A DNA stretch of 64,000 nucleotides from Glycomyces xiaoerkulensis (GTDB taxonomy: Bacteria; Actinomycetota; Actinomycetes; Mycobacteriales; Micromonosporaceae): the NCBI RefSeq assembly GCF_002798405.1, contig NZ_PGGV01000016.1:186001-250000 (forward strand), written 5' to 3'. The translations under genes were made by a program, and so were the position numbers. Shown here in pieces: positions 1 to 64,000 of this stretch; the first letter of the stretch is position 1; the number at the start of each line of letters is the position of its first letter. Below the pieces are notes generated by a model that saw only the letters and a list, made by a program, of their open reading frames with translations, was not told the origin of the DNA and ran no database searches.

Positions 1-154
1 CGCACGGCCGGCTGGACGAACTGAGCGACCGTTGCCCCGGCGCCGCCGGGCCGGTCGGCGGAATTCGGGGCCGTTCGTCGTGCGCCGGCAGCGCCCGGCC
101 ATGCTCGTGGACACACGTCGGAGCCCCCGCGCGGACTCCGACCCCGGCGGACAG

Positions 155-190
155 ATCAAGGCCCGGCCGCCTCAGCGAGGCGGCCGGGCC
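155..190 (-). terminator. Intrinsic terminator after rplI
   Basis: A perfect 13-bp GC-rich stem (160-172 with 178-190) and a 5-nt loop lie just past the rplI stop on the minus strand. The tail is only mildly T-rich, which is common in actinobacteria. Positions 1-154 hold no gene I can support. Confidence 0.75.
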
Positions 191-206
191 CGTATCGCGC
201 CGGACG

Positions 207-671
207 CTACTTCTTGGCGCGGCGCTTGGCCGGGGTGACCTGCAGTTTGAACTTGGCGGTCACCTCCGGGTGCAGTTTCACTTGGACGTCGTAGGTGCCG
301 GTCGCCTTGATGGTCCCCGGCAGCTCCACGCGGCGGCGGTCGACCTTGGGGCCGCCCGCCTCCTCGACCGCCTTCGCCACGTCGGAGGCCGTGATCGAGC
401 CGAACAGTCGCCCGGCGTCGCCCACCCGGGCGACGATGTGGGCGTCGGTCTGCTTCAACCGCTCGGCCACCTGGCGGGCCTGATCCAGATCGTGGATCGC
501 GCGCGCGGCGCGAGCGCGCTGGATCGCGTCGACCTCCTTCTGGCCGCCCTTGGTCCAGGCGATCGCCAGGCCCTGCGGCAGCAGGTAGTTGCGGCCGTAG
601 CCCGGCTTGACGTCCACGACCTCACCGGCCGAGCCCAGGTCGGGGACCTCATGAGTCAGGATGATCTTCAT
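207..671 (-). CDS. rplI: 50S ribosomal protein L9
   Basis: This is ribosomal protein bL9 (154 aa), which binds 23S rRNA at the base of the L1 stalk and extends outward from the large subunit. The N-terminal domain begins MKIILTHEVPDLG and carries the conserved glycine-rich G-YGRNYL loop. A long helix and a C-terminal RNA-binding domain ending in a basic KRRAKK tail follow. A longer open frame runs upstream, but the ATG at 671 has a strong AGGAAGGAG ribosome binding site and matches the family's length. It is the last gene of the rpsF-ssb-rpsR-rplI operon. dnaB, which often follows in actinobacteria, is not visible here because a terminator comes next. Confidence 0.97.
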   Translation of the reverse strand: MKIILTHEVPDLGSAGEVVDVKPGYGRNYLLPQGLAIAWTKGGQKEVDAIQRARAARAIHDLDQARQVAERLKQTDAHIVARVGDAGRLFGSITASDVAKAVEEAGGPKVDRRRVELPGTIKATGTYDVQVKLHPEVTAKFKLQVTPAKRRAKK

Positions 672-685
672 AAGCTCACTCCTTC

Positions 686-931
686 CTAACGGCTCTGGCT
701 GGTGTACGGCAGCAGCGCCATCTCGCGGGCGTTCTTGACCGCCGCGGCGATCTGCCGCTGCTGCTGGGAGGTCACCCCCGTGACGCGGCGGGCACGGATC
801 TTGCCGCGGTCGGAGATGAACTTCCGCAGCAGCGCCGTGTCCTTGTAGTCGACGTAGGTGATGCCCTCCTTGTTCAGAGGGTTCGGTTTCTTCTTCGGCT
901 TCCGCAGAGGAGCCGACTTCGAATTGGCCAT
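686..931 (-). CDS. rpsR: 30S ribosomal protein S18
   Basis: This is ribosomal protein bS18 (81 aa), which pairs with S6 on the platform of the small subunit. The body with Y-D-Y-K-D and the [14 protein letters not shown] rRNA-binding helix is typical. No zinc-binding cysteines are present, so this is the Cys-free (C-minus) form. It sits 14 nt before rplI and after ssb in the same operon. Many actinobacteria carry a second, zinc-dependent S18 elsewhere, but none is seen in this window. Confidence 0.97.
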
Positions 932-976
932 GTCCTTCTTCTTGCCTTACTTCAGATCGATCCGGGCCGGACCCGG

Positions 977-1471
977 TTAGAACGGCGGGTCTTCGTCGAA
1001 GCCCTGGCCGGACGAGGAGCCGCCCGCCGGGGCGGCCGACGCCCAAGGGTCGTCCGGCACCGAAGCACCGCCGCCGCCCCCGAACTGGGAACGGCCGCCG
1101 CCTCCGCCACTGGTCTTGGTGATCTTCGCCGTGGCGAACCGCAGCGCCGGGCCGACCTCGTCGACGTCGATCTCGTACACCGTGCGCTTCTCGCCCTCGC
1201 GGGTCTCGAAGCTGCGCTGCTTCAACCGCCCCTGCACGATCACGCGCGAACCGCGCGACAGGGACTCGGCCACGTTCTCGGCGTACTGCCGCCACACGCT
1301 GCAGGTCAGGAACATCGCCTCACCGTCGCGCCACTGACCGGACTCCCGGTCGAAGGTGCGCGGCGTGGAGGCGATCCGGAACTTCGCAACGGCGGCCCCC
1401 GAGGGCGTGTACCGGAGCTCGGGGTCGTCGACGAGGTTGCCGATAACCGTGATGACTGTCTCTCCTGCCAT
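977..1471 (-). CDS. ssb: Single-stranded DNA-binding protein
   Basis: SSB (164 aa) coats single-stranded DNA during replication, recombination and repair and recruits partners through its C-terminal tip. The OB-fold occupies about residues 1-115 (start [13 protein letters not shown]; the [13 protein letters not shown] helix region is conserved). A Gly/Ser/Ala-rich flexible linker and the acidic tip DEDPPF follow, matching the usual D-D-D-x-P-F ending. It lies between rpsF and rpsR, the standard bacterial arrangement. The upstream CTCCTTAA element, read on the minus strand, supplies an AAGGAG ribosome binding site. Confidence 0.97.
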
Positions 1472-1510
1472 GACCTCTACTCCTTAAGGTCTCGCAGTTG
1501 CAATGTCGGG

Positions 1511-1801
1511 TTACCGAAGCTCCGGCCGCAGCACCTTGGTCCGCAGCACCGACTCGTTGAGCCGCATCTGCCGTTCCAACTCCGCCACGGGTGCGGGCTC
1601 GGACTGCAGGTCGACGACGGCGTAGATGCCTTCGCTGTTCTTCTCGATCTCGTAGGAGAGACGACGCTTTCCCCAGACGTCGATCTTGTCGACCGCGCCC
1701 CCGGCGTCCTTGACGCCCTTCAGGAACTTCTCCAGCGTCGGGCTGACCTGGCTCTCCTCGAAATTCGGTTCGAGGATCACCATGAGTTCGTAATGCCGCA
1801 A
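1511..1801 (-). CDS. rpsF: 30S ribosomal protein S6
   Basis: This is ribosomal protein bS6 (96 aa), the partner of S18 on the small-subunit platform. It has the characteristic RHYELMVIL first strand, the [10 protein letters not shown] segment and a C-terminal [12 protein letters not shown]. The reading frame stays open far upstream, but the family starts just before RHYEL. The TTG at 1801 is preceded by AGGAGGTGG at good spacing, so I chose it; no ATG or GTG fits. It is the first gene of the rpsF-ssb-rpsR-rplI operon and is transcribed divergently from the fumarase gene, sharing a 199-bp intergenic region. Confidence 0.95.
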
Positions 1802-1829
1802 GATCGCTCCACCTCCTCTGGTCTCGACG

Positions 1830-1848
1830 GCCACGGTCCTTCCGTGGC
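1830..1848 (-). promoter_or_regulatory. Leader hairpin before rpsF
   Basis: A 7-bp perfect stem with a 5-nt loop lies in the rpsF leader about 30 nt upstream of the start codon. S6:S18 leader motifs exist in many bacteria, but I cannot show that this hairpin carries that motif. Confidence 0.3.
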
Positions 1849-1987
1849 AGGAGGATGACTTGCTCGTTGACCGCTCGACGGCGGACAACCCGGTAATCGT
1901 ACCTGCATATGGGCGGTGCGCCCGCGGCGCGCCGCCCAGGTGTGACGCTACCAATGGCCGCCGACAACGCAGGGCCGCCGCTCGCGC

Positions 1988-1993
1988 TAAGTT
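1988..1993 (+). promoter_or_regulatory. -10 element of fumarase gene (leaderless)
   Basis: TAAGTT ends 7 nt before the GTG start and there is no Shine-Dalgarno sequence, which predicts a leaderless transcript. Confidence 0.45.
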
Positions 1994-2000
1994 GGGTGTC

Positions 2001-3665
<1,665 letters not shown>

Positions 3666-3682
3666 ACGACGCTGGGGCGGTC

Positions 3683-4633
3683 TCAGTCGGTCGGTTCGAA
3701 AACGTCGGCGGCGGTCTCGGCCGTCGCCGCCCGCTGGAGCCAACCGAGGTAGATCTGCTCGTCCTCGCAGCGGAGCACGCGGTCCCGGTCTTCGGCGCGC
3801 AGCTCGATGCCGCGCATCGACAGCAGGCCGAACAGCGCTTCGGCCCGGCCCTGCACTCGTCCTTGCTCTCGGCCCTGCTCACGGCCCTGCGCTCGGCCCT
3901 GCTCACGGCCTTCGGCTCGGCCTTCGGCACGCCCCAGGGCCTTGAGCTCTCGGCGCAGTCCGGAAGCGAACGGGTAGGTCATGGTCATGATTATGCTCCT
4001 CCAGTGGTCGTGTGCGCTACCTTCCCCGAGACCGACCTCGATGTACTCGGCGAAGAACTTCGCCGATTCGAGGTCGATCCCGTCGAGGGCCTCGGCCAGG
4101 ACGTCCAGGGCGATGGCGATGTCGGGGTGGTTCCGATGCGTCAGAGCCGCCATGATGGCCAGCATGATGTCTTCGGCGGCCTGAGCGAGATCGGTGATGA
4201 ACGGCGTGTTGTCGGGGCCGATGACGAACGGATGGATGGTGGCCGAGGCCCGCCGCTCCGGGCCGAGCGTCATCGGGGCCCGGCAGGCCGCCGCGGTGGC
4301 CGGATCGGCGGTCAGGATGATCAGCGTGGCGGGAAGTCCGAAGTACGCCTCGAGGTAGGCCAGGTACCAGTGCCATGCCCGTTGCTTCGCCCGGGTGGGC
4401 ACGGTCGACTGCGGTTCGATGACCAGGATCTCGGCGCCGGTGTCGGTCTCGATCCGCATCGCCGTGTCCACTTCGCGGATGACGGGCTTGATTTCGGTGA
4501 GGTCCGAGTCGATGGCCGCCACGCCTCGGAAGACCGGGAAGTCCTCCCCGAGGCATTCCTTCAGCGCTCGGCGGAACAAGTCCGGGTCGTCCCGGAACAG
4601 ATGGTGCAGGGCCTCATGAGGTGTTTTCGGCAT
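3683..4633 (-). CDS. Rpn/YhgA-like PD-(D/E)XK nuclease-family protein
   Basis: This 316-aa protein resembles a large streptomycete family of transposase-like PD-(D/E)XK proteins related to recombination-promoting Rpn nucleases. Conserved marks are the N-terminal LHHLFRDDPDLF, the SDLTEIKP strand and the acidic ILVIEPQS motif, in which the E-x-Q pair is the likely catalytic part. The YLAYLEAYFG helix region follows. After about residue 230 comes an arginine/glutamine repeat (GREQGRAQ-like) predicted to be helical or coiled coil. The function in this organism is unknown; relatives cut DNA or act in defence. It is a single gene between fumarase and chitinase, with TAATCT 6 nt before the ATG, suggesting a leaderless mRNA. 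Confidence 0.72.
   Translation of the reverse strand: MPKTPHEALHHLFRDDPDLFRRALKECLGEDFPVFRGVAAIDSDLTEIKPVIREVDTAMRIETDTGAEILVIEPQSTVPTRAKQRAWHWYLAYLEAYFGLPATLIILTADPATAAACRAPMTLGPERRASATIHPFVIGPDNTPFITDLAQAAEDIMLAIMAALTHRNHPDIAIALDVLAEALDGIDLESAKFFAEYIEVGLGEGSAHDHWRSIIMTMTYPFASGLRRELKALGRAEGRAEGREQGRAQGREQGREQGRVQGRAEALFGLLSMRGIELRAEDRDRVLRCEDEQIYLGWLQRAATAETAADVFEPTD
3862..3930. repeat. 24-nt tandem repeat in the Rpn-like gene
   Basis: A segment of about 20 nt beginning CTCGGCCCTGCTCACGGCC recurs 24 nt later and more weakly on either side. It encodes alternating GR-E-QGR-AQ units (8 codons per period). The copy number could change by slippage. Confidence 0.7.
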
Positions 4634-4639
4634 GAATGG

Positions 4640-4645
4640 AGATTA
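4640..4645 (-). promoter_or_regulatory. -10 element of the Rpn-like gene (leaderless)
   Basis: TAATCT on the minus strand ends 6 nt before the ATG at 4633, and no ribosome binding site is present. Confidence 0.45.
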
Positions 4646-4799
4646 AGCGTCAACAACAAGCATGAGGGGTCGTATTTCCGGCGGTGTGTCGCCCTGCGCC
4701 GAGGATCACATTGACGGCACCGGGCCGGGCTCGTGCTCGCACGTCGGATCGGGAGCGGGCGGACCCGGTCGGCGTTGTGCGCTCGCCGGGCCCGCCCTG

Positions 4800-4823
4800 G
4801 TTCCGCGGTGGCGGCCGCGGAAC
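4800..4823 (-). terminator. Hairpin after the chitinase gene
   Basis: A perfect 9-bp stem with a 6-nt loop starts 9 nt past the chitinase stop. It lacks a T-run, so termination is plausible but unproven. The remainder of the 4634-4832 gap shows no gene. Confidence 0.45.
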
Positions 4824-4832
4824 GGAGTGGGG

Positions 4833-6098
4833 CTAAGGGAGGGTCGAGAAGTGGCCGGCCACGGTGTCGGCGAAGTGGTAGCCGCTGGTGGCGTCCCAGT
4901 TGACCGACCAGGTCATCGCGCCGCCGATGCCCGGATAGGCCTGGCTCGGCGTGAAGTCGCCGCAGTTGGCCAGCCGGGTCAGGCAGTCGAGGGCGTCGTT
5001 GACCATCGCCGGGTCGACGTAGCCGCTCCCGGCGGCGCTCGCCACGGCCGGGAGGCCGAGGCCGACCTGGCTCGGCGCGAGCCCGGCTTCGAGCTGGATG
5101 CACGCCTGCGCGGTGATGAAGTCGACGTCGCCCTGCGAGTACACCTGGTCGTCGCAGCCGAGCATCGACCCGGAGTTGTAGTACTGCATGTTGACGATGG
5201 TCAGGATGTCCTTGGTGTTGACCGCCAACTGGTAGTATCCGGCGCTCTCGTACTGGAAGTCGATCGTCTGCGGGGCCATGGTGTAGACCAGGTCCGATCC
5301 GGCGCCGGCGTGGACGGCCCGCATCGCGGTCTCGATCGCCGAGGCGTCGATGCCGTGCTCGAGATCGATGTCGACGCCGTCGAAGCCGTACTCGTCCATC
5401 AGCGAAAGGACCGATTCGGCGAAGGCGTCGGCCGAGGCGGCGTCGTTGATGGTGACGTTGCCCTTCTCGCCGCCCACCGAGATGATGACCTTGCGGCCCT
5501 CGGCCTGGATCGCGGCGATGTCGGACTTGAACTCGGCCTCGGTGTAGCCGAGCTGGTTCGCGACGTCCGAGTCGAGGGTGAAGTCGACCGCGCCGACCGG
5601 GCTCGGGACGGCGTCGGCGAAGGCCACCGCCACGATGTCGTAGGCGGCGGGGATCTCGGACAGGCGCATCACGGTGGAGCCGTTGTCGAAGTTGTGCCAG
5701 TAGCCGGTCAGCGTCGTCTCGCCGTCGCCGGGGGGCGGACCGGTCGTGGGGGCGTCGGTCGGCTCGTCCGTCGGCTCGTCGGTGGGTTCGTCAGTAGGCT
5801 CATCGGTCGGTTCGGCGGTGGGGTCGTCACCGGCGCCGTCGCAGGCGCCGAGGTGCTCCCACACGCCCCACTCGCCGGTGGTGCCGGGTTCCTGGCCGCG
5901 GGTCCACCACTGGGCGCGGTACTCCTCGTCCTGGTGGCTGACCAGGTCGTCACCCCAGTAGACGGTGTCCGCGTCCCAGGGCTCCCCTTGGCATTCGGCG
6001 GCGGACGCGGTGGTCGCGAAGGCGACCGGGACGGCGGCGGCCGCCCCCGCGATCAGGGTGGAGGCGGCGATCAGCGCCGCCGTTCGGGTGCGTTTCAA
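4833..6098 (-). CDS. Secreted GH18 chitinase with chitin-binding domain
   Basis: This is an extracellular endo-type chitinase (421 aa). A Sec signal peptide (KRTRTAALIAAS... ending near TASAA, about 33 residues) is followed by a small CBM5/12-type chitin-binding domain (about 35-85) rich in Trp (VYWGDDLVSHQDEEYRAQWW). Next come a PTDE-repeat linker and the GH18 barrel. The catalytic DGVDIDLE motif matches DGxDxDxE, with the last Glu as acid/base. An in-frame ATG lies 12 nt upstream, but the TTG at 6098 has GGAGG at the proper spacing and gives a cleaner signal peptide, so I chose TTG. The gene is monocistronic and probably serves in chitin degradation. Confidence 0.9.
   Translation of the reverse strand: MKRTRTAALIAASTLIAGAAAAVPVAFATTASAAECQGEPWDADTVYWGDDLVSHQDEEYRAQWWTRGQEPGTTGEWGVWEHLGACDGAGDDPTAEPTDEPTDEPTDEPTDEPTDAPTTGPPPGDGETTLTGYWHNFDNGSTVMRLSEIPAAYDIVAVAFADAVPSPVGAVDFTLDSDVANQLGYTEAEFKSDIAAIQAEGRKVIISVGGEKGNVTINDAASADAFAESVLSLMDEYGFDGVDIDLEHGIDASAIETAMRAVHAGAGSDLVYTMAPQTIDFQYESAGYYQLAVNTKDILTIVNMQYYNSGSMLGCDDQVYSQGDVDFITAQACIQLEAGLAPSQVGLGLPAVASAAGSGYVDPAMVNDALDCLTRLANCGDFTPSQAYPGIGGAMTWSVNWDATSGYHFADTVAGHFSTLP
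5750..5815 (-). repeat. PTDE tandem repeat encoding the chitinase linker
   Basis: Five degenerate 12-nt units encode the Thr-Asp-Glu-Pro linker between the binding and catalytic domains. The units differ mainly at third positions, so protein spacing rather than DNA identity is conserved. Confidence 0.8.
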
Positions 6099-6260
6099 GG
6101 CGCCCTCCATGATAGTAAATATTCCTAACAGAAATTACAATCATGGTTGTCGATTCCCGGTCGCGTGTCAAGAGTCCGCAGGTGGAGAGATTCCCGTCCG
6201 CCCGATTTGCCCAGCGCTCCCACGGGCAGCGAGAGGAATCGGTTCAGATTGTCACCGCTT

Positions 6261-7628
6261 TCATCGCTCCACGTAGCTGAGCAGATCCTGCCTGGTGAGC
6301 ACCCCGATCGGCTTCCCCTCGGAGAAGACCATCAGCGCATCGTTGTCCTCGAGCACCTCCACCGCCCGATCCACCAGCTCGCCCGAGCCGATGGTCGGCA
6401 GCGGGCCGCCGACGTGCCCCTCGATGGAGTCGTGCAGCGTCGCCTTGCCCTTGAACAGGGCGTCCATGAGCTCGCGCTCGGCCACCGCCCCGGCGACCTC
6501 GCCGCTCATCACCGGCGGCTCCGCCCCCAGCACCGGCATCTGGCTGACCCCGTACCGGCGCATGATGTCGATCGCCTCGCGCACGGTGTCGTTCGGATGG
6601 ACGTGGACCAGCTCGGGGATGTCGCCGCCCTTTCCGGCCAGCACCTCGCCGACGGTGGTCGAGCCGGACCCGGCCCCCATGAAGCCGAACTCGGTCATCC
6701 AACCGTCGTTGAAGATCTTCGACAGGTAACCGCGCCCGCCGTCGGGCAGCAGCACCACGACCAGCGCCTCGGGACCGGCCTCGCGCGCCACCTCGAGAGC
6801 GCCCACCACGGCCATGCCCGCCGAGCCGCCCACCAGCAGGCCCTCCTCGCGGGCCAGGCGGCGGGTCATCTCGAACGACTCCGAATCGGTGACCTCCACG
6901 ATCCGATCGGGCAGGCCGCGGTCGTAGTTCTCCGGCCAGAAATCCTCGCCGACCCCTTCGACGAGGTAGGGCCGCCCCGATCCGCCCGAGTAGACCGAGC
7001 CCTCGGGGTCGGCGCCGACGATCTGGACCCGGTCGCCGGAGACCTCCTTGAGATAGGCGCCGGTGCCTGTGATGGTCCCCCCGGTGCCGATGCCGGTCAC
7101 GAAATGAGTGATCTCCCCGTCGGTCTGCTCCCACAGCTCCGGGCCGGTCCGGTGGTAGTGCGAAGCCGGATTGGCCGGGTTGGAGTACTGGTCGGGCTTC
7201 CACGAGCCCTCGATCTCGGTCAGCAGCCGATCGGAGACCTTGTAGTACGAGCGCGGGTCCTCCGGGTCGACGGCGGTGGGGCACACGACCACCTCGGCGC
7301 CGTAGGCCTTGAGCACGTTCCGCTTGTCCTCGGAGACCTTGTCGGGGCAGACGAACACGCACCGGTAACCGCGCTGCTGGGCCACCATCGCCAGCCCCAC
7401 GCCGGTGTTGCCGCTGGTGGGCTCCACGATCGTGCCCCCGGGCCCGAGGGAGCCGGAGGCCTCGGCCTCGTCGACCATACGCACGGCGATGCGGTCCTTG
7501 ACCGAACCGCCGGGATTGAGGTACTCGATCTTCGCCAGCACCGTCGCCGCCACCCCGTCGGTGACCGAATTGAGCCTCACCAGGGGGGTGTCTCCGATGA
7601 GGTCGAGAACCGTCTCGTAATAACGCAC
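6261..7628 (-). CDS. cbs: Cystathionine beta-synthase
   Basis: A PLP enzyme (455 aa) that condenses serine and homocysteine to cystathionine in reverse transsulfuration. The fold-type II catalytic domain (about 1-320) begins with LIGDTPLVRLNS; the PLP lysine is in GGSVKDR and the PLP-phosphate loop is SGNTGVGLA. Two C-terminal CBS domains (about 330-455, with QMPVL and GVLTRQDLL segments) follow; in relatives they bind adenosyl ligands. Two GTG codons compete: 7634 and 7628. The hexamer TAGGCT ends exactly 6 nt before the GTG at 7628, and MRYYETVLDLIG suits the family, so I prefer that one. It is divergent from gnd. Confidence 0.93.
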   Translation of the reverse strand: MRYYETVLDLIGDTPLVRLNSVTDGVAATVLAKIEYLNPGGSVKDRIAVRMVDEAEASGSLGPGGTIVEPTSGNTGVGLAMVAQQRGYRCVFVCPDKVSEDKRNVLKAYGAEVVVCPTAVDPEDPRSYYKVSDRLLTEIEGSWKPDQYSNPANPASHYHRTGPELWEQTDGEITHFVTGIGTGGTITGTGAYLKEVSGDRVQIVGADPEGSVYSGGSGRPYLVEGVGEDFWPENYDRGLPDRIVEVTDSESFEMTRRLAREEGLLVGGSAGMAVVGALEVAREAGPEALVVVLLPDGGRGYLSKIFNDGWMTEFGFMGAGSGSTTVGEVLAGKGGDIPELVHVHPNDTVREAIDIMRRYGVSQMPVLGAEPPVMSGEVAGAVAERELMDALFKGKATLHDSIEGHVGGPLPTIGSGELVDRAVEVLEDNDALMVFSEGKPIGVLTRQDLLSYVER

Positions 7629-7634
7629 CCTCAC

Positions 7635-7640
7635 AGCCTA
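7635..7640 (-). promoter_or_regulatory. -10 element of cbs (leaderless)
   Basis: TAGGCT on the minus strand ends 6 nt before the GTG at 7628 and decides between two possible starts. Confidence 0.45.
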
Positions 7641-7690
7641 TGCCCCGTTGACGTGCGACGGAAGGACTCTCGTCACCGTGTCGTCGCCGC

Positions 7691-7721
7691 TTGGAAAACG
7701 GTCCCGCAGCGTGGATACGAT
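7691..7721 (+). promoter_or_regulatory. Possible gnd promoter
   Basis: TTGGAA (7691-7696) and TACGAT (7716-7721) are 19 nt apart, about 120 nt upstream of gnd. The spacing is longer than ideal. Confidence 0.3.
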
Positions 7722-7841
7722 GGGCCGCGGCGACACCGACGCCGCCGGACTCAGCGAGAATCGGACATGCACGCTGAGTAGATCCAGGGCTCCGACGGCG
7801 TCGCCGAGGGGCCACTCGAGAAAAGTAGGGAGACTCGGTAC

Positions 7842-9272
7842 ATGAGCACCGCCGACATCGGAGTGGTCGGACTGGCCGTCATGGGCTCCAATCTCGCCCG
7901 CAACTTCGCCCGCCACGGCTTCACCGTCGCGGTCTACAACCGCACCTACGCCAAGACCGAGGAGCTGATCGCCGAGCACGGCGGCGAGGGCGACTTCGTC
8001 CCCTCCGAGGAGCTCGCGGACTTCGTAGCCTCCCTCAAGCGGCCCCGCAAGGCCATGATCATGGTGCAGGCCGGACCCGCCACCGACGCCGTGATCGAGC
8101 AGCTCGCCGAGCTCATGGAGCCCGGCGACATGATCATCGACGGCGGCAACGCCCACTTCGAGAACACCCGCCGCCGCGAGGCCGCGCTGCGCGAGCGGGA
8201 CATCCACTTCGTCGGCACCGGCGTCTCCGGCGGCGAGGAGGGCGCGCTCAACGGCCCGTCCATCATGCCCGGCGGCTCCGAGGAGTCCTACGCGAGCCTC
8301 GGCCCCATCCTGGAGGCCATCGCCGCCAAGGCCCCCGACGGCACCCCGTGCTGCACCCGCCTCGGCCCGGACGGGGCCGGACACTTCGTCAAGATGGTGC
8401 ACAACGGCATCGAATACTCCGACATGCAGCTCATCGGCGAAGCCTATGACCTGCTGCGCCGCGGCGCGGGAATCGAACCGACCGAGCTGAGCAAGATCTT
8501 CTCCGAGTGGAACGGCGGCGAGCTCGACTCCTACCTGATCGAGATCACCGCCGAGGTGCTGGGCCACACCGACGCCGCGACCGGCAGGCCGTTCGTCGAC
8601 GTCGTGCTCGACCGGGCCGGCCAGAAGGGCACCGGCCGGTGGACGGTGCAGAACGCGCTCGACCTCGGCGTCCCGGTCACCGGCATCGCCGAGGCCACCT
8701 TCGCGCGGGCGCTCTCGAGCGGGACCACGCAGCGCGAGGGCGCCGTCGGCGTCCTGGCCGGGCCCGACGGCAGGGTCGACCTGCCCGAGACCTTCGTCGA
8801 GGACGTGCGCCAGGCGCTGTACGCCTCCAAGATCGTGGCCTACGCCCAGGGCTTCGACCAGCTCACCGCCGCCAGCGCCGAGTACGACTGGGACATCGAC
8901 CTGGGCTCGTGCGCGACGCTGTGGCGGGCCGGCTGCATCATCCGGGCCGGGTTCCTCGACAAGATCACCGCCGCCTGGCGCGAGAATCCGGAGCTGCCGA
9001 CGCTGCTGGCGGCCCCCGAGTTCACCAAGATCGTCACCGACGCCCAGGAAGCCTGGCGGCGCGTGGTGGCCACGGCGGTGCGGGCCGGCATCCCGACCCC
9101 CGGCTTCTCGTCGGCGCTGGCCTACTACGACGGCCTGCGTTCCAAGCGCCTTCCGGCCGCGCTGGTCCAGGGTCAGCGGGACTTCTTCGGCGCGCACACC
9201 TACCGGCGGGTCGACCGGGAGGGCGTCTTCCACACCGAGTGGTCCGCCGACCGCTCGGAGACCGAGCTGTAG
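7842..9272 (+). CDS. gnd: 6-phosphogluconate dehydrogenase, decarboxylating (long form)
   Basis: This oxidises 6-phosphogluconate to ribulose 5-phosphate and CO2 in the pentose phosphate pathway and yields NADPH. At 476 aa it has the full dimeric length. It shows the N-terminal Rossmann motif GLAVMGSNLARN with NRT (an Arg/Thr pattern typical of NADP use), GGNAHFENT, GVSGGEEGA, the catalytic KMVHNGIEY (Lys) and a C-terminal helical domain ending with FGAHTYRR. GGGAGA lies just before the ATG as ribosome binding site, and a strong terminator follows. A second, shorter paralogue sits at 35418-36293 in the dnaN-recF cluster. Confidence 0.96.
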   Translation: MSTADIGVVGLAVMGSNLARNFARHGFTVAVYNRTYAKTEELIAEHGGEGDFVPSEELADFVASLKRPRKAMIMVQAGPATDAVIEQLAELMEPGDMIIDGGNAHFENTRRREAALRERDIHFVGTGVSGGEEGALNGPSIMPGGSEESYASLGPILEAIAAKAPDGTPCCTRLGPDGAGHFVKMVHNGIEYSDMQLIGEAYDLLRRGAGIEPTELSKIFSEWNGGELDSYLIEITAEVLGHTDAATGRPFVDVVLDRAGQKGTGRWTVQNALDLGVPVTGIAEATFARALSSGTTQREGAVGVLAGPDGRVDLPETFVEDVRQALYASKIVAYAQGFDQLTAASAEYDWDIDLGSCATLWRAGCIIRAGFLDKITAAWRENPELPTLLAAPEFTKIVTDAQEAWRRVVATAVRAGIPTPGFSSALAYYDGLRSKRLPAALVQGQRDFFGAHTYRRVDREGVFHTEWSADRSETEL

Positions 9273-9293
9273 CACGAACCGAGCCTCCGAACG

Positions 9294-9330
9294 GCGGGGC
9301 CGACCCGGTCATCCGGGTCGGCCCCGCTTT
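9294..9330 (+). terminator. Intrinsic terminator after gnd
   Basis: A perfect 15-bp stem (9294-9308 with 9313-9327), a TCAT loop and a short T-run start 21 nt past the gnd stop. Confidence 0.9.
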
Positions 9331-9365
9331 GCTGTGCAGTGACTCCGAACACATATGCACCATAC

Positions 9366-9419
9366 GGTTTCCACACGGAACCTACGGGTGTACATTCGAG
9401 GAAACCCACTGGTTTCCTC
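9366..9419 (+). promoter_or_regulatory. Promoter and palindromic operators of the hydrolase gene
   Basis: TACATT (9391-9396) fits a -10 element. A perfect 9-bp inverted repeat with a 4-nt spacer (9398-9419, arms GAGGAAACC/GGTTTCCTC) covers the expected transcription start. A weaker related dyad (9366-9382, GGTTTCC/GGAACC) sits in the -35 zone. A TetR gene lies just downstream, so these are plausible operators. Confidence 0.5.
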
Positions 9420-9436
9420 AAGGAACGGAGCAGGAT

Positions 9437-10213
9437 ATGCCAACCATCACCGTCGACGACGCCAAGGTCCACTACGAGATCAGCGGTAACGGCCCCAAGA
9501 CCGTGCTCGTCCACGGCACCGGCTCGGGCGGCGCCGAGCTCGTCTGGGGCCAGGCCCCGGACGAGTTCACCGAGGGCCGCACGATCGTGCTCCCGGACCT
9601 GTCCGGGGCGCGCAACACCGTCGACGACGGCGGCGAGCTGACCGTCGAGCGTCTGGTCGGGCAGATCATCGCGGTCGTCGAGGACTCCGGGGGAGGGCCG
9701 GCCGACCTGGTCGGCTTCTCCCTGGGCGGCACCCTGGTCGCGGCGGCCGCCGCGCGCCGGCCCGATCTGGTCCGCCGGGTGGTCAGCGTCGCCGGGTTCC
9801 CCCACGCCGACCACCCGGCGATGCGGCAGAGCTTCGAGCTGTGGCGGTCGCTGGCCTCCGACCCCGAGCGGTTCGGGAAGTTCGCCACCGTGGCCGCGTT
9901 CAGCCCCGGGTTCCTCGGGGGGCTCGACGAGGGGACCCTGGCGGCGGTCAACGCCGGCATGGTCCCCGACGAGGGCACGCTGCGGCACATCGACCTGGAC
10001 CTGCGCGTCGACATCCGCGAATCGCTGCCGCGCGTGGCCGCGCCGACCCTGGTCATCGGGAACCGCAAAGACGGGACGGTGCCGGTCGACCTGACCGCCG
10101 AACTGGCCGAGCGCATCCCCGGCAGCACCTACGTCGAATTCGACAGCGGCCACATCACCTTCGCCGAACAGCCCCGACGGTTCTTCGAGGAGGTGTCGGC
10201 CTTCCTGCGTTGA
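9437..10213 (+). CDS. Alpha/beta hydrolase
   Basis: A single-domain alpha/beta hydrolase (258 aa). It has the oxyanion-hole region VHGTGSGG, the nucleophile elbow GFSLGG (Ser about residue 97), an acidic residue after a strand in VIGNRKDG and the general-base His in DSGHITFAEQP. No signal peptide is present, so it is cytoplasmic. The substrate cannot be told; relatives act on esters, lactones or epoxides. The ATG has GGAG upstream. It is followed after 75 nt by a same-strand TetR regulator and preceded by palindromes that could be its operators, so induction by a small molecule is a reasonable inference. Confidence 0.85.
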   Translation: MPTITVDDAKVHYEISGNGPKTVLVHGTGSGGAELVWGQAPDEFTEGRTIVLPDLSGARNTVDDGGELTVERLVGQIIAVVEDSGGGPADLVGFSLGGTLVAAAAARRPDLVRRVVSVAGFPHADHPAMRQSFELWRSLASDPERFGKFATVAAFSPGFLGGLDEGTLAAVNAGMVPDEGTLRHIDLDLRVDIRESLPRVAAPTLVIGNRKDGTVPVDLTAELAERIPGSTYVEFDSGHITFAEQPRRFFEEVSAFLR

Positions 10214-10288
10214 GGCCGCCAGCCGGAGGGGTCCGGGCCCCTCCGGTCAATAGACTGAGGTCCGCATGAACGCAACGGAAGGGCGGAG

Positions 10289-10933
10289 ATGGGGACCGAC
10301 GTCGTCTGGACCGGCAGGCCCGACAAGCACCGCGCCATCGTGCGCGCGGCCAACCTGGTGTTCGGCCGGGACGGGTTCGCGCGCGCGACGGTCGATGCCA
10401 TCGCCCGGGAGGCCGGTGTGTCGAAGAAGACCATCTACAACCACTTCGACGACAAGGCGGCGCTGTTCCGCCTCGCCGCCCTCGAAGCGACGCACGAGCT
10501 CTCGGACGCCATCGCTCTCCTGGCCGACCGGCACCTGCGCAAGATCCTCGACCTCGAGCGGGACCTGATCGACTTCGGCGTCGACCGGGTGCAGGCGATC
10601 TTCAACGCCCCCGAGGAGCACGCCGCGATCGCCCGGACCGTCCGCGCCGAGGTCAAGCACCTCCCGCGGGAGGTCGTCGACGCCTGGCTGGAGGCCGGTC
10701 CGGTCCGGTCGCAGCGCGACATCGCCGCGCATTTCCTGGCGATGCGGGAGCGGGGGCTGCTCGACTTCGAGGACGCCGACAAGGCAGCCGCGTATTACAC
10801 GCTGCTGAGCTTCACCCCGATAGCCGAGCGCACCTTCCTCGGGGCCTTGCCGATCGGGGACGAGGAGATCCAGCAGATGGTCGCCGAGGGGGTGCGGATG
10901 TTCCTACGGCTCTATGGGGCCGAGACCAACTAG
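10289..10933 (+). CDS. TetR-family transcriptional regulator
   Basis: TetR-type repressor (214 aa). The N-terminal helix-turn-helix domain (about 10-58) shows VDAIAREAGVSKKTIYNHF, the family signature. The C-terminal ligand/dimer domain is like the TetR_C group with FLAMRERGLL and ends in a helix that includes VRMFLRLYG. The start at 10289 has GGAAGGGCGG before it. It lies 75 nt after the hydrolase gene and probably controls it through the dyads at 9366-9419. Its TAG stop shares the palindrome CTAG with the stop of the convergent Nudix gene. Confidence 0.9.
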   Translation: MGTDVVWTGRPDKHRAIVRAANLVFGRDGFARATVDAIAREAGVSKKTIYNHFDDKAALFRLAALEATHELSDAIALLADRHLRKILDLERDLIDFGVDRVQAIFNAPEEHAAIARTVRAEVKHLPREVVDAWLEAGPVRSQRDIAAHFLAMRERGLLDFEDADKAAAYYTLLSFTPIAERTFLGALPIGDEEIQQMVAEGVRMFLRLYGAETN

Positions 10934-11442
10934 GCGAACGGCCTGCCGGCAGGTTCGAGCCGCAGCGGTTCGACCGGGACGTCCCCGGCGGTGAGGAGCT
11001 TGACCAACCGGAGCAGCGGCTCTGCCCTGCGCAGGCCGTCGGTCGAGGCGATCCGGTCCACGTGGATCCACCTGAACTCGAGGTCCTGCTCATAGGCCTC
11101 GCCACCGCAGATGCGCGGCTCGAAACGGGCGGCGCGGGTGAAGAAGAAGTGGTTCTCCTGCACGAATGGGGCCTCGTCCTTCCAGCCCCGGAAGAGCTGG
11201 CGGGCGACCGGTCCGATGAGCTCCTCGGCGGGAACGACGAGTCCGGTCTCTTCGAACAGTTCTCGGGCCGCGGCCTCGGCCAGGGCCTCGCCGGGGTCGA
11301 TGCCGCCGCCGGGGATGATCCAGGACGCCGGCCGCTCGGGAACCGCGGCGCGACCGATGAAGAGGACGTGGTCCCGCTCGTCGATGACGATGCCGCGCGC
11401 TCCGCGCCGATCGATACGGGGTGCTTCGTCGATCGCGCGCAT
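10930..11442 (-). CDS. Nudix hydrolase
   Basis: A Nudix-family pyrophosphohydrolase (170 aa) that should cleave a nucleoside diphosphate linked to another moiety; the substrate is unknown. The Nudix box begins GGGIDPGEAL and contains RELFEETGL, satisfying GX5EX7REUXEEXGU. Other blocks, such as GIVIDERDHVLFI and SWIIPGGG, fit the fold. GATACT ends 6 nt upstream of the ATG and no clear ribosome binding site is seen, so the mRNA may be leaderless. A second, similar Nudix gene follows upstream at 11533-12075, and both share the order R-R-ARV-L-IDE at the first strand, suggesting an old duplication. Confidence 0.9.
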   Translation of the reverse strand: MRAIDEAPRIDRRGARGIVIDERDHVLFIGRAAVPERPASWIIPGGGIDPGEALAEAAARELFEETGLVVPAEELIGPVARQLFRGWKDEAPFVQENHFFFTRAARFEPRICGGEAYEQDLEFRWIHVDRIASTDGLRRAEPLLRLVKLLTAGDVPVEPLRLEPAGRPFA

Positions 11443-11532
11443 CGGTCAAGTATCCCGGGACGCTCGGCGGCCGTCCAGTCTCGTTCGGGCACCGGTCGTC
11501 AGGCGCCGCATCGGATTTCGGTCCGGGACCGT

Positions 11533-12075
11533 TCAGGGCGTCGCCCCTCCCGGGATCGGGCAGCGCTTGAGGTCGCCGCGCCATCCGGGCCAGTCGAGTT
11601 CGACCGGCACGGCCGGGATGTCTCCGCTGACGCACCGCTCCACCAGCGCGGCTATCGGTACGGGGAAGACCGAGTCGTCGACCTCCCGGAGCTGATCCGG
11701 CCCCAGCCAAGCGTACCCGGTGATCTCTTGGACCTCGGTCCCTTCCAGGCCGTCGAAGTCGAGGTCGAACCGCGGTGTCCGCAGGAAGAAGTACGAAGCC
11801 TCCTCCTGACCGAACCACAGTTCGCCCGCGGTGCGCGCGACCGTCGGCTCGAGATCGCTCGGGGCGACGCGCAGGCCGGTTTCCTCGAACACCTCCCGCG
11901 CCGCCGCCTCGGCGAGGGACTCCCCCTCGTCGACCGCGCCGCCGACGGTGACGAAATACTGCGATTCCGGAGTCACGAAACCGGAGCTGTGCAGCAGGAG
12001 CACCCGGTCGCTCTCATCGACGATGAGGACCCGAGCGGAGCGGCGCCGCACGAGAGGTTCGGGAGGATTCCTCAT
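11533..12075 (-). CDS. Nudix hydrolase
   Basis: A second Nudix hydrolase (180 aa). The box GGAVDEGESL...REVFEETGL is intact, with the first strand RRSARVLIVDESDRVLLL. A longer frame reaches 12132, but I chose the ATG at 12075. It is preceded by TAGCCT at 7 nt, a leaderless pattern, and the extra N-terminal residues look non-homologous. It and its neighbour (10930-11442) point the same way with 90 nt between them and are probably paralogues. The substrate is unknown; relatives sanitise oxidised nucleotides or degrade NDP-sugars. Confidence 0.88.
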   Translation of the reverse strand: MRNPPEPLVRRRSARVLIVDESDRVLLLHSSGFVTPESQYFVTVGGAVDEGESLAEAAAREVFEETGLRVAPSDLEPTVARTAGELWFGQEEASYFFLRTPRFDLDFDGLEGTEVQEITGYAWLGPDQLREVDDSVFPVPIAALVERCVSGDIPAVPVELDWPGWRGDLKRCPIPGGATP

Positions 12076-12082
12076 GACCGCC

Positions 12083-12088
12083 AGGCTA
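12083..12088 (-). promoter_or_regulatory. -10 element of the second Nudix gene (leaderless)
   Basis: TAGCCT on the minus strand ends 7 nt before the ATG at 12075. Confidence 0.4.
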
Positions 12089-12161
12089 GCCCGATGGACC
12101 GGACCGCCGGAACCTCCGGCGAACGGTCGCAATAACGGGCCGGTTCAGTCGTGGCGAAGAC

Positions 12162-12260
12162 CTACAGATCGCGGTACTCTTCGAATAGCTGTCCAGCTTC
12201 TTCGCGAGTCACCGGGATCGCCCGGTACTCGCGTACCGTCCGCTCAGTCGAGTCACGCAA
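12162..12260 (-). CDS. Possible small protein overlapping the HTH gene
   Basis: A TTG-started reading frame of 32 codons overlaps the end of the HTH gene by 8 nt and ends at TAG 12162. It would encode a charged, helix-like peptide (VREYRAIPVTREEAG). No ribosome binding site stands out and codon use is only moderately G/C-rich at third positions, as in the preceding gene. It could instead be chance, or a small partner translated by coupling. Confidence 0.3.
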   Translation of the reverse strand: MRDSTERTVREYRAIPVTREEAGQLFEEYRDL

Positions 12261-12798
12261 CCGCATCGGTCAGCGCTTCTCGGTCCTCAGCGGGAAGTCG
12301 ACTTTGCAGTCTCTGCACTCGGATCATGGCGTCGGCCGCCTCGCAGACGCGGGCGATCTCCACATCGGCCGAAGACATCCGGGCCAAACCGTGCGACGCC
12401 AGCCACATGACCACCTCGGCCCAGGAGTAGAGGCTCACTCTCGGCCGAGCGACTTTCGGCGCAGGGAACCCTCCGGGGCCCCGCCGACCGGTAGCCCAGT
12501 GATCCGCAGTGGCAAAGGTCCGATCGGTGCGCTCGGCGATTTCGCCGAACGTGACAAGGTCCTCGGAGACGCCGGTCAGTTCGATACCGGCCAGGCGACC
12601 TTGCCGGATCGCCGAGACCACGGCTTTCACCGCAGATGGTGCTTCCCGATCGAACATCGCCTGCCCCTGGCCACCTGTGCAAGGGTCGAGCGAGATCACA
12701 GCATCGTCCCAGCCCGCTTCGTACAAGGCGTCAATGACGTCCCCACCGGGTGGGGCGGTGAATCGCAGTTCAAAGGCGTAGAAGTGCGTCACTGCCAT
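12253..12798 (-). CDS. Helix-turn-helix family protein (uncharacterised)
   Basis: This 181-aa protein resembles a group common in actinobacteria with an N-terminal unknown domain (FELRFTAPP...DALYEAGWDDA) and a C-terminal MerR/excisionase-like helix-turn-helix. The latter contains DLVTFGEIAERTDRT, the GRRGPGGFPAP loop and SLYSWAEVVMWL. Such proteins are often annotated only as DNA-binding. The ATG starts 2 nt after the tsaD stop, so translation is probably coupled to tsaD and the gene is the last clear member of the tsa operon. A possible 32-aa ORF overlaps its end. The role is unknown; the linkage to tRNA modification is unexplained. Confidence 0.7.
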   Translation of the reverse strand: MAVTHFYAFELRFTAPPGGDVIDALYEAGWDDAVISLDPCTGGQGQAMFDREAPSAVKAVVSAIRQGRLAGIELTGVSEDLVTFGEIAERTDRTFATADHWATGRRGPGGFPAPKVARPRVSLYSWAEVVMWLASHGLARMSSADVEIARVCEAADAMIRVQRLQSRLPAEDREALTDAVA

Positions 12799-12800
12799 GC

Positions 12801-13859
12801 TCAATCGAGCTTGTCGGCGAGGCTCACGACCGTTACGTCCATCGAGGAGTCCGCCGGGAAGTTCATCGCGGACGGCTCGGCCTTGGCCGCCACCAGATGG
12901 GAACCCAGGGCCGCGACCATCGCGCCGTTGTCGGTGCACAGCTTCGGCTTCGGGAAGCGGAGTGTCAACCCGGCCCGCTCGGCCCGCTCCACGGCCATGC
13001 TGCGGAGCCGGGAGTTCGCCGCCACCCCGCCGCCGAGGAGCAATGTCTCCACGCCCTGCTCCTTGGCCGCCAGGATCGCCTTGCGGCTCAATACGTCGCA
13101 GACCGCCTCCTGGAAGGCGGCGGCCACATCGTTCACCGGGATGTCCTTGCCTTCGGCCCGCTGCGCCTCGATCCACCGGGCGACCGCGGTCTTGAGCCCG
13201 GAGAACGAGAAGTCGTAGCGGTGCCGCTCCATGTCCTTGGCGGCGGTCAGGCCGCGCGGGAACTCCACGAACGCCCGGTCGCCCTCGCGGGCAGCCTTGT
13301 CGATGTACGGCCCCCCGGGGAAGGGAAGGCCCAGCAGGCGCGCGACCTTGTCGAAGGCCTCGCCGGCGGCGTCGTCGATGCTGGCGCCGAGCTGGCTGAC
13401 CTCGCCGGCCAGATCCTCGACCATCATGATCGTCGAGTGCCCGCCGGAGACGAGCAGCCCGATCGACGGCTCCGGAATCGGGCCGTTCTCCAGCGTGTCG
13501 ACCGCGATGTGAGCGCTGAGGTGGTTGACTCCGTACAGCGGCACGCCTGTCGCGAGCGAGTACGCCTTCGCCGCCCCCACCCCGACCATGAGCGCCCCGG
13601 CCAGGCCCGGCCCGGCGGTCACGGCGATGCCGTCGAGGTCGTGCAACGTCACCCCCGCCTCGTCGAGGGCGCGCTGCACGGTCGGCACCATCGCCTCCAG
13701 GTGAGCACGCGAGGCGACCTCGGGGACCACCCCGCCGTACCTCGCCTGCTCCTCCACCGAGGAGGCCACCTCGTCGGCGAGCAGATCCGTCCCCCGCACG
13801 ATCCCGACCCCGGTCTCGTCGCACGAGGTCTCGATGCCCATCACCAACGGTTCACTCAT
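12801..13859 (-). CDS. tsaD: tRNA N6-adenosine threonylcarbamoyltransferase TsaD
   Basis: TsaD (352 aa) transfers the threonylcarbamoyl group from TC-AMP to A37 of ANN-decoding tRNAs, together with TsaB and TsaE. The metal- and nucleotide-binding ASKHA fold is seen in [10 protein letters not shown], the metal-binding HLSAH (the H-x-x-x-H pair) and the SGGHS phosphate loop. Later come the GLKTA segment and GGGVAANS. The start ATG abuts the rimI stop (TAGATG), so translation is coupled. The order tsaE-tsaB-rimI-tsaD is the standard actinobacterial one. Confidence 0.97.
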
Positions 13860-14309
13860 CTATAGATCCATCCTCATCACCGCGGCGTCGGTGCCGGTGA
13901 ACTGGTAGTAGTTCTTGCGCACGCCGATGCCGTAGAAACCGTACCGGTCGTACAGCCGCTGGGCCGACCCGTTGTCGACCGCGACCTCCAGGAACACCGC
14001 CTTCGCGCCCGCGAGGCGGACTCGGGAGAGCAGGTCGCTCATCAGCATCGTGGCGATACCGCGCCGCCGCACCGCCGGGTCCACTGCGATGTTGTTGATC
14101 CAGGCCTCGTTGCCGCCCAACGCCACGCCCGCGTACCCCAGGAGGCGGTCGCCGTCGAAGACGGCCCGGTAGTCGTGCCCGGCGGCGAGTTCGGTCCACA
14201 GCAGGCCCTCGCTCCAGGCCTCGGGGCCGAAGACCGCCTGCTCGATCCGGGCCACGGCCGGCAGGTGCCACCAGCGCAACCGGCCGATCCGCAAGTCCCC
14301 GTCCACCAT
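13860..14309 (-). CDS. rimI: Ribosomal protein S18 alanine N-acetyltransferase
   Basis: A GNAT acetyltransferase (149 aa) assigned to RimI by position and features: in relatives it acetylates the N-terminus of S18. The acetyl-CoA site is visible as RRRGIATMLMSDLL (about residues 88-101), and the conserved LEVAVDNGSAQRLYDRYGF ends the fold. A possible partner rpsR lies in the same window, although far away. The gene follows tsaB by 16 nt and abuts tsaD. RimI can be replaced in activity by other GNATs, so the substrate is inferred from synteny. Confidence 0.9.
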   Translation of the reverse strand: MVDGDLRIGRLRWWHLPAVARIEQAVFGPEAWSEGLLWTELAAGHDYRAVFDGDRLLGYAGVALGGNEAWINNIAVDPAVRRRGIATMLMSDLLSRVRLAGAKAVFLEVAVDNGSAQRLYDRYGFYGIGVRKNYYQFTGTDAAVMRMDL

Positions 14310-14325
14310 TACACCTCTACCACGC

Positions 14326-14964
14326 CTAGGGGCTGACCGGTTTCGCGTCCGGGCGGCGCAGGTACAGCGGCGTCAACCGCTCGGTGGGCGCGCCGTCGCG
14401 GACGCGCGGCACGGCCAGCTCGACGAGCTTCACCGGATCCGGGTAGACCGGACGTTCCTCGGCCGGGATGCGAAGCCGCTCGGCGTACTTGGCCGCGCCC
14501 TCGCCGAGCGCGTAGTCGGCCTCCAGGTCGGGCAGCTCGGCGGGCTTGCCGACCTGCGGATCGCCCTGGCGGGCGCCGTTGTGGTAGACGGCCCAGTAGA
14601 TCTCCTTGCGACGCGCGTCGGTCGCCACCAGCGCCCGGCCGCGCGCGCTGCCGCCGATCCCGTCGAGCGAGCAGACCCCGTAGACCGGGATGCCGCGCCC
14701 GGCGGCGAAGGTCGCGGCGGTGACCATCCCGACCCGCAGCCCGGTGTAGGGGCCGGGGCCGGTGCCGGCCACGACCGCATCGATACCGCTCGGCTTCAGG
14801 TTCGACTCTTCCAGGCACGCTTCGATGAACGGGGAGAGTCGCTCGACGTGTCCGCGGCCGTCGATCTCGCGGCGGAAGGACTCCAGGTACAGCTCGTCGC
14901 CGTCGATCTGGACGATCGCGGCCTGGACGGCGCTGGTCGAGGTGTCGACGACGAGGACGTTCAT
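14326..14964 (-). CDS. tsaB: tRNA threonylcarbamoyladenosine biosynthesis protein TsaB
   Basis: TsaB (212 aa) is the catalytically silent ASKHA partner that dimerises with TsaD to make t6A. The N-terminal LVVDTSTSAVQAAI strand, GTGPGPYTGLRVGM (the helix used for the TsaD interface) and the C-terminal PLYLRRPDA are typical. It overlaps tsaE by 4 nt (ATGA), so translation is coupled. It lacks the H-x-x-x-H metal site of TsaD, as expected. Confidence 0.95.
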   Translation of the reverse strand: MNVLVVDTSTSAVQAAIVQIDGDELYLESFRREIDGRGHVERLSPFIEACLEESNLKPSGIDAVVAGTGPGPYTGLRVGMVTAATFAAGRGIPVYGVCSLDGIGGSARGRALVATDARRKEIYWAVYHNGARQGDPQVGKPAELPDLEADYALGEGAAKYAERLRIPAEERPVYPDPVKLVELAVPRVRDGAPTERLTPLYLRRPDAKPVSP

Positions 14965-15437
14965 GCGGCCGCGCCCACCGGCTCCGCGAGGGTGTCGACG
15001 CGCTCGGCCCAGTCGCCGCCGCGGGGGTGGAGCGCGATCTCGCGGGACTCGTCGCCGTGGCGCTCGATCGCGACCTCCAGGTGGGACTCGGCCAGGCGTT
15101 CAGCCAGGCCGGCACCCCATTCGACGACGGTGACCGAGTCGGCCGCGTCGGTGTCGAGGTCGAGGTCGTCGAGTTCGTCGAGGCCTTCCAGCCGGTAGGC
15201 GTCGACGTGGAGGAGGGGCAGCCCGGCGGGCCCGGCGCGGTGGCCGCGGGCGATGACGAAGGTCGGGCTGGTGATGCGGCCGGCGACCTCGAGGCCGTCG
15301 CCGATGCCCTGGGTGAGGGCGGTCTTGCCGGCCCCGAGCGGGCCGGTGAGGATCACGAGGTCGCCCGCGCGGAGCAGCGCCGCGAGGCGCTTCCCGAATT
15401 CGTGCGTGCAGGCGGCTGTCGGCATGGTCAGCCTCAC
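14961..15437 (-). CDS. tsaE: tRNA threonylcarbamoyladenosine biosynthesis ATPase TsaE
   Basis: TsaE (158 aa) is the P-loop ATPase that resets the TsaBD complex. It has a Walker A GPLGAGKTALTQG, SPTFVI (the switch I-like threonine region), HVDAYRL and VVEWG. I chose the GTG at 15437: GAGGAG is well spaced before it and the longer frame to 15500 has no similarity. The GTG overlaps the TGA of the upstream hydrolase (GTGA), so it is translationally coupled. It belongs to the alr-to-tsaD operon. Confidence 0.94.
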   Translation of the reverse strand: MRLTMPTAACTHEFGKRLAALLRAGDLVILTGPLGAGKTALTQGIGDGLEVAGRITSPTFVIARGHRAGPAGLPLLHVDAYRLEGLDELDDLDLDTDAADSVTVVEWGAGLAERLAESHLEVAIERHGDESREIALHPRGGDWAERVDTLAEPVGAAA

Positions 15438-16675
15438 GATGTCACTCCTCTGTCTGCGTCGGTTTCCGCGCCCGATGCGGCCCGGGAGAACGGGGTCCAC
15501 GACCGGTCGCCGCGGCGTTCGGGGCCCGCGGCCCGGCGGGGTCGCCGCGGGTGGGCGGCGTTCCCGCTCACCACGGCGGTTCCGGACGGGCCGATGTCGA
15601 CCGCGACTTTGTCAATTATCTCCAACAGCAGTTGTGAGATCTCCCCAGGATACTCGAGCTGCGGCGAGTGGGCCGCCTCGGCTATGAGCGCGAACCTGGA
15701 GCCCTTGATCGCGTCCGCCAGGCGCCGCGAATGCTGCGGCGGCGTCAGGATGTCGCTGTCGCCCACCACGACCAGGACCGGCATCCGCTCGAACTCGTGC
15801 AGGGTGGCCGTCTCGTCGTGGTCGAGGATAGCGCGCACGTAGCCGACGACGCTTTGCAGCGGGGTGTGGCGGTTCATGCGTTCGACCAGTTCGACCAGCG
15901 AATGCGGCGGATCGGACCCCGCGAAGGCGTTGCGTCGCACCACCAGGTAACCGATGTCGCCCGACAGGAGCCGGGCCCGGTCGATCAACTGCGGAGTCCA
16001 GCCGGGGATCTGCTGGAGCATCGGCAGGACCGTCCGCCGCATCCGCCGCAGGGCCCGCATCGGCTTGGTCTCGACGGTGTCGAGCCCGGCCGCACTGGTC
16101 GACAGGAACGCCGTCCCCTTGACCCGCTCGCGGAACCGCTCGGGGTAGAGGCGCGCGAACGCCTGCATCGTCATCCCGCCCATCGAGTGGCCGACCAGCA
16201 CCAGCGGCCCGTCGGGGGCGGCGGCCGCGATCACGTCCCACAGGGTCGCGGCGAGGTCCTCGATCGAGTATTCGGTGCTCGGCAGGGGTCCGGACCGGCC
16301 GTGGCCGGGCTGGTCGTAGAACACCGCCCGCATCGTGCAGCCGGCAGGTGCGGCTTCGGCGATCGCCTTGCGCTGGAAGTAGAAGGTGGAGGAGTCGTGC
16401 AGGTAGCCGTGGGCGAACACCACGGTGAGGTCGGCGTCGTCGGGGCCGACCGTCTCCACGTGTACCGGCACGCCGTCGCGGCTGACGACGGTCCGCACCG
16501 AGGTCGTCGGCGGCAGTTCGAACGGTTCGGTCGCGTACGGGTCGCCGGTGCCGGCGCCGTCGCGGGAGCGCCGGGCGAGGTAGCGGGGCAAGGCGACCGC
16601 GAGCGCGGTCCCGGCGGCGAGGCCCCCTGCGATCCCGCCGGCGAGGGCCGCCCGGCGTGCGGTGCGTCTGCTCAA
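15434..16675 (-). CDS. Alpha/beta hydrolase with N-terminal membrane anchor
   Basis: A 413-aa alpha/beta hydrolase. A hydrophobic N-terminal segment (about residues 12-34, AALAGGIAGGLAAGTALAVAL) should anchor or export it. The catalytic domain shows HGYLHDSSTF, the nucleophile in VGHSMGG, an acidic residue near VVVGDSDILTP and the base in AAHSPQLEYP. It lies between alr and tsaE in the conserved actinobacterial order, although its substrate is unknown. The TTG at 16675 is used because it overlaps the alr stop (TTGA) and has GGGGG upstream; a longer frame reaches 16753. The tail after residue 370 is low complexity. Confidence 0.87.
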   Translation of the reverse strand: MSRRTARRAALAGGIAGGLAAGTALAVALPRYLARRSRDGAGTGDPYATEPFELPPTTSVRTVVSRDGVPVHVETVGPDDADLTVVFAHGYLHDSSTFYFQRKAIAEAAPAGCTMRAVFYDQPGHGRSGPLPSTEYSIEDLAATLWDVIAAAAPDGPLVLVGHSMGGMTMQAFARLYPERFRERVKGTAFLSTSAAGLDTVETKPMRALRRMRRTVLPMLQQIPGWTPQLIDRARLLSGDIGYLVVRRNAFAGSDPPHSLVELVERMNRHTPLQSVVGYVRAILDHDETATLHEFERMPVLVVVGDSDILTPPQHSRRLADAIKGSRFALIAEAAHSPQLEYPGEISQLLLEIIDKVAVDIGPSGTAVVSGNAAHPRRPRRAAGPERRGDRSWTPFSRAASGAETDADRGVTS

Positions 16676-17844
16676 TGCAACCCCCGGTTCCAGTAGCGGG
16701 GGACGCGGTCCCCGATGCCGGTGAGGATCTCGTTGGGGATCGTCCCCGCCCACGCCGACCAGTCGTCGGCGTCGGGATGCTGGTCGCCGGCGCCGATGAG
16801 AATGACCGGCTCGCCGGGCTTGACCAGCTCGTCGCCGAGGTCGACCACGAACTGGTCCATGCAGATCCGGCCCAGGATCGGGCGGCGCCGCCCGGCCAGG
16901 TAGACCTCGGCGCTGCCGGAGGCGATGCGCGGGATCCCGTCGGCGTACCCCAGCGGCACCAGCGCCACGTTCGAGTCGCGTTCGAGGTGGTGGGTGTGCC
17001 CGTAGGAGATGCCGGTCCCGGCCGGGAGCCGCTTGACGGTCATGACGTGCCCGCGCAACTCCATCACCGGCCGCAGGTCCACCGCGATCTCGGGCACCGG
17101 GTTGTAGCCGTAGAGGGCGATGCCGGGCCGCACCAGATCGTAGTGGGTCTCGGGGTCGCTGATGAGCGCCGCGGAGTTGGCCAGGTGCCGCACCTCCGGT
17201 TCGAGACCGGCGGCGGCGACCGCGGCGAGGAACCGCTCGAAGGCGGCCTTCTGCTCATCGCCCGCCGGATGCCCGATCTCGTCGGCGCAGGCCAGGTGGC
17301 TCCAGGCGCCGACGACCTCGATCGCGCCGGCGGCCCGGTGCTTGGCGGCGGCCTCGCCGTACGCCTCCCACTCGGCCTCGACCACGCCGCCGCGGGAGAT
17401 GCCGGTGTCGGCCTTGAGGTGGACGCGGGCCGCACGGCCGGCCCGTTCGGCCGCGGCGGCAACTGCCTCCAACTGGGGCACCGAGGAGATCCCGATCTCG
17501 GCTCCGGCCCCGATCGTCTCGGCCAGGCCCGGCTGGTCGGGCGTGTACATGAACGCCATGACCGGCACCCGGCTCAGGTCGGGCAGGCGCCGCAGCCGCC
17601 AGGCCTCGCGCAGCGTCGCCACGCCGAATCGGGCCGCCCCGGCCTCGGCGGCGATGCGCGCGGCCGGGACCAGGCCGTGGCCGTAGGCGTCGGCCTTGAT
17701 CATCGCCATCTGCGGCGCTGCGGTGAGCCCGGCCAGCGTCTCGACGTTGTGCGCCAGGCGGCGCCAGTCCATGCTCGCCTTGGCCAGGCCCGCCATGTCC
17801 CCCGACACCGGCTCGGACACGATGCGGTAGTTGTCTATCGCCAC
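16672..17844 (-). CDS. alr: Alanine racemase
   Basis: A PLP-dependent racemase (390 aa) that makes D-alanine for peptidoglycan. The barrel begins after about 20 residues and carries the PLP lysine in MIKADAYGHG. The C-terminal beta domain includes the YGYNP region, SYGHTHHL and RICMDQFVVDLG. It feeds Ddl, whose gene sits at 47992-48957. The GTG at 17844 has no Shine-Dalgarno sequence but TAATCT lies 6 nt upstream, a leaderless pattern. It is the first gene of the operon alr-hydrolase-tsaE-tsaB-rimI-tsaD. Confidence 0.96.
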   Translation of the reverse strand: MAIDNYRIVSEPVSGDMAGLAKASMDWRRLAHNVETLAGLTAAPQMAMIKADAYGHGLVPAARIAAEAGAARFGVATLREAWRLRRLPDLSRVPVMAFMYTPDQPGLAETIGAGAEIGISSVPQLEAVAAAAERAGRAARVHLKADTGISRGGVVEAEWEAYGEAAAKHRAAGAIEVVGAWSHLACADEIGHPAGDEQKAAFERFLAAVAAAGLEPEVRHLANSAALISDPETHYDLVRPGIALYGYNPVPEIAVDLRPVMELRGHVMTVKRLPAGTGISYGHTHHLERDSNVALVPLGYADGIPRIASGSAEVYLAGRRRPILGRICMDQFVVDLGDELVKPGEPVILIGAGDQHPDADDWSAWAGTIPNEILTGIGDRVPRYWNRGLH

Positions 17845-17850
17845 GGTTCA

Positions 17851-17856
17851 AGATTA
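17851..17856 (-). promoter_or_regulatory. -10 element of alr (leaderless)
   Basis: TAATCT on the minus strand ends 6 nt before the GTG at 17844. Confidence 0.45.
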
Positions 17857-17929
17857 CGTCCCCGTCCGGGGCCGGCCCCCGCCCACGGCTCCGCTGGCGT
17901 TTCCGGCCCCGGTCCCGGGCACGCGGCGG

Positions 17930-20161
17930 CTATCCCAGCTCGCCGCGGACGGTGCGGGCGGCCTCGACCATGTTCGCCAGGCTCGGCCGCACCTCTTCAT
18001 AGCGGCGGGTCTTCAGCCCGCAGTCGGGATTGACCCACACCCGGCGGGGGTCGACGGCCCGGACGGCGAGCCGCAGCGAGGCGGCCATCTCCTCGGCCGA
18101 CGGCACCCGCGGGGAGTGGATGTCCCACACGCCCGGGCCGATGCCGCGCCGGTAGTCGGCGCGATCGAGGTCGGCCAGGACCTCCATCTTCGAGCGGGAG
18201 GCCTCGATGGAGGTCACGTCGGCGTCGAGGTCGCCGATCGCGTCGATGACGTCGCCGAACTCCGAGTAGCACAGGTGGGTGTGGATCGCCGTCTCCGGCC
18301 GGACCCCGGAGGTGGCGATGCGGAAGGCCCGGGTGGCCCATTCGCGGTAGCGCTCGCGGCCGGCCGCCCGCAGCGGCAGCAGCTCGCGCAGCGCCGGCTC
18401 GTCGACCTGGATGATCGGGGTTCCGGCCCGCTCCAGATCCGCGACCTCGTCGCGCAGCGCCAGCGCGACCTGGTCGGCGGTGTCGGCCAGCGGCTGGTCG
18501 TCGCGCACGAACGACCAGGCCAGGATCGTCACCGGGCCGGTGAGCATCCCCTTGACCGGCTTGGACGTCAGCGACCGGGCGTAGGAGATCCACTCGACGG
18601 TCATCGGCTCGGGCCGGGCGACGTCGGAGTACAGGATGGGCGGGCGCACGCATCGCGATCCGTAGGACTGCACCCAGCCGGCCGCGGTCACCGCGAAGCC
18701 GGTGAGCTGCTCGGCGAAGTACTGGACCATGTCGTTGCGCTCGGGTTCGCCGTGGACGAGGACGTCGAGGCCGAGCTTCTCCTGCTCGGCGATGACCTCG
18801 GCGATCTCCGAGCGCATCCGGGCGTTGTAGTCGGCCTCGATCATCAGGCCGCGGCGGCGGGCGGCGCGGGCCTTGCGCAGCTCGGTCGTCTGCGGGAAGG
18901 ACCCGATGGTGGTCGTCGGCAGCGGGGGCAGCTCCGGTTGGGCCGCGGCGCGCCGGCCGTAGGGCACGCGGCGGTCGGTGCCGTCGGGGAGTGCCGCCAG
19001 CCGGGACCGGACGGTCCGGTCGCGCCATTCGGTCGGCGCGGTCGGCCGCTGGAGCCGGGGCGCGTCCGGCCGGGACAGGCTCACCACCTCGCGCAGTTTC
19101 TGGCGGGCGAAGGCCAGCCGCTCGGTCAGCGACTTCGGCAGGTCGTGCTCGGCGTCGAGGTCGACCGGTACGTGCAGCAGCGAGCAGGAGGTCGACACCC
19201 CGGGCCGGTGGGTGAGGCGGTGGAGGCGTTCGAGGTCCGCCGCGGCCGACAGCAGGTCGGTGCGCCAGATGTTGCGCCCGTCGACCGCTCCGGCCAGGAT
19301 GAATGTTTCACGTGAAACATCCAGCGACTCAAGGGCTTCGAGGTCGGCGCGACCGCGCACCAGATCGAGCGCCAGTCCCTGCACGCCGGCCTCCAGCAGG
19401 ACCGGCAGGGCCTCGCCGAACGGCCCGTAGCCGCCGGTCACCAGCAGTTCGGCCGCCTCCGACAGCCGCTCGTAGGCCGAGCCTGCCGCGTCGAGTTCCT
19501 CCCGGCTCCGGTCGGCGCACAGCGCCGGTTCGTCGAGCTGCACCCGCTCGGCGCCGGCCTCGGTGAGCGCGCCGACCAGTTCGACGTAGACCTCGACCAG
19601 TTCGCCGAGTCGGTCCAGCGGCGCGAAGCCGGCGGGGGCGTCGGCGGCGGGCTTGGCCAGCAGCAGGAACGACACCGGCCCCAGCAGCACCGGCCGGGCC
19701 TCGAGGCCGCGCTCGCGGGCCTCGTCGAATTCGCCGAGCGCCTTCTCGGGCCGGGCCCGGAACCGGGTCCGCGGCCCGATCTCGGGCACCAGGTAGTGGT
19801 AGTTGGTGTCGAACCACTTGGTCATCTCCAGCGGCACCGCCCGGTCGTCGCCGCGGGCGGCGGCGAAGTAGGTGGCGGTCTCGTCGTCGCGGCGGTGGCG
19901 GTCGGCGATCGCGTCGACGGCCACGGTCGTGTCGAGCACGTGGTCGTAGAGCGAGAAGGTGCCGGTCGGCACCGAGTGCAGGTCCGCGGCGGCGAGGTCG
20001 TCGAGCATCTGGGAGCGGATCTCGGCCGCGGCCGCGTCGAGTCCGGCCCGGTCCAGGCGTCCGGACCAGTGGGCCTCGACGGCGCGCTTGAGCTCTCGGT
20101 TCGCGCCGATGCGCGGGTAGCCGAGCACGGTGGCGTGCACGGTCTTCTTAGCGGTACTCAT
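17930..20161 (-). CDS. metE: Cobalamin-independent methionine synthase MetE
   Basis: 5-Methyltetrahydropteroyltriglutamate-homocysteine methyltransferase (743 aa), which forms methionine without B12. It begins VLGYPRIGANRELK; a second barrel starts near TTIGSFPQTTELRKAR and holds the zinc site in HTHLCYSEF and VNPDCGLKTR. The ATG at 20161 has GAGGGAA upstream and gives the family length; the extension to 20203 is spurious. A cobalamin riboswitch lies in the leader and should switch the gene off when B12 is present. A perfect parS site occurs within it at 19304-19319, encoding DVSRET in the protein. Confidence 0.97.
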   Translation of the reverse strand: MSTAKKTVHATVLGYPRIGANRELKRAVEAHWSGRLDRAGLDAAAAEIRSQMLDDLAAADLHSVPTGTFSLYDHVLDTTVAVDAIADRHRRDDETATYFAAARGDDRAVPLEMTKWFDTNYHYLVPEIGPRTRFRARPEKALGEFDEARERGLEARPVLLGPVSFLLLAKPAADAPAGFAPLDRLGELVEVYVELVGALTEAGAERVQLDEPALCADRSREELDAAGSAYERLSEAAELLVTGGYGPFGEALPVLLEAGVQGLALDLVRGRADLEALESLDVSRETFILAGAVDGRNIWRTDLLSAAADLERLHRLTHRPGVSTSCSLLHVPVDLDAEHDLPKSLTERLAFARQKLREVVSLSRPDAPRLQRPTAPTEWRDRTVRSRLAALPDGTDRRVPYGRRAAAQPELPPLPTTTIGSFPQTTELRKARAARRRGLMIEADYNARMRSEIAEVIAEQEKLGLDVLVHGEPERNDMVQYFAEQLTGFAVTAAGWVQSYGSRCVRPPILYSDVARPEPMTVEWISYARSLTSKPVKGMLTGPVTILAWSFVRDDQPLADTADQVALALRDEVADLERAGTPIIQVDEPALRELLPLRAAGRERYREWATRAFRIATSGVRPETAIHTHLCYSEFGDVIDAIGDLDADVTSIEASRSKMEVLADLDRADYRRGIGPGVWDIHSPRVPSAEEMAASLRLAVRAVDPRRVWVNPDCGLKTRRYEEVRPSLANMVEAARTVRGELG
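19304..19319. promoter_or_regulatory. parS site inside metE
   Basis: A perfect match to the 16-bp ParB-binding palindrome TGTTTCACGTGAAACA. It lies about 23.5 kb from the main parS cluster and within codons for the metE catalytic region. ParB is encoded at 45178-46290. Confidence 0.95.
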
Positions 20162-20168
20162 GTGTGTC

Positions 20169-20182
20169 AGTTCCCTCGAACT
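20169..20182 (-). promoter_or_regulatory. Hairpin covering the metE ribosome binding site
   Basis: A short AGTTC/GAACT stem with GAGG in its loop encloses the metE ribosome binding site. It could be the translational switch of the upstream riboswitch, or could arise by chance; the stem is only 5 bp. Confidence 0.35.
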
Positions 20183-20194
20183 CGGACAGCGTGG

Positions 20195-20216
20195 ACCGCG
20201 CACGAGCGTGCGCGGT
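20195..20216 (-). promoter_or_regulatory. Hairpin between riboswitch and metE
   Basis: A 22-nt perfect palindrome (9-bp stem, 4-nt loop) sits between the aptamer and the RBS. It has no T-run and may act in the expression platform. Confidence 0.4.
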
Positions 20217-20220
20217 ACGT

Positions 20221-20425
20221 CGGCAGGTATTCGGACTCGAGGGCGCGCCGCTTGCTCCGGCTCCTACCGGCCGCCGCTTCCCAGGCCTCCATCCGCCCGT
20301 TCCCCATGTGCACGGGAAACGGGACCCGGGCCAAGTGCTCCATGGCGACTTTCGTTCCCTCTCACCGCTGCGGGGCAGTCCTGGATTCGCACCAGCGTTC
20401 CCTCTTAGCCGGGCCGGCATACGGC
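20221..20425 (-). ncRNA. Cobalamin riboswitch
   Basis: A B12-sensing aptamer upstream of metE. Read on the minus strand it shows AAGAGGGAACGC, then GGTGCGAATCC, then GACTGCCCCGCAGCGGTGA. Later it has GCCGGTAGGAGCCGG (the B12-box region) and ends with the GAGTCCGAATACCTGCC stem. These are the conserved cobalamin-aptamer elements in order. It should lower metE expression when adenosylcobalamin is available, as is known for metE in other actinobacteria. The exact 5' end is uncertain by about 20 nt. The rest of the 20162-20555 gap is the riboswitch, expression platform and the promoters of both divergent genes. Confidence 0.92.
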
Positions 20426-20555
20426 CGTCCCGGAACCGGCGTCGCCGACGATGGTACGGCCGCCCCGGGCCGGACGGCCGCCCGCGGCCGCACTGTGGGA
20501 ACGGGGACGACCGGGTATCGTCGCCGGCGGTATCGCGCAACCGGGGAGGGGACCG

Positions 20556-21290
20556 ATGAGTGACCGACCAGTCGCCGTTGTCACCGGCGCCAGCAGCGGC
20601 ATCGGCGCCGCTTCGGCCCGAGCGTTGGCCGAGGCCGGATTCGAGGTGGTGGCCGGGGCCCGCCGCTCCGACCGCCTGGCCGAGGCCGCCGAGGCGGCCG
20701 GGGCCGTCGCGAGGCCCCTGGACGTGACCGACCCCGAATCGGTGGCGGCCTTCGTCGCCCGGCTCGGCCGGTGCGATCTGCTGGTCAACAACGCCGGGGG
20801 CGCCTTCGGGCTGGAGCCGGTCGCCGAGGCCGACCTCGACGCCTGGAGGCGGATGTACGAGGTCAACGTGCTCGGTTGGGCGCGGGTGACCAAGGCGCTG
20901 CTGCCGCTCCTGATCGATTCGGGCAACGGGCAGGTGATCACCATCGGTTCGATCGCGGCCCGGGAGCCCTACCCGGGCGGTTCGGGCTACAACGCCGCCA
21001 AGCACGGCGAGGCCGCGGTGACGCGGGCGCTGCGGCTGGAGCTGCTCGGGGAGCCGGTCCGCGTCTGCGAGATCGACCCGGGCCTGGTGGAGACCGAGTT
21101 CAGCCTGGTCCGCTTCTCCGGCGACGCTGAGCGCGCCGAGGCGGTCTACGAGGGCATGACGCCGTTGAGCGCCGAGGACGTCGCCGAGGCGGTGGCGTGG
21201 GCGGCGACCCGCCCGGCCCACGTCAACGTCGACCAGATCACGATGATGCCCCGCGATCAGGCGGGGGCCCGGATCGTCCACCGCCGGTAG
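20556..21290 (+). CDS. SDR-family oxidoreductase
   Basis: A short-chain dehydrogenase/reductase (244 aa). The coenzyme loop TGASSGIG (about residues 11-18), NNAG and the active-site pattern of Ser in GSIAA, Tyr and Lys in YNAAKHG are intact. It resembles the serine/3-hydroxy acid dehydrogenase subgroup (YdfG-like), but the substrate is not shown by sequence. The ATG has GGGGAGGGG upstream. It is divergent from the riboswitch-controlled metE. Its TAG stop is immediately followed by the stop of the convergent subtilase, with no base between. Confidence 0.9.
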   Translation: MSDRPVAVVTGASSGIGAASARALAEAGFEVVAGARRSDRLAEAAEAAGAVARPLDVTDPESVAAFVARLGRCDLLVNNAGGAFGLEPVAEADLDAWRRMYEVNVLGWARVTKALLPLLIDSGNGQVITIGSIAAREPYPGGSGYNAAKHGEAAVTRALRLELLGEPVRVCEIDPGLVETEFSLVRFSGDAERAEAVYEGMTPLSAEDVAEAVAWAATRPAHVNVDQITMMPRDQAGARIVHRR

Positions 21291-23735
21291 CTATCCGACG
21301 AGCTCGACCGCCGCCGAGCGCCACCGTTCCCAGTGGTCGGGGTCGTCCGGGTCGCCGAGCGCGCTGAGGACGCGCACCTCGATGCGCCACCGGCCGGGCT
21401 CCAGCACCCCGGGCCTGTCGTCGTCGAAGTCGGACAGGTCGATCGCGATCGTGTCGTCGGGGCCGGGCGAGCGCGGCAGGAACTCCTCGCGGTCCCACTC
21501 GACGACCTCGCCTGTGTCGGCGTTCTCGACGTCGATCTCCATCGCCGCCGGCATGTGCCCCAGGTAGACCAGGGCCGACGGCAGCGTCCCCCCGATCTCG
21601 AAGGTCTCGTCGTCGTTCAGGTCGCGGTAGTCGATCTCGCCGGTGTCGGGGTCCTGGTCGACCGCGACGGCGAGTTTCGGGTAGTCGGGGTGCTCCAGGA
21701 TCGGCAGGTCGAGGTAGTCGCCCAGGTAGCCGGCGTAGGCGGTCGCGAGTTCGGTGCCGCCGCCGACCGGTTCGGCCACGACGCGGCCGCCGAAGACGCT
21801 GCGGTCGGGCAGGTCCGGGCTCGGTTCCACGGTCACGGTGACGGTCGCGCTCCGGCCGCGGCGCAGCGTGACCTGCTCGGGCTGGAATGTCACCTCCGGT
21901 TCGGCCACGTGGAAGCCGGTGTCGCGGATGTCGCCGGTGGTGGCGATGGCCGGGTCGTGGCGGAGCCGGTAGGTGCGCGGCATCCACTCCCGCGAGGACA
22001 GCTCGACCTCGAAGGTGCGCGGTCCGGTGCCGTGGCCGAGGCCGATGCCGCCGGGTTCGAGGGAGCCGCCGGCGTCGAGCGCCGCGGCGATGTCGATCAC
22101 GCCGGTGCCTTGCCGGTGCGTCGCCTCCAGGCGGCCCAGTTCGGGGTTCTCGCCCCACTCGATCGGTTCGGCCGTGTTCGCCAGCCGGGTGCGGACGGCC
22201 GCCGGGTCCAGGCCGGGCTCGGTCTGCAGCAGCAGCGCCGCCGCGCCGGCGACGTGCGGGGCCGACATCGAGGTGCCCGACAGCGACCGGTGGGAGCCCT
22301 CATCGACCGGGAAGGTCGACCAGATGCCGCCGCCGGGCGCGGACAGGTCGGGTTTGAAGCCGAGGTCCGGGGACGGTCCGTAGGAGGAGAAGTCGGAGGC
22401 GAGTCCGCCGCGCGGCAGGTCGACCAGGACCGTGGCGCCGGTGAACTCGAGGACGGGTTCGGCCCCGATCGCGGCCAGATCGCGCAGGTCCTCGCCGTCG
22501 GTGTCGGTGACCGCCACCAGCGGCACGCCGAGGTCCTCGGCTCCGGTGCCGCCGAAGGGGCCGGCCCGGTCGTTGTAGATCACCGCGGCGGTCGCGCCCG
22601 CCTCGACGGCGCGTTCGTACTTCTCGTTGAAGGTGCATTCGCCGCGGACGATCAGTGCCGCCTTGCCGTCGACGTCGCCTTCGGCGGGGTCGTCGGCGCA
22701 GGCGCGGCCGAACCACACCAGCGGGTCGGTCGCGTCGCCGGTCTCGGGCTCGGGCGCCTGGTCGAGGACGGCGTAGCCGATGCGCCGGTCGAGCGCCTCG
22801 ACGTCGGCCGCCCGCATCCGCCGGGCCGGATTGTCGGTGGAGGCGACGCCGATGACGTCGGTGCCCACGCCGGGGGCCGAGGCCGACCAGACGCCGGAAT
22901 GGCCGGAGTTGCCCATGGAGGCGACGACGACGATCCCTTCGGCGGCGAGCGCGTCGGCGGCCTCGGAGGTCGGGTAGCCGGGCCACTGGAACGACTGTCC
23001 GAGCGAGAGGTTGACCACGTCCATGCCGTCTTCGAGGGCGCGTTCCATCGCCTGCATGATGATTTCGGCACTGGTCGACCCCTCGCAGCCGAATACCTTG
23101 TAGGCGCCGAGCTCGACCGCGGGCGCTGCCCCGGTGACCTCGCCGTCGGCGCCTGCGATACCGGCTACGTGCGTGCCGTGCCCGGCGCAGTCGGCCGGGT
23201 CGTCGTCGGGTTCGGGCTCGTCGGTGTCGGGGTCGGCGAACTCCTCGCCGACGAAGTCGGTGCCGGTCGAGACCCGGCAGCCGGGTCCGAAGCAGCCGCC
23301 GAGGTCGGGGTGGGTGTAGTCGATGCCGGTGTCGATGACGCCGACCTTGACGCCGGAGCCGTCGACGCCGCGCGCGTGTGCGTCGACGGCGTTCGTGGTC
23401 TCGGTGGCGAGCGCCAGTTCGGTCGGCCCGGTCTCGGGAATCGACGGCCCGCTGAAGGTGACGTCGCCCCAGACCCGGTCGACCAGGTCGAGCGCTTCGA
23501 GCCGTTGCGCGGTGGCGGATTCGGCGGCGATGGAGGCGCCGTTCCAGATGCGGCTGAAGTCGTGCCGGAACTCGAAGCCGAATTCGGGGGCGGCCGCCTC
23601 CAGGCGGGAGGCGCTCGCCCCGTCGTCGAGCTCGACGAGCCAGACCTGCCGGTCGGACTCGGCGGCGGCGGGTTGGGCGGTGAGCAGCGGCGCCAGGAGC
23701 GCGATGGCGAGCGGCAGGTTGCGGCGGAGCTGCAT
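21291..23735 (-). CDS. Secreted subtilisin-like serine protease (S8)
   Basis: An extracellular subtilase (814 aa). A signal peptide (MQLRRNLPLAIALLAPLL..., about 25 residues) is followed by an inhibitor-like propeptide region (about 30-100). The catalytic triad is Asp in VIDTGID, His in GHGTHVAG and Ser in GTSMSAPHVAG. A protease-associated (PA) insert lies near VRGECTFNEKYERA and the fibronectin-like C-terminal half contains two repeats. RBS GAGAGGAACC precedes the ATG. It ends against the SDR gene with no gap. It likely degrades external protein; its substrate is unknown. Confidence 0.93.
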   Translation of the reverse strand: MQLRRNLPLAIALLAPLLTAQPAAAESDRQVWLVELDDGASASRLEAAAPEFGFEFRHDFSRIWNGASIAAESATAQRLEALDLVDRVWGDVTFSGPSIPETGPTELALATETTNAVDAHARGVDGSGVKVGVIDTGIDYTHPDLGGCFGPGCRVSTGTDFVGEEFADPDTDEPEPDDDPADCAGHGTHVAGIAGADGEVTGAAPAVELGAYKVFGCEGSTSAEIIMQAMERALEDGMDVVNLSLGQSFQWPGYPTSEAADALAAEGIVVVASMGNSGHSGVWSASAPGVGTDVIGVASTDNPARRMRAADVEALDRRIGYAVLDQAPEPETGDATDPLVWFGRACADDPAEGDVDGKAALIVRGECTFNEKYERAVEAGATAAVIYNDRAGPFGGTGAEDLGVPLVAVTDTDGEDLRDLAAIGAEPVLEFTGATVLVDLPRGGLASDFSSYGPSPDLGFKPDLSAPGGGIWSTFPVDEGSHRSLSGTSMSAPHVAGAAALLLQTEPGLDPAAVRTRLANTAEPIEWGENPELGRLEATHRQGTGVIDIAAALDAGGSLEPGGIGLGHGTGPRTFEVELSSREWMPRTYRLRHDPAIATTGDIRDTGFHVAEPEVTFQPEQVTLRRGRSATVTVTVEPSPDLPDRSVFGGRVVAEPVGGGTELATAYAGYLGDYLDLPILEHPDYPKLAVAVDQDPDTGEIDYRDLNDDETFEIGGTLPSALVYLGHMPAAMEIDVENADTGEVVEWDREEFLPRSPGPDDTIAIDLSDFDDDRPGVLEPGRWRIEVRVLSALGDPDDPDHWERWRSAAVELVG

Positions 23736-23825
23736 CGCGGGTTCCTCTCGAAGCGACGGGCTGGACCCCGATCCTCTGCCACGCGGGGTGGTGAGCGCCG
23801 GACCTCGGCCGGCGGCGTGTCGCGG

Positions 23826-24188
23826 TCAGCCGGTGAGCAGGTGGGCCAGGCCGAGGCCGGTCAGTCCGGCGGTGAGGCCCCCGGCGAGGTTGGCGGCGAC
23901 GTTCGCGAGCGCGTGCGCCCGGCGGCCGTCCTCGACCAGCCGCAGGGTCTCGTAGGAGAGGGTGGAGTAGGTGGTGAGCGCCCCGCAGAAGCCGACGGTG
24001 AGCAGCGCGGTCCAGCCGGGGTCGTTCACCGTCACGGCCAGGAACACGGCCAGGCCCGAGCCGCTCACGTTCACCGCCAGCGTCCCCCACGGCAGGCGGC
24101 GGCCCGCGTAGTGGGCGAGGACCTGGTCGGTCAGGAATCGCAGTGGGGCACCGACGGCCGCTCCGGCCGCCACGAGCAGCAGGATCAT
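23826..24188 (-). CDS. crcB: Fluoride exporter CrcB/Fluc (second subunit)
   Basis: A small Fluc channel protein (120 aa) that exports fluoride. It has four hydrophobic segments, the conserved asparagine segment LAVNVSGSGLAV and GFCGALTTYST (the TT-S signature). The ATG at 24188 overlaps the stop of the preceding crcB gene (ATGA), so the two are cotranslated. Paired Fluc genes in actinobacteria usually encode opposite-topology subunits of one channel. A longer upstream frame (to 24905) is only a shadow. Confidence 0.93.
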   Translation of the reverse strand: MILLLVAAGAAVGAPLRFLTDQVLAHYAGRRLPWGTLAVNVSGSGLAVFLAVTVNDPGWTALLTVGFCGALTTYSTLSYETLRLVEDGRRAHALANVAANLAGGLTAGLTGLGLAHLLTG

Positions 24189-24634
24189 CGGTCCTCCCGG
24201 CGGTGGCGCACCAGGAGTCGGCGGGCGGCCCACATGCCGGCGGCCGCGGCGGCCAGGGCCGCGGCGGGGGTGGCGAACGCGTAGGTCACCGCCAGGGCGG
24301 TCGCTCCGCCGTTCGCGGCCCGCCCGATGTCGAGGATGTAAGCGGAGAAGGTGGTGAACCCGCCCAGGACGCCGACGCCGAAGAACGGCCGGATGAGCCG
24401 GGTGCCGGGCGCGACCTCGGTGACGGTCACCATGAGCGCGCCGATGAGGAGGCCGCCGGTGACGTTGGCGGCGAAGGTCGCCGGATGGAACCGGCCGGGT
24501 TCGTGCGGTAGGGCGGCGCCGAGGCCGTAGCGGGCGAGCGCCCCGAGCGCGCCGCCGCCGGCGACCGCGAGCAGCGCCGGGACAGGCGTGGCGCGCAGGA
24601 CCCGGCTCAGCGGGGGGTTCGGCGACTCGGACAC
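24185..24634 (-). CDS. crcB: Fluoride exporter CrcB/Fluc (first subunit)
   Basis: The first of two Fluc subunits (149 aa). It has the motif GVLGGFTTFSAYILD and the ALARYGLGAAL helix, with four predicted transmembrane segments and a basic C-terminus (RHRREDR). The GTG at 24634 is preceded by TACATT at 7 nt, suggesting a leaderless mRNA. No fluoride riboswitch is visible upstream, where only 18 nt separate it from the neighbouring gene. It is coupled to the second copy by an ATGA overlap. Confidence 0.92.
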   Translation of the reverse strand: MSESPNPPLSRVLRATPVPALLAVAGGGALGALARYGLGAALPHEPGRFHPATFAANVTGGLLIGALMVTVTEVAPGTRLIRPFFGVGVLGGFTTFSAYILDIGRAANGGATALAVTYAFATPAAALAAAAAGMWAARRLLVRHRREDR

Positions 24635-24641
24635 GCCATCG

Positions 24642-24647
24642 AATGTA
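24642..24647 (-). promoter_or_regulatory. -10 element of crcB (leaderless)
   Basis: TACATT on the minus strand ends 7 nt before the GTG at 24634. Confidence 0.42.
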
Positions 24648-24652
24648 GCGGG

Positions 24653-25027
24653 TCAGCCGCCGTCCCGGTCGAGCTGCGAGACCAGCTTCGCCGGGGCGAC
24701 GAACCGGTAGGCGTCCTCGCAGCGGTCGGCGATCTCGTCCCAGTCGGGCTCGCCGTCCAGCCGCAGGCCGATCCAACCGCGGTGGCCGACGTACGGGGGC
24801 CGGAAGTACCGCCGCGGGTCGAGCGCGATCGACTCCTCCTGCGCTCCGAGCGGCGCGGCGCACCACAGTTGCGGGAACTCCTCGTCGTGGTGGCCCCGAT
24901 GCCACAGTTGGGCGAACATCCGCTTGCCGCGAACGAACCAGGCCGGGGTCCCGTGGCTCGGCCGCTCGGTCACTTCGGGCAGGCCCCGGCAGATCATCCG
25001 CAGGCGCGAGGTCGGGTCGGTGCTCAT
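24653..25027 (-). CDS. MmcQ/YjbR-family protein
   Basis: A 124-aa protein of the MmcQ/YjbR family, a small fold with double-wing features, annotated as DNA-binding or uncharacterised. Marks are ICRGLPEVTERPSHGTPAWFVRGK, where the SHG-P-W segment is typical, and the later GHRGWIGLRLD. It has no known catalytic residues. The ATG is preceded by TAGGTT at 6 nt, a leaderless pattern. It lies just upstream of crcB on the same strand. Its role is unknown. Confidence 0.85.
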   Translation of the reverse strand: MSTDPTSRLRMICRGLPEVTERPSHGTPAWFVRGKRMFAQLWHRGHHDEEFPQLWCAAPLGAQEESIALDPRRYFRPPYVGHRGWIGLRLDGEPDWDEIADRCEDAYRFVAPAKLVSQLDRDGG

Positions 25028-25033
25028 CCGGTG

Positions 25034-25039
25034 AACCTA
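25034..25039 (-). promoter_or_regulatory. -10 element of the MmcQ/YjbR gene (leaderless)
   Basis: TAGGTT on the minus strand ends 6 nt before the ATG at 25027. Confidence 0.42.
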
Positions 25040-25066
25040 TCGCACGGATCCGGTCCGGCGTGATCG

Positions 25067-25987
25067 TCAGCGGCGATGCCGGTACCAGTCCAGCGTGGCC
25101 GACACTCCGTCCTCGTGCGGAGTGACCTGGACCGGCCCGAACGCTTCGCGGAAGGCCGAGTCGTCGACGACGAACGGGCGGTCCCGCTGGTACCGGGTCT
25201 CGGCGAGTTCGCGCACCGTCGGGTTGAACAGCCCGATGAGCCGCTCCGCTCCGCGGCCGAGCCCGGCGGATCTGGGCGAGCCGCCGGCCGCGGCCCGCAC
25301 CAGGGCGAGGAACTCCCGTCCGGTGACCGCGTCGGCGGCCGGCAGGTGCCAGGCGCGCCCGTCGGCGTGGTCGTGTTCGCCGAGTGTCGCCAGGGCGGCG
25401 GCGATGTCGGGCAGGTAGGACACCGTGTGCGGCTGGTCGAGGTCACCGACCCAGCGGATGGTCCTGCCCTCGACTGCGGCGGCGAACACGTTCGGGCCGA
25501 GGATGGTGGCGACCCCGCCGGGGCCGTAGTAGTCGGAGGCCCGCCCCAGCGCGGCGCGGATCCTCCCCGAGTCGTGGGCCCGGAGGATCAGCCGGTCGAT
25601 CTCGGCGCGCACCCGGCCCTTGGGGTAGGCGGCCTCGTACGGGTGGTCTTCGGTCATCGGACCGTCCACGGGGCCGTAGACGTAGAGGTTGTCGGCCATG
25701 ACCAGCTTCGCGCCGGCGGCCTCCACTCCGGTGAGGACGGCATCGACGAGGCCCGGGAACCGTTCGGTCCAGCCTGCGTACGGCGGCTGCGCGCACTGGT
25801 AGACGACGTCGGCGCCCTCGCAGGCGGCTACGGCTCCTTCGGTGGTGGCGACATCGGCTTTGAAGCCGTCGGGGTCGCCGCCGTTGCGGCTGACGGCGCG
25901 CACCCGGTGGCCCCGGTCGGTCAGTTCCGCGACGACCGCGGCGCCGATCGCGCCGGTGGCGCCGAGGACCACGTGCAGTTCGGACAT
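25067..25987 (-). CDS. NAD-dependent epimerase/dehydratase family protein
   Basis: An extended/atypical SDR (306 aa). A dinucleotide motif GATGAIGAA (residues about 8-16) opens the Rossmann fold. A clear YxxxK pair is not seen, so it may be an atypical member that binds rather than reduces, like NmrA/YeeZ-type proteins. GGAG is upstream of the ATG at 25987. It is divergent from a TetR gene across a 65-bp gap with a palindrome, suggesting that TetR regulates it. The substrate is unknown. Confidence 0.85.
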   Translation of the reverse strand: MSELHVVLGATGAIGAAVVAELTDRGHRVRAVSRNGGDPDGFKADVATTEGAVAACEGADVVYQCAQPPYAGWTERFPGLVDAVLTGVEAAGAKLVMADNLYVYGPVDGPMTEDHPYEAAYPKGRVRAEIDRLILRAHDSGRIRAALGRASDYYGPGGVATILGPNVFAAAVEGRTIRWVGDLDQPHTVSYLPDIAAALATLGEHDHADGRAWHLPAADAVTGREFLALVRAAAGGSPRSAGLGRGAERLIGLFNPTVRELAETRYQRDRPFVVDDSAFREAFGPVQVTPHEDGVSATLDWYRHRR

Positions 25988-26010
25988 GTCGGTGCTCCGG
26001 AATCAAGTTA

Positions 26011-26045
26011 GGTAACGATGTTTTGTAACGACGTTACGGTACTAT
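26011..26045. promoter_or_regulatory. Operator and promoter region of the TetR/epimerase pair
   Basis: A perfect palindrome GTAACG-A-CGTTAC occupies 26025-26037, and a related half site GTAACGATG begins at 26012. TACTAT (26040-26045) ends 7 nt before the TetR ATG. This fits a TetR operator placed to control both divergent genes. Confidence 0.6.
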
Positions 26046-26052
26046 CTCCGGT

Positions 26053-26667
26053 ATGGCAAGACCACGGAACCGCGACTACGGCGAACTCCGCCGCGAACTG
26101 ATCGACACCGCCGGTCGGCTCCTGGCCGCCGAGGGTCCGTCGGCCCTCAGCACCCGCCGCGTCGCGCAGCGGGCGGGCGTGTCGACCACGGCGGTCTACA
26201 AGCTCTTCGGCGACAAGGCCGGCCTGGTCCGCGAAATGTTCCTGGCCGGGTTCGAGCGATTGGCGGAGGCGTTCGAGGCCGTCCCCCGCACCGGCGACCC
26301 CCTCGCCGACCTGGCGGCACTGGGCCGCGCCTACCGTGCCAACGCCCTGTCAAATCCGCACCTGTACGAGCTCATGTTCGGCAGGCCCGTGCCCGAATTC
26401 GAGCCCGACGAAGAGGTCGCCGATCTGATCCGGCCGACCTACGACGCACTGGTCGAGGCGGTGGCCCGCTGTGTCGAGGCGGGCGTCTTCGCACCGGCCG
26501 AGCCCGAAGACGTCGCGTTGAGGCTCAACGGACTGACGCACGGACTGTGCAGCCTCGAACTGCGCGCGGCACTCGGCAGCGCCGAGGAGGCGAGCCGCCA
26601 CTGGGACGACGCCTTCGACACGATGCTGCGGGGGCTGGCGGTACACCGAGCGGACTCCGATCGGTAG
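26053..26667 (+). CDS. TetR-family transcriptional regulator
   Basis: A TetR-type regulator (204 aa). The helix-turn-helix region (about 12-60) includes STRRVAQRAGVSTTAVYKLFGDKAGLVREMF. The C-terminal domain resembles the WHG/TetR_C_33 group with NPHLYELMFG. It is divergent from the epimerase-like gene with a palindromic operator between them (26025-26037). It has no Shine-Dalgarno sequence; TACTAT lies 7 nt before the ATG. It may sense a ligand related to the epimerase product; that is inference. Confidence 0.9.
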   Translation: MARPRNRDYGELRRELIDTAGRLLAAEGPSALSTRRVAQRAGVSTTAVYKLFGDKAGLVREMFLAGFERLAEAFEAVPRTGDPLADLAALGRAYRANALSNPHLYELMFGRPVPEFEPDEEVADLIRPTYDALVEAVARCVEAGVFAPAEPEDVALRLNGLTHGLCSLELRAALGSAEEASRHWDDAFDTMLRGLAVHRADSDR

Positions 26668-26821
26668 CGGGGACGGACTCCGCGGCCCTCGACGCCGCGC
26701 CGCCACACCGAGCCCCGACACGACTCAGTCGGTTGCGCTGGTGATCCGTAAGGCACGCAAGGCGTCTAATGCCGCGATTGCCTCGCACGCCGCCTCGACC
26801 GGCGCGGGTCTGCCGCTGCGC

Positions 26822-27418
26822 TCAGCCGTCGGATACCTCACGCAGGTCGGCGGACAGCGGGTAGGGCCTTTCGATCGGCAGTCGCCGTTCGGCGTCCTCG
26901 ATGCGGCCCGCCCCGACGTCGATCGCGATCCGGTGCGCCAGGTCGGTGACGTCCGTGATCGCGGTGATCCATTGATCGACATACCGGTCGACCGCCGCGC
27001 CCGACAGGCCGATCTGGATCGACCGGTGCTCCAGGCGTGCCGATCGGAGGTCGCGCTCGGGGTCCCATTGGATTCGCACCGGTGCGGCGGCGAGCCGAGT
27101 ACGCCATGCCTCGGGGTCCTCGCCGTCGGCCGGGCGGCTCGGGCACGAGTGCGCCAAGGCCCATTCGAACCCGGTGCGGGTGAGGTCGACGGCGAGCACT
27201 CGGGTCTGGCCGGGCTTGGTCGCCCAGCCGCAGCGGTACATCATCCACAGGAACGAAGGCTTGATCCAGGTCATCCGTCCACGCTTGAACGGACTGGTGA
27301 AAGTCTGCGCCGCCAGGGCCGGTTCGGCAATGGCAGGGTCGTAGGCCTGATAGACGGTGATCGTCTCCGCGTCGAACCGCGCGCGGATCTGCCGGGTAGG
27401 GGTGGGTATGGGGCGCAT
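26822..27418 (-). CDS. DUF4291 family protein
   Basis: A 198-aa protein of unknown function that matches DUF4291: PTRQIRARFDAETITVYQAY, TWIKPSFLWMMYRCGWATK and RIQWDPERDL are family marks. It has no signal peptide or membrane segment. The ATG at 27418 gives the usual family length; the frame is open to 27634 across the tRNA, which shows the extension is not coding. It lies downstream of the tRNA-Ala region and is followed by a 154-nt region up to the TetR stop that shows no supported gene. DUF4291 proteins occur widely but have no assigned activity. Confidence 0.88.
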   Translation of the reverse strand: MRPIPTPTRQIRARFDAETITVYQAYDPAIAEPALAAQTFTSPFKRGRMTWIKPSFLWMMYRCGWATKPGQTRVLAVDLTRTGFEWALAHSCPSRPADGEDPEAWRTRLAAAPVRIQWDPERDLRSARLEHRSIQIGLSGAAVDRYVDQWITAITDVTDLAHRIAIDVGAGRIEDAERRLPIERPYPLSADLREVSDG

Positions 27419-27541
27419 CCTGCCAGAGCACGGAACTCCGGCCAACTCGATATCCTTCTTCGCCGGATTCGAAGCATGCGTCCGCGGTGAACGAAAGCAG
27501 AGTCCACGCACCGCCACGAGCGACCGCCTCAGGTGGACATG

Positions 27542-27568
27542 AAAAACCCCCAGGTCAGTGACCTGGGG
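27542..27568 (-). terminator. Intrinsic terminator after tRNA-Ala
   Basis: A perfect 9-bp stem (27548-27556 with 27560-27568) with a 3-nt loop is followed on the minus strand by a T-run. Confidence 0.9.
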
Positions 27569-27576
27569 AATCAGAG

Positions 27577-27649
27577 TGGAGCCAAGGGGAATCGAACCCC
27601 TAACCTCCGCCTTGCAAAAGCGGTGCTCTGCCAATTGAGCTATAGCCCC
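27577..27649 (-). tRNA. tRNA-Ala (TGC)
   Basis: A 73-nt tRNA on the minus strand with a 7-bp acceptor stem (GGGGCTA/TGGCTCC, with one mismatch and one G-T pair), D arm GCTCAATTGGCAGAGC and an anticodon loop TTTGCAA giving TGC. The T arm is GGGGTTCGATTCCCC. The CCA end is not encoded. Confidence 0.95.
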
Positions 27650-27680
27650 GGACCCCTGAAGGGTACTGCGATCCGTACGA

Positions 27681-27716
27681 GTATCCCCGCCGTGCTCGCG
27701 GCACGAGCGAGGATAC
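27681..27716 (-). terminator. Hairpin after the DLW-39 gene
   Basis: Nested stems GTATCC/GGATAC and CGTGC/GCACG form a hairpin in the gap after DLW-39. It lacks a T-run; termination is possible. Confidence 0.35.
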
Positions 27717-27748
27717 CCGGAGCGCAGTGAGTTGGCTAACGCCTTCCG

Positions 27749-27880
27749 TCAGCGTACGTCCTCGGCGGAGGTCGTGGCCTCGTGCCAGAGCGTGCGCTCG
27801 TCGTTGATCGCCTTGACCTTCTTCGCGACCACCACAGCGACCGTCGCGGCGCCGGCGACGATCAAAAGCTTCTTCCACAT
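27749..27880 (-). CDS. DLW-39 family small protein
   Basis: A 43-aa protein that matches the actinobacterial DLW-39 family. It starts MWKKLLIVAGAATVAVVV and continues AKKVKAINDERTLWHEATT. One N-terminal transmembrane helix (about 4-20) is followed by a charged tail with the conserved LW. Its position between tRNA-Ala and tRNA-Ile after the gyrA/DUF3566 block is typical of the family. Function is unknown. TATAGG (27893-27898) and TTGTTT 17 nt before it form a good promoter, with a leader of only about 6 nt. Confidence 0.92.
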   Translation of the reverse strand: MWKKLLIVAGAATVAVVVAKKVKAINDERTLWHEATTSAEDVR

Positions 27881-27892
27881 GAACCCAGGCCC

Positions 27893-27921
27893 CCTATACC
27901 AGAGCTTGAAATGTAAAACAA
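27893..27921 (-). promoter_or_regulatory. Promoter of the DLW-39 gene
   Basis: TTGTTT (27916-27921) and TATAGG (27893-27898), both read on the minus strand, have a 17-nt spacer. The AT-rich stretch here contrasts with the surrounding GC-rich DNA. Confidence 0.6.
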
Positions 27922-28046
27922 TGTCCGATTCGACATCGCATGATGCGACACAGCATAGCGAACAACGTTACGCGTAGGTCTCGGGCCGGTCGCGGGTGTC
28001 GCCGCCCCAGCGAGGTCCCCGGAGCGCGCCGGGGTGGCCGGGAACG

Positions 28047-28070
28047 AAAAAACCCGCCGTTTCCGGCGGG
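28047..28070 (-). terminator. Intrinsic terminator after tRNA-Ile
   Basis: An ACCCGCCG/CGGCGGGT stem and a short loop are followed on the minus strand by six T residues, shortly after the tRNA 3' end. Confidence 0.93.
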
Positions 28071-28077
28071 TCTGCGG

Positions 28078-28151
28078 TGGGGCTAGATGGACTCGAACCA
28101 TCGACCTCAGAGTTATCAGCTCTGCGCTCTAACCGCCTGAGCTATAGCCCC
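28078..28151 (-). tRNA. tRNA-Ile (GAT)
   Basis: A 74-nt tRNA on the minus strand. The acceptor stem GGGGCTA/TAGCCCC is perfect, the D arm is GCTCAGGCGGTTAGAGC and the anticodon loop CTGATAA carries GAT. The T arm ATGGTTCGAGTCCAT is standard. The 3' CCA is not encoded. Confidence 0.96.
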
Positions 28152-28321
28152 AGATTATTGGATATCGAGGGGCCCGCGGGCCCGCTCGGGATCGCCTGAT
28201 CGGCAACGCTGAGAAAGGTTACCCCACCTTGGATGGCGATGCCACCCGGGCCCCCTCGCCTCCGGGACGGCCGTCACTCGCGCCGCCTCCCCGTACGAAC
28301 CCGCCGGACGGCGGCCGCGAA

Positions 28322-28361
28322 GTGAAAGGAAGAACGGCCCGCGGGAGAGCCCGCGGGCCGT
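28322..28361 (-). terminator. Intrinsic terminator after DUF3566 gene
   Basis: A perfect 12-bp stem (28334-28345 with 28350-28361) and a 4-nt loop are followed on the minus strand by a T/C-rich stretch. Confidence 0.85.
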
Positions 28362-28374
28362 CGCGAAGCCTGGT

Positions 28375-29049
28375 TCAGTCGCGCTCGGCGAGGGTCAGCT
28401 CGATGCCGCCGACCAGGTCGGCGCACACGTTGTAGATGAACGAGCCCAGCGTGGCCAGGGCCGTGAACAGCACCATGTTCACCACGCCCAGCAGGGCCGC
28501 CGCCCCGATCACGCCTTTGGCGGTGATCCGGAAGTTCTCGGTCTCCACGCCGGCCTCGCCGTTGGTCCCCATGAGCATGGCCAGCATGTCGTTGACGGTG
28601 TCGAACACACCCATCGCGTCGAGCGCGATGTACAGCACCGTGGTCGCCACGACCATGACGATGAACAGCACGATCGAGACCGCGAAGGAGAACTTCATCA
28701 CCGACCACGGGTCGATCCGCTTCAGCCGCAGCCGCGCCCGGCGCGGTCCCCGCGAGGCCGCCTGCGACACCGCGGCCCTGGCGGCCCGGACCGCGTCGGC
28801 CACCCGGGCCGAACTGGTCACGGGCGGCTGGGGCCCCTCCATCTCCGGGACCGACTCGGGCGTGACCGGCGGCGGGGTCATCCCCGGCGGGCGGCGGATC
28901 GACAGAGTCTTGTCCTCTTCGTCGGCCTCGGTCGAGTCAGTAGACGGCGTCTCGTCCACCTCCGACTGCTCGACCGGATCATCGTCCGAGTCCGTGTCCA
29001 CGTCCTCGCGAGACTCGGTCTCCGCAGTGTTGGCCTTCGCTTCCGTCAT
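28375..29049 (-). CDS. DUF3566 family transmembrane protein
   Basis: A 224-aa membrane protein of the actinobacterial DUF3566 family, which is encoded beside gyrA in many genomes. An acidic, disordered N-terminal half (about 1-95) precedes the domain, which begins around RLRLKRIDPWSVMKFSF. Two transmembrane segments (about 118-145 and 175-205) flank a loop with the GVFDTVNDM motif. Function is unknown, although a cell-envelope role is suspected. The ATG abuts the gyrA stop (TAGATG), so translation is coupled to gyrA. A strong terminator follows. Confidence 0.92.
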   Translation of the reverse strand: MTEAKANTAETESREDVDTDSDDDPVEQSEVDETPSTDSTEADEEDKTLSIRRPPGMTPPPVTPESVPEMEGPQPPVTSSARVADAVRAARAAVSQAASRGPRRARLRLKRIDPWSVMKFSFAVSIVLFIVMVVATTVLYIALDAMGVFDTVNDMLAMLMGTNGEAGVETENFRITAKGVIGAAALLGVVNMVLFTALATLGSFIYNVCADLVGGIELTLAERD

Positions 29050-31548
29050 CTACTCGTCCTGCCCCTCGTCGGGTTCCTCGGCGCTCCTGGTGATCGCGAG
29101 CAGCGAGACCTCGTCGGGCAGGTCGATCAGCTTGACCCCCATGGTGTTGCGGTCCGTGGTCTGGCGGACCGGTTTGACCGGAGTCCTGATGACGCCTCCT
29201 TCCGAGGTGATCGCGAACAGCTCGTCATCGGGCGTAACCGACAGCGCCCCCACCAAATCGCCACGTCGTTCCGTGATCTTCGCCGTCAAAACGCCCTTTC
29301 CGCCGCGGCCCTGCTGCGGATACGCCTCGACCGGAGTTCGTTTCGCATATCCGCGGCTGGTGGCCACGAGGATGTCCATATTATCGCGCAGCACGATCAT
29401 GGTGAGCAATTCGTCATCGCCGACGAACCGCATGCCGATCACACCGCTGGTCGCGCGGCCCATGGGCCGAAGCGATTCGTCGGAGGCCTGGAAGCGGATC
29501 GACTGCGCCTTGCGCGACACGAGCAGCAGGTCGTCGGTGGGGGTGATCAGCGCGGCGCCCACCAGCTCGTCGCCGTCGCGCAGGTTGATGCCGACGATAC
29601 CGCCCGTGCGCGGGGAGTCGAAGTCGGCCAGGCGGCTCTTCTTCACCAGGCCGTCGCGGGTGGCCAGCACCAGGTGCGGCGTCTGCTCGTACGAATGCAG
29701 CTTGATGACTTGCGCGATCGTCTCGTCCGGCTGGAAGGCCAGGACGTTCGCCACGTGCTGGCCGCGCGCGGACCGGCCGGCCTCGGGCAGCTCGTAGGCC
29801 TTGGCCCGGTAGACCCGGCCCTTGTTGGTGAAGAACAGGATCCAATCGTGGGTGGTGCACACGAAGAAGTGGCTGACGATGTCGTCCTGCTTCAGGTGCG
29901 CGCCCTGGACGCCCTTGCCGCCGCGCTTCTGGGAGCGGAAGGAGTCGGTCTTGGTGCGCTTGACGTAGCCGCCGCGTGTGATGGTGACCACGATGTCCTC
30001 GCGGGCGATGAGATCCTCCATCGAGACCTCGCCGGCGTCGTGCAGGATCGTGGTGCGCCGTTCGTCGCCCCAGCGGTCGACGACGGCCTTCAGCTCGTCC
30101 CTGACGATCGAGCGCTGCCGCTCGGGCCGGGCCAGGATGTCGTTGAAGTCGGCGATCTTGGTCTCGATCTCGCCCAGCTCGTCGACGATCCGCTGCCGCT
30201 CCAGGGCCGCCAGGCGGCGCAACTGCATGTCGAGGATCGCGGTCGCCTGGATCTCGTCGACGTCGAGCAGGTCCATCAGGCCGGCCTTCGACTCCTCGGC
30301 CGACGGCGAGCGCCGGATCAGCGCGATGGTCTCGTCGAGCAGGTCGAGGGCCTTGGCCAGGCCGCGCAGGATGTGCGCCCGCTCCTCGGCCTTCCGCAGC
30401 CGGTAGCGGGTGCGGCGCACGATCACGTCGATCTGGTGGGCCACGTAGTAGCGCATGAACTGGGCCAGGTTCAGGGTGCGCGGCACCCCGTCGACCAGCG
30501 CCAGCATGTTCGCGCCGAACGTCTCCTGCAGTTGGGTGTGCTTGTAGAGGTTGTTCAGCACCACCTTGGGGACCGAGTCGCGCTTGAGCACGACCACCAG
30601 CCGCATCCCGGTGCGTCCGGAGGACTCGTCGCGGATATCGGCGATACCGCTGAGCTTGCCGTCCTTGACCAGGTCGGCGATCCGCTCGGCCAGGTTGTCG
30701 GGGTTGACCTGGTAGGGCATCTCGGTGACGACCAGGCAGGCGCGCCCTTTGTTGTCCTCCTCGACCTCGACCACGGCGCGCATCTTGATCGATCCGCGGC
30801 CGGTCCGGTAGGCGTCCTCGATCCCGGCCCGGCCCAGCACCGTCGCGCCGGTCGGGAAGTCGGGACCGGTGACGATGCCGAGCAGGGCCTCCAGGGCCTC
30901 CTCCTCGGTGGCCTCGGGGTGGTCCAGGCACCAGTTCACGCCCCCTGCGATCTCGCGCAGGTTGTGCGGCGGGATCTTGGTGGCCATCCCGACCGCGATG
31001 CCTTCGGAGCCGTTGACCAGGAGGTTGGGAATCCGGGACGGCAGGATCGTCGGCTCGGTGGTCTTGCCGTCGTAGTTCGGCTCGAAGTCGACCGACTCCT
31101 CGTCGATGTCGCGGAGCATCTCCATCGCGAGCGGGTCGAGCCGGCTCTCGGTGTACCGCATCGCCGCGGCCGGGTCGTTGCCCGGCGAGCCGAAGTTGCC
31201 CTGGCCGTCGATGAGCGGGTACCGCAGGCTCCAGCTCTGGGCCATACGCACCAGCGAGTCGTAGATCGCCGAGTCGCCGTGCGGGTGGTACTGCCCCATG
31301 ACGTCGCCGATGACGCGGGAGCACTTCACGTAGCCGCGGTCGGACCGGTAGCCGCCGTCGTACATCCCGTACAGGATCTTCCGGTGGACGGGCTTGAGGC
31401 CGTCGCGCACGTCCGGCAGCGCCCGCCCCACGATCACGCTCATGGCGTAGTCGAGGTAGGAGCGCTGCATCTCCACGTCGATGCCCACCGGATCGATGCG
31501 GCCGTGGCTCTCCAGTAGGTCGAGCTGGTCTTGGTTGTTCTGAGGCAC
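29050..31548 (-). CDS. gyrA: DNA gyrase subunit A
   Basis: GyrA (832 aa) cuts and rejoins DNA for supercoiling. The winged-helix breakage domain holds the catalytic tyrosine in MRYTESRL. The quinolone pocket reads [10 protein letters not shown]: serine and aspartate at the two usual resistance positions are unchanged. The C-terminal pinwheel has the GyrA-box-like SQKRGGKGV, where the canonical first motif is QRRGGKG. The GTG at 31548 follows AAGGAAG. It is 40 nt after gyrB and overlaps nothing. The order recF-dciA-gyrB-gyrA is normal. Confidence 0.98.
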
Positions 31549-31588
31549 CAGTGCTTCCTTGCTTCGTCGGACGGGATCGTGAACGGGC

Positions 31589-33547
<1,959 letters not shown>

Positions 33548-33799
33548 CGGCAACTCCTTCTGTCGTCGTTCACCGTCAGTGAGAAAGCTAGTCCACGGGT
33601 GTGACACTTTCAGTCTTCTGGCCGTTAACCGTGCTTCCTGTCCGTTAACGCCCGCGGTTCCCTCATCAAGGAGGCGGTCGGACGCATTGCCAGCGCCGAC
33701 CGCCGCACATCTGACAATCTTACTGCGGTCGAGCATGGTTTCGCCTGTCTCTGGGGCGTGATGTCGTCACAGTCGTACCGGGAGTCGAGGACATGAACC

Positions 33800-33817
33800 C
33801 CCCTACGGACCTAGGGG
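33800..33817 (-). terminator. Possible hairpin after dciA
   Basis: A CCCCTA/TAGGGG 6-bp stem with a 6-nt loop lies 10 nt past the dciA stop. It has no T-run. Confidence 0.35.
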
Positions 33818-33826
33818 CGTCCAGCC

Positions 33827-34270
33827 TCAGAATGTGTCACGAGAGCCATTAAACCGTACTCGCCTCGGCCCGTACGAACGAGTCGGCTGTTTCGGCCCCA
33901 CGATCCTGAGGCGTTTGACGACGCCTGGTCCGAGAGCGGCGGTGATCTTGCCGTAGATCTGCTTGGAGAACAGCCGCAGTTGGGTCGCCCAGGCACTGGA
34001 TTCGGCCACGACTAGCAGCTCCCCGTCGACCAACTGCTCGGGGCGGCAGTGGTCGGCGATCTCGGGGCCGACGATCTCGCTCCAGCGTCCGAAGACCGCC
34101 GCGCCCGAGATCCTCCCGGTCCACCCCTTCCTGCGGACCACCTGGCCCAGCAGGCTCCCGATGGACTCGGGGTCCCGCTTGTCGGGTCCGGGTCCGGACC
34201 ACTCCCTGCGGAACCGCGGATCGTCGGAGCGGCCGCGGACCGACCGGGACCGGTGCGGGTCAGAGGACAC
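33827..34270 (-). CDS. dciA: DciA-family replicative helicase loader (DUF721)
   Basis: A 147-aa DUF721 protein. DciA proteins help load the DnaB helicase in bacteria lacking DnaC. The KH-like fold spans about residues 45-125 with [19 protein letters not shown] and [17 protein letters not shown]; the tail [10 protein letters not shown] is family-like. I chose the GTG at 34270, which overlaps the recF end by 11 nt; the frame to 34429 is just an antisense-free extension. It is placed between recF and gyrB, the standard actinobacterial location. Confidence 0.9.
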
Positions 34271-35396
34271 GGCGGATCTCCCCCTCCCAGACGTCGAATC
34301 GGGCGCCGGCCAGCCGGTCGGGGACGTCGGCGGCGACGGCGCAGGTGATGAGGGTCTGCTCGGCGGCCTCGGCGTACTCGGCGAGGCGTTCGCGGCGGGT
34401 GGTGTCGAGCTCGGCGAACACGTCGTCAAGGACCAGGACGGGCGAGGCGCCGTCGGCGCGCAGCAGCTCGAACGCCCCCAGGCGCATCGCCAGCGCGACC
34501 GACCAGCATTCGCCGTGGGAGGCGTAGCCCTTGACCGGGAGCGTGCCGAGGGCCAGTTCGAGGTCGTCGCGGTGGGGGCCGACGAGGGTGGATCCGCGCT
34601 CGATCTCCTTGGATCGGGCCGCGGCGAGCGCGGCGGACAGGCGCGCGCTGAGGACCTCGCGGTCGGCGGTGAGGTCGTCGCCGAGCTCGGAGGCGTAGGC
34701 GAGGGCGACCTCGGACCGGCCGTCGGCGATGCGGGCGTGGGCCTTGGCGAGCGGTTCGTTCAGGTCGGCGACGAGCGCGAGCCGCCCGGCCAGGAGCTCG
34801 GCGCCGTACTCGGCGAGGTGGGCGTCCCAGGCGTCCAGGGTCGCCAGTTCGGCGGCGCCGGGTCCGCGTCCGCCCGTCTTCTTGGCCAGGTAGGAGGTCC
34901 GCAGCAGCGTGTTGCGCTGTTTGAGCACCCGCTCGTAGTCGGCGCGCACCCCCGCGAACCGCGGGTAGCGGGCGCACAGCAGTTCGTCGAGGTAGCGGCG
35001 CCGCACCGACGGCTCGCCGCGCACCAGCGCCAGGTCTTCGGGGGCGAAGGCCACGGCCTTGAGCGCGCCGACCAGGTCGCGCGGCCGCGGCAGGGGGGTC
35101 TTGTTCAGCCGCGCCCGGTTGGACTTGCCGGGCACGATCGCCAGCTCCGGCAGCAGCCTGCGGGCGTCGTGGACGATTTCGGCGCGGATCACGGCCTGGT
35201 CGGCGCCGCTGCGCACCAGTGGCGCGTCGCTGGAGACGCGGTGCGAGCGCAGATTGGCGAGGTAGATCAGCGACTCGACCAGGTTGGTCTTGCCGTGCCC
35301 GTTGGGGCCCACCAGGATCGATGGTCCTTCGTCGAACGCGATCTGGGCGTGCGCGTAGGACCGGAAGTCGGTGAGTTGGAGCTGTCGAACACGCAC
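34260..35396 (-). CDS. recF: DNA replication and repair protein RecF
   Basis: RecF (378 aa) is an SMC-like ATPase that helps load RecA at gaps. It has the Walker A motif [14 protein letters not shown] at the start, the signature segment and the Walker [13 protein letters not shown] near the end. A GTG at 35411 gives a longer frame, but the family begins with [14 protein letters not shown], so I prefer the GTG at 35396. It is 21 nt after the short gnd gene and overlaps dciA by 11 nt. Confidence 0.96.
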
Positions 35397-35417
35397 GTCT
35401 CTATGATGCACCGGGCG

Positions 35418-36293
35418 CTATTCGGGCTTGACGGCGTGGCCGCCGAACTGGTTGCGGAGGGCCGCGATGGCCTTCATGGCCGGGGAGTCGTCCTGCCGGG
35501 AGGCGAAGCGGGCGAACAGGGAGTCGGCGATGACCGGCAGCGGCACCCGCAGGCGGACGGCCTCCTCGACCGTCCAGCGGCCTTCGCCGGAGTCTTCGAC
35601 CCAGCCGCGGATCTCGGCCAGCTCCGGGTCGTCGTCGAGGGCGCGGTCGAGCAGGTCGAGCAGCCAGGAGCGGATGACGGTGCCCGAGCGCCAGGACTTG
35701 ACGACCTCGGGGACGTTGTCGACGTGCTCGCTGGCCTCCAGCAGCTCGTAGCCCTCGGCGTAGGCGGCCATCATGGCGTACTCGATGCCGTTGTGGACCA
35801 TCTTGGCGTAGTGGCCGGCGCCGACGCCGCCGGCGTGGACGTAGCCGAAGTCGCCCTCGGGTTTGAGCGTCTCGAAGACCGGTCCCAGGCGCCGGACGTC
35901 GGCGGCCGGTCCGCCGACCATGAGCGCGTACCCCTCCGAGAAGCCCCAGACGCCTCCTGAGACGCCGACGTCGACGTAGCCGACCCCGTGCTCGGCCAGC
36001 AGCGCCGCGTTCGTCTCATCGTCGGAGAAGCGGGAGTTGCCGCCGTCGGCGACGAGGTCGCCGGCCGACAGCAGGCCGGCGAGCTCGGAGACCGTGGAGC
36101 GGGTGGGCGCGCCGGCCGGGACCATGACCCAGACCGCTCTGGGCGCCTCGAGCGCCTCCACCAGTTCGGCCGGGGAGCCGACGTCGGACTTGTCCGGGTC
36201 TCGGTCGTAGCCGACGACCCGGTGTCCGTCCCGTTCGAGCCGCAACTTCATGTTGCCGCCCATCTTGCCGAGCCCGATCATGCCCAGTTGCAT
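35418..36293 (-). CDS. gnd: 6-phosphogluconate dehydrogenase, short form (dnaN-recF cluster)
   Basis: A 291-aa, short, monomeric-type 6-phosphogluconate dehydrogenase. The motifs are GLGKMGGNM (dinucleotide), YDRDPDK (an Asp after the second strand, pointing to NAD rather than NADP), VADGGNSRFSD, GVSGGVWGF and the catalytic KMVHNGIEYAMM. The ATG at 36293 has GGAAGGGGG upstream. It sits between dnaN and recF, a conserved position in streptomycetes and relatives, where its link to replication is unexplained. The long Gnd at 7842-9272 lacks this context. Confidence 0.92.
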   Translation of the reverse strand: MQLGMIGLGKMGGNMKLRLERDGHRVVGYDRDPDKSDVGSPAELVEALEAPRAVWVMVPAGAPTRSTVSELAGLLSAGDLVADGGNSRFSDDETNAALLAEHGVGYVDVGVSGGVWGFSEGYALMVGGPAADVRRLGPVFETLKPEGDFGYVHAGGVGAGHYAKMVHNGIEYAMMAAYAEGYELLEASEHVDNVPEVVKSWRSGTVIRSWLLDLLDRALDDDPELAEIRGWVEDSGEGRWTVEEAVRLRVPLPVIADSLFARFASRQDDSPAMKAIAALRNQFGGHAVKPE

Positions 36294-36346
36294 GCCGCGC
36301 CCCCTTCCGCAGCCGGAGCGATGTGCGCGCCCGAGCGGAGTATCCG

Positions 36347-37495
36347 CTAGGCGTCCCAACGCAATGGTTGCAGCATGTACAGGTAGCCGTCGTAGTTTGT
36401 GTCCGATTCCTCAGCGTCGGGTTCGCTCTCGCCGGTCATCACGACCGGTTTGCCGAGCTCGTTCATCTTGAAGGCGGTCACCGGGGCGTCGACGACCGAG
36501 AGTCCGTCGAGCAGGTAGGCGGGGTTGAAGGCGATCTTGCCGGCCTCGCCGGTGAAGGTGCAGTCCATCGCTTCGCTGGCCTTGGCGTCCTCGGCGCCGC
36601 CGGCCTCGACGACGAGTCCGTCGTCGTCGAACGACAGCCGGATCGGCGAGTTGCGGTCGCCGACGAGGGCGACGCGGCGGGCGACCTCGGTCAGCTCGGA
36701 GGTCTTGACGCGCAGCGTGGTGCTGTAGGAGGTGGCCAGGAGGCTGCGCAGCGGCGGCAACTGGCCGTCCAGGACCCGGGAGGTGGTCTGGCGGCCGCCG
36801 GCGGTGAAGCCGACCATGCCGGGGGAGCCGTCGGTTCCGGTCGGGACGGAGACGGTGACCGGTCCCGACATGGATCCGAAGGTGCGGGCGGTGTCGGCGA
36901 GGGCCTTGGCCGGGACCAGGACGGTGACGTCGACGTCGGAGGCTCCCGGTTCCCAGTCGGTGTCGCGGATGGCCATGCGGTAGCGGTCGGTGGCCAGGAA
37001 GCCGATGCCGCCGCCGGTCATCTCGATCTGGACGCCGGTCATCGTCGGGAGGGTCTCGTCCTTGCCGGCGGCGATGGCGGTCTGCGCGACGGCCCGGGCG
37101 AAGTCCTCGGTCTCGATGGTGCCGATGGCCTCGGGCATCTGCGGCAGGCTCGGGTAGTCCTCCAGCGGCATGGTCGGCAGGGTGAACCGCGCCGACCCGC
37201 AGGTGAGTTCGGCGTGCGGGCCGTCGACGGTGAAGTCGACCGGCTTGCCGGGGAGCGCCTTGACGATCTCGGCCAGCAGCTTGCCCGACACCAGGGCCGT
37301 ACCGGCCGACTCCCCGGTGACGTCCACGCTGACGCGGGTCGAGATCTCGTAGTCGAATCCGGAGATCGTCAGTTTGCCTTCGTCGACCGACAGGCGGGCG
37401 CCGGCGAGCACGGGGACGGAGGGTCGGGCCGGGAGGCTCTTGGCGGTCCAGGAGACCGCGTCGGCGAACGTGTCTCGATCAACTTGGAACTTCAT
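36347..37495 (-). CDS. dnaN: DNA polymerase III beta clamp
   Basis: The sliding clamp (382 aa) tethers the polymerase. Three beta-clamp domains are present: about 1-125, 130-255 and 258-380. MKFQVDRDTFADAVSW starts it, with SLPARPSVPVLAGARL and the late YLYMLQPLR motif. A longer frame begins at 37513, but the ATG at 37495 fits the family and has GAGGAG upstream. It lies downstream of oriC and 53 nt before the short gnd. A region of 397 bp separates it from dnaA. Confidence 0.98.
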   Translation of the reverse strand: MKFQVDRDTFADAVSWTAKSLPARPSVPVLAGARLSVDEGKLTISGFDYEISTRVSVDVTGESAGTALVSGKLLAEIVKALPGKPVDFTVDGPHAELTCGSARFTLPTMPLEDYPSLPQMPEAIGTIETEDFARAVAQTAIAAGKDETLPTMTGVQIEMTGGGIGFLATDRYRMAIRDTDWEPGASDVDVTVLVPAKALADTARTFGSMSGPVTVSVPTGTDGSPGMVGFTAGGRQTTSRVLDGQLPPLRSLLATSYSTTLRVKTSELTEVARRVALVGDRNSPIRLSFDDDGLVVEAGGAEDAKASEAMDCTFTGEAGKIAFNPAYLLDGLSVVDAPVTAFKMNELGKPVVMTGESEPDAEESDTNYDGYLYMLQPLRWDA

Positions 37496-37892
37496 GGCGT
37501 GCTCGCTCCTCATCTGGCTGAAGCTCGGTTGTTCACAGCGCTACTACTAATGAACTCTCTATAGATATAACTATCGTCGTCGTCGTCGCTGTTGTGGATA
37601 CTGTGGAAAACCGGTCTTTCCCCTGCTAGGTGTCGATATCGGCCTGTGGACGGGATGTGGAGAACCTGTGGATGAATCGGCAGTTTATCCACAGGCCGCG
37701 CCATGTGCCGAGTTTTCCACATCTCGTCCACAGCAGTTTCCACAGCTTTTCCACAACTTCTCCACAAGTTTGTACACAGGGAAAACGCGAGCTTAATTCA
37801 TGGCTCCGACGGTTTTCCACACTCCGTCCACAGCCTTTCCACAGAAATCCGGCTTTTTCCACAGGTTGTCCACAGCTTTGTCCACAGGGGGC
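37496..37892. other. Origin of replication (oriC) with DnaA boxes
   Basis: The dnaA-dnaN intergenic region. It holds about twenty matches or near matches to the 9-bp DnaA box. Exact or TTDTCCACA forms lie at 37685-37693, 37713-37721, 37747-37755, 37813-37821, 37855-37863, 37866-37874 and 37878-37886. Inverted copies (TGTGGA) occur at about 37594-37670. An AT-rich segment (about 37541-37575) next to dnaN, with CTATAGATATAACTAT, looks like the unwinding region in otherwise GC-rich DNA. This is the standard actinobacterial origin. Confidence 0.93.
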
Positions 37893-39617
37893 TCATTCGT
37901 CGGTGTGTTTCAAACGGTTCGTCAATTCGGCGATCTGGTTGTACAGCGCCCTCCGCTCGGCCATCTGCTTGCGGATCTTCTTGTTGGCGTGCATGACCGT
38001 GGTGTGGTCGCGGCCGCCGAACGCCTGCCCGATGCGCGGCAGCGACAGGTCGGTCAGCTCCCGGCACAGGTACATCGCCACCTGGCGGGCGTTGACCAGC
38101 ACCCGCGAGCGGGAGTTGCCCTTGAGGTCGGAGACCTGGACGCCGAAGTAGTCGGCGGTGGACTGCATGATCTGGTCGACCGTGACCTCCGGGGTCTGGC
38201 CGCCCTCGGGGATGAAGTCGTGCAGCACCTCCTCGGCCAGTCCGAGGTCGACCGGCTTGCGGTTGAGGCTCGCGTAGGCGGCCACCCGGATGAGCGCGCC
38301 CTCCAGCTCGCGGATCGACTGGTGGATCTGCGAGGCGATGAACTCGACCGCGTCGGTGGGGATGTTGAGCCCGTCCTGGACCGCCTTCTTCCGCAGGATC
38401 GCGATGCGCGTCTCCAGGTCCGGCGGCTGGATGTCGGCCAGCAGGCCCCACTCGAAGCGGGTGCGGAGCCGGTCCTCGAGGGTCTGGAGCTGCTTGGGCG
38501 AGCGGTCGGAAGAGATCACGAGCTGCTTGTTCGCGTTGTGCAGCGCGTTGAAGGTGTGGAAGAACTCCTCCTGGGTCCGTTCGCGGTCCATCAGGAACTG
38601 GATGTCGTCGATGAGCAGGATGTCCACATCGCGGTAGCGGCGCTGGAACGCCTGCTGCCGGCGGTCCGACAGCGAGTTGATGAAGTCGTTGGTGAACTCC
38701 TCGGTGGTCACGTACCGCACCGACAGGGCCGTGCCGAGGTCGTAGGCGTAGTGCCCGACCGCGTGCAGCAGGTGGGTCTTGCCCAGCCCGGACCCGCCGT
38801 AGATGAACAGCGGGTTGTAGGCCTTCGCCGGAGCCTCGGCCACCGCGAACGCCGCCGCGTGCGCGAAGCGGTTGGACGAGCCGATGACGAAGGTGTCGAA
38901 GTTGTAGCGGGGATTGAGCCGCCCGATCCCGTCGACACCGTTTGAGCTGGTCGCCGGCTGCTTCGCCGGCTTCGACACGCCGCCGCGCCGATCCGGATCC
39001 GGGTCGGACGAGGGCGGCGGCGGCACCGGAGGCGAACCGCCGGGCTCGGCCGACCGGTCCTCGTCCTCGGAGTCGTCGTCCTCGGGGCGCTGCTGCTGGT
39101 GCGGAATGCCGGGGCGCTCGGACTCGTCGGCGGGCCGGTCGGGCTCGGACCGCCCGCGCTCGGCGACGCGGAAGGCGTCGGTGTCGAACAGGCTCGGGGG
39201 GCCGTTCTCGGCACCGTCCTCGCCCGGCCCCGGTTGCGGCGTCGCATCGATCTTGGGCATCTCGAACACCAGCGTGGCGTCGCCGTCGTCGCGGGGCGGC
39301 GGGGTGGCCGCCGGGGCCGGAACCGGCAGGTCGGCCGGGGCCTCTCCGGAGTTGTCCTGCATGGTGACCGCGATCTGCGTCGGCTGGCTCAAGCGTCGGG
39401 ACAGCGATTCGCTGATCGGGTCGCGCAGCTTCGATTCGAACGCGGCCCGCGCGAACTTGTTCGGCGCGGCGATGATGAACGTGCCGTTCACCGCCACGAC
39501 CGGCTGGGTCAGCCTCATCCACGCCTGCTGTTGGCGGGTCAGCACCGACGCCTCCGTCAGTTCGGCTGTCACCGCCGACCAGACTTCCGCGAGATCTCGG
39601 TCGGTCACCTTCGCCAT
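37893..39617 (-). CDS. dnaA: Chromosomal replication initiator DnaA
   Basis: DnaA (574 aa) binds the boxes and opens the origin. Domain I (about 1-85), a long acidic and proline-rich domain II (about 110-230), the AAA+ domain III with GGSGLGKTHLL and LLIDDIQFL, and domain IV with GGRDHTTVMHA, the box-recognition motif, are present. Domain II is longer than in E. coli, as usual in actinobacteria. The ATG at 39617 is close to its ribosome binding site (GAGGG); a GTG 9 nt inside could be the true start. Two DnaA-box groups flank the gene, so autoregulation is likely. Confidence 0.97.
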   Translation of the reverse strand: MAKVTDRDLAEVWSAVTAELTEASVLTRQQQAWMRLTQPVVAVNGTFIIAAPNKFARAAFESKLRDPISESLSRRLSQPTQIAVTMQDNSGEAPADLPVPAPAATPPPRDDGDATLVFEMPKIDATPQPGPGEDGAENGPPSLFDTDAFRVAERGRSEPDRPADESERPGIPHQQQRPEDDDSEDEDRSAEPGGSPPVPPPPSSDPDPDRRGGVSKPAKQPATSSNGVDGIGRLNPRYNFDTFVIGSSNRFAHAAAFAVAEAPAKAYNPLFIYGGSGLGKTHLLHAVGHYAYDLGTALSVRYVTTEEFTNDFINSLSDRRQQAFQRRYRDVDILLIDDIQFLMDRERTQEEFFHTFNALHNANKQLVISSDRSPKQLQTLEDRLRTRFEWGLLADIQPPDLETRIAILRKKAVQDGLNIPTDAVEFIASQIHQSIRELEGALIRVAAYASLNRKPVDLGLAEEVLHDFIPEGGQTPEVTVDQIMQSTADYFGVQVSDLKGNSRSRVLVNARQVAMYLCRELTDLSLPRIGQAFGGRDHTTVMHANKKIRKQMAERRALYNQIAELTNRLKHTDE

Positions 39618-39758
39618 CCCTCATCATGCTCATCGGCGTCCGCGCACGCGTCGTGCTCCCGTGCGCTAGACTTTCGTATTCGAGCGGCCCGTAGCGGTTA
39701 TCCCCACCGGCGTCGATCCACACCTTCCAACGCGGTCGCCCGCGGTGCGTCTAAGCAG

Positions 39759-39955
39759 TTTTCCACAGGTTATCCACAGGCGGTCAAGTGGCCTGTGCAT
39801 ATCGCCCGCTCCCCGCCGAATCGCTCGTCATGCGCCGCTGAACTGCGATTACGGTCATATTGTCACGTGATTTCGTTGGGCGAGCGCCGAAGGCGTCCAC
39901 CGATCGGGGGAAGTTATCCACAGGCGGGTGGCGACCCTGCTCACCCTGTGGAAAC
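39759..39955. promoter_or_regulatory. DnaA-box cluster upstream of dnaA
   Basis: TTTTCCACA (39759-39767), TTATCCACA (39770-39778), TTATCCACA (39914-39922) and an inverted GTTTCCACA (39947-39955) lie between dnaA and rpmH. These may regulate the dnaA promoter. The rest of the 569-bp gap 39618-40186 shows no gene; it should hold the promoters of dnaA and rpmH, with a possible rpmH -10 TAGGCT at 40085. Confidence 0.75.
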
Positions 39956-40186
39956 CGGCCCGGCGGCCACCGGGTGCGGTGGCCGCGGCCCTGGAACGGC
40001 GCGTAACATGTCCGAGTTGCCCTCGAACCCCGAGGGGCATGCCACACCCGCCTTCCGCGCCGCGAAAGGCACCCGAAAGCCCTGCTAGGCTGAACTTTGC
40101 GTCGCGGCCTCGTGCTCGCATGCAGGTCCCGCGCCCGGCGCGGAGCCGACGCCACACCAACTGATACGTAATGGGAGTAGTCCGAC

Positions 40187-40324
40187 GTGAGCAAGCGCAC
40201 CTACCAGCCGAACAACCGCCGGCGCAAGCGCACCCACGGCTTCCGGCTGCGCATGCGCACCCGTGCCGGTCGCGCCATCATCAACGCCCGTCGCCGCAAG
40301 GGCCGCAAGAGCCTGACCGTCTGA
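40187..40324 (+). CDS. rpmH: 50S ribosomal protein L34
   Basis: A 45-aa basic ribosomal protein. It starts with GTG as [16 protein letters not shown] and contains [16 protein letters not shown]. All family residues fit. It is preceded by a TGGGAG stretch as RBS and begins the + strand rpmH-rnpA-yidD-yidC group. Confidence 0.97.
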
Positions 40325-40370
40325 GCGATCAACGCTCAGCCGGCGCCCGTCCCCGGGGAACGTGATCCAG

Positions 40371-40820
40371 GTGCTGCCAGCCGAGGCGCGCATTCGCCGC
40401 AGCCGGGACTTCAGCGTGGCGCTGAAGCGCGGCCGCAGGGCGGCCCGGGGCGGCGTGGTCGTCCACTGGGCGCCGCCGAGCGGCGAGGCGCAAAGCCCGA
40501 CGAAACCGTCCGATGCCGAAGGACAATCCACGGCACGGGCGGGTTTTGTCGTATCCAAGGCGGTGGGCAACGCCGTAGTGCGCAACCGCGTCAAGCGCCG
40601 CCTGCGGCACGCGGCGGCAGAGCTGCTGCGCACCTGGCCGCCCGGGACCGACGTGGTGGTGCGGGCCACCCCCAAGGCCGCCGAACGCGACTACTCCCAA
40701 CTGAGCCGGGACCTGGCCGGGGCCGTGGCCGCGGCGCGCAGCGGCCGGTCCCCGAACGGCAGAGGACGCCGCTCCCGCAGGCCCTCGCCTCAGACCGGTG
40801 CCGGTCGGGACGCGTCATGA
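40371..40820 (+). CDS. rnpA: Ribonuclease P protein component
   Basis: The protein subunit of RNase P (149 aa), which cleaves tRNA 5' leaders. It shows [43 protein letters not shown] (the RNR motif) and a Lys/Arg-rich tail. A GTG at 40362 is possible, but the GTG at 40371 matches the family start MLPA and has GGGGAA better placed. Its end overlaps yidD by 4 nt (ATGA). It is downstream of rpmH, as in nearly all bacteria. Confidence 0.95.
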
Positions 40821-41116
40821 TCGCGCAGGTCTCGCGCCTGACCACCCGCACACTGCGCGCGCCGATTATCGCGTACCGTCGGTGGATAAGTCCGGCGTTG
40901 CCGAACCGGTGCCGCTTTTACCCCTCCTGCAGCGCATATACCCTCGAGGCGCTGTCCCGGCACGGGGCCTTCCGTGGCCTATGGTTGAGCCTGCGGCGAT
41001 TGGGACGGTGCCACCCCTTCCATCCGGGAGGCCATGACCCGGTGCCTCCGCCACGGCAGCACCGGTCGATGAGCGAGCCGCGCGTCGGCATGGAAACGAC
41101 TGGAGTCCGTCAGTGA
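40817..41116 (+). CDS. yidD: Membrane protein insertion efficiency factor YidD
   Basis: A 99-aa YidD protein that improves YidC-dependent insertion. It has the Cys-containing core [14 protein letters not shown] and [16 protein letters not shown]. An amphipathic N-terminal helix should bind the membrane. It overlaps rnpA (ATGA) and yidC (GTGA), so the three are translationally coupled. Confidence 0.95.
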
Positions 41117-42270
41117 GCTTGAACTGGATCTACATAGGCGTGTCGTGGCTGCTGCTGCGTTGGCACGACCTGTGGAGCAGCGTATTCAACGGCGCCGAGG
41201 CCCTCGCCACCGATTGGGCGTGGGTGCTGGCGATCGTGTGCCTGGTGATCACGCTGCGGGTGATCATGTTCCCGCTGTTCGTCAAGCAGATCCGGTCCCA
41301 GCGGGCGATGCAGAAGCTCGCCCCGGAGATCAAGGCGCTCCAGGAGCGGTACAAGGGCGACCGCGAGACGCTCCAGCGCGAGATGATGGAGCTGTACCGC
41401 AAGGAGAAGGCGAACCCGCTGATGGGGTGCCTGCCGATCCTGATCCAGGCTCCGGTGTTCCTGGGCCTGTTCTGGGTGCTGCGGCGCCCGGATCCGCACC
41501 AGACGGAGAACACGGACCTGTACGGGTGGACCGGCTACCACGACGGCGCCGATTCGCACTGGAACACCTACATCGAGGCGAAGCTGTTCGGCGCCCCGTT
41601 CTGGTCCTCGCTGAGCTCGCCGTCCACCGACATCACCGAGGTCGGATCCGACCCGATCGTGGTGCGCGTGGTGGCGGTGGTGCTGATCGCGGCGATGATC
41701 GTCACCACGTTCCTGACCACCCGGCAGATGATCCTGAAGACCGGCTGGTCGGAGGACGCGAACCAGCGGATGATCCAGAAGGTGATGCTGTACGGCATCC
41801 CGGTGATCCTGATCTTCTCGGGCTCGATCTTCGCGATCGGCGTGGTCATCTACTGGACGGTGAACAACCTCTTCTCGCTGGCGCAGCAGCAGTACGTCCT
41901 GCGCAAGTACCCGCCGCCGAAGCAGAACGCGTCGGTCAAGCCCCCGAAGCCGGGGACCAAGGCGCACGAGAAGATGCTGGAAGAGGAGCGGGAGGCCGAA
42001 GAGCGCCGCAAGTCGCTGGCGCCCAAGCCCGGGCAGAAGCCCAAGAAAGCGCCGGAGCGGCCCGCGCAGGACGAGGGCGGCGACGACGCGAAGAACGCTG
42101 ACAGGGTGAACGACCGGCCGAAGAGCAATCCGCCCAAGAAGCCGGCCGGCCCGGGATCGGGCAAGAACCTATCGCGGGCCGAGCGGATCGCGCGGGCCAA
42201 GAAGGTCAGCGGCGCCCAGCAGGCGGGCAAGAAGAAGAAGGGCAAGGGGGGCGGCTCGCGGGCCGCGTAG
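41113..42270 (+). CDS. yidC: Membrane protein insertase YidC
   Basis: YidC/Oxa1 insertase (385 aa). Hydrophobic segments occur near residues 5-15, 35-60, 110-125, 190-215 and 235-265. The cytoplasmic hairpin is between the second and third ([24 protein letters not shown]) and the signature [17 protein letters not shown] is present. The tail after 290 is long, Lys- and Pro-rich and probably ribosome-binding. The GTG start overlaps the yidD stop (GTGA). It inserts membrane proteins with YidD and Sec. Confidence 0.96.
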
Positions 42271-42339
42271 GCGGTTTAGAGTCGCGAATAATGGGGCAAA
42301 AACTAGGCTATTTCTAGTGATAGGACACAGTTAGCAATT

Positions 42340-42834
42340 ATGGGAGCAACGGTGCGGGAGGACGAGGTGGCCTCCGAAGACGAACTGTTCGAACAGAGCG
42401 AAGTGGCCGCCGACTACATGGAAGGCCTGCTCGACATCCTCGACCTCGACGGCGACATCGACGAGCTCGTGGTCGGCGACCGGCCGCAGGTCGAGATCGT
42501 GGGGGAACAGCTCGGGAACCTGGTCGGCCCCAAGGGGCAGACCCTCGAATCGCTGCAGGAGTTGTGCCGGCTGGCGGTGTACCGGAAGATCGGTGACCAC
42601 TCGCGGCTGATGCTGGACATCGGCGGATACCGTGCGGGGCGTCGCAAGAAGCTGGGCGACCTGGCCGAGCGGACGGCGAAGAAGGTCATCGACAGCGAAC
42701 AGGCGGTCAAGCTGGATCCGATGAGCGCGTTCGAGCGCAAGTGCGTCCACGACGTCATCAACGCCACCGCCGGTGTGCAGAGCGAGTCGGAGGGCGCCGA
42801 ACCGCGCCGCCGGGTCGTGGTCCGGCCCGAGTAA
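42340..42834 (+). CDS. khpB: KhpB/Jag RNA-binding protein (KH and R3H)
   Basis: A 164-aa single-stranded nucleic-acid binding protein. It lacks the Jag_N domain; a KH domain is around residues 50-110 (EQLGNLVGPKGQTLESLQ, the GPKG loop) and an R3H domain around 115-150 (FERKCVHDVI, with R-x3-H). Homologues act with KhpA in RNA binding and division control. It lies 69 nt after yidC and 4 nt before rsmG. No ribosome binding site is evident. Confidence 0.92.
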   Translation: MGATVREDEVASEDELFEQSEVAADYMEGLLDILDLDGDIDELVVGDRPQVEIVGEQLGNLVGPKGQTLESLQELCRLAVYRKIGDHSRLMLDIGGYRAGRRKKLGDLAERTAKKVIDSEQAVKLDPMSAFERKCVHDVINATAGVQSESEGAEPRRRVVVRPE

Positions 42835-42838
42835 GCGA

Positions 42839-43522
42839 ATGAGTCGGGAGCCGAGGAGCTCCGAAGCCGCAGAGGCCAATGTTTCACGTGAAACATTGGC
42901 CTCTGTTTTCGGGGACGATGAAGAGCGGATCGACCGGGCCGAGGACTACGTCGGCCTGCTGCGGACCGCGGGGATCGAACGCGGGCTGATCGGTCCGCGG
43001 GAAGTGCCGCGCCTGTGGGGGCGCCACGTGTTGAACAGTGCGGTGGTCGGTGAGCTGATCGAGCCCGAGGCGGACGTGGTCGACGTGGGCTCCGGCGCGG
43101 GCCTGCCGGGGATCCCGCTGGCGCTGGCGCGCCCGGACCTCTGGGTGACACTCGTGGAACCGATGCAGCGGCGGGTGACCTTTCTCGAAGAGGTGGTGGC
43201 GCTGCTGGGGATCGACAATGTGGAAGTGCTGCGTGCCAGGGCGGAGGAGGTTTCGCCGCTGGGGAAGGCGGACGCGGTGGTCTCGAGGGCCGTTGCCCCG
43301 CTGGGCAGGTTGGCCGACTGGTGCCTGCCGGTGGCGCGCAAGGGCGGTGCGATGCTGGCGATCAAGGGCCGAAGCGCCGCGGAGGAAATCGAGCGAGACG
43401 AGGGGCGGATCCGGGCCGCCGGCGGCGGCGAGGTGACGGTGGAGCGGTGCGGCGCCTCGAAGCTGCGGGAGCCGGCCTTCACCGTGCCGACGACCGTGGT
43501 TCGGGCGGTTCGGATCCGCTAG
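42839..43522 (+). CDS. rsmG: 16S rRNA (guanine(527)-N7)-methyltransferase RsmG
   Basis: RsmG/GidB (227 aa) methylates G527 of 16S rRNA using SAM. It has LWGRHVLNS, the SAM-binding VDVGSGAGLPGIPLAL, VEPMQRRVTFLEE and VSRAVAPLGRL. The ATG at 42839, four nt after khpB, gives a short extra N-terminus; no later in-frame start fits. The first 20 codons contain a 36-bp palindrome with a parS core (42870-42905), read as NVSRET. Loss of rsmG gives low-level streptomycin resistance in other bacteria. Confidence 0.95.
   Translation: MSREPRSSEAAEANVSRETLASVFGDDEERIDRAEDYVGLLRTAGIERGLIGPREVPRLWGRHVLNSAVVGELIEPEADVVDVGSGAGLPGIPLALARPDLWVTLVEPMQRRVTFLEEVVALLGIDNVEVLRARAEEVSPLGKADAVVSRAVAPLGRLADWCLPVARKGGAMLAIKGRSAAEEIERDEGRIRAAGGGEVTVERCGASKLREPAFTVPTTVVRAVRIR
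42870..42905. promoter_or_regulatory. Extended parS palindrome (possible terminator)
   Basis: A 36-bp perfect inverted repeat with the parS core TGTTTCACGTGAAACA at 42880-42895 and 10 symmetric flanking bases on each side. TTTT follows at 42906, so the + strand resembles an intrinsic terminator inside the first codons of rsmG. Confidence 0.9.
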
Positions 43523-43733
43523 CGGTATCGCCCTGAGGTCGATCACGACCCGGGGCGGCCACCCCTGAATGTCGTCCAAGGGCCGAGCGGCCGACTGCTT
43601 CCATCTGAATCCCAGAGTGCATGTGGCCGAACGTGTTCGGTCTTTGAGACCCGGCGTTGTCCGCTTGGCTTGTACACGGGTCTGGGAGTTGGGCTAGTGT
43701 ATGGCTCGTAAGCTTCTTCAAGAACGGGGTCGA

Positions 43734-43764
43734 TGTTTCACGTGAAACATCCGGCCCGTAATCT
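43734..43764 (+). promoter_or_regulatory. parS overlapping the parA promoter
   Basis: A perfect parS core (43734-43749) covers the expected -35 position of a -10 TAATCT (43759-43764). That hexamer lies 6 nt before the GTG at 43771, so ParB binding should compete with RNA polymerase. Confidence 0.7.
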
Positions 43765-43770
43765 GTGGCG

Positions 43771-45174
43771 GTGAATGTGCGCGACCCCCTTCCTCCAGAA
43801 GATCGTGAACAACAGAGCTCCCTTGGCGGCGATACCCCTGCTGAGCGCCGCATCAAGGACGTCCTCGATGCCGCTGTGAGCGAAGAGCAGTCCCCTCCTC
43901 GGCGGCGGTACCGAGAAACTTCCGAGTCGCCGGGTGGCGCAGCACCGGGCTACGGCTCCGCTGGGACAGAATCGTTCCCTGAGGAGACCGGGCCGGGCGC
44001 TCAGTACGCGACCGACGAGACGGACCCGGTTCTCCCCGGCAAGAACGAACTGCCGAACCACAGCGGGGAACGGGACGAAATGCGAAAGCCCACATCGAAA
44101 GCGGATAGGTCCGGACGTCACACCGCGCGTGAGGCCGCCGCCTCCGGCGCCGACTTCCGGCAGGAAGAGATCCGGGAATCCCATGGCTATGAGGTGGGCG
44201 CCGCCGAAGGCGGTGCCGCATCCGGGTTGGAAGAACGCAGCGGGGAGATCCCGCAGCAATCGGATCCGGCCGGAGACGACCTCCCGCTGGCTCGGGAGGC
44301 GAAGCGGGCCGTGCGGGTGCTGAATCCGGCCGGAAGCGTCTCCATGCCGCGGCCGGCGCATCGGCGAGTGATCGCGGTGGCCAATCAGAAGGGCGGGGTC
44401 GGCAAGACCACCAGCGCCGTCAACATGGCCGTCGCGCTGGCCCTCCACGGCAACCGCGTCATGGTCGTCGACTTGGACCCGCAGGGCAACGCCTCCACCG
44501 GGCTCGGCGTCGAGCACGGCGCGGGACTCAACAGCGTCTACGAGGCCATCGTCGACAACGCGCCGCTACACGAGGTCGCGCACCGGGTCGAAGGCATTCC
44601 CTCGCTCTACTGCGTTCCGGCCACGATCGATCTGGCCGGCGCAGAGGTCGAACTCGTCAACGTGGTTGCACGTGAAGCGCGGCTCCGGAAGAGCATCGCC
44701 GCCTTCGAGGGCGAGGTCGACTACATCTTCATCGACTGCCCGCCCTCGCTGGGTCTGCTCACGGTCAACGCGCTCGTCGCGGCCGAAGAAGTCCTCATTC
44801 CGATCCAGTGCGAGTACTACGCGCTCGAAGGGCTCGGCCAGTTGCTCCGGAACATCGAGCTCGTCAAGGCGCACCTGAACTCGCGCCTGAGGGTGTCGAC
44901 GATTCTGCTGACCATGTACGACAAGCGGACCAAGCTCGCCGATCAGGTGGAGCAGGAGGTGCGCGGCCACTTCAACGAGATCGTGCTCGACTCGGTGGTG
45001 CCGCGCAGCGTCCGACTCTCGGAGGCTCCGGGTTACGGCCAATCGATCATGACTTACGATCCTGGATCTCGGGGTGCGACGAGCTACTTCGAGGCGGCCG
45101 AGGAGATCGCCCTCCGGGGCGCGAAATCAAGTTCGCGGCGGCAGAGTCAAACGAGCGAGAAGGGTGGGAACTAG
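43771..45174 (+). CDS. parA: Chromosome partitioning ATPase ParA
   Basis: ParA (467 aa) uses ATP-driven DNA binding to move ParB-bound origins. A proline-, glutamate- and glycine-rich, probably disordered N-terminal extension of about 195 residues precedes the ATPase domain, longer than in most ParA proteins. The domain has the deviant Walker A QKGGVGKTTSAVNMA, DLDPQGNASTG, DYIFIDCPPSLGLLT and SEAPGYGQSI. GTG codons at 43765 and 43771 are both in frame; TAATCT points to 43771. It is 3 nt before parB, with a parS in its promoter. Confidence 0.95.
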   Translation: MNVRDPLPPEDREQQSSLGGDTPAERRIKDVLDAAVSEEQSPPRRRYRETSESPGGAAPGYGSAGTESFPEETGPGAQYATDETDPVLPGKNELPNHSGERDEMRKPTSKADRSGRHTAREAAASGADFRQEEIRESHGYEVGAAEGGAASGLEERSGEIPQQSDPAGDDLPLAREAKRAVRVLNPAGSVSMPRPAHRRVIAVANQKGGVGKTTSAVNMAVALALHGNRVMVVDLDPQGNASTGLGVEHGAGLNSVYEAIVDNAPLHEVAHRVEGIPSLYCVPATIDLAGAEVELVNVVAREARLRKSIAAFEGEVDYIFIDCPPSLGLLTVNALVAAEEVLIPIQCEYYALEGLGQLLRNIELVKAHLNSRLRVSTILLTMYDKRTKLADQVEQEVRGHFNEIVLDSVVPRSVRLSEAPGYGQSIMTYDPGSRGATSYFEAAEEIALRGAKSSSRRQSQTSEKGGN

Positions 45175-45177
45175 TCG

Positions 45178-46290
45178 ATGACGGCGACGAAACGTGGAGG
45201 GCTCGGTCGCGGGCTCGGGGCGCTGATCCCGACGGGCCTGGCCGAGGACATGACCACTGAAGCCGAGGAGATCGACGAAGCTCCCCAGAAACCGAACGGA
45301 ACTCCGCAGCAGGCGGTGCCGAGCGAGCGCGACGTTTCACGTGAAACATCGCCGGCGGAGACCGCCGATGTTTCACGTGAAACGGAGCCCGAGCCGGAGG
45401 ACGAGGGCGAGACCGCACCGGAACTGGTTCCGGTACCGGGCGCCAGTTTCCGCCTGATTCCGGTCGAGGAGATTTCCACCAACCCGAAGCAGCCGCGGCA
45501 GGTTTTCGACGAGGATCAGTTGGCCGAACTGGAGACGTCCCTGTCGGAAGTGGGGATGCTGCAGCCGATCGCGGTGCGCGAGCGGACCGACCCCGAGGCG
45601 GCGGCCGATGCCCACGGGGCGCGCTACGAACTGGTGATGGGCGAGCGGCGTCTGCGCGCCGCGACCGCGCTGGGGTGGGAGACGATTCCGGCGATCATCC
45701 GGAAGACCACCGATCAGGAGCTGCTTCGGGAAGCGCTGCTGGAGAACATCCACCGGGTCGAGCTGAACCCGCTCGAGGAAGCCGCCGCCTATCAGCAGTT
45801 GCTCGAAGAGTTCGACGTGACGCAGGAAGTGCTCGCCAAGCGGATCGGTCGGAGCCGTCCGCAGATCTCGAACATGATCCGGCTCCTGAGCCTCCCGGGG
45901 ACGGTCCAGACGAAGGTGGCCGCCGGCGTGCTCACGGCGGGCCACGCCCGCGCTCTGCTCGGTCTGGAGAACAACGACACCCAGGAGCACATCTCCGAGC
46001 GGATCATCAGCGAGGGACTGTCGGTCCGCAGCACCGAAGAACTCGTGACCGCCTGCCGGTTGGAGGAATCGGAATCACCCGAATCCGCGGAGCCGAAGGC
46101 GGAGGCCAACCGACCGGCGCCGAAGGACCGGATCAAGGCCCCGGGGCTGGAAGAACTGCGGGAGCGGCTGTCCGACCACTTCGAGACGAAGGTCAACGTC
46201 ACGTGGGGCCGGAAGAAGGGCAAGATCGTGATCGAGTTCGGCTCCCTGTCCGACCTCGACCGGATCGTCGAGCAGATCGGCGTCGAGTAG
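45178..46290 (+). CDS. parB: Chromosome partitioning protein ParB
   Basis: ParB (370 aa) binds parS, loads as a CTP-dependent clamp and spreads. It starts MTATKRGGLGRGLGALI, then has a disordered linker; the CTP domain includes NPKQPRQVF and the arginine patch GERRLRA. The recognition helix-turn-helix is near EVLAKRIGRSRPQISNMIRLL and the C-terminal dimerisation region near residue 330. Two near-perfect parS copies lie within the linker, encoding DVSRET twice. It follows parA by 3 nt and is followed by a parS-like site and a 44-bp palindrome. Confidence 0.96.
   Translation: MTATKRGGLGRGLGALIPTGLAEDMTTEAEEIDEAPQKPNGTPQQAVPSERDVSRETSPAETADVSRETEPEPEDEGETAPELVPVPGASFRLIPVEEISTNPKQPRQVFDEDQLAELETSLSEVGMLQPIAVRERTDPEAAADAHGARYELVMGERRLRAATALGWETIPAIIRKTTDQELLREALLENIHRVELNPLEEAAAYQQLLEEFDVTQEVLAKRIGRSRPQISNMIRLLSLPGTVQTKVAAGVLTAGHARALLGLENNDTQEHISERIISEGLSVRSTEELVTACRLEESESPESAEPKAEANRPAPKDRIKAPGLEELRERLSDHFETKVNVTWGRKKGKIVIEFGSLSDLDRIVEQIGVE
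45333..45384. promoter_or_regulatory. Two parS-like sites inside parB
   Basis: Two 16-bp sites (45333-45348 and 45369-45384) each differ from parS at one outer position (C for T at position 1; G for A at position 16). They are 36 bp apart centre to centre, in phase, each translated as DVSRET. Confidence 0.8.
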
Positions 46291-46357
46291 GCCCGCGAGC
46301 CGGGACCGTCGCCGCAGTCGGCGACGACCCGCACCGGTCGGCGGATCTCGGCGTTGA

Positions 46358-46373
46358 TGTTTCACGTGAAACG
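46358..46373. promoter_or_regulatory. parS-like site after parB
   Basis: TGTTTCACGTGAAACG differs from parS only at the last base. It lies 67 nt past parB, between parB and a palindromic terminator. Confidence 0.8.
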
Positions 46374-46396
46374 TCTCGAGACGCCGGCCCCCGCGA

Positions 46397-46440
46397 CGAC
46401 GATGGGGTGGGGTTCCAACTGGAACCCCACCCCATCGTCG
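46397..46440. terminator. Bidirectional terminator between parB and a GNAT gene
   Basis: A perfect 21-bp inverted repeat with a 2-nt centre (effective loop about 4-6 nt) lies in the gap between convergent genes. No T-run is present on either side. Confidence 0.75.
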
Positions 46441-46520
46441 GTCGTATTGGAAGTTCGAACTCCCGGGACCGGTGCGGTCATCGCCGCGCCGTCATGCGGA
46501 CGGTCCGGTTCGCCGGCGGA

Positions 46521-47096
46521 TCAGGACAGTTCCCGCCACATGATGATGTCGTCGCGGTAATCGTCGTCGGCCACTCGCACCGCGCGCGGCAGGCGACCGA
46601 CCTCGGTGAACCCGTGCCGCCGATAGAAGGCGTCGGCACCGGTGCCCGAGCGGACCTTGAGGCTCAGCGCCTCCAGCTTGAGATCCTCGCGAGCCACTTC
46701 ATCGACCGCCGCCAGCAGCTTGCCACCGATGCCGCTGCCTTGACGTTCCGGGTCGACCTGGACGTGGCGGATCGAGCGCCATCCCTGCCGCGGCGGGCTG
46801 TCGTTTGATGTGAGAACACACCAAGCGACAATGGCGGCTCCTTCCTGTAGAGCGACCAGCGTGTCAGTCTGGTCGATCACTCGCGAGAGAATGGACACGG
46901 TGTGAGGGCGAACCCGGTCGAGGCTCACCGGCGGGACGAACCCGACGGAACCGCCGGCGTTCGTAACCCGTACCCAGAGGTGGCTGAGTTCATCGACGAG
47001 CGCGGCGGTGACCGGCGGATCCACCAAGACTGAGACGTCGTCCTCGTTTCCGGGCGACGCCTCTGGCGTGGAGCTATCAGTCACTGTTGCATGCAC
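46521..47096 (-). CDS. GNAT-family N-acetyltransferase
   Basis: A single GNAT domain (191 aa). The acetyl-CoA loop is VQVDPERQGSGIGGKLL, near residues 116-132, followed by LKVRSGTGADAFYRRHGF. The substrate is unknown. The GTG at 47096 has GGTAGG nearby; a GTG at 47084 is an alternative. It is convergent to parB, a pattern also seen in related chromosomes near parAB. A possible 75-codon ORF (47077-47304) overlaps its start. Confidence 0.85.
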   Translation of the reverse strand: MHATVTDSSTPEASPGNEDDVSVLVDPPVTAALVDELSHLWVRVTNAGGSVGFVPPVSLDRVRPHTVSILSRVIDQTDTLVALQEGAAIVAWCVLTSNDSPPRQGWRSIRHVQVDPERQGSGIGGKLLAAVDEVAREDLKLEALSLKVRSGTGADAFYRRHGFTEVGRLPRAVRVADDDYRDDIIMWRELS

Positions 47097-47304
47097 GCCT
47101 ACCAGCTTGCCCTACGTCCCCGGCTCGCCGACAGGGGCTTCCCGCCATATGGGCGCACGTCACTATCGCACCCGAATCCGGGTATCTGCGTGGGATACGC
47201 ACTATTCGAGTCGGTGCGGGGGTGATGCGAACGGTGACGGTCGCTTCAGGCTTCGCAAGCTTCGCCAAGAGGTTGATTCCGGCGGTTTCCAGACTCACGG
47301 GCAT
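47077..47304 (-). CDS. Possible 75-aa protein overlapping the GNAT start
   Basis: An ATG with AAAGG at 6 nt begins a 75-codon frame; the first half (MPVSLETAGINLLAKLAKP, then TVTVRIT) uses G/C-rich codons, but the second half looks non-coding. It ends inside the GNAT start with an 8-nt overlap if GNAT begins at 47084. No family is recognised. A short coding gene, or chance, are both possible. Confidence 0.28.
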   Translation of the reverse strand: MPVSLETAGINLLAKLAKPEATVTVRITPAPTRIVRIPRRYPDSGAIVTCAHMAGSPCRRAGDVGQAGRRACNSD

Positions 47305-47308
47305 GCGG

Positions 47309-47314
47309 TACCTT
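47309..47314 (+). promoter_or_regulatory. -10 element of the HIT-like gene (leaderless)
   Basis: TACCTT ends 6 nt before the GTG at 47321. Confidence 0.4.
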
Positions 47315-47320
47315 TCGAGG

Positions 47321-47935
47321 GTGGCATCAGCGAGTACCCCCGGCCCGAGTCCCCAGTCAGGTCAAGCAAACCAGCACCGGTCACATGGCCGGCGCCCCGG
47401 CGGCGCCCAGTCCGCACTGCCCGCATTCGTAGACTGGCCCGCATTCCCCTTCGAAGGCGACCTGCGCCTCAAGCCGCTCCAGCAGCCGGTGGGCACCGAG
47501 CCGCCGCGCCGAGGCGATCGTCAGGAGCAGTGCTCTGCCTGCCACACGCCCGACAGCGCCTACCTGTGGACCGACGAGCGCTGGCGGCTGAAGAGTCCGC
47601 CCAAGCCGAGCGGACTGCCGGTGGTGGTGATCCTGGAGCCGCGTGCCCACCTCGACCTCGGTGACCTGTCGACCATGCACGCCGCCGAGCTCGGGGTGCT
47701 GACAGTCCGCCTGGAACGGGCCATCCGCTCCCTCGAGTCGGTCGCGCAGGTCCACGTGAACCGCTGGGGCGACGGTACGGCCCATCTCCAGATGTGGTTC
47801 CTCGCCCGCCCGCACGGCTATTTGCAGTTGCGGGGACCGTTCATGACGATGTGGGACGAGGTCCTGCCGCCGATCGACGAGTACGAGTGGCAGATGAACC
47901 TGGAGTACATCTCGGCGTGGCTCAGCGCCGACTGA
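47321..47935 (+). CDS. HIT-like family protein (uncharacterised)
   Basis: A 204-aa protein resembling a streptomycete family of HIT-like hydrolases. FPFEGDLRLKPL, a CxxC (QCSACHTPDSAYLW), LWTDERWRL, VVVILEPRAHLDL, HVNRWGDGTAHLQMWFLARP (the degenerate histidine triad H-L-Q-M-W) and a C-terminal EWQMNLEY are visible. Normal HIT proteins have H-x-H-x-H; here only one histidine of the triad is clear, so activity is doubtful. The frame is open back to 47087. I chose the GTG at 47321 because TACCTT lies 6 nt before it. A parS palindrome follows the stop. Confidence 0.75.
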   Translation: MASASTPGPSPQSGQANQHRSHGRRPGGAQSALPAFVDWPAFPFEGDLRLKPLQQPVGTEPPRRGDRQEQCSACHTPDSAYLWTDERWRLKSPPKPSGLPVVVILEPRAHLDLGDLSTMHAAELGVLTVRLERAIRSLESVAQVHVNRWGDGTAHLQMWFLARPHGYLQLRGPFMTMWDEVLPPIDEYEWQMNLEYISAWLSAD

Positions 47936-47937
47936 AA

Positions 47938-47973
47938 CGGCCGCCGATGTTTCACGTGAAACATCGGCGGCCG
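47938..47973. promoter_or_regulatory. Extended parS palindrome (bidirectional terminator)
   Basis: A second 36-bp perfect inverted repeat, with parS core TGTTTCACGTGAAACA at 47948-47963. It is the only structure in the 56-bp gap between convergent HIT-like and ddl stops. Confidence 0.9.
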
Positions 47974-47991
47974 AACGTCGGTCGGGTCGGA

Positions 47992-48957
47992 CTAGCTGCG
48001 GGCGAGCGCCCGGCGGACCATCGTCGCAAGCGTTTCGCCGAAGTCCATGCCCGCGGCCTCGACCGCCATGGGCAGCAGGGAGGTCTCGGTGGTGCCGGGG
48101 GCGACGTTGGCCTCCAGGACCTGGATGTCGCCTGCCCGGTCGACCATGAGGTCGACCCGGGAGACGTCGCGCAGGCCCAGCGTCCGATGCACCCCGACGG
48201 CGACCTCGGCGACGCGGGCCGACGTGGCCCCGTCGAGGTCGGCCGGCACGGTCCACCGCGTGGCCCCCGGGTTGTAGCGGGCGGCGTAGTCGTAGTCGCC
48301 GTGCAGCGGCGTGATCTCCACCGGCGGCAGAGCGATCGGTCCGTCGCCGAGGTCGATCACCCCGACCGCGATGTCGCGGCCCTCGACGAACGATTCGATG
48401 AGCGCCTCGTCGCTGTAGGAGAAGCAGCCCATCATCGCCGAGGGGAAGTCGTCCTCCTTGCGGACGGCGTGCACGCCGAGTCCCGAGCCGCCGGAGTTCG
48501 GCTTGACGACCAGCGGCAGTCCCATCTTGGCGGCGATGCGGTCGAGCAGTTTGCGGGCCCCGAAGTCGGAGAACGCCTGGCGGGGCATGACCGCCCAGTC
48601 GGCGGTCGGCAGGCCGGCCGACCGGAGCAGGTCCTTGGCCGTGGCCTTGCTCCACGCCCGCCGGGCGCCGAAGGCGTCGGTGCCGACGAAAGGGATGTCC
48701 GACAGCTCCAGCACGCCGCGCAGGGAGCCGTCTTCGCCGGGGGCGCCGTGTACCAGCGGCAGTACGACGTCGGGCGGGAACTCCTGCAGGCTCGGCAGCA
48801 GGTCGCCGTCGAGGTCGCGAATCTCGCACACCATGCCCTGGCGTTGCAGTGCAGCGGCGGAGCGGCGGCCCGACTTCATCGAGATCTCGTGCTCGTACGA
48901 CATGCCGCCGGCGAGGATGAGGACGCGGGCGTCGGATGCTGCGGCGCTCTCGGTCAT
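47992..48957 (-). CDS. ddl: D-alanine-D-alanine ligase
   Basis: Ddl (321 aa) joins two D-alanines for the peptidoglycan stem. It begins VLILAGGMSYEHEISMKSG, then PLVHGAPGEDGSL. The ATP-grasp part shows VVKPNSGGSGLGV and VDLMVDRAGDIQVLEANVAPGTTE. It overlaps the aminotransferase stop (ATGA), so translation is coupled. The alr gene at 16672-17844 supplies its substrate. No D-lactate-type specificity change is obvious. Confidence 0.95.
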   Translation of the reverse strand: MTESAAASDARVLILAGGMSYEHEISMKSGRRSAAALQRQGMVCEIRDLDGDLLPSLQEFPPDVVLPLVHGAPGEDGSLRGVLELSDIPFVGTDAFGARRAWSKATAKDLLRSAGLPTADWAVMPRQAFSDFGARKLLDRIAAKMGLPLVVKPNSGGSGLGVHAVRKEDDFPSAMMGCFSYSDEALIESFVEGRDIAVGVIDLGDGPIALPPVEITPLHGDYDYAARYNPGATRWTVPADLDGATSARVAEVAVGVHRTLGLRDVSRVDLMVDRAGDIQVLEANVAPGTTETSLLPMAVEAAGMDFGETLATMVRRALARS

Positions 48958-50201
48958 GCCGCACCCCCGGCGAAGGTGTCGCGCAGCTCGATATCGCCGG
49001 CGACCACCCCGGCCAGGCGCCGCACCCCTTCGCGGATGGAGTCGGCCGACTGGGTCGAGAAGTTGAGGCGCATCTGGCGCCGGCCGTTCCCGTCGGCGTA
49101 GAAGCCGGTGCCCGGCACGTACGCGACCCGTTCCTGCAACGCACGCGGGAGCATGGCCTTGGAGTCGAGCCCCTCGGGCAGGGTCGCCCACACGAACAGG
49201 CCGCCGCCCGGGTGCGTCCAGCCCGTGTCCTCGGGCATGAAGTCGGTCAGCGCGGCCATGAGCGCGTCGCGGCGGTCGCGGTAGAGGGTGATGAAGACCT
49301 TGACCTGCTGGCGCCACTCCATCTCGGTGAAGAACCGCAGCGTCGCCTCCTGGATGAGCGAGGAGGGGCACAGGATCGATGCCTCGACGGCCAGGAGCAG
49401 TTTGTCGCGGACGGCCGGTGGAGCGAGCACCCAGCCGAGCCGGAGCCCGGCGGCGAAGATCTTGGAGACCGTGCCGAGGTAGATGACACCGCGGTCCACC
49501 CGGGCCCGCAGCGGCGCCGGCGGCGCCCCCTCGAACGAGATCATGCTGTACGGGTCGTCCTCGATGATGAGCAGGCCGTGCCGTTCGGCGATCTCCAGGA
49601 TCCGCTCGCGGCGATCCTCGGAGAGGGTGACGCCGGCGGGGTTCTGGTAGGTCGGGACGGTGTAGAGGAACTTCGCCTCGCGCCCTTCGCGCCGCAGACC
49701 GGCGAGCGCCTCTTCGAGCCCTTCGGGCACCAGTCCGTCGCGGTCCATCGGCAGGTGGCGGACGTCGGCCTGCGCGGCCTGGAAGACGCCGAGCGCGCCG
49801 ACGTACGTCGGGCCCTCGGCGAGCACGATGTCCCCGGGGTCGAGGAAGGTGCGGGCGAGCAGGTCGAGGCCCTGCTGGGCGCCGTTGGTGAGGACGAGGT
49901 CGTCGGCCGAGGCGGTGATGCCCGACAGCTCCATGACCCCGCACAGGGTCTCGCGCAGCGCGGTGCTGCCCTGACCGGGGCAGTAGCTGAGCGCTTGGGG
50001 ACCGCTCTGAGCCAGCAGCCTCGTGAACATCTCGCCGAGGTCGTCCATCGGGAGCGCGGCGGTGTAGGGGTTCCCTCCGGCGAGGGAGACGACTTCGGGG
50101 CGCGAGGCGACCGAGAAGAGTGCCCGGATCTCCGACTGTGCCATCCCGTGAACCCGGGATGCGTACCGACCGGTGTAATCGTCGAGTGTTGTACCGGACA
50201 C
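48954..50201 (-). CDS. PLP-dependent aminotransferase
   Basis: A class I/II aminotransferase (415 aa). PLP lysine lies in GTVSKIFAAGLRLGW, with SLAGGNPY, NGAQQGLDLLARTF and TVPTYQNPAGVTLS as family marks. It resembles the 2-aminoadipate/LysN and MocR-like group, but no GntR DNA-binding domain is attached, so it is an enzyme. I chose the GTG at 50201 because AAGGAGG precedes it; the open frame to 50366 lacks similarity. It is coupled to ddl by an ATGA overlap; its substrate in cell-wall or amino-acid metabolism is unknown. Confidence 0.88.
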   Translation of the reverse strand: MSGTTLDDYTGRYASRVHGMAQSEIRALFSVASRPEVVSLAGGNPYTAALPMDDLGEMFTRLLAQSGPQALSYCPGQGSTALRETLCGVMELSGITASADDLVLTNGAQQGLDLLARTFLDPGDIVLAEGPTYVGALGVFQAAQADVRHLPMDRDGLVPEGLEEALAGLRREGREAKFLYTVPTYQNPAGVTLSEDRRERILEIAERHGLLIIEDDPYSMISFEGAPPAPLRARVDRGVIYLGTVSKIFAAGLRLGWVLAPPAVRDKLLLAVEASILCPSSLIQEATLRFFTEMEWRQQVKVFITLYRDRRDALMAALTDFMPEDTGWTHPGGGLFVWATLPEGLDSKAMLPRALQERVAYVPGTGFYADGNGRRQMRLNFSTQSADSIREGVRRLAGVVAGDIELRDTFAGGAA

Positions 50202-50459
50202 GCGGAGACCTCCTTCAAGGGCCTGCACGGCTGCCGCGGCCGGGGCCGCGAGCCTGGAATTAGAGTTTCTCACGGATTTTGGGTTGTGGGGCGTCGGTCG
50301 CGACGTCGAAATCACCGGGCCGATGCGGCCCGCGGGCTCCGCCCGAAAGACGGCGCCGCTCACCACACCCTACGGGTCCGCGACACCGATCGACCTACCC
50401 TACTAGCACGGCGAACGACGGCCATGCGTGTTTTCCACCATATGAACGCCCGGTCGACG

Positions 50460-50465
50460 TAATCT
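50460..50465 (+). promoter_or_regulatory. -10 element of a GNAT gene (leaderless)
   Basis: TAATCT ends 6 nt before the GTG at 50472. The 270-bp gap upstream shows no other gene. Confidence 0.45.
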
Positions 50466-50471
50466 GGGTAG

Positions 50472-51173
50472 GTGCATAGGCGCCTGGTCAACCTCACGCT
50501 CGACACCCTCGACGCCTTGCCGAAACGGTGTCGCGCCTGCGTGTTCTGGGAGCTTTCCCCGTTGTGCGCGGAGGCCACGGGGGAGGTGGGCGACCCTGCG
50601 CTCGAGAAGGAGGCCTGGCTGTCGCACACCCTGCTGGAGTGGGGCGGCTGCGGCCGGATCGCCTACGACGGCGACGTGGTCGCCGGCTATGTCACCTTCG
50701 CTTCGCCGAAGTTCGTGCCGCGGGCGGTGGAGTTCCCGTCAGGGCCGGTCTCGCCGGACGCGGCGCTGCTCATGACGGTGCTGGTCCGGCCCGCCTACAC
50801 CGGCACCGGCCTGGGGCGGCAGCTCGTCCAGGCCGTGGCCGCCGACGTGGCGCGGCGGGGCGTCTACGCGATCGAGACGTTCGGCGACGCCCGCGGCGAG
50901 TCCAACGCGTGCCTCGTGCCGGCGGACTTCTACCGTTCGGTGGGGTTCAAGACGGTGCGGTTCGACCCGCGCTACCCCCGGCTGCGGCTGGAGCTGCGTC
51001 CGCCGGCCGACCGCGACCAGCAGGCCGCCGACACCTTCGAGGTTCCGCGGACGGTGGAGTGGTTCGAGCTCGACGACTCCGAGCTGGAGCAGTTCTTCGA
51101 CGCGCCCGGTCTCGACGAGCCGGGCATAGTCCGCCCGCGCGACGGCCGCCCGGGGATCCCGCGCCGCGCCTGA
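50472..51173 (+). CDS. GNAT-family acetyltransferase with CxxC N-terminus
   Basis: A 233-aa protein. The N-terminal part has RCRACVFWELSP, then a GNAT core with VRPAYTGTGLGRQLV (acetyl-CoA loop, about residues 104-118). A C-terminal acidic extension FELDDSELEQFF follows. It is common next to trxA/parAB in actinobacteria, but has no assigned substrate. The GTG start has no Shine-Dalgarno sequence; TAATCT is 6 nt upstream. Confidence 0.83.
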   Translation: MHRRLVNLTLDTLDALPKRCRACVFWELSPLCAEATGEVGDPALEKEAWLSHTLLEWGGCGRIAYDGDVVAGYVTFASPKFVPRAVEFPSGPVSPDAALLMTVLVRPAYTGTGLGRQLVQAVAADVARRGVYAIETFGDARGESNACLVPADFYRSVGFKTVRFDPRYPRLRLELRPPADRDQQAADTFEVPRTVEWFELDDSELEQFFDAPGLDEPGIVRPRDGRPGIPRRA

Positions 51174-51175
51174 AC

Positions 51176-51213
51176 ACGAAAGGAGCGGCGGGCCGAACCG
51201 GTCGGCCCACCGC
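51176..51213. terminator. Hairpin between GNAT and trxA genes
   Basis: A 12-bp stem with one mismatch (51185-51196 with 51202-51213) lies between convergent stops. The minus-strand tail is T/C-rich. It may serve both genes. Confidence 0.6.
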
Positions 51214-51226
51214 CCTCGATGCGGTG

Positions 51227-51541
51227 CTACTTCTCCAGGAACTTCCTGATGGCCGCTTTGGGCTGCGCCCCGATGAGCTGGTCGGCCGGCTGACCGTCCT
51301 TGAACAGGATCATCGTCGGCACGCTCATCACCTGGAACTTCCGGGCCGTCTCCGGGTTGGCGTCGGTGTCGAGCTTGCGGAACCGGATCGCATCGGACTC
51401 CGTGGCCAGCTCCTCCAGCACCGGTGAGACCTTCTTGCACGGGCCGCACCACTCGGCCCAGAAGTCGACCAGCACGGGCTTGTCGGATTCGAGCACCTCG
51501 GTCTGGAAGTCGGCGTCGCTTACTGGCTTGATGGCGCCCAT
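51227..51541 (-). CDS. trxA: Thioredoxin
   Basis: Thioredoxin (104 aa), a general disulfide reductase. The active site is WAEWCGPCKK (about residues 27-36), with the cis-proline in MSVPTMILF. ATG codons at 51547 and 51541 both read in frame; AGGAGG is spaced correctly only for 51541. It lies 43 nt after trxB in the same direction, so the pair forms a trxB-trxA operon. Confidence 0.96.
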   Translation of the reverse strand: MGAIKPVSDADFQTEVLESDKPVLVDFWAEWCGPCKKVSPVLEELATESDAIRFRKLDTDANPETARKFQVMSVPTMILFKDGQPADQLIGAQPKAAIRKFLEK

Positions 51542-51584
51542 GGGCATCCTCCTGTTCGTCGGTTCTGCTAAGCGGTGGTCGGGC

Positions 51585-52517
51585 TCAGTCGGCGAGGCTG
51601 GAAATGTAGCGCTCGGCGTCGAGCGCGGCCGAGCAGCCGGTGCCGGCGGCGGTCACCGCCTGCTGGTAGGTGTGGTCGACCAGGTCCCCGGCGGCGAAGA
51701 CGCCCTCCAGGTTGGTCCGGGTGCTGGGAGCGTCGACCAGCACGTAGCCGGACTCGTCGAGCTCCACCTGGCCCTTGACCAGCTCCGAGCGCGGGTCGTG
51801 CCCGATCGCGAGGAACAGTCCGGTCACGGGCAGTTCGCGCTGCTCGCCGCTCTCGGTGTCCGAGACCGCGACGCCGGAGACCTTGCCGCCCTCGCCGAGG
51901 ATCCGGTCGACGACCGTGTTCCACTCGACCTCGATCTTGGGGTTGTTCAGGGCGCGGTCGGCCATGATCTTGGAGGCGCGGAAGGCGTCGCGGCGGTGGA
52001 TGATCGTCACCTTCGAGGCGAACTTGGTGAGGAACGTGGCCTCCTCCATCGCCGAGTCGCCGCCGCCGACGACCGCGATGTGCTGGTCGCGGAAGAAGAA
52101 GCCGTCGCAGGTGGCGCACGAGGAGACGCCGCGGCCCATCAGCTCGTGCTCGCCCGGCACGTTCAGCGAACGGTAGGCCGAACCCATCGAGAGGATGACG
52201 GTCTTGGCGCGGTACTCCCGGTCGCCGACCCACACGCGCTTGACCTCGCCGTCGAGCTCGACCTTGGTGACGTCCTCGGCCGCCAGCTCGGCGCCGAAGC
52301 GCTCGGCCTGCTTGCGCCAGTGGTCCATCAGATCCGGGCCCATGATCCCGTCGGGGAACCCGGGGTAGTTCTCCACCTCGGTGGTCAGCATGAGCGCGCC
52401 GCCGAACTGGGAGCCCTCGAAGACCAGTGGGCGCAGGTCAGCGCGTGCGGTGTACAGCGCGGCCGTGTACCCGGCCGGTCCCGAGCCGATGATGATGACG
52501 TTCCGTGTTTCGCTCAC
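51585..52517 (-). CDS. trxB: Thioredoxin-disulfide reductase
   Basis: An FAD/NADPH enzyme (310 aa) that regenerates reduced thioredoxin. The FAD motif is [18 protein letters not shown], the redox pair CATCDGFF, and the NADPH motif [15 protein letters not shown] 52517 has GGAGCACATCCCG upstream. A SigR-like promoter candidate lies upstream (52607-52633), in line with thioredoxin genes in streptomycetes, which respond to disulfide stress. Confidence 0.96.
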
Positions 52518-52606
52518 CGGGATGTGCTCCTATACGATGTTGCGGCGTTCCCCGGACGCCGCGCGGGGGCGTTCGCGGGCGGCGTCCTACCGAGGCTGAC
52601 AGCTTC

Positions 52607-52633
52607 AACGCCATCCTATTGGCAGGAAATTCC
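52607..52633 (-). promoter_or_regulatory. Possible SigR-type promoter of trxB
   Basis: On the minus strand GGAAT (52629-52633) and GTT (52607-52609) are 19 nt apart; the SigR consensus of streptomycetes uses about 18. A housekeeping-like TAGGAT is embedded between them. Which is used cannot be told. Confidence 0.35.
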
Positions 52634-52714
52634 GCGGAGCCGGTCCGCGTCCGGCCTGTGACGGGCGAAGACCCCCAACGTGTGCGAACTCACGTCCCGG
52701 CAGCGCCCGCGGGC

Positions 52715-53479
52715 CTACTGCTGGAAGACCAGAGGCTCGATCTCCCCCTGCGCGCACTCCGGGGTCACCGCCACCGCGATCTCCCCCGAATCCGACACCA
52801 GCAGCGCCACCACCGCCGGCTCGGAGTCGTAGCGGGCGAAGTCCACCGCCACCGGCAGGCTCTCGTAGGCCTCGGCGAGCGCCTCCTGGCAGTCCTGCCA
52901 CAGCCGCCCGCCCTCGGCGAGCGCCTCCAGCTCCTCGGGCACCGCCTCGGTGGCGCTGTCGGCGCTCAGCTCCCGCAGCGCCGACAGCAGGTCGCTGCCC
53001 TCCTGGTAGTCCCTGCCGGTGGAGAACGTGGCGATGCCGGTGGTCTCCTCGGCGCTCTCGGGTTCCTCGGCGAAGTCCTCGCCGCTGTCCGCCTCGAGCT
53101 CGGATTCCCTGATGGCCGCTTCCGGGTCCTCCTCGGACTCGGCTTGCGCGCCCCCATCGTCGCCTCCGGCGTCGGCCACGGTCGCCGAGTCCTCCTGCAG
53201 GCCGCTCACGTACTGGAGGGCGACCGCCACCCCGCCGATCGTCACCAGCAGCGCGGCCGCCGCGCTCACCAGCGCGTAGCGGACCCGCCTGGCGCGCATC
53301 CGCTCGGCCCATCCGGCGGTGCGCCGGTTCTCGCCGGCGTGGAGGGTGTCGGCCGTCGGCAGTTGGTCCAGGACCCGGTCCAGCCGGTCGGCGACGTTCC
53401 CGGGGAGGCCCTCGTACTGATCCGAGGCGGAACGGAGCGCCCTGGTGGCCTCGGCTTCGTCGTGGCGTTGCGGGCTCAT
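52715..53479 (-). CDS. Putative anti-sigma factor (SigM partner)
   Basis: A 254-aa single-pass membrane protein directly downstream of sigM. A short cytoplasmic part (about 1-70) precedes one transmembrane helix (about 71-92, LVSAAAALLVTIGGVAVAL). An acidic, disordered extracytoplasmic segment and a small globular domain with ECAQGEIEPLVF follow. No zinc-binding HxxxCxxC motif is present, so it is not a ZAS-type factor, but the position and topology match SigM anti-sigma factors. Its ATG overlaps the sigM stop (ATGA). Confidence 0.75.
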   Translation of the reverse strand: MSPQRHDEAEATRALRSASDQYEGLPGNVADRLDRVLDQLPTADTLHAGENRRTAGWAERMRARRVRYALVSAAAALLVTIGGVAVALQYVSGLQEDSATVADAGGDDGGAQAESEEDPEAAIRESELEADSGEDFAEEPESAEETTGIATFSTGRDYQEGSDLLSALRELSADSATEAVPEELEALAEGGRLWQDCQEALAEAYESLPVAVDFARYDSEPAVVALLVSDSGEIAVAVTPECAQGEIEPLVFQQ

Positions 53480-54183
53480 CGGCGGCCTCCCTCCTCTCGG
53501 ATCGATCCCGGCCCCGGTGGTCTGCCGGGTTCGACGCCGCGTCGGCGACCGGGGTTCCCGCCGCCGTCGGTGACCGGCGCCGCGGCCGGGTCGAGCTCGG
53601 GCAGGGCGGCGGCCAGGCGCCGCCGGCCGCGGGAGGCGCGGGACTTCACCGTCCCGGCCCGGACCTTGAGGATGGCGGCGACCTCTTCGACCGGGTAGCC
53701 GAGCATGTCGATGTAGACCAGCACCGCGCGCTGGTCGAACGGGAGCTCGGCCAGCGCCCGGCGGACGCGGAGCTTGAGGTCCGAGTCGCCGGGGTCGCCG
53801 CGGTCGGAGACGGTCCGGTCGTCCTCGCTCAGCGGGACGGTCGGGCGGCGCCCGGCCGCTCGGATGCGGTCGAGGCAGGCGTTGACGACGATCCGGTGCA
53901 GCCAAGTGGTGACCGCCGAGTTGCCCTTGAACGAGCCGGCGGCCTGGTAGGCCTTGATCATGGCGTCCTGGAGGGCCTCGGCGGCGTCGTCGGGGTTGGC
54001 GAGGGTGCGCACCGCGACCGCCCACAGCCGTCCGCGGTGCCGCCGGAACAGCTCGCCGAACGCGTCGCGGTCGCCCGCGACGTGACGGGAGAGCAGCTCG
54101 GCGTCGCCGGCCTGTGCGGCCGCGAAGCCGAGGCCGGGTTCGGCGGGCGGTCCGGGCTCGGGCGGGCTGGGGGCGGCGGGCAT
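53476..54183 (-). CDS. sigM: ECF RNA polymerase sigma factor SigM
   Basis: An ECF sigma factor (235 aa). Region 2 is DAFGELFRRHRGRLWAVAVRT and SFKGNSAVTTWLHRIVVNACLD. Region 4 is LPFDQRAVLVYIDMLGYPVEEVAAIL with the helix-turn-helix VRAGTVKSRASRGRRRL. The N-terminal and C-terminal tails are Pro/Gly-rich. The SigM name rests on the murJ-pseudokinase-sigM-trxBA synteny. It is coupled to its putative anti-sigma gene by ATGA. AGGAAGCC is upstream of the ATG. Confidence 0.88.
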   Translation of the reverse strand: MPAAPSPPEPGPPAEPGLGFAAAQAGDAELLSRHVAGDRDAFGELFRRHRGRLWAVAVRTLANPDDAAEALQDAMIKAYQAAGSFKGNSAVTTWLHRIVVNACLDRIRAAGRRPTVPLSEDDRTVSDRGDPGDSDLKLRVRRALAELPFDQRAVLVYIDMLGYPVEEVAAILKVRAGTVKSRASRGRRRLAAALPELDPAAAPVTDGGGNPGRRRGVEPGRPPGPGSIREEGGRR

Positions 54184-54189
54184 GGCTTC

Positions 54190-55662
54190 CTACCGTACGA
54201 AGACTTTGATGTCGCTGATGGTGATCTTGTAACCGTCGGACACTGGCGGCAGGTCGGTGATCCACACCACCACGTAGCGGGTGGACTCGCCGCCGGCCTG
54301 GAGTTCGAGGTTGGTGTCGGCGTCCTCGACCGGCTCGGCGAGGGTCGAGAAGGAGTCGACGATGGCCTGGTCGCCGTCGCTGCTGTCGCCGGGGTCCTCG
54401 TCCCCGGAGAGCAGGCCGACGGTCGCGCCGGCGCTGGTCATCTGGACCCGCACCGAGGCCACCTCCTCCTCGTCGCCGAGATCGATGAGAATGCCCATGC
54501 CGGGCTTGAGGTTCCCGAAGTTGGAGCGGTTGTAGTAGGTGTTGGTCGACCAGCCGGTGGAGGCGTTGCCGTCGACGACCGCCTCGATGCCCTCGAGTTC
54601 GTTGCGGTCGCCTTCGGGCGGGTCCACCACTCGGACGTCGTCGAGCGTCAGTTCGACCTCGGCGGGGGCGGCGACTTCGGACTCGGAGTCGGAGGGGGAC
54701 TTGTCCTCGTTGGCGGCGCCGTCGCCCGTGAGACCCAGCGAGGTGTCGGCGCCGGAATCGTCCTCGCCCCCGCCCCAGACCAGGGCGCTGGTGACCACGC
54801 CGGTGAACACCACGACCGCGACGGTGGCGGCGATGATCGCCAGGCGCTTCATCCCGGCCGGCGGTGCCTCGGCGCCGCGGTCGGGGCCGCCGATCGCGTC
54901 GAGCGGCCCGGCCCCGCCGCTGCCCGCGAGGCGGCGCAGTTCGACCGCGAGCTCGGCGGCCGACGGCGGGGCCTCGGCGGCGTCGAGCAGGTCGGAGGTG
55001 AGGCGGCTGAGCGAGGCGGGCACGTTCGGCACGACCGCGGCCGCCTCCAGGGGCCGGCCCCAGTCGTCGAGCGGGGCGTCGGGGAGGCCGACGTCCTCGG
55101 CCGGGACGATGGCGGGCCAGGTCCCGGTCAGGCAGGCGTAGAGGGTCGCGCCGAGGGCGCGGACGTCACCGACCCGGGTGTGGCCGGGCTCGTTGCGGGG
55201 CTCGGTGACCATGACCCGGTCGTCCTCGGACAGCAGCACCGAACCGGGGTGCAGGTCGCCGTGGGTGACCCCGCCCTCGTGGAGGGCCGTGGTGGCGTCG
55301 GCGACGGACGCGACCAGCTCGAGCGCGTGTGTGGGCGCGAGCGGCCGCCGCGCCAGCACGTGGCGCAGCGAGGAGCCGCTGACCCATTCGCGGACCACGT
55401 AGGCGAACCGGTCCTCGTCGACCGCGTCGTACACGTCGACCATCGAGTCGGCTTGCGCGCGCGAGGCGGCGACGGCGGCGGTCAGGGTCTCGGCGGCGTC
55501 CTCGCCGCCGGGGGAGCGCAGCACCACTGCGACGTTGCGGTGGAGCAGGATGTCGGTGCCCCGCCACAGTTGGCGGTGGCCGCCTGCGCCTCCGACGTGT
55601 TCTTCGAGGCGGTACCGCTCCGCGAGCAGGTCGCCCACGGACGGCACTTCCACAGAACTCAT
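54190..55662 (-). CDS. Membrane pseudokinase with extracytoplasmic domain (MurJ-associated)
   Basis: A 490-aa protein with a kinase-like N-terminal half (about 1-265), one transmembrane helix (about 282-305) and an extracytoplasmic F5/8-type C (discoidin-like) domain near 345-490. Kinase residues have decayed: the lysine of the VAIK motif is missing (NVAVVLRS), HRD reads THGDLHPG and the DFG motif is replaced by VMVTEPRN. In mycobacteria, MviN carries a similar pseudokinase on its own C-terminus and binds FhaA when phosphorylated; here the parts are separate genes. It is 145 nt from murJ. Confidence 0.82.
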   Translation of the reverse strand: MSSVEVPSVGDLLAERYRLEEHVGGAGGHRQLWRGTDILLHRNVAVVLRSPGGEDAAETLTAAVAASRAQADSMVDVYDAVDEDRFAYVVREWVSGSSLRHVLARRPLAPTHALELVASVADATTALHEGGVTHGDLHPGSVLLSEDDRVMVTEPRNEPGHTRVGDVRALGATLYACLTGTWPAIVPAEDVGLPDAPLDDWGRPLEAAAVVPNVPASLSRLTSDLLDAAEAPPSAAELAVELRRLAGSGGAGPLDAIGGPDRGAEAPPAGMKRLAIIAATVAVVVFTGVVTSALVWGGGEDDSGADTSLGLTGDGAANEDKSPSDSESEVAAPAEVELTLDDVRVVDPPEGDRNELEGIEAVVDGNASTGWSTNTYYNRSNFGNLKPGMGILIDLGDEEEVASVRVQMTSAGATVGLLSGDEDPGDSSDGDQAIVDSFSTLAEPVEDADTNLELQAGGESTRYVVVWITDLPPVSDGYKITISDIKVFVR

Positions 55663-55807
55663 GATGCGGGGTCCTCCCCTCTCAGTGCGACCGGGCACGG
55701 GGCCGGCCGGTGCCAGTTTCCGGCGCGGACGCCTCCGCGGCGTCCTGTCATGTTATGGCTCCGTGATCTCGCTCAGGGCGGTGGCACACGTATGGATGGT
55801 ACTTGGC

Positions 55808-57610
55808 TCACCTGCGCAGTTTTGCGCGCACTGTGGCCTGGAACGACGTCATCTCACCCACGCGGAGGACCAGGCAGGCGGCGAAGTAGACGGCCAGCAG
55901 GCCCACACCCAGCACCGTCGCCGCCGCCAATTGTCCGATCTTGGAGTCGGTCACATCGGGCCAGGCGAGCCAGCCGAGCCAGGCCAGGGCGCCGGCGAGG
56001 GCCGCCGCCAGGGCCGTGCGCAGCAGCACGAGGAACACCTTGCGCATGCCGAGCAAGCCTATGCGCTTGCGCAGCAGCGACATCGATAGCAACAGGCTGA
56101 CCAGATACGAGAGGCCGTTGGCGGCGAACAGGCCCACCACGACCCACTCGAGCGGCAGCAGCGCGAAGGCCAGCAGGTAGCCGCCGATGCGGATCGCGAT
56201 GACCGGCAGGTTGAACAGCGCGACCGCCCTGGTGTCGGTCTGGGCGAAGAACGCGTAGATCTGGAGCTGGCTCACCGAGAACGGCAGCAGCACCAGGCCC
56301 ACGACCGCCAGCACGGTCCCGGTGGCGTAGGCCTCCTCGGGGCTGTAGGCGCCCCACTGGAAGATCGCCCGGGCGAACGGCTCGTGCAGGGCGATGAAGG
56401 CCGCCGCGATCGGGACCAGCAGGAACGAGGCCATGCGGATGCCGCCGGAGAGGTGCTCGGCCAGTTCCGGCCAGTGCCGGTCGTCGGCGGCGCGGGTCAT
56501 GCGCGGCATGATCGCGGTGATGACCGAGACGGCAACGATGCCGTGGGCCATCATCATCATCAGATAGGAGTTGTTGTATACGGTCGTGCCGGGGATGAAC
56601 GGCCCCTCCTCGCCCTGGCCGCCCGCGGCGGCGTTGGCGAGCTTGATGACGGCCATGACCGCGATCTGGTTGGCGGCCACGAACAGGAACGTCCAGGACG
56701 CCAGGCGCCGGATCTCGCGCAGCGGCAGCGCCGAGAAGTCGAACCTGAACCGCCAGTGGAAGCCGGCGCGGCGCAGCGCCGGCCAGAGGCTGGCCACCTG
56801 GATGACCACGCCGGCGGTGGTGCCGCCGCCGAGTAGCAGGAGCATGCCGGTGGTGACCTGGTCGGCGTCGTAGAACAGCCGGCCGTCGGAGTCCGGGACG
56901 GCGTCGCGCGTGTAGCTGAGGAAGAACGCGGCGCCGACGACGATGACGACCAGGTTGTTGATGATCGGCACCCACATGGGGGCGCCGAACCGCTCGCGGG
57001 AGTTGAGCACCCCCGACAGGACCGCGAACAGGCCGTAGAACATCAGCGCGGGCAGCATCAGGTACGAAAGCTGCGTGACCAGGTCGTGCTGGTCGGGCTC
57101 GGACATGCCCCTGGCGATGAGGGGCGAGGCGAGGGTGACGATGAGCGCGGCGCCGGCGAGCGCCAGCAGGGCCAGGGTGAGCAGGCGGTGGGCGAAGGCG
57201 TTGCCGCCGTCGGAGTCGTTCTTGTGGGACTTGACGAACAGCGGCAGGATGATGCTCGCGAACACGCCGCCGATGACGAGCTCGTAGATCATCTGGGGGA
57301 AATACTGCGCGGTGGTGTAGGAGTTGCCCAGGAGCCCGGCGCCGATGGCGGCGCTGATGACGACCGTGCGGCCGAAGCCGGTGACGCGGCTGACCAGAGA
57401 CCCGGCGCCCATGAGCAGGCTGGAGCGGGCGACGCCGCGCCCGCGGCCCTCGCCGGGTGCGGGGGTTCCGGCCGGTTCGGGCGCATGGAACTGCTCCGAC
57501 CCGGCGGCGCGATCGCCGTGGCCGAATCCGTTCCCGGTGACCGGCCGGTCTCCAGGGCCGGAAGGCGAGGCCTGCGGACCGCGATCAGGTCTCGCTCTAC
57601 TTTCGGCCAT
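55808..57610 (-). CDS. murJ: Lipid II flippase MurJ (MviN)
   Basis: MurJ (600 aa) is the multidrug-like flippase that moves lipid II outward. About 14 transmembrane segments run from residue 70 on; GRGVARSSLLMGAGSLVSRVTGFGRT is the first helix. A flexible N-terminus of about 65 residues precedes it. The start ATG at 57610 lies 30 bp from the divergent cca start. The cytoplasmic pseudokinase found fused to MviN in mycobacteria is here a separate gene at 54190-55662. Confidence 0.94.
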   Translation of the reverse strand: MAESRARPDRGPQASPSGPGDRPVTGNGFGHGDRAAGSEQFHAPEPAGTPAPGEGRGRGVARSSLLMGAGSLVSRVTGFGRTVVISAAIGAGLLGNSYTTAQYFPQMIYELVIGGVFASIILPLFVKSHKNDSDGGNAFAHRLLTLALLALAGAALIVTLASPLIARGMSEPDQHDLVTQLSYLMLPALMFYGLFAVLSGVLNSRERFGAPMWVPIINNLVVIVVGAAFFLSYTRDAVPDSDGRLFYDADQVTTGMLLLLGGGTTAGVVIQVASLWPALRRAGFHWRFRFDFSALPLREIRRLASWTFLFVAANQIAVMAVIKLANAAAGGQGEEGPFIPGTTVYNNSYLMMMMAHGIVAVSVITAIMPRMTRAADDRHWPELAEHLSGGIRMASFLLVPIAAAFIALHEPFARAIFQWGAYSPEEAYATGTVLAVVGLVLLPFSVSQLQIYAFFAQTDTRAVALFNLPVIAIRIGGYLLAFALLPLEWVVVGLFAANGLSYLVSLLLSMSLLRKRIGLLGMRKVFLVLLRTALAAALAGALAWLGWLAWPDVTDSKIGQLAAATVLGVGLLAVYFAACLVLRVGEMTSFQATVRAKLRR

Positions 57611-57625
57611 TCCCGCTCTCTCCGC

Positions 57626-57631
57626 TAAGCT
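57626..57631 (+). promoter_or_regulatory. -10 element of cca
   Basis: TAAGCT lies 9 nt before the cca ATG, so the mRNA leader would be only about 2-3 nt. The gap from the divergent murJ ATG is 30 bp. Confidence 0.4.
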
Positions 57632-57640
57632 TGCCCGGCG

Positions 57641-59065
57641 ATGTCTGACAACAATAGTGGTAACGAAATCACAGTGCCTCACGTAGCCGACGCGCTGGGT
57701 CGGGTGTTCGCCGACGCCGGATTCGAACTGCATCTGGTCGGCGGCTCAGTGCGCGACGCGATCCTGCGCCGGAGCGTGAACGACCTGGATTTCACCACAG
57801 ACGCCCGGCCCGAGGAGACCGAGCGGCTGCTGCGCGAGGCCTGTTCGACGGTGTGGACCACCGGCGCGGCCTTCGGCACCGTCGGCGGGCTCTTCCACGG
57901 CGTCCAGGCCGAGGTGACGACCTTCCGGGCCGACGCCTACGACCGCGTCAGCCGCAACCCCGTCGTCCGGTACGGCGACACCCTCGTCGACGACCTGGAG
58001 CGTCGCGACTTCACCATCAACGCCATGGCGGTGTCCCTGCCCGACCACGCCTTCTGCGACCCGTTCGGCGGCATCCGCGACCTGGCCCAGCGCACGGTCC
58101 GCACCCCCGCGAGCGCCGAGTCCTCCTTCGCCGACGACCCGCTGCGGATGCTGCGGGCCGCCCGCTTCGCCGCCCAGCTCGACTTCGCGATCGCGCCCGA
58201 GGTGCTGGCGGCGATGCGCGACATGGCCGCCGAACTCGACCGCATCACCGCCGAGCGCATCAGGGACGAATTCTCCAAGCTCATGCTCGCGCCCGACCCG
58301 GTGATCGGGATCCGGGTGCTGATCGAGACGGGCCTGGCCGAGCGGTTCGTGCCCGAACTTCCGGCGCTGCGGATGGAGATCGACGAGCACGCCCAGCACA
58401 AGGACGTCTACGAGCATTCGCTGCGGGTGCTGCGCAACGCGATCGGGCACGAGGACGGCGGCCCGGACCTGATCCTGCGGATGGCCGCGCTGCTGCACGA
58501 CATCGGCAAACCCGAGACCAAGGGCGTCACCAAGGGCGGCAACGTCACCTTCCACCACCACGACGTGGTCGGCGCCCGCCTGGCCCGCGCGCGCATGCGG
58601 GCGCTGCGCTTCCCCAAGTCCGACATCGCCTCGGTCTCGCTCCTGATCGCCCTGCACCTGCGGTTCTACGGCTACGGCGACGCCGGCTGGACGGACTCGG
58701 CGGTGCGCCGCTACGTGACCGACGCCGGCGCCGAGTTGGAGCGGCTGCACAAACTGGTCCGCAGCGACTGCACCACCCGCAACCGGCGCAAGGCCGACCG
58801 GCTCCAGCGCGACTACGACCGGTTCGAGGACCGGATCGCCCGGGTCCGCGCCGAGGAGGACCTGCGCGCGGTCCGCCCCGACCTGGACGGCAACGCGATC
58901 ATGGAGCTGCTCGGCATCGGACCGGGCCCGGCGGTCGGCAAGGCCTGGAAGCACCTCAAGGAGCAGCGGTTGGAGCGGGGTCCGCTGAGTCGAGAGGAGG
59001 CCGAGGCCGAACTGCTGGCGTGGGCCGAGGCCGAAGGAATCGCACCGCGTCGCGACGCGGATTGA
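57641..59065 (+). CDS. cca: CCA tRNA nucleotidyltransferase
   Basis: Class II CCA-adding enzyme (474 aa) that completes tRNA 3' ends; neither tRNA gene here encodes CCA. The nucleotidyltransferase head has VGGSVRDAIL and NDLDFTTDA with the metal-binding D-x-D. RRDFTINAMAV and DDPLRMLRAARFAAQ mark the neck. An HD phosphohydrolase domain with LLHDIGKPET sits in the tail. The gene is divergent from murJ and its 3' end overlaps the convergent GT87 gene by 110 nt. Confidence 0.95.
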   Translation: MSDNNSGNEITVPHVADALGRVFADAGFELHLVGGSVRDAILRRSVNDLDFTTDARPEETERLLREACSTVWTTGAAFGTVGGLFHGVQAEVTTFRADAYDRVSRNPVVRYGDTLVDDLERRDFTINAMAVSLPDHAFCDPFGGIRDLAQRTVRTPASAESSFADDPLRMLRAARFAAQLDFAIAPEVLAAMRDMAAELDRITAERIRDEFSKLMLAPDPVIGIRVLIETGLAERFVPELPALRMEIDEHAQHKDVYEHSLRVLRNAIGHEDGGPDLILRMAALLHDIGKPETKGVTKGGNVTFHHHDVVGARLARARMRALRFPKSDIASVSLLIALHLRFYGYGDAGWTDSAVRRYVTDAGAELERLHKLVRSDCTTRNRRKADRLQRDYDRFEDRIARVRAEEDLRAVRPDLDGNAIMELLGIGPGPAVGKAWKHLKEQRLERGPLSREEAEAELLAWAEAEGIAPRRDAD

Positions 59066-60452
59066 GGATCTCCCAGACCACGAACGCGCACATGGCCGCC
59101 ACCGCGAGCCAGCGCGCCGAGGCCGCGGTCAGGAACGTCCATTCGGGTATGCCGCGGCCGTCCTCGGCCGAGACCTGCAGCATCTTGCCGTAGAAGGCGA
59201 TGAAGTAGCCGATCTCGGCGATCTGCCAGACCAGGAACATGCCCCACTTGGGGCGGGCCAGGACCGCCAGCGGCAGCAGCCACAGCACGTACTGCTGGGA
59301 CCAGACCTTGCCGAACAGGAGGAACGCGGCCACCACCAGGAAGCAGAGCTGGGCCAGGCGCGGGACCACGTCGTCGCCGGGTTCGGCGCCGCGGTGGGCG
59401 AAGTAGCCGAGCCCGGCGATGGCCAGGCAGGAGAGCGCGAACAGCACCAGGTAGGCGTCGTTGACGAATTCGGGGTTCCACAGCTCTTCCCACCCGAACA
59501 GTCCGCGCACGACGTACCAGCCGGTACCCCAGTCGACCGGGCGCTCGGAGTTGAGCTCGAAGAACCGCAGCCACGAGTCCCGCCACAAGGCGGCGACCGG
59601 GGCGTTGATCGCGGCCCAGGTGACCGCGGCGGCGGCGGTGGCGATCAGGGCCCGCAGCAGGCGCCGCTGCCGCAGCGCGAGGACCAGCAGCGGACCGATG
59701 AACAGCAGGGCGTAGAACTTGGCGGCCACGGCCAGGCCGAGGAACAGCCCGGCCAGCACCGGGCGGTCGCGCTGCCAGTACAGGAAGAACGGCATCGAGA
59801 GGGCGATGGCGAACAGGTCCCAGTTGACCGTGGCGGTCACGAGGACGACCGGGGCGGCGGCCAGCATCATCGCGTCCCACGGCCGGCCCGGTCGCTCCCG
59901 GGCCGAGGCGGCGACTTCGGTCAGTTCGGGGGAGCGCAGGTCGGTGCGGGTGCCGGCGGAGCGGATCTTGTAGAGGATCGCGATGGCGGCGATGCCGCAG
60001 GCGAAGAGCGTGACGGCGTTGAGGTGGTAGAAGACCGTGCCGCCGTCGACTTCGGCGATGTTGCCGACGCGGTAAGCGATCTGTCCGAGCACGCCCATGA
60101 ACCATCCGGTCAGTACCGGGTATTCGACCGGGTGGTCGCGGTAGGGGATGGCGCCCTCGTGGAGTCGTTCGCCTCCCCACAGGGCGCGGATGTCGGTGTA
60201 GCAGGCGTTGGTGTACTGACTCCAGTCGAGCCAGCCTCCTCCTGAACAGGGGTATTTCTGCAGCCAGGAGATGGCGAAGAAGATCAGGCCGGTGAAGAGG
60301 ATGACCCGCAGCGGCGTCCAGAAGCGGCGTCGCGGCGGGTTGTGGGCGTGGTCGCCGAGCGGCCCTCCGAGGAAACCGGACAGGAACCGGACGAAGCGGT
60401 CCTGGAGCGAGGGCGCGGCTGGCGCTGGGGGCTGTGGACGCGTCTGCGGCAT
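58956..60452 (-). CDS. GT87-like membrane glycosyltransferase (putative mannosyltransferase)
   Basis: A 498-aa polytopic membrane protein of the GT87/DUF2029 type. About 10 transmembrane segments are predicted. The periplasmic loop has YRDHPVEYPVLTG with the acidic residue motif used with polyprenyl-phosphate-mannose donors. Later regions are typical of the family: FLYWQRDRPVLAGLFLGLAVAAKFY and WSQQYVLWLLPLAVL. A Pro-rich C-terminal tail overlaps cca antisense. The substrate (mannosylated lipoglycan or another polymer) is inferred. The start ATG lies within a 35-bp palindrome. Confidence 0.82.
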   Translation of the reverse strand: MPQTRPQPPAPAAPSLQDRFVRFLSGFLGGPLGDHAHNPPRRRFWTPLRVILFTGLIFFAISWLQKYPCSGGGWLDWSQYTNACYTDIRALWGGERLHEGAIPYRDHPVEYPVLTGWFMGVLGQIAYRVGNIAEVDGGTVFYHLNAVTLFACGIAAIAILYKIRSAGTRTDLRSPELTEVAASARERPGRPWDAMMLAAAPVVLVTATVNWDLFAIALSMPFFLYWQRDRPVLAGLFLGLAVAAKFYALLFIGPLLVLALRQRRLLRALIATAAAAVTWAAINAPVAALWRDSWLRFFELNSERPVDWGTGWYVVRGLFGWEELWNPEFVNDAYLVLFALSCLAIAGLGYFAHRGAEPGDDVVPRLAQLCFLVVAAFLLFGKVWSQQYVLWLLPLAVLARPKWGMFLVWQIAEIGYFIAFYGKMLQVSAEDGRGIPEWTFLTAASARWLAVAAMCAFVVWEILNPRRDAVRFLRPRPTPAVRPRPPLDSADPAPTAAP

Positions 60453-60478
60453 GGGACACAGTATGTCCCATGCCGCAG
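60444..60478. promoter_or_regulatory. 35-bp palindrome over the GT87 start codon
   Basis: A perfect inverted repeat of 15 bp per arm with a 5-nt centre. It spans the ATG (60450-60452) and the TACTGT hexamer (60458-60463) 5 nt before it. It may be an operator or an mRNA hairpin. Confidence 0.75.
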
Positions 60479-60505
60479 GGCGCCGGTCACGGCCGGTGCG
60501 GGCGG

Positions 60506-63500
60506 CTAGTTGTCCTGCTGTCCGGGCGGATCCAGGGAATCGTCGGACGATGTTTCGTCATCGGTCGGCTCTTCTTCGCCGCCGTCGCCGCCACCGCCGT
60601 CGCCGCTGCTTTCGTCGTCGGTCGGCTCCTCGGTGCAGGGATCGAACCAGCCGCCGCAGTCCTCGTCGCCTTCGTCGCCGTCGCCGTCACCGGGATCGGT
60701 GGGGTCGGTCGTGTCGTCGCCGCCCTCGCCCTCGTCGTCGCAGTCCTGGTTGTTGCCGTTCCCGTTGCCGCGGCATTCGGCATCCTCGTCCTCTTCCTCG
60801 TCGGCGCCGCACTTGGGGTCGTCCTCGTTCTCCTGGCAGTACTTGCTCTCCGGGTCGATCGAGCCGTCCTCGTTCTCGATGTCCGAGGTGGTGGCCGTGC
60901 CCTTCTTGACCGGGCCCTCCCATTCGATGGTCTCCCAGCCCTCGGCGTCCTGCTTCTGCTCGAGGAGCCGGGTCATGGCGTCGTACCAGACCGGGTAGGC
61001 GGTGTTGGAGCCGTAGACGTGTCTGTAGTCGCCGTTCGGGTCGGAGATCGGGTCGGACTCGGAGGTGATGTTGCCGACCCAGGCGGCGATCGAAAGCTGG
61101 GGGATCGCGCCGACGTACCAGGCGTGGGCGTTGTAGCTGGACGGGTAGTCGTTGCCGTCCTTGTCCTTGCCGGTGGCCTCCCAGGTTCCGGTCTTGCCGA
61201 AGTAGGGGCGGCTGAAGGGCTCGGCCTGGGTCTCGCCGGAGATCTCCGAGCCGACCCACTGGAGGTCGCGGGCGGTCTCGACCGCGATGGCCTGCTCGGA
61301 GTGGAGGTCGCGCTTCGGATCCACGATTTCGCCGTCGCGGTCGCGGACCTCCTTGACGAAGTGGGTCTCGTTGTACACGCCGTCGTTGGCGATGGTGGCG
61401 TACATCGAGGCCATGTCGCGGACGCTGGTCGGGTACTGCCCGAACGCCAGGTGGTGGTAGAACGGGTCGGTCCCGCCCTTGTTGCCGATGGTGCAGCGGT
61501 CGGGTTCGCCGTCCTCGTCGACCACGAGCCGGCCTTCGTCGTCGGGGACCGGGTTGCAGTCGTCGTCGACCCGGATCGGGGCCTCCTTGTCGACGTTGCC
61601 GAGCTCGTCGACGACGTAGTCGCCGGCTTCGTCTACGGTGGCGGCGTGCATCGTGTAGGTGCCGTCGTCGTGGAGCCGGTAGGTGATGCTGACGTCGTTG
61701 GGTTCGCCGTCGGCGTCGAAGACCTGGACGGTCTGGCTCATCTGCTCCAGCCCCATCTTGTCGGCGTTGTCGAGGATGGTGCTGGCGTCGTACTTCTCGC
61801 TGATCGCGTACATTGGGGTGTTCTTCGACCTGCGCACGGCATCGGTGAGGGTGATGTCGAGCCGGCCCGCCGACTGGTTGCCGTTGCGCAGGGTGCAGTC
61901 GGGGTACTCGCCGCCGCCGATGCAGCTCTGGCTCGCGTCGTCGGTGAGCGAGTCGAACTGCCGCGGGGACTCGGCGTTCCACCACGATTCGATCGAGTCG
62001 TCGTTCTGGATGGCGGTGGCGGCGGTGATCATCTTGAACGTCGACGAGGGCGGGTGCGGTGACTCGGGCCCGGCCTTGTCGATGCCGAAGCCGTCGTCGC
62101 CGCCGTAGTAGCCGGCGACGCCGCCGGTGTCGGAGTCGATCGCGACCATCGCGTTGGTCATCGACGGGTCGTAGTCGTAGAGGGTGGCGTCCTCGTTGTC
62201 GTTCTCGAACTGCCAGTAGCCGTCGTCGGTCTCGATCTTCGCGGCGTCGTTCGGCGATTCGACGACCTCGCCGTCTTCGTCGACGTAGTCGCCGTCGTCG
62301 TTCGTCTCGAGCATGATCTCGCCGCGCGAGCCGGTCTGCTCCAGGGACTCCTGGATCTCCTCGTCGATGGTCAGGACGACCGAGTAGCCGCCTTCCTGGC
62401 CCTCGCCGCCGTACAACTGCTCCTTGGCGATGCCGTAGCGGTCGTGGAGCTCGTCGAAGATGTAGCCGTCCTGCTCGTTGACGATGAACCCCAGCGGCGT
62501 GTCGCCGCCCCAGGAGCCGCGGACCTCGAAGTCCTCGATGGGAGTGGGGAACTCGAACTCCTCGCGCTCGGACCGGCTGAGGTAGCCGGTCTCGACCATG
62601 GAGTCCATGGTGTGGTTCCAGCGGGCCTCGGCGGCCGCGCCCTCGTCGTCGGCGATGAACGGGTCGTAGGCGCCGTTGGGCGATTTCACCTGCATGACGA
62701 TGAACGCCGCCTCGGCGTGGTCGAGCTCGTCCAGCGGCTCGTCGAAGTAGACCTGGGCGGCGGCCTCGACGCCGGTGGCGCCGCGGCCGAAGTAGGCAAG
62801 GTTGAGATAGAACATCAGGATCTCGTCCTTGCTGTACTCCTGCTCCAGCTTCATCGCCATGACCGCTTCGCGGGCCTTGCGGCCGTATGAGATGTCGTCG
62901 CGGATCTCGGCGACCATGCCCGCGTACTGCTGGGTGATGGTCGAGGCGCCCTGGGTGTCGCCGCCGGTGACGTTGTTGACCAGCGCGCGCATCGTGCCCT
63001 GGTAGTCGACGCCGCCGTGGTCGTAGAACTTGCGGTCTTCGAGGCTCACCAGCGCCTGGGCGACGGTGTCGGGGATCTCGTCGGGGGAGTCGACAAGTTT
63101 GCGCAGGGTCTCGCCGTAGCCGCCGGCCTCGCTCGAGCCGTCGGCGTAGTAGAAGGTGCTGGACTCGCCGGCGCGGCGCACGTCCTGCGGCAGCGGCACC
63201 TCCTGGAAGAACCAGGCGCCGACGACGGTGATCGCGGCGACGAACACGACGGCGACGGCGATGAGGCCTGCGTAGATCTTCCGGCGGCGGCGCTTCTTCT
63301 TCAGCTTCTTGCGCTCGGCGAGGTCGTCCTCGCTCAGCGGGCCGGCTCCGGCGCGCCGCCTGCCGGCGGCCCGGCCGTGGCCGGGTCCGGCGGGGCTGAC
63401 CGGTTGCGGCTCGGGTTCGCCGAGGTCGATGGGGCGGGGGGATCCGACAGGGGCGCTGCCGGCGGCACCGCCCACGGAGGCCGAGCCGACCGAGGCGCGC

Positions 63501-63793
63501 CCGCCGCCGACCGACGCCGACCCTGAAGCCCGCCCGACCGAGGCGCTGCCGGAGGCCGGGCGGCCGTAGGCCCCGGGCCTGGCGGCGCCGGAGTGGGAGC
63601 CGTGGCGGGGCGGCTGCGGTTGCTGCGGTCCCCAGCCGTAGTCGGCGCCTCCCTGAGGCTGGTTCGGGGCGGCGCCCGGCGAGGCGGAGCCGCGCACCGA
63701 CGCGCTCCCGCGGGAACCTCCCCGAGGGGCGGCGTCGCCGAAGGGTCGTCCGTCCTCTGGGGGTGGAGTCGGACGATAACCGTAGTCGCTCAT
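60506..63793 (-). CDS. ponA: Class A penicillin-binding protein
   Basis: A bifunctional PBP (1095 aa). Residues about 1-170 are cytoplasmic and unusually long, with repeated (G)SASV(G/R) units. One transmembrane helix (about 172-194) leads to the GT51 transglycosylase with EDRKFYDHGGVDYQGTMRAL and the TITQQ motif. The transpeptidase has SxxK as STFK, SKN and FGKTGTWE. The C-terminal about 120 residues are acidic, low complexity, rich in Asp, Glu and Gly and include CRGNGNGN. It polymerises and cross-links peptidoglycan. I chose the ATG at 63793; a TTG 6 nt upstream is possible. The rest of the window (63794-64000) shows no gene. Confidence 0.95.
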   Translation of the reverse strand: MSDYGYRPTPPPEDGRPFGDAAPRGGSRGSASVRGSASPGAAPNQPQGGADYGWGPQQPQPPRHGSHSGAARPGAYGRPASGSASVGRASGSASVGGGRASVGSASVGGAAGSAPVGSPRPIDLGEPEPQPVSPAGPGHGRAAGRRRAGAGPLSEDDLAERKKLKKKRRRRKIYAGLIAVAVVFVAAITVVGAWFFQEVPLPQDVRRAGESSTFYYADGSSEAGGYGETLRKLVDSPDEIPDTVAQALVSLEDRKFYDHGGVDYQGTMRALVNNVTGGDTQGASTITQQYAGMVAEIRDDISYGRKAREAVMAMKLEQEYSKDEILMFYLNLAYFGRGATGVEAAAQVYFDEPLDELDHAEAAFIVMQVKSPNGAYDPFIADDEGAAAEARWNHTMDSMVETGYLSRSEREEFEFPTPIEDFEVRGSWGGDTPLGFIVNEQDGYIFDELHDRYGIAKEQLYGGEGQEGGYSVVLTIDEEIQESLEQTGSRGEIMLETNDDGDYVDEDGEVVESPNDAAKIETDDGYWQFENDNEDATLYDYDPSMTNAMVAIDSDTGGVAGYYGGDDGFGIDKAGPESPHPPSSTFKMITAATAIQNDDSIESWWNAESPRQFDSLTDDASQSCIGGGEYPDCTLRNGNQSAGRLDITLTDAVRRSKNTPMYAISEKYDASTILDNADKMGLEQMSQTVQVFDADGEPNDVSITYRLHDDGTYTMHAATVDEAGDYVVDELGNVDKEAPIRVDDDCNPVPDDEGRLVVDEDGEPDRCTIGNKGGTDPFYHHLAFGQYPTSVRDMASMYATIANDGVYNETHFVKEVRDRDGEIVDPKRDLHSEQAIAVETARDLQWVGSEISGETQAEPFSRPYFGKTGTWEATGKDKDGNDYPSSYNAHAWYVGAIPQLSIAAWVGNITSESDPISDPNGDYRHVYGSNTAYPVWYDAMTRLLEQKQDAEGWETIEWEGPVKKGTATTSDIENEDGSIDPESKYCQENEDDPKCGADEEEDEDAECRGNGNGNNQDCDDEGEGGDDTTDPTDPGDGDGDEGDEDCGGWFDPCTEEPTDDESSGDGGGGDGGEEEPTDDETSSDDSLDPPGQQDN

Positions 63794-64000
63794 GCTCAAC
63801 CATCCACGTGATTTGCCAGGTTATGGCCGCACGCCAGCGTCACGGCGCTCGCGAGCCGCCAAACGGCTTCGCCTTGGTCCCGCGCCCAGCGTGGGGGTGC
63901 CCGGTCGCGGCGGCATTTTGTCGATCGGCGGTCGCCTTCGTTCGACGACCCGGTGTCCCGCAGTCTCGCACACGCCAGCCAGGAGAAACCCACCAGATCG

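Follow-up and report, generated by a model that had tools for sequence, protein, structure and literature searches.

In IS10/Tn10, RNA that comes in from a neighbour folds back on itself and hides the start of translation, and the RNA made from the element's own promoter is without this fold. Promoter-in-stem blocks of translation have been described for the T4 genes e (lysozyme), soc, 49 and I-TevI, and in the case of gene e the read-through RNA folds over the initiation region, whereas the RNA from late promoters close upstream, which is without the 5' strand of the stem, is well translated (PMC3014915, in excerpt). Leaderless genes are common among Actinobacteria (PMC3160421, in excerpt), and TANNNT-type signals located about 10-12 bp before the start mark such genes (PMC3160421 and PMC3898074, both in excerpt). 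Moreover, Scharff et al. reported that a start independent of a Shine-Dalgarno sequence requires locally unstructured RNA and that this also suffices (PMC3121790, in excerpt). Because leaderless genes are common and starts lacking a Shine-Dalgarno sequence are usable in unfolded RNA, as far as these excerpts go, a closely packed leaderless gene may need a boundary.

A candidate for such a boundary is a perfect dyad in the window, i.e. the whole stretch of 64,000 nucleotides of Glycomyces xiaoerkulensis DNA that was analyzed. The dyad (60444-60478, minus strand) lies across the junction of two genes of the minus strand. Upstream is a ponA-type gene for a class A penicillin-binding protein (60506-63799, with Pfam Transgly and Transpeptidase matches and an uncertain start codon), whose stop codon is found 27 nt before the dyad, and downstream on the same strand is a gene encoding a GT87-family membrane glycosyltransferase of 498 aa (58956-60452; Pfam GT87, E 2.2e-12). 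Beyond the window, and divergent from ponA, are a PadR-family gene (L005) and a reading frame that, by eye, we take to encode an inositol-phosphate synthase-like protein. At its other end, the GT87 gene overlaps tail to tail by 110 bp (58956-59065) with a plus-strand gene (57641-59065), presumably tRNA-nucleotidyltransferase-like as judged by eye.

On the minus strand the whole dyad reads CTGCGGCATGGGACATACTGTGTCCCATGCCGCAG, that is, arm, centre and arm as CTGCGGCATGGGACA-TACTG-TGTCCCATGCCGCAG, with 100% complementarity of the arms over 15 nt (60444-60458 against 60464-60478) and 5 nt between them (60459-60463). The upstream (5') arm (60464-60478) is non-coding and conserved, and it would be missing from the mRNA of a promoter at the loop. 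The downstream (3') arm (60444-60458) contains the GT87 start codon (ATG, 60450-60452) together with codons 2-3; this ATG is the sole in-frame ATG, GTG or TTG among the first 20 codons, and a second ATG inside the dyad (60471) belongs to a different frame from that of GT87. The letters thus bear out the earlier note on this DNA, which had described a 35-bp palindrome with 15-base arms and a 5-nt centre enclosing the GT87 ATG. The same note had given TACTGT as the promoter hexamer, but the alignment of 22 Glycomyces genomes places the conserved -10-like hexamer two bases earlier, at CATACT (60460-60465), which ends 7 nt before the ATG; in this genome its first two bases fall in the upstream arm and the other four in the loop.

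When the window was randomized 60 times under a first-order Markov model, perfect arms of at least 13 nt with centres of 3-10 nt occurred on average 0.08 times per window, so arms of 15 nt should be rarer still. Nevertheless, the window contains further long dyads, namely parS-like sites and terminator-like hairpins, and the length of the dyad is therefore not special by itself. Three parS-like sites of the form TGTTTCACGTGAAACA surround parAB (42870-42905, 43732-43751 and 47938-47973), whose reading frames 43765-45174 and 45178-46290 have ParA-type and ParB Pfam matches; two of these sites are embedded in perfect palindromes of unusual length (18-bp arms), and TTTT follows the first of them. 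About 100 nt past the parB stop there is a perfect, terminator-like hairpin with arms of 20-21 bp (46397-46440) and no clear T run. As for the dyad at GT87, none of 4227 Rfam models matched at E <= 1 across 60200-60800, and no description of it was found in the titles and abstract openings of the open-access papers listed.

The dyad turned out to be a feature of the whole genus. Among the 20 named loci found with the GT87 protein, 19 came from Glycomyces and one from an actinomycete metagenome-assembled genome. All 22 genomes of the window's genus, taken here as Glycomyces, encode GT87 immediately behind a ponA gene of the same strand, and in each of them the dyad is placed between the ponA stop codon and the GT87 ATG, with the start codon in the stem; its absence from relatives, which had been named beforehand as grounds for giving up the proposal, was thus looked for and not observed. 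This conservation rules out a chance dyad. The distance from the ponA stop codon to the dyad core ranges from 24 to 67 nt (33 nt in L010), and within the first 20 GT87 codons a single in-frame ATG, GTG or TTG is present in 17 of the 22 genes, the remaining five having one more. The exact pattern matched in 21 of the 22 genomes, the other one (G114, locus L039) having a C·C mismatch, and the commonest form in the genus is GACGGCGGCATGGGCC-ACAATAG-GGCCCATGCCGCCGTC. Per-column conservation is mostly 1.1-2.0 bits in the dyad and mostly below 1 bit just upstream of it, and the central seven pairs, CGGCATG/CATGCCG, are invariant in all 22 genomes.

The complementary arms are kept by selection. Columns 17/27 of the alignment are C-G in 14 genomes and A-T in 6, the pair being broken in L050 and L053; columns 7/37 hold G-C, G·U or A-U; columns 6/38 hold G-C, G·U or, in the window genome, T-A; and columns 4/40 hold A-U, G·U, G-C or, in the window genome, where they are beyond its perfect arms, C·A. 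Both sides have changed in 4 of 16 pairs, and 95.7% of the cells are paired, a value as high as which was seen in 0 of 500 shuffles in a test that used the 19 distinct rows and ignored kinship. We also used a tree-based null, in which sites changed independently along a GT87 tree and each column kept its number of changes. In a test with seven pairs, from which pair 3/41 at the outer end and the invariant pairs were left out, 147 of 154 cells were paired, a number that about 0.2% of the 3000 runs per setting attained; when all 16 pairs were taken in, 339 of 352 cells were paired, and under four settings of 2000 runs each 0-0.1% of the runs attained this, with the same verdict on complementarity. 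Inner mismatches are present in L009/L010, L039, L050 and L053; L039 also has an outer one, and 6 of the 19 distinct rows lack the outermost pair, 3/41.

Selection on complementarity does not itself say that the pairing takes place in RNA. The cells include nine G·U and one A·C, but this excess was withdrawn as evidence for RNA because the difference G·U minus A·C was not unusual in the tree-based null with all 16 pairs (P 0.19-0.55), despite a P of 0.02-0.04 for the small number of A·C in the test with seven pairs. In addition, since the central seven pairs never vary, they give no evidence of pairing and could be a protein site.

The -10-like hexamer is kept along with the arms. It reads CACAAT, CAGAAT or CATACT in the 22 genomes (CACAAT in most relatives), its A2 and T6 are invariant, and in all of them its first base lies 13 nt before the ATG and it ends 7 nt before it, roughly the place expected for the -10 of a leaderless gene. 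The hexamer begins with C instead of the T of TANNNT, and a standard sigma-70 scan of the locus found no promoter, and therefore the putative promoter is proposed from the position and the conservation of the hexamer. A motif of the form [GA]GCA[AGT]GAT[GT] precedes GT87 in 19 of 24 loci from other genera of the family, usually with an ATG a few bases later, which suggests that this layout is older than the dyad. One of the 24 loci, L021, starts within the gene, and the stretch was reread as L109. No long dyad comparable to that of Glycomyces was found enclosing the GT87 start in the other-genus loci read, i.e. these 24 and the seven stretches L105-L111. L025, L026, L034, L035 and others share a conserved two-gene layout consisting of ponA, a hairpin, a leaderless-type GGCANGATG motif and the GT87 ATG.

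The reading that we favor, with slightly less than even confidence, is that the dyad is a transcription-unit boundary that acts in RNA and that GT87 is translated only from its own promoter at the loop. Read-through from ponA would cross the 27-nt gap, copy both arms and fold into a strong hairpin that would bury the GT87 AUG and leave GT87 untranslated from the ponA mRNA, and the same hairpin may also end or weaken the ponA transcript. The putative GT87 promoter, having its -10 at the loop, would start RNA at or beside the AUG; such an RNA would be without the upstream arm, could not fold, and would be translated as a leaderless mRNA. Because the promoter-like hexamer is at the loop, the hairpin would be possible only in RNA entering from ponA and not in the leaderless mRNA of GT87. 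Structure predictions for the 22 sequences are consistent with this proposal: the 43-nt element has a predicted fold energy of -26.7 to -39.1 kcal/mol, and the predicted probability that the AUG is unpaired is on average 0.0006 (0.0005-0.0024) in the read-through RNA versus 0.77 (0.43-0.99) in the leaderless RNA. The sequences show the constant location of the dyad, the selected complementarity of its arms, the hexamer kept at its loop and the lack of another strong copy; pairing in RNA, promoter activity, a leaderless start, read-through from ponA and concealment of the AUG inside the cell are inferred. The need of Shine-Dalgarno-independent starts for unfolded RNA (PMC3121790, in excerpt) gives a reason to hide an internal AUG; on the other hand, even an open internal AUG may serve poorly as a start if it has no Shine-Dalgarno sequence, and there would then be less need to hide it.

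The earlier note had proposed that the same element could be both an operator in DNA and a start-hiding hairpin in mRNA. As to the hairpin, what stands is a selected structure that holds the start codon in all 22 genomes, and its proposed action is narrowed to RNA read through from ponA. As to the operator, a dimeric or tetrameric repressor bound to the half-sites CGGCATGG and CCATGCCG would block RNA polymerase at the -10 and the start. We regard such an operator as unlikely, even though its expected feature, symmetric conserved half-sites over a putative promoter, is present: the half-sites lie on either side of the -10-like hexamer, near which the dyad is centred, with 21 bp from centre to centre, and the non-coding upstream half, CGGCATG, is as invariant as the rest of the central seven pairs. 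A DNA dyad would also show symmetric changes in its arms, and the G·U-minus-A·C test does not favor RNA. Furthermore, a short GGCA-N3-TGCC symmetry surrounds the -10 in many of the other-genus loci. Upstream of GT87 in L105-L108 a short partial symmetry round the -10 can be seen by eye, perhaps a smaller form of the arrangement, the best example being ACGGC-ATGATGA-GCCGT in L105, just before the GT87 start. Against an operator stands the variation of the outer arm positions, which differ between species yet stay complementary, something that a fixed protein site does not need; moreover, no regulator is tied to the dyad. A PadR-family gene lies beyond ponA, and the idea that its product is the binder was dropped.

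The number of copies also argues against an operator, although a looser one could be missed. The genome search for similar dyads that had been suggested at the outset gave one strong copy per genome, both with the exact pattern and with a covariance model, and the extra exact-pattern matches have other centres; a mobile repeat was rejected on the same result. The covariance model, built from these 22 sequences and with 150 candidates per genome scored, had its best match at the GT87 locus in all 22 Glycomyces genomes, and in a set of 354 genomes of the family it matched at E <= 0.01 in 33, the 22 of the genus and 11 others, the latter weakly. Eleven weaker matches were inspected (9 in Glycomyces and 2 in other genera), and, with genes taken as stop-to-stop frames with GC3 > 0.85, seven were found 6-14 nt past a gene end, three inside such a frame and one near none; the seven indicate that hairpins of this make are used just after gene ends. 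Gene-end hairpins that share arm letters with the dyad were observed in other Glycomyces genomes, at about 1238-1285 of L113 (GCGGCATGGGAC/GTCCCATGCCGC) and about 1194-1224 of L120 (GGCGGCATGGG/CCCATGCCGCC).

A regulon was considered and rejected. GGGACA-N5-TGTCCC was found with up to 2 mismatches at 88 places in the window's own genome, and the closest second copies among the matches listed, L002 and L003, have 1 mismatch. L003 lies across the start of another gene and, by eye, is symmetric no further than its core. A half-site search with 3 mismatches in the 22 genomes gave 185-371 matches per strand per genome and 55-115 for a backwards control, but the word content of this control differs, which makes the comparison unfair, and the half-site counts therefore support no conclusion.

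According to another explanation, the dyad is a plain ponA terminator, its U-tract minimal or missing, onto which the GT87 promoter has moved over time; on this view the stem holds the start codon simply because a -10 at the loop fixes a leaderless start about 7 nt further on. A stable GC-rich hairpin after a stop codon, as expected of a terminator, is indeed found in the 22 sequences, TTTC or TTCC follows the stem in some Glycomyces, and the seven gene-end matches of the model point in the same direction. Additional support comes from the other genera, where ponA is upstream of GT87 in 21 of the 24 loci and at least nine (L020, L025-L028, L030 and L033-L035) have a separate perfect hairpin between the ponA stop codon and the GT87 promoter, three of these nine hairpins being followed by 8 nt with 5 or more T. 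However, the Glycomyces dyad is without a consistent U-tract: the 10 nt that follow the aligned stem contain 1-5 T in the 22 sequences and a single T in the window genome, and a terminator scan that required 5 T did not call it. A terminator would likewise not need a -10-like hexamer at its loop, yet the hexamer is kept in every genome of the genus, and we consider a plain terminator unlikely. The ponA-GT87 gap of Glycomyces is short, a second hairpin of at least 6 perfect pairs is present in it in 7 of the 22 genomes, none of them T-tailed, and the dyad lies on the promoter-like site itself; judging from these layouts, the separate ponA terminator and GT87 promoter of other genera may have fused in Glycomyces.

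Finally, an RNase might cut the ponA-GT87 message at the hairpin and so release a GT87 mRNA that resembles a leaderless one. Such a processing site would fit a long stem between two same-strand genes but would leave the -10-like hexamer at the loop unexplained, and we consider it very improbable.

If the dyad is a boundary acting in RNA, promoter, hairpin and start codon together would make a very compact one, and a -10 at the loop with an ATG in the 3' arm would be a signature to seek in other leaderless genes. The more specific proposal, a chromosomal, genus-wide control of the T4 lysozyme type acting on a leaderless gene, in which a promoter at the loop and a start codon in the stem would fully uncouple GT87 from the ponA-type gene, appears possible, with the balance of probability somewhat against it; in such a case, one sequence of 35-39 bp would set both where GT87 transcripts start and which transcripts are translated.

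Compared with known systems, the dyad resembles an intrinsic terminator in being a strong GC-rich hairpin soon after a stop codon, but it differs from one in having no consistent U-tract and in holding a promoter-like hexamer and a start codon. GT87 is like leaderless actinobacterial genes in having a -10-like hexamer shortly before its ATG and, by eye, no evident Shine-Dalgarno sequence; unlike the leaderless genes with TANNNT, it has CANAAT or CATACT, enclosed in a long conserved dyad. With IS10/Tn10 the proposal for Glycomyces shares the folding back of incoming RNA, although there the gene belongs to a transposable element and here it is a fixed chromosomal gene. In mechanism the proposal resembles T4 gene e, since in Glycomyces, too, the read-through RNA is predicted to bury the start, and RNA from a promoter at the loop would lack the upstream strand; the T4 case was shown by experiment (PMC3014915, in excerpt), whereas the likeness of Glycomyces to it comes from sequence and prediction. 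Unlike T4 gene e, Glycomyces GT87 is apparently leaderless, with its -10 at the loop. In T4, as excerpted in the same source, the Shine-Dalgarno sequence, the AUG or both are hidden and the late promoters time lysis, whereas in Glycomyces the start codon in the stem is that of a chromosomal cell-envelope gene behind a penicillin-binding protein gene.
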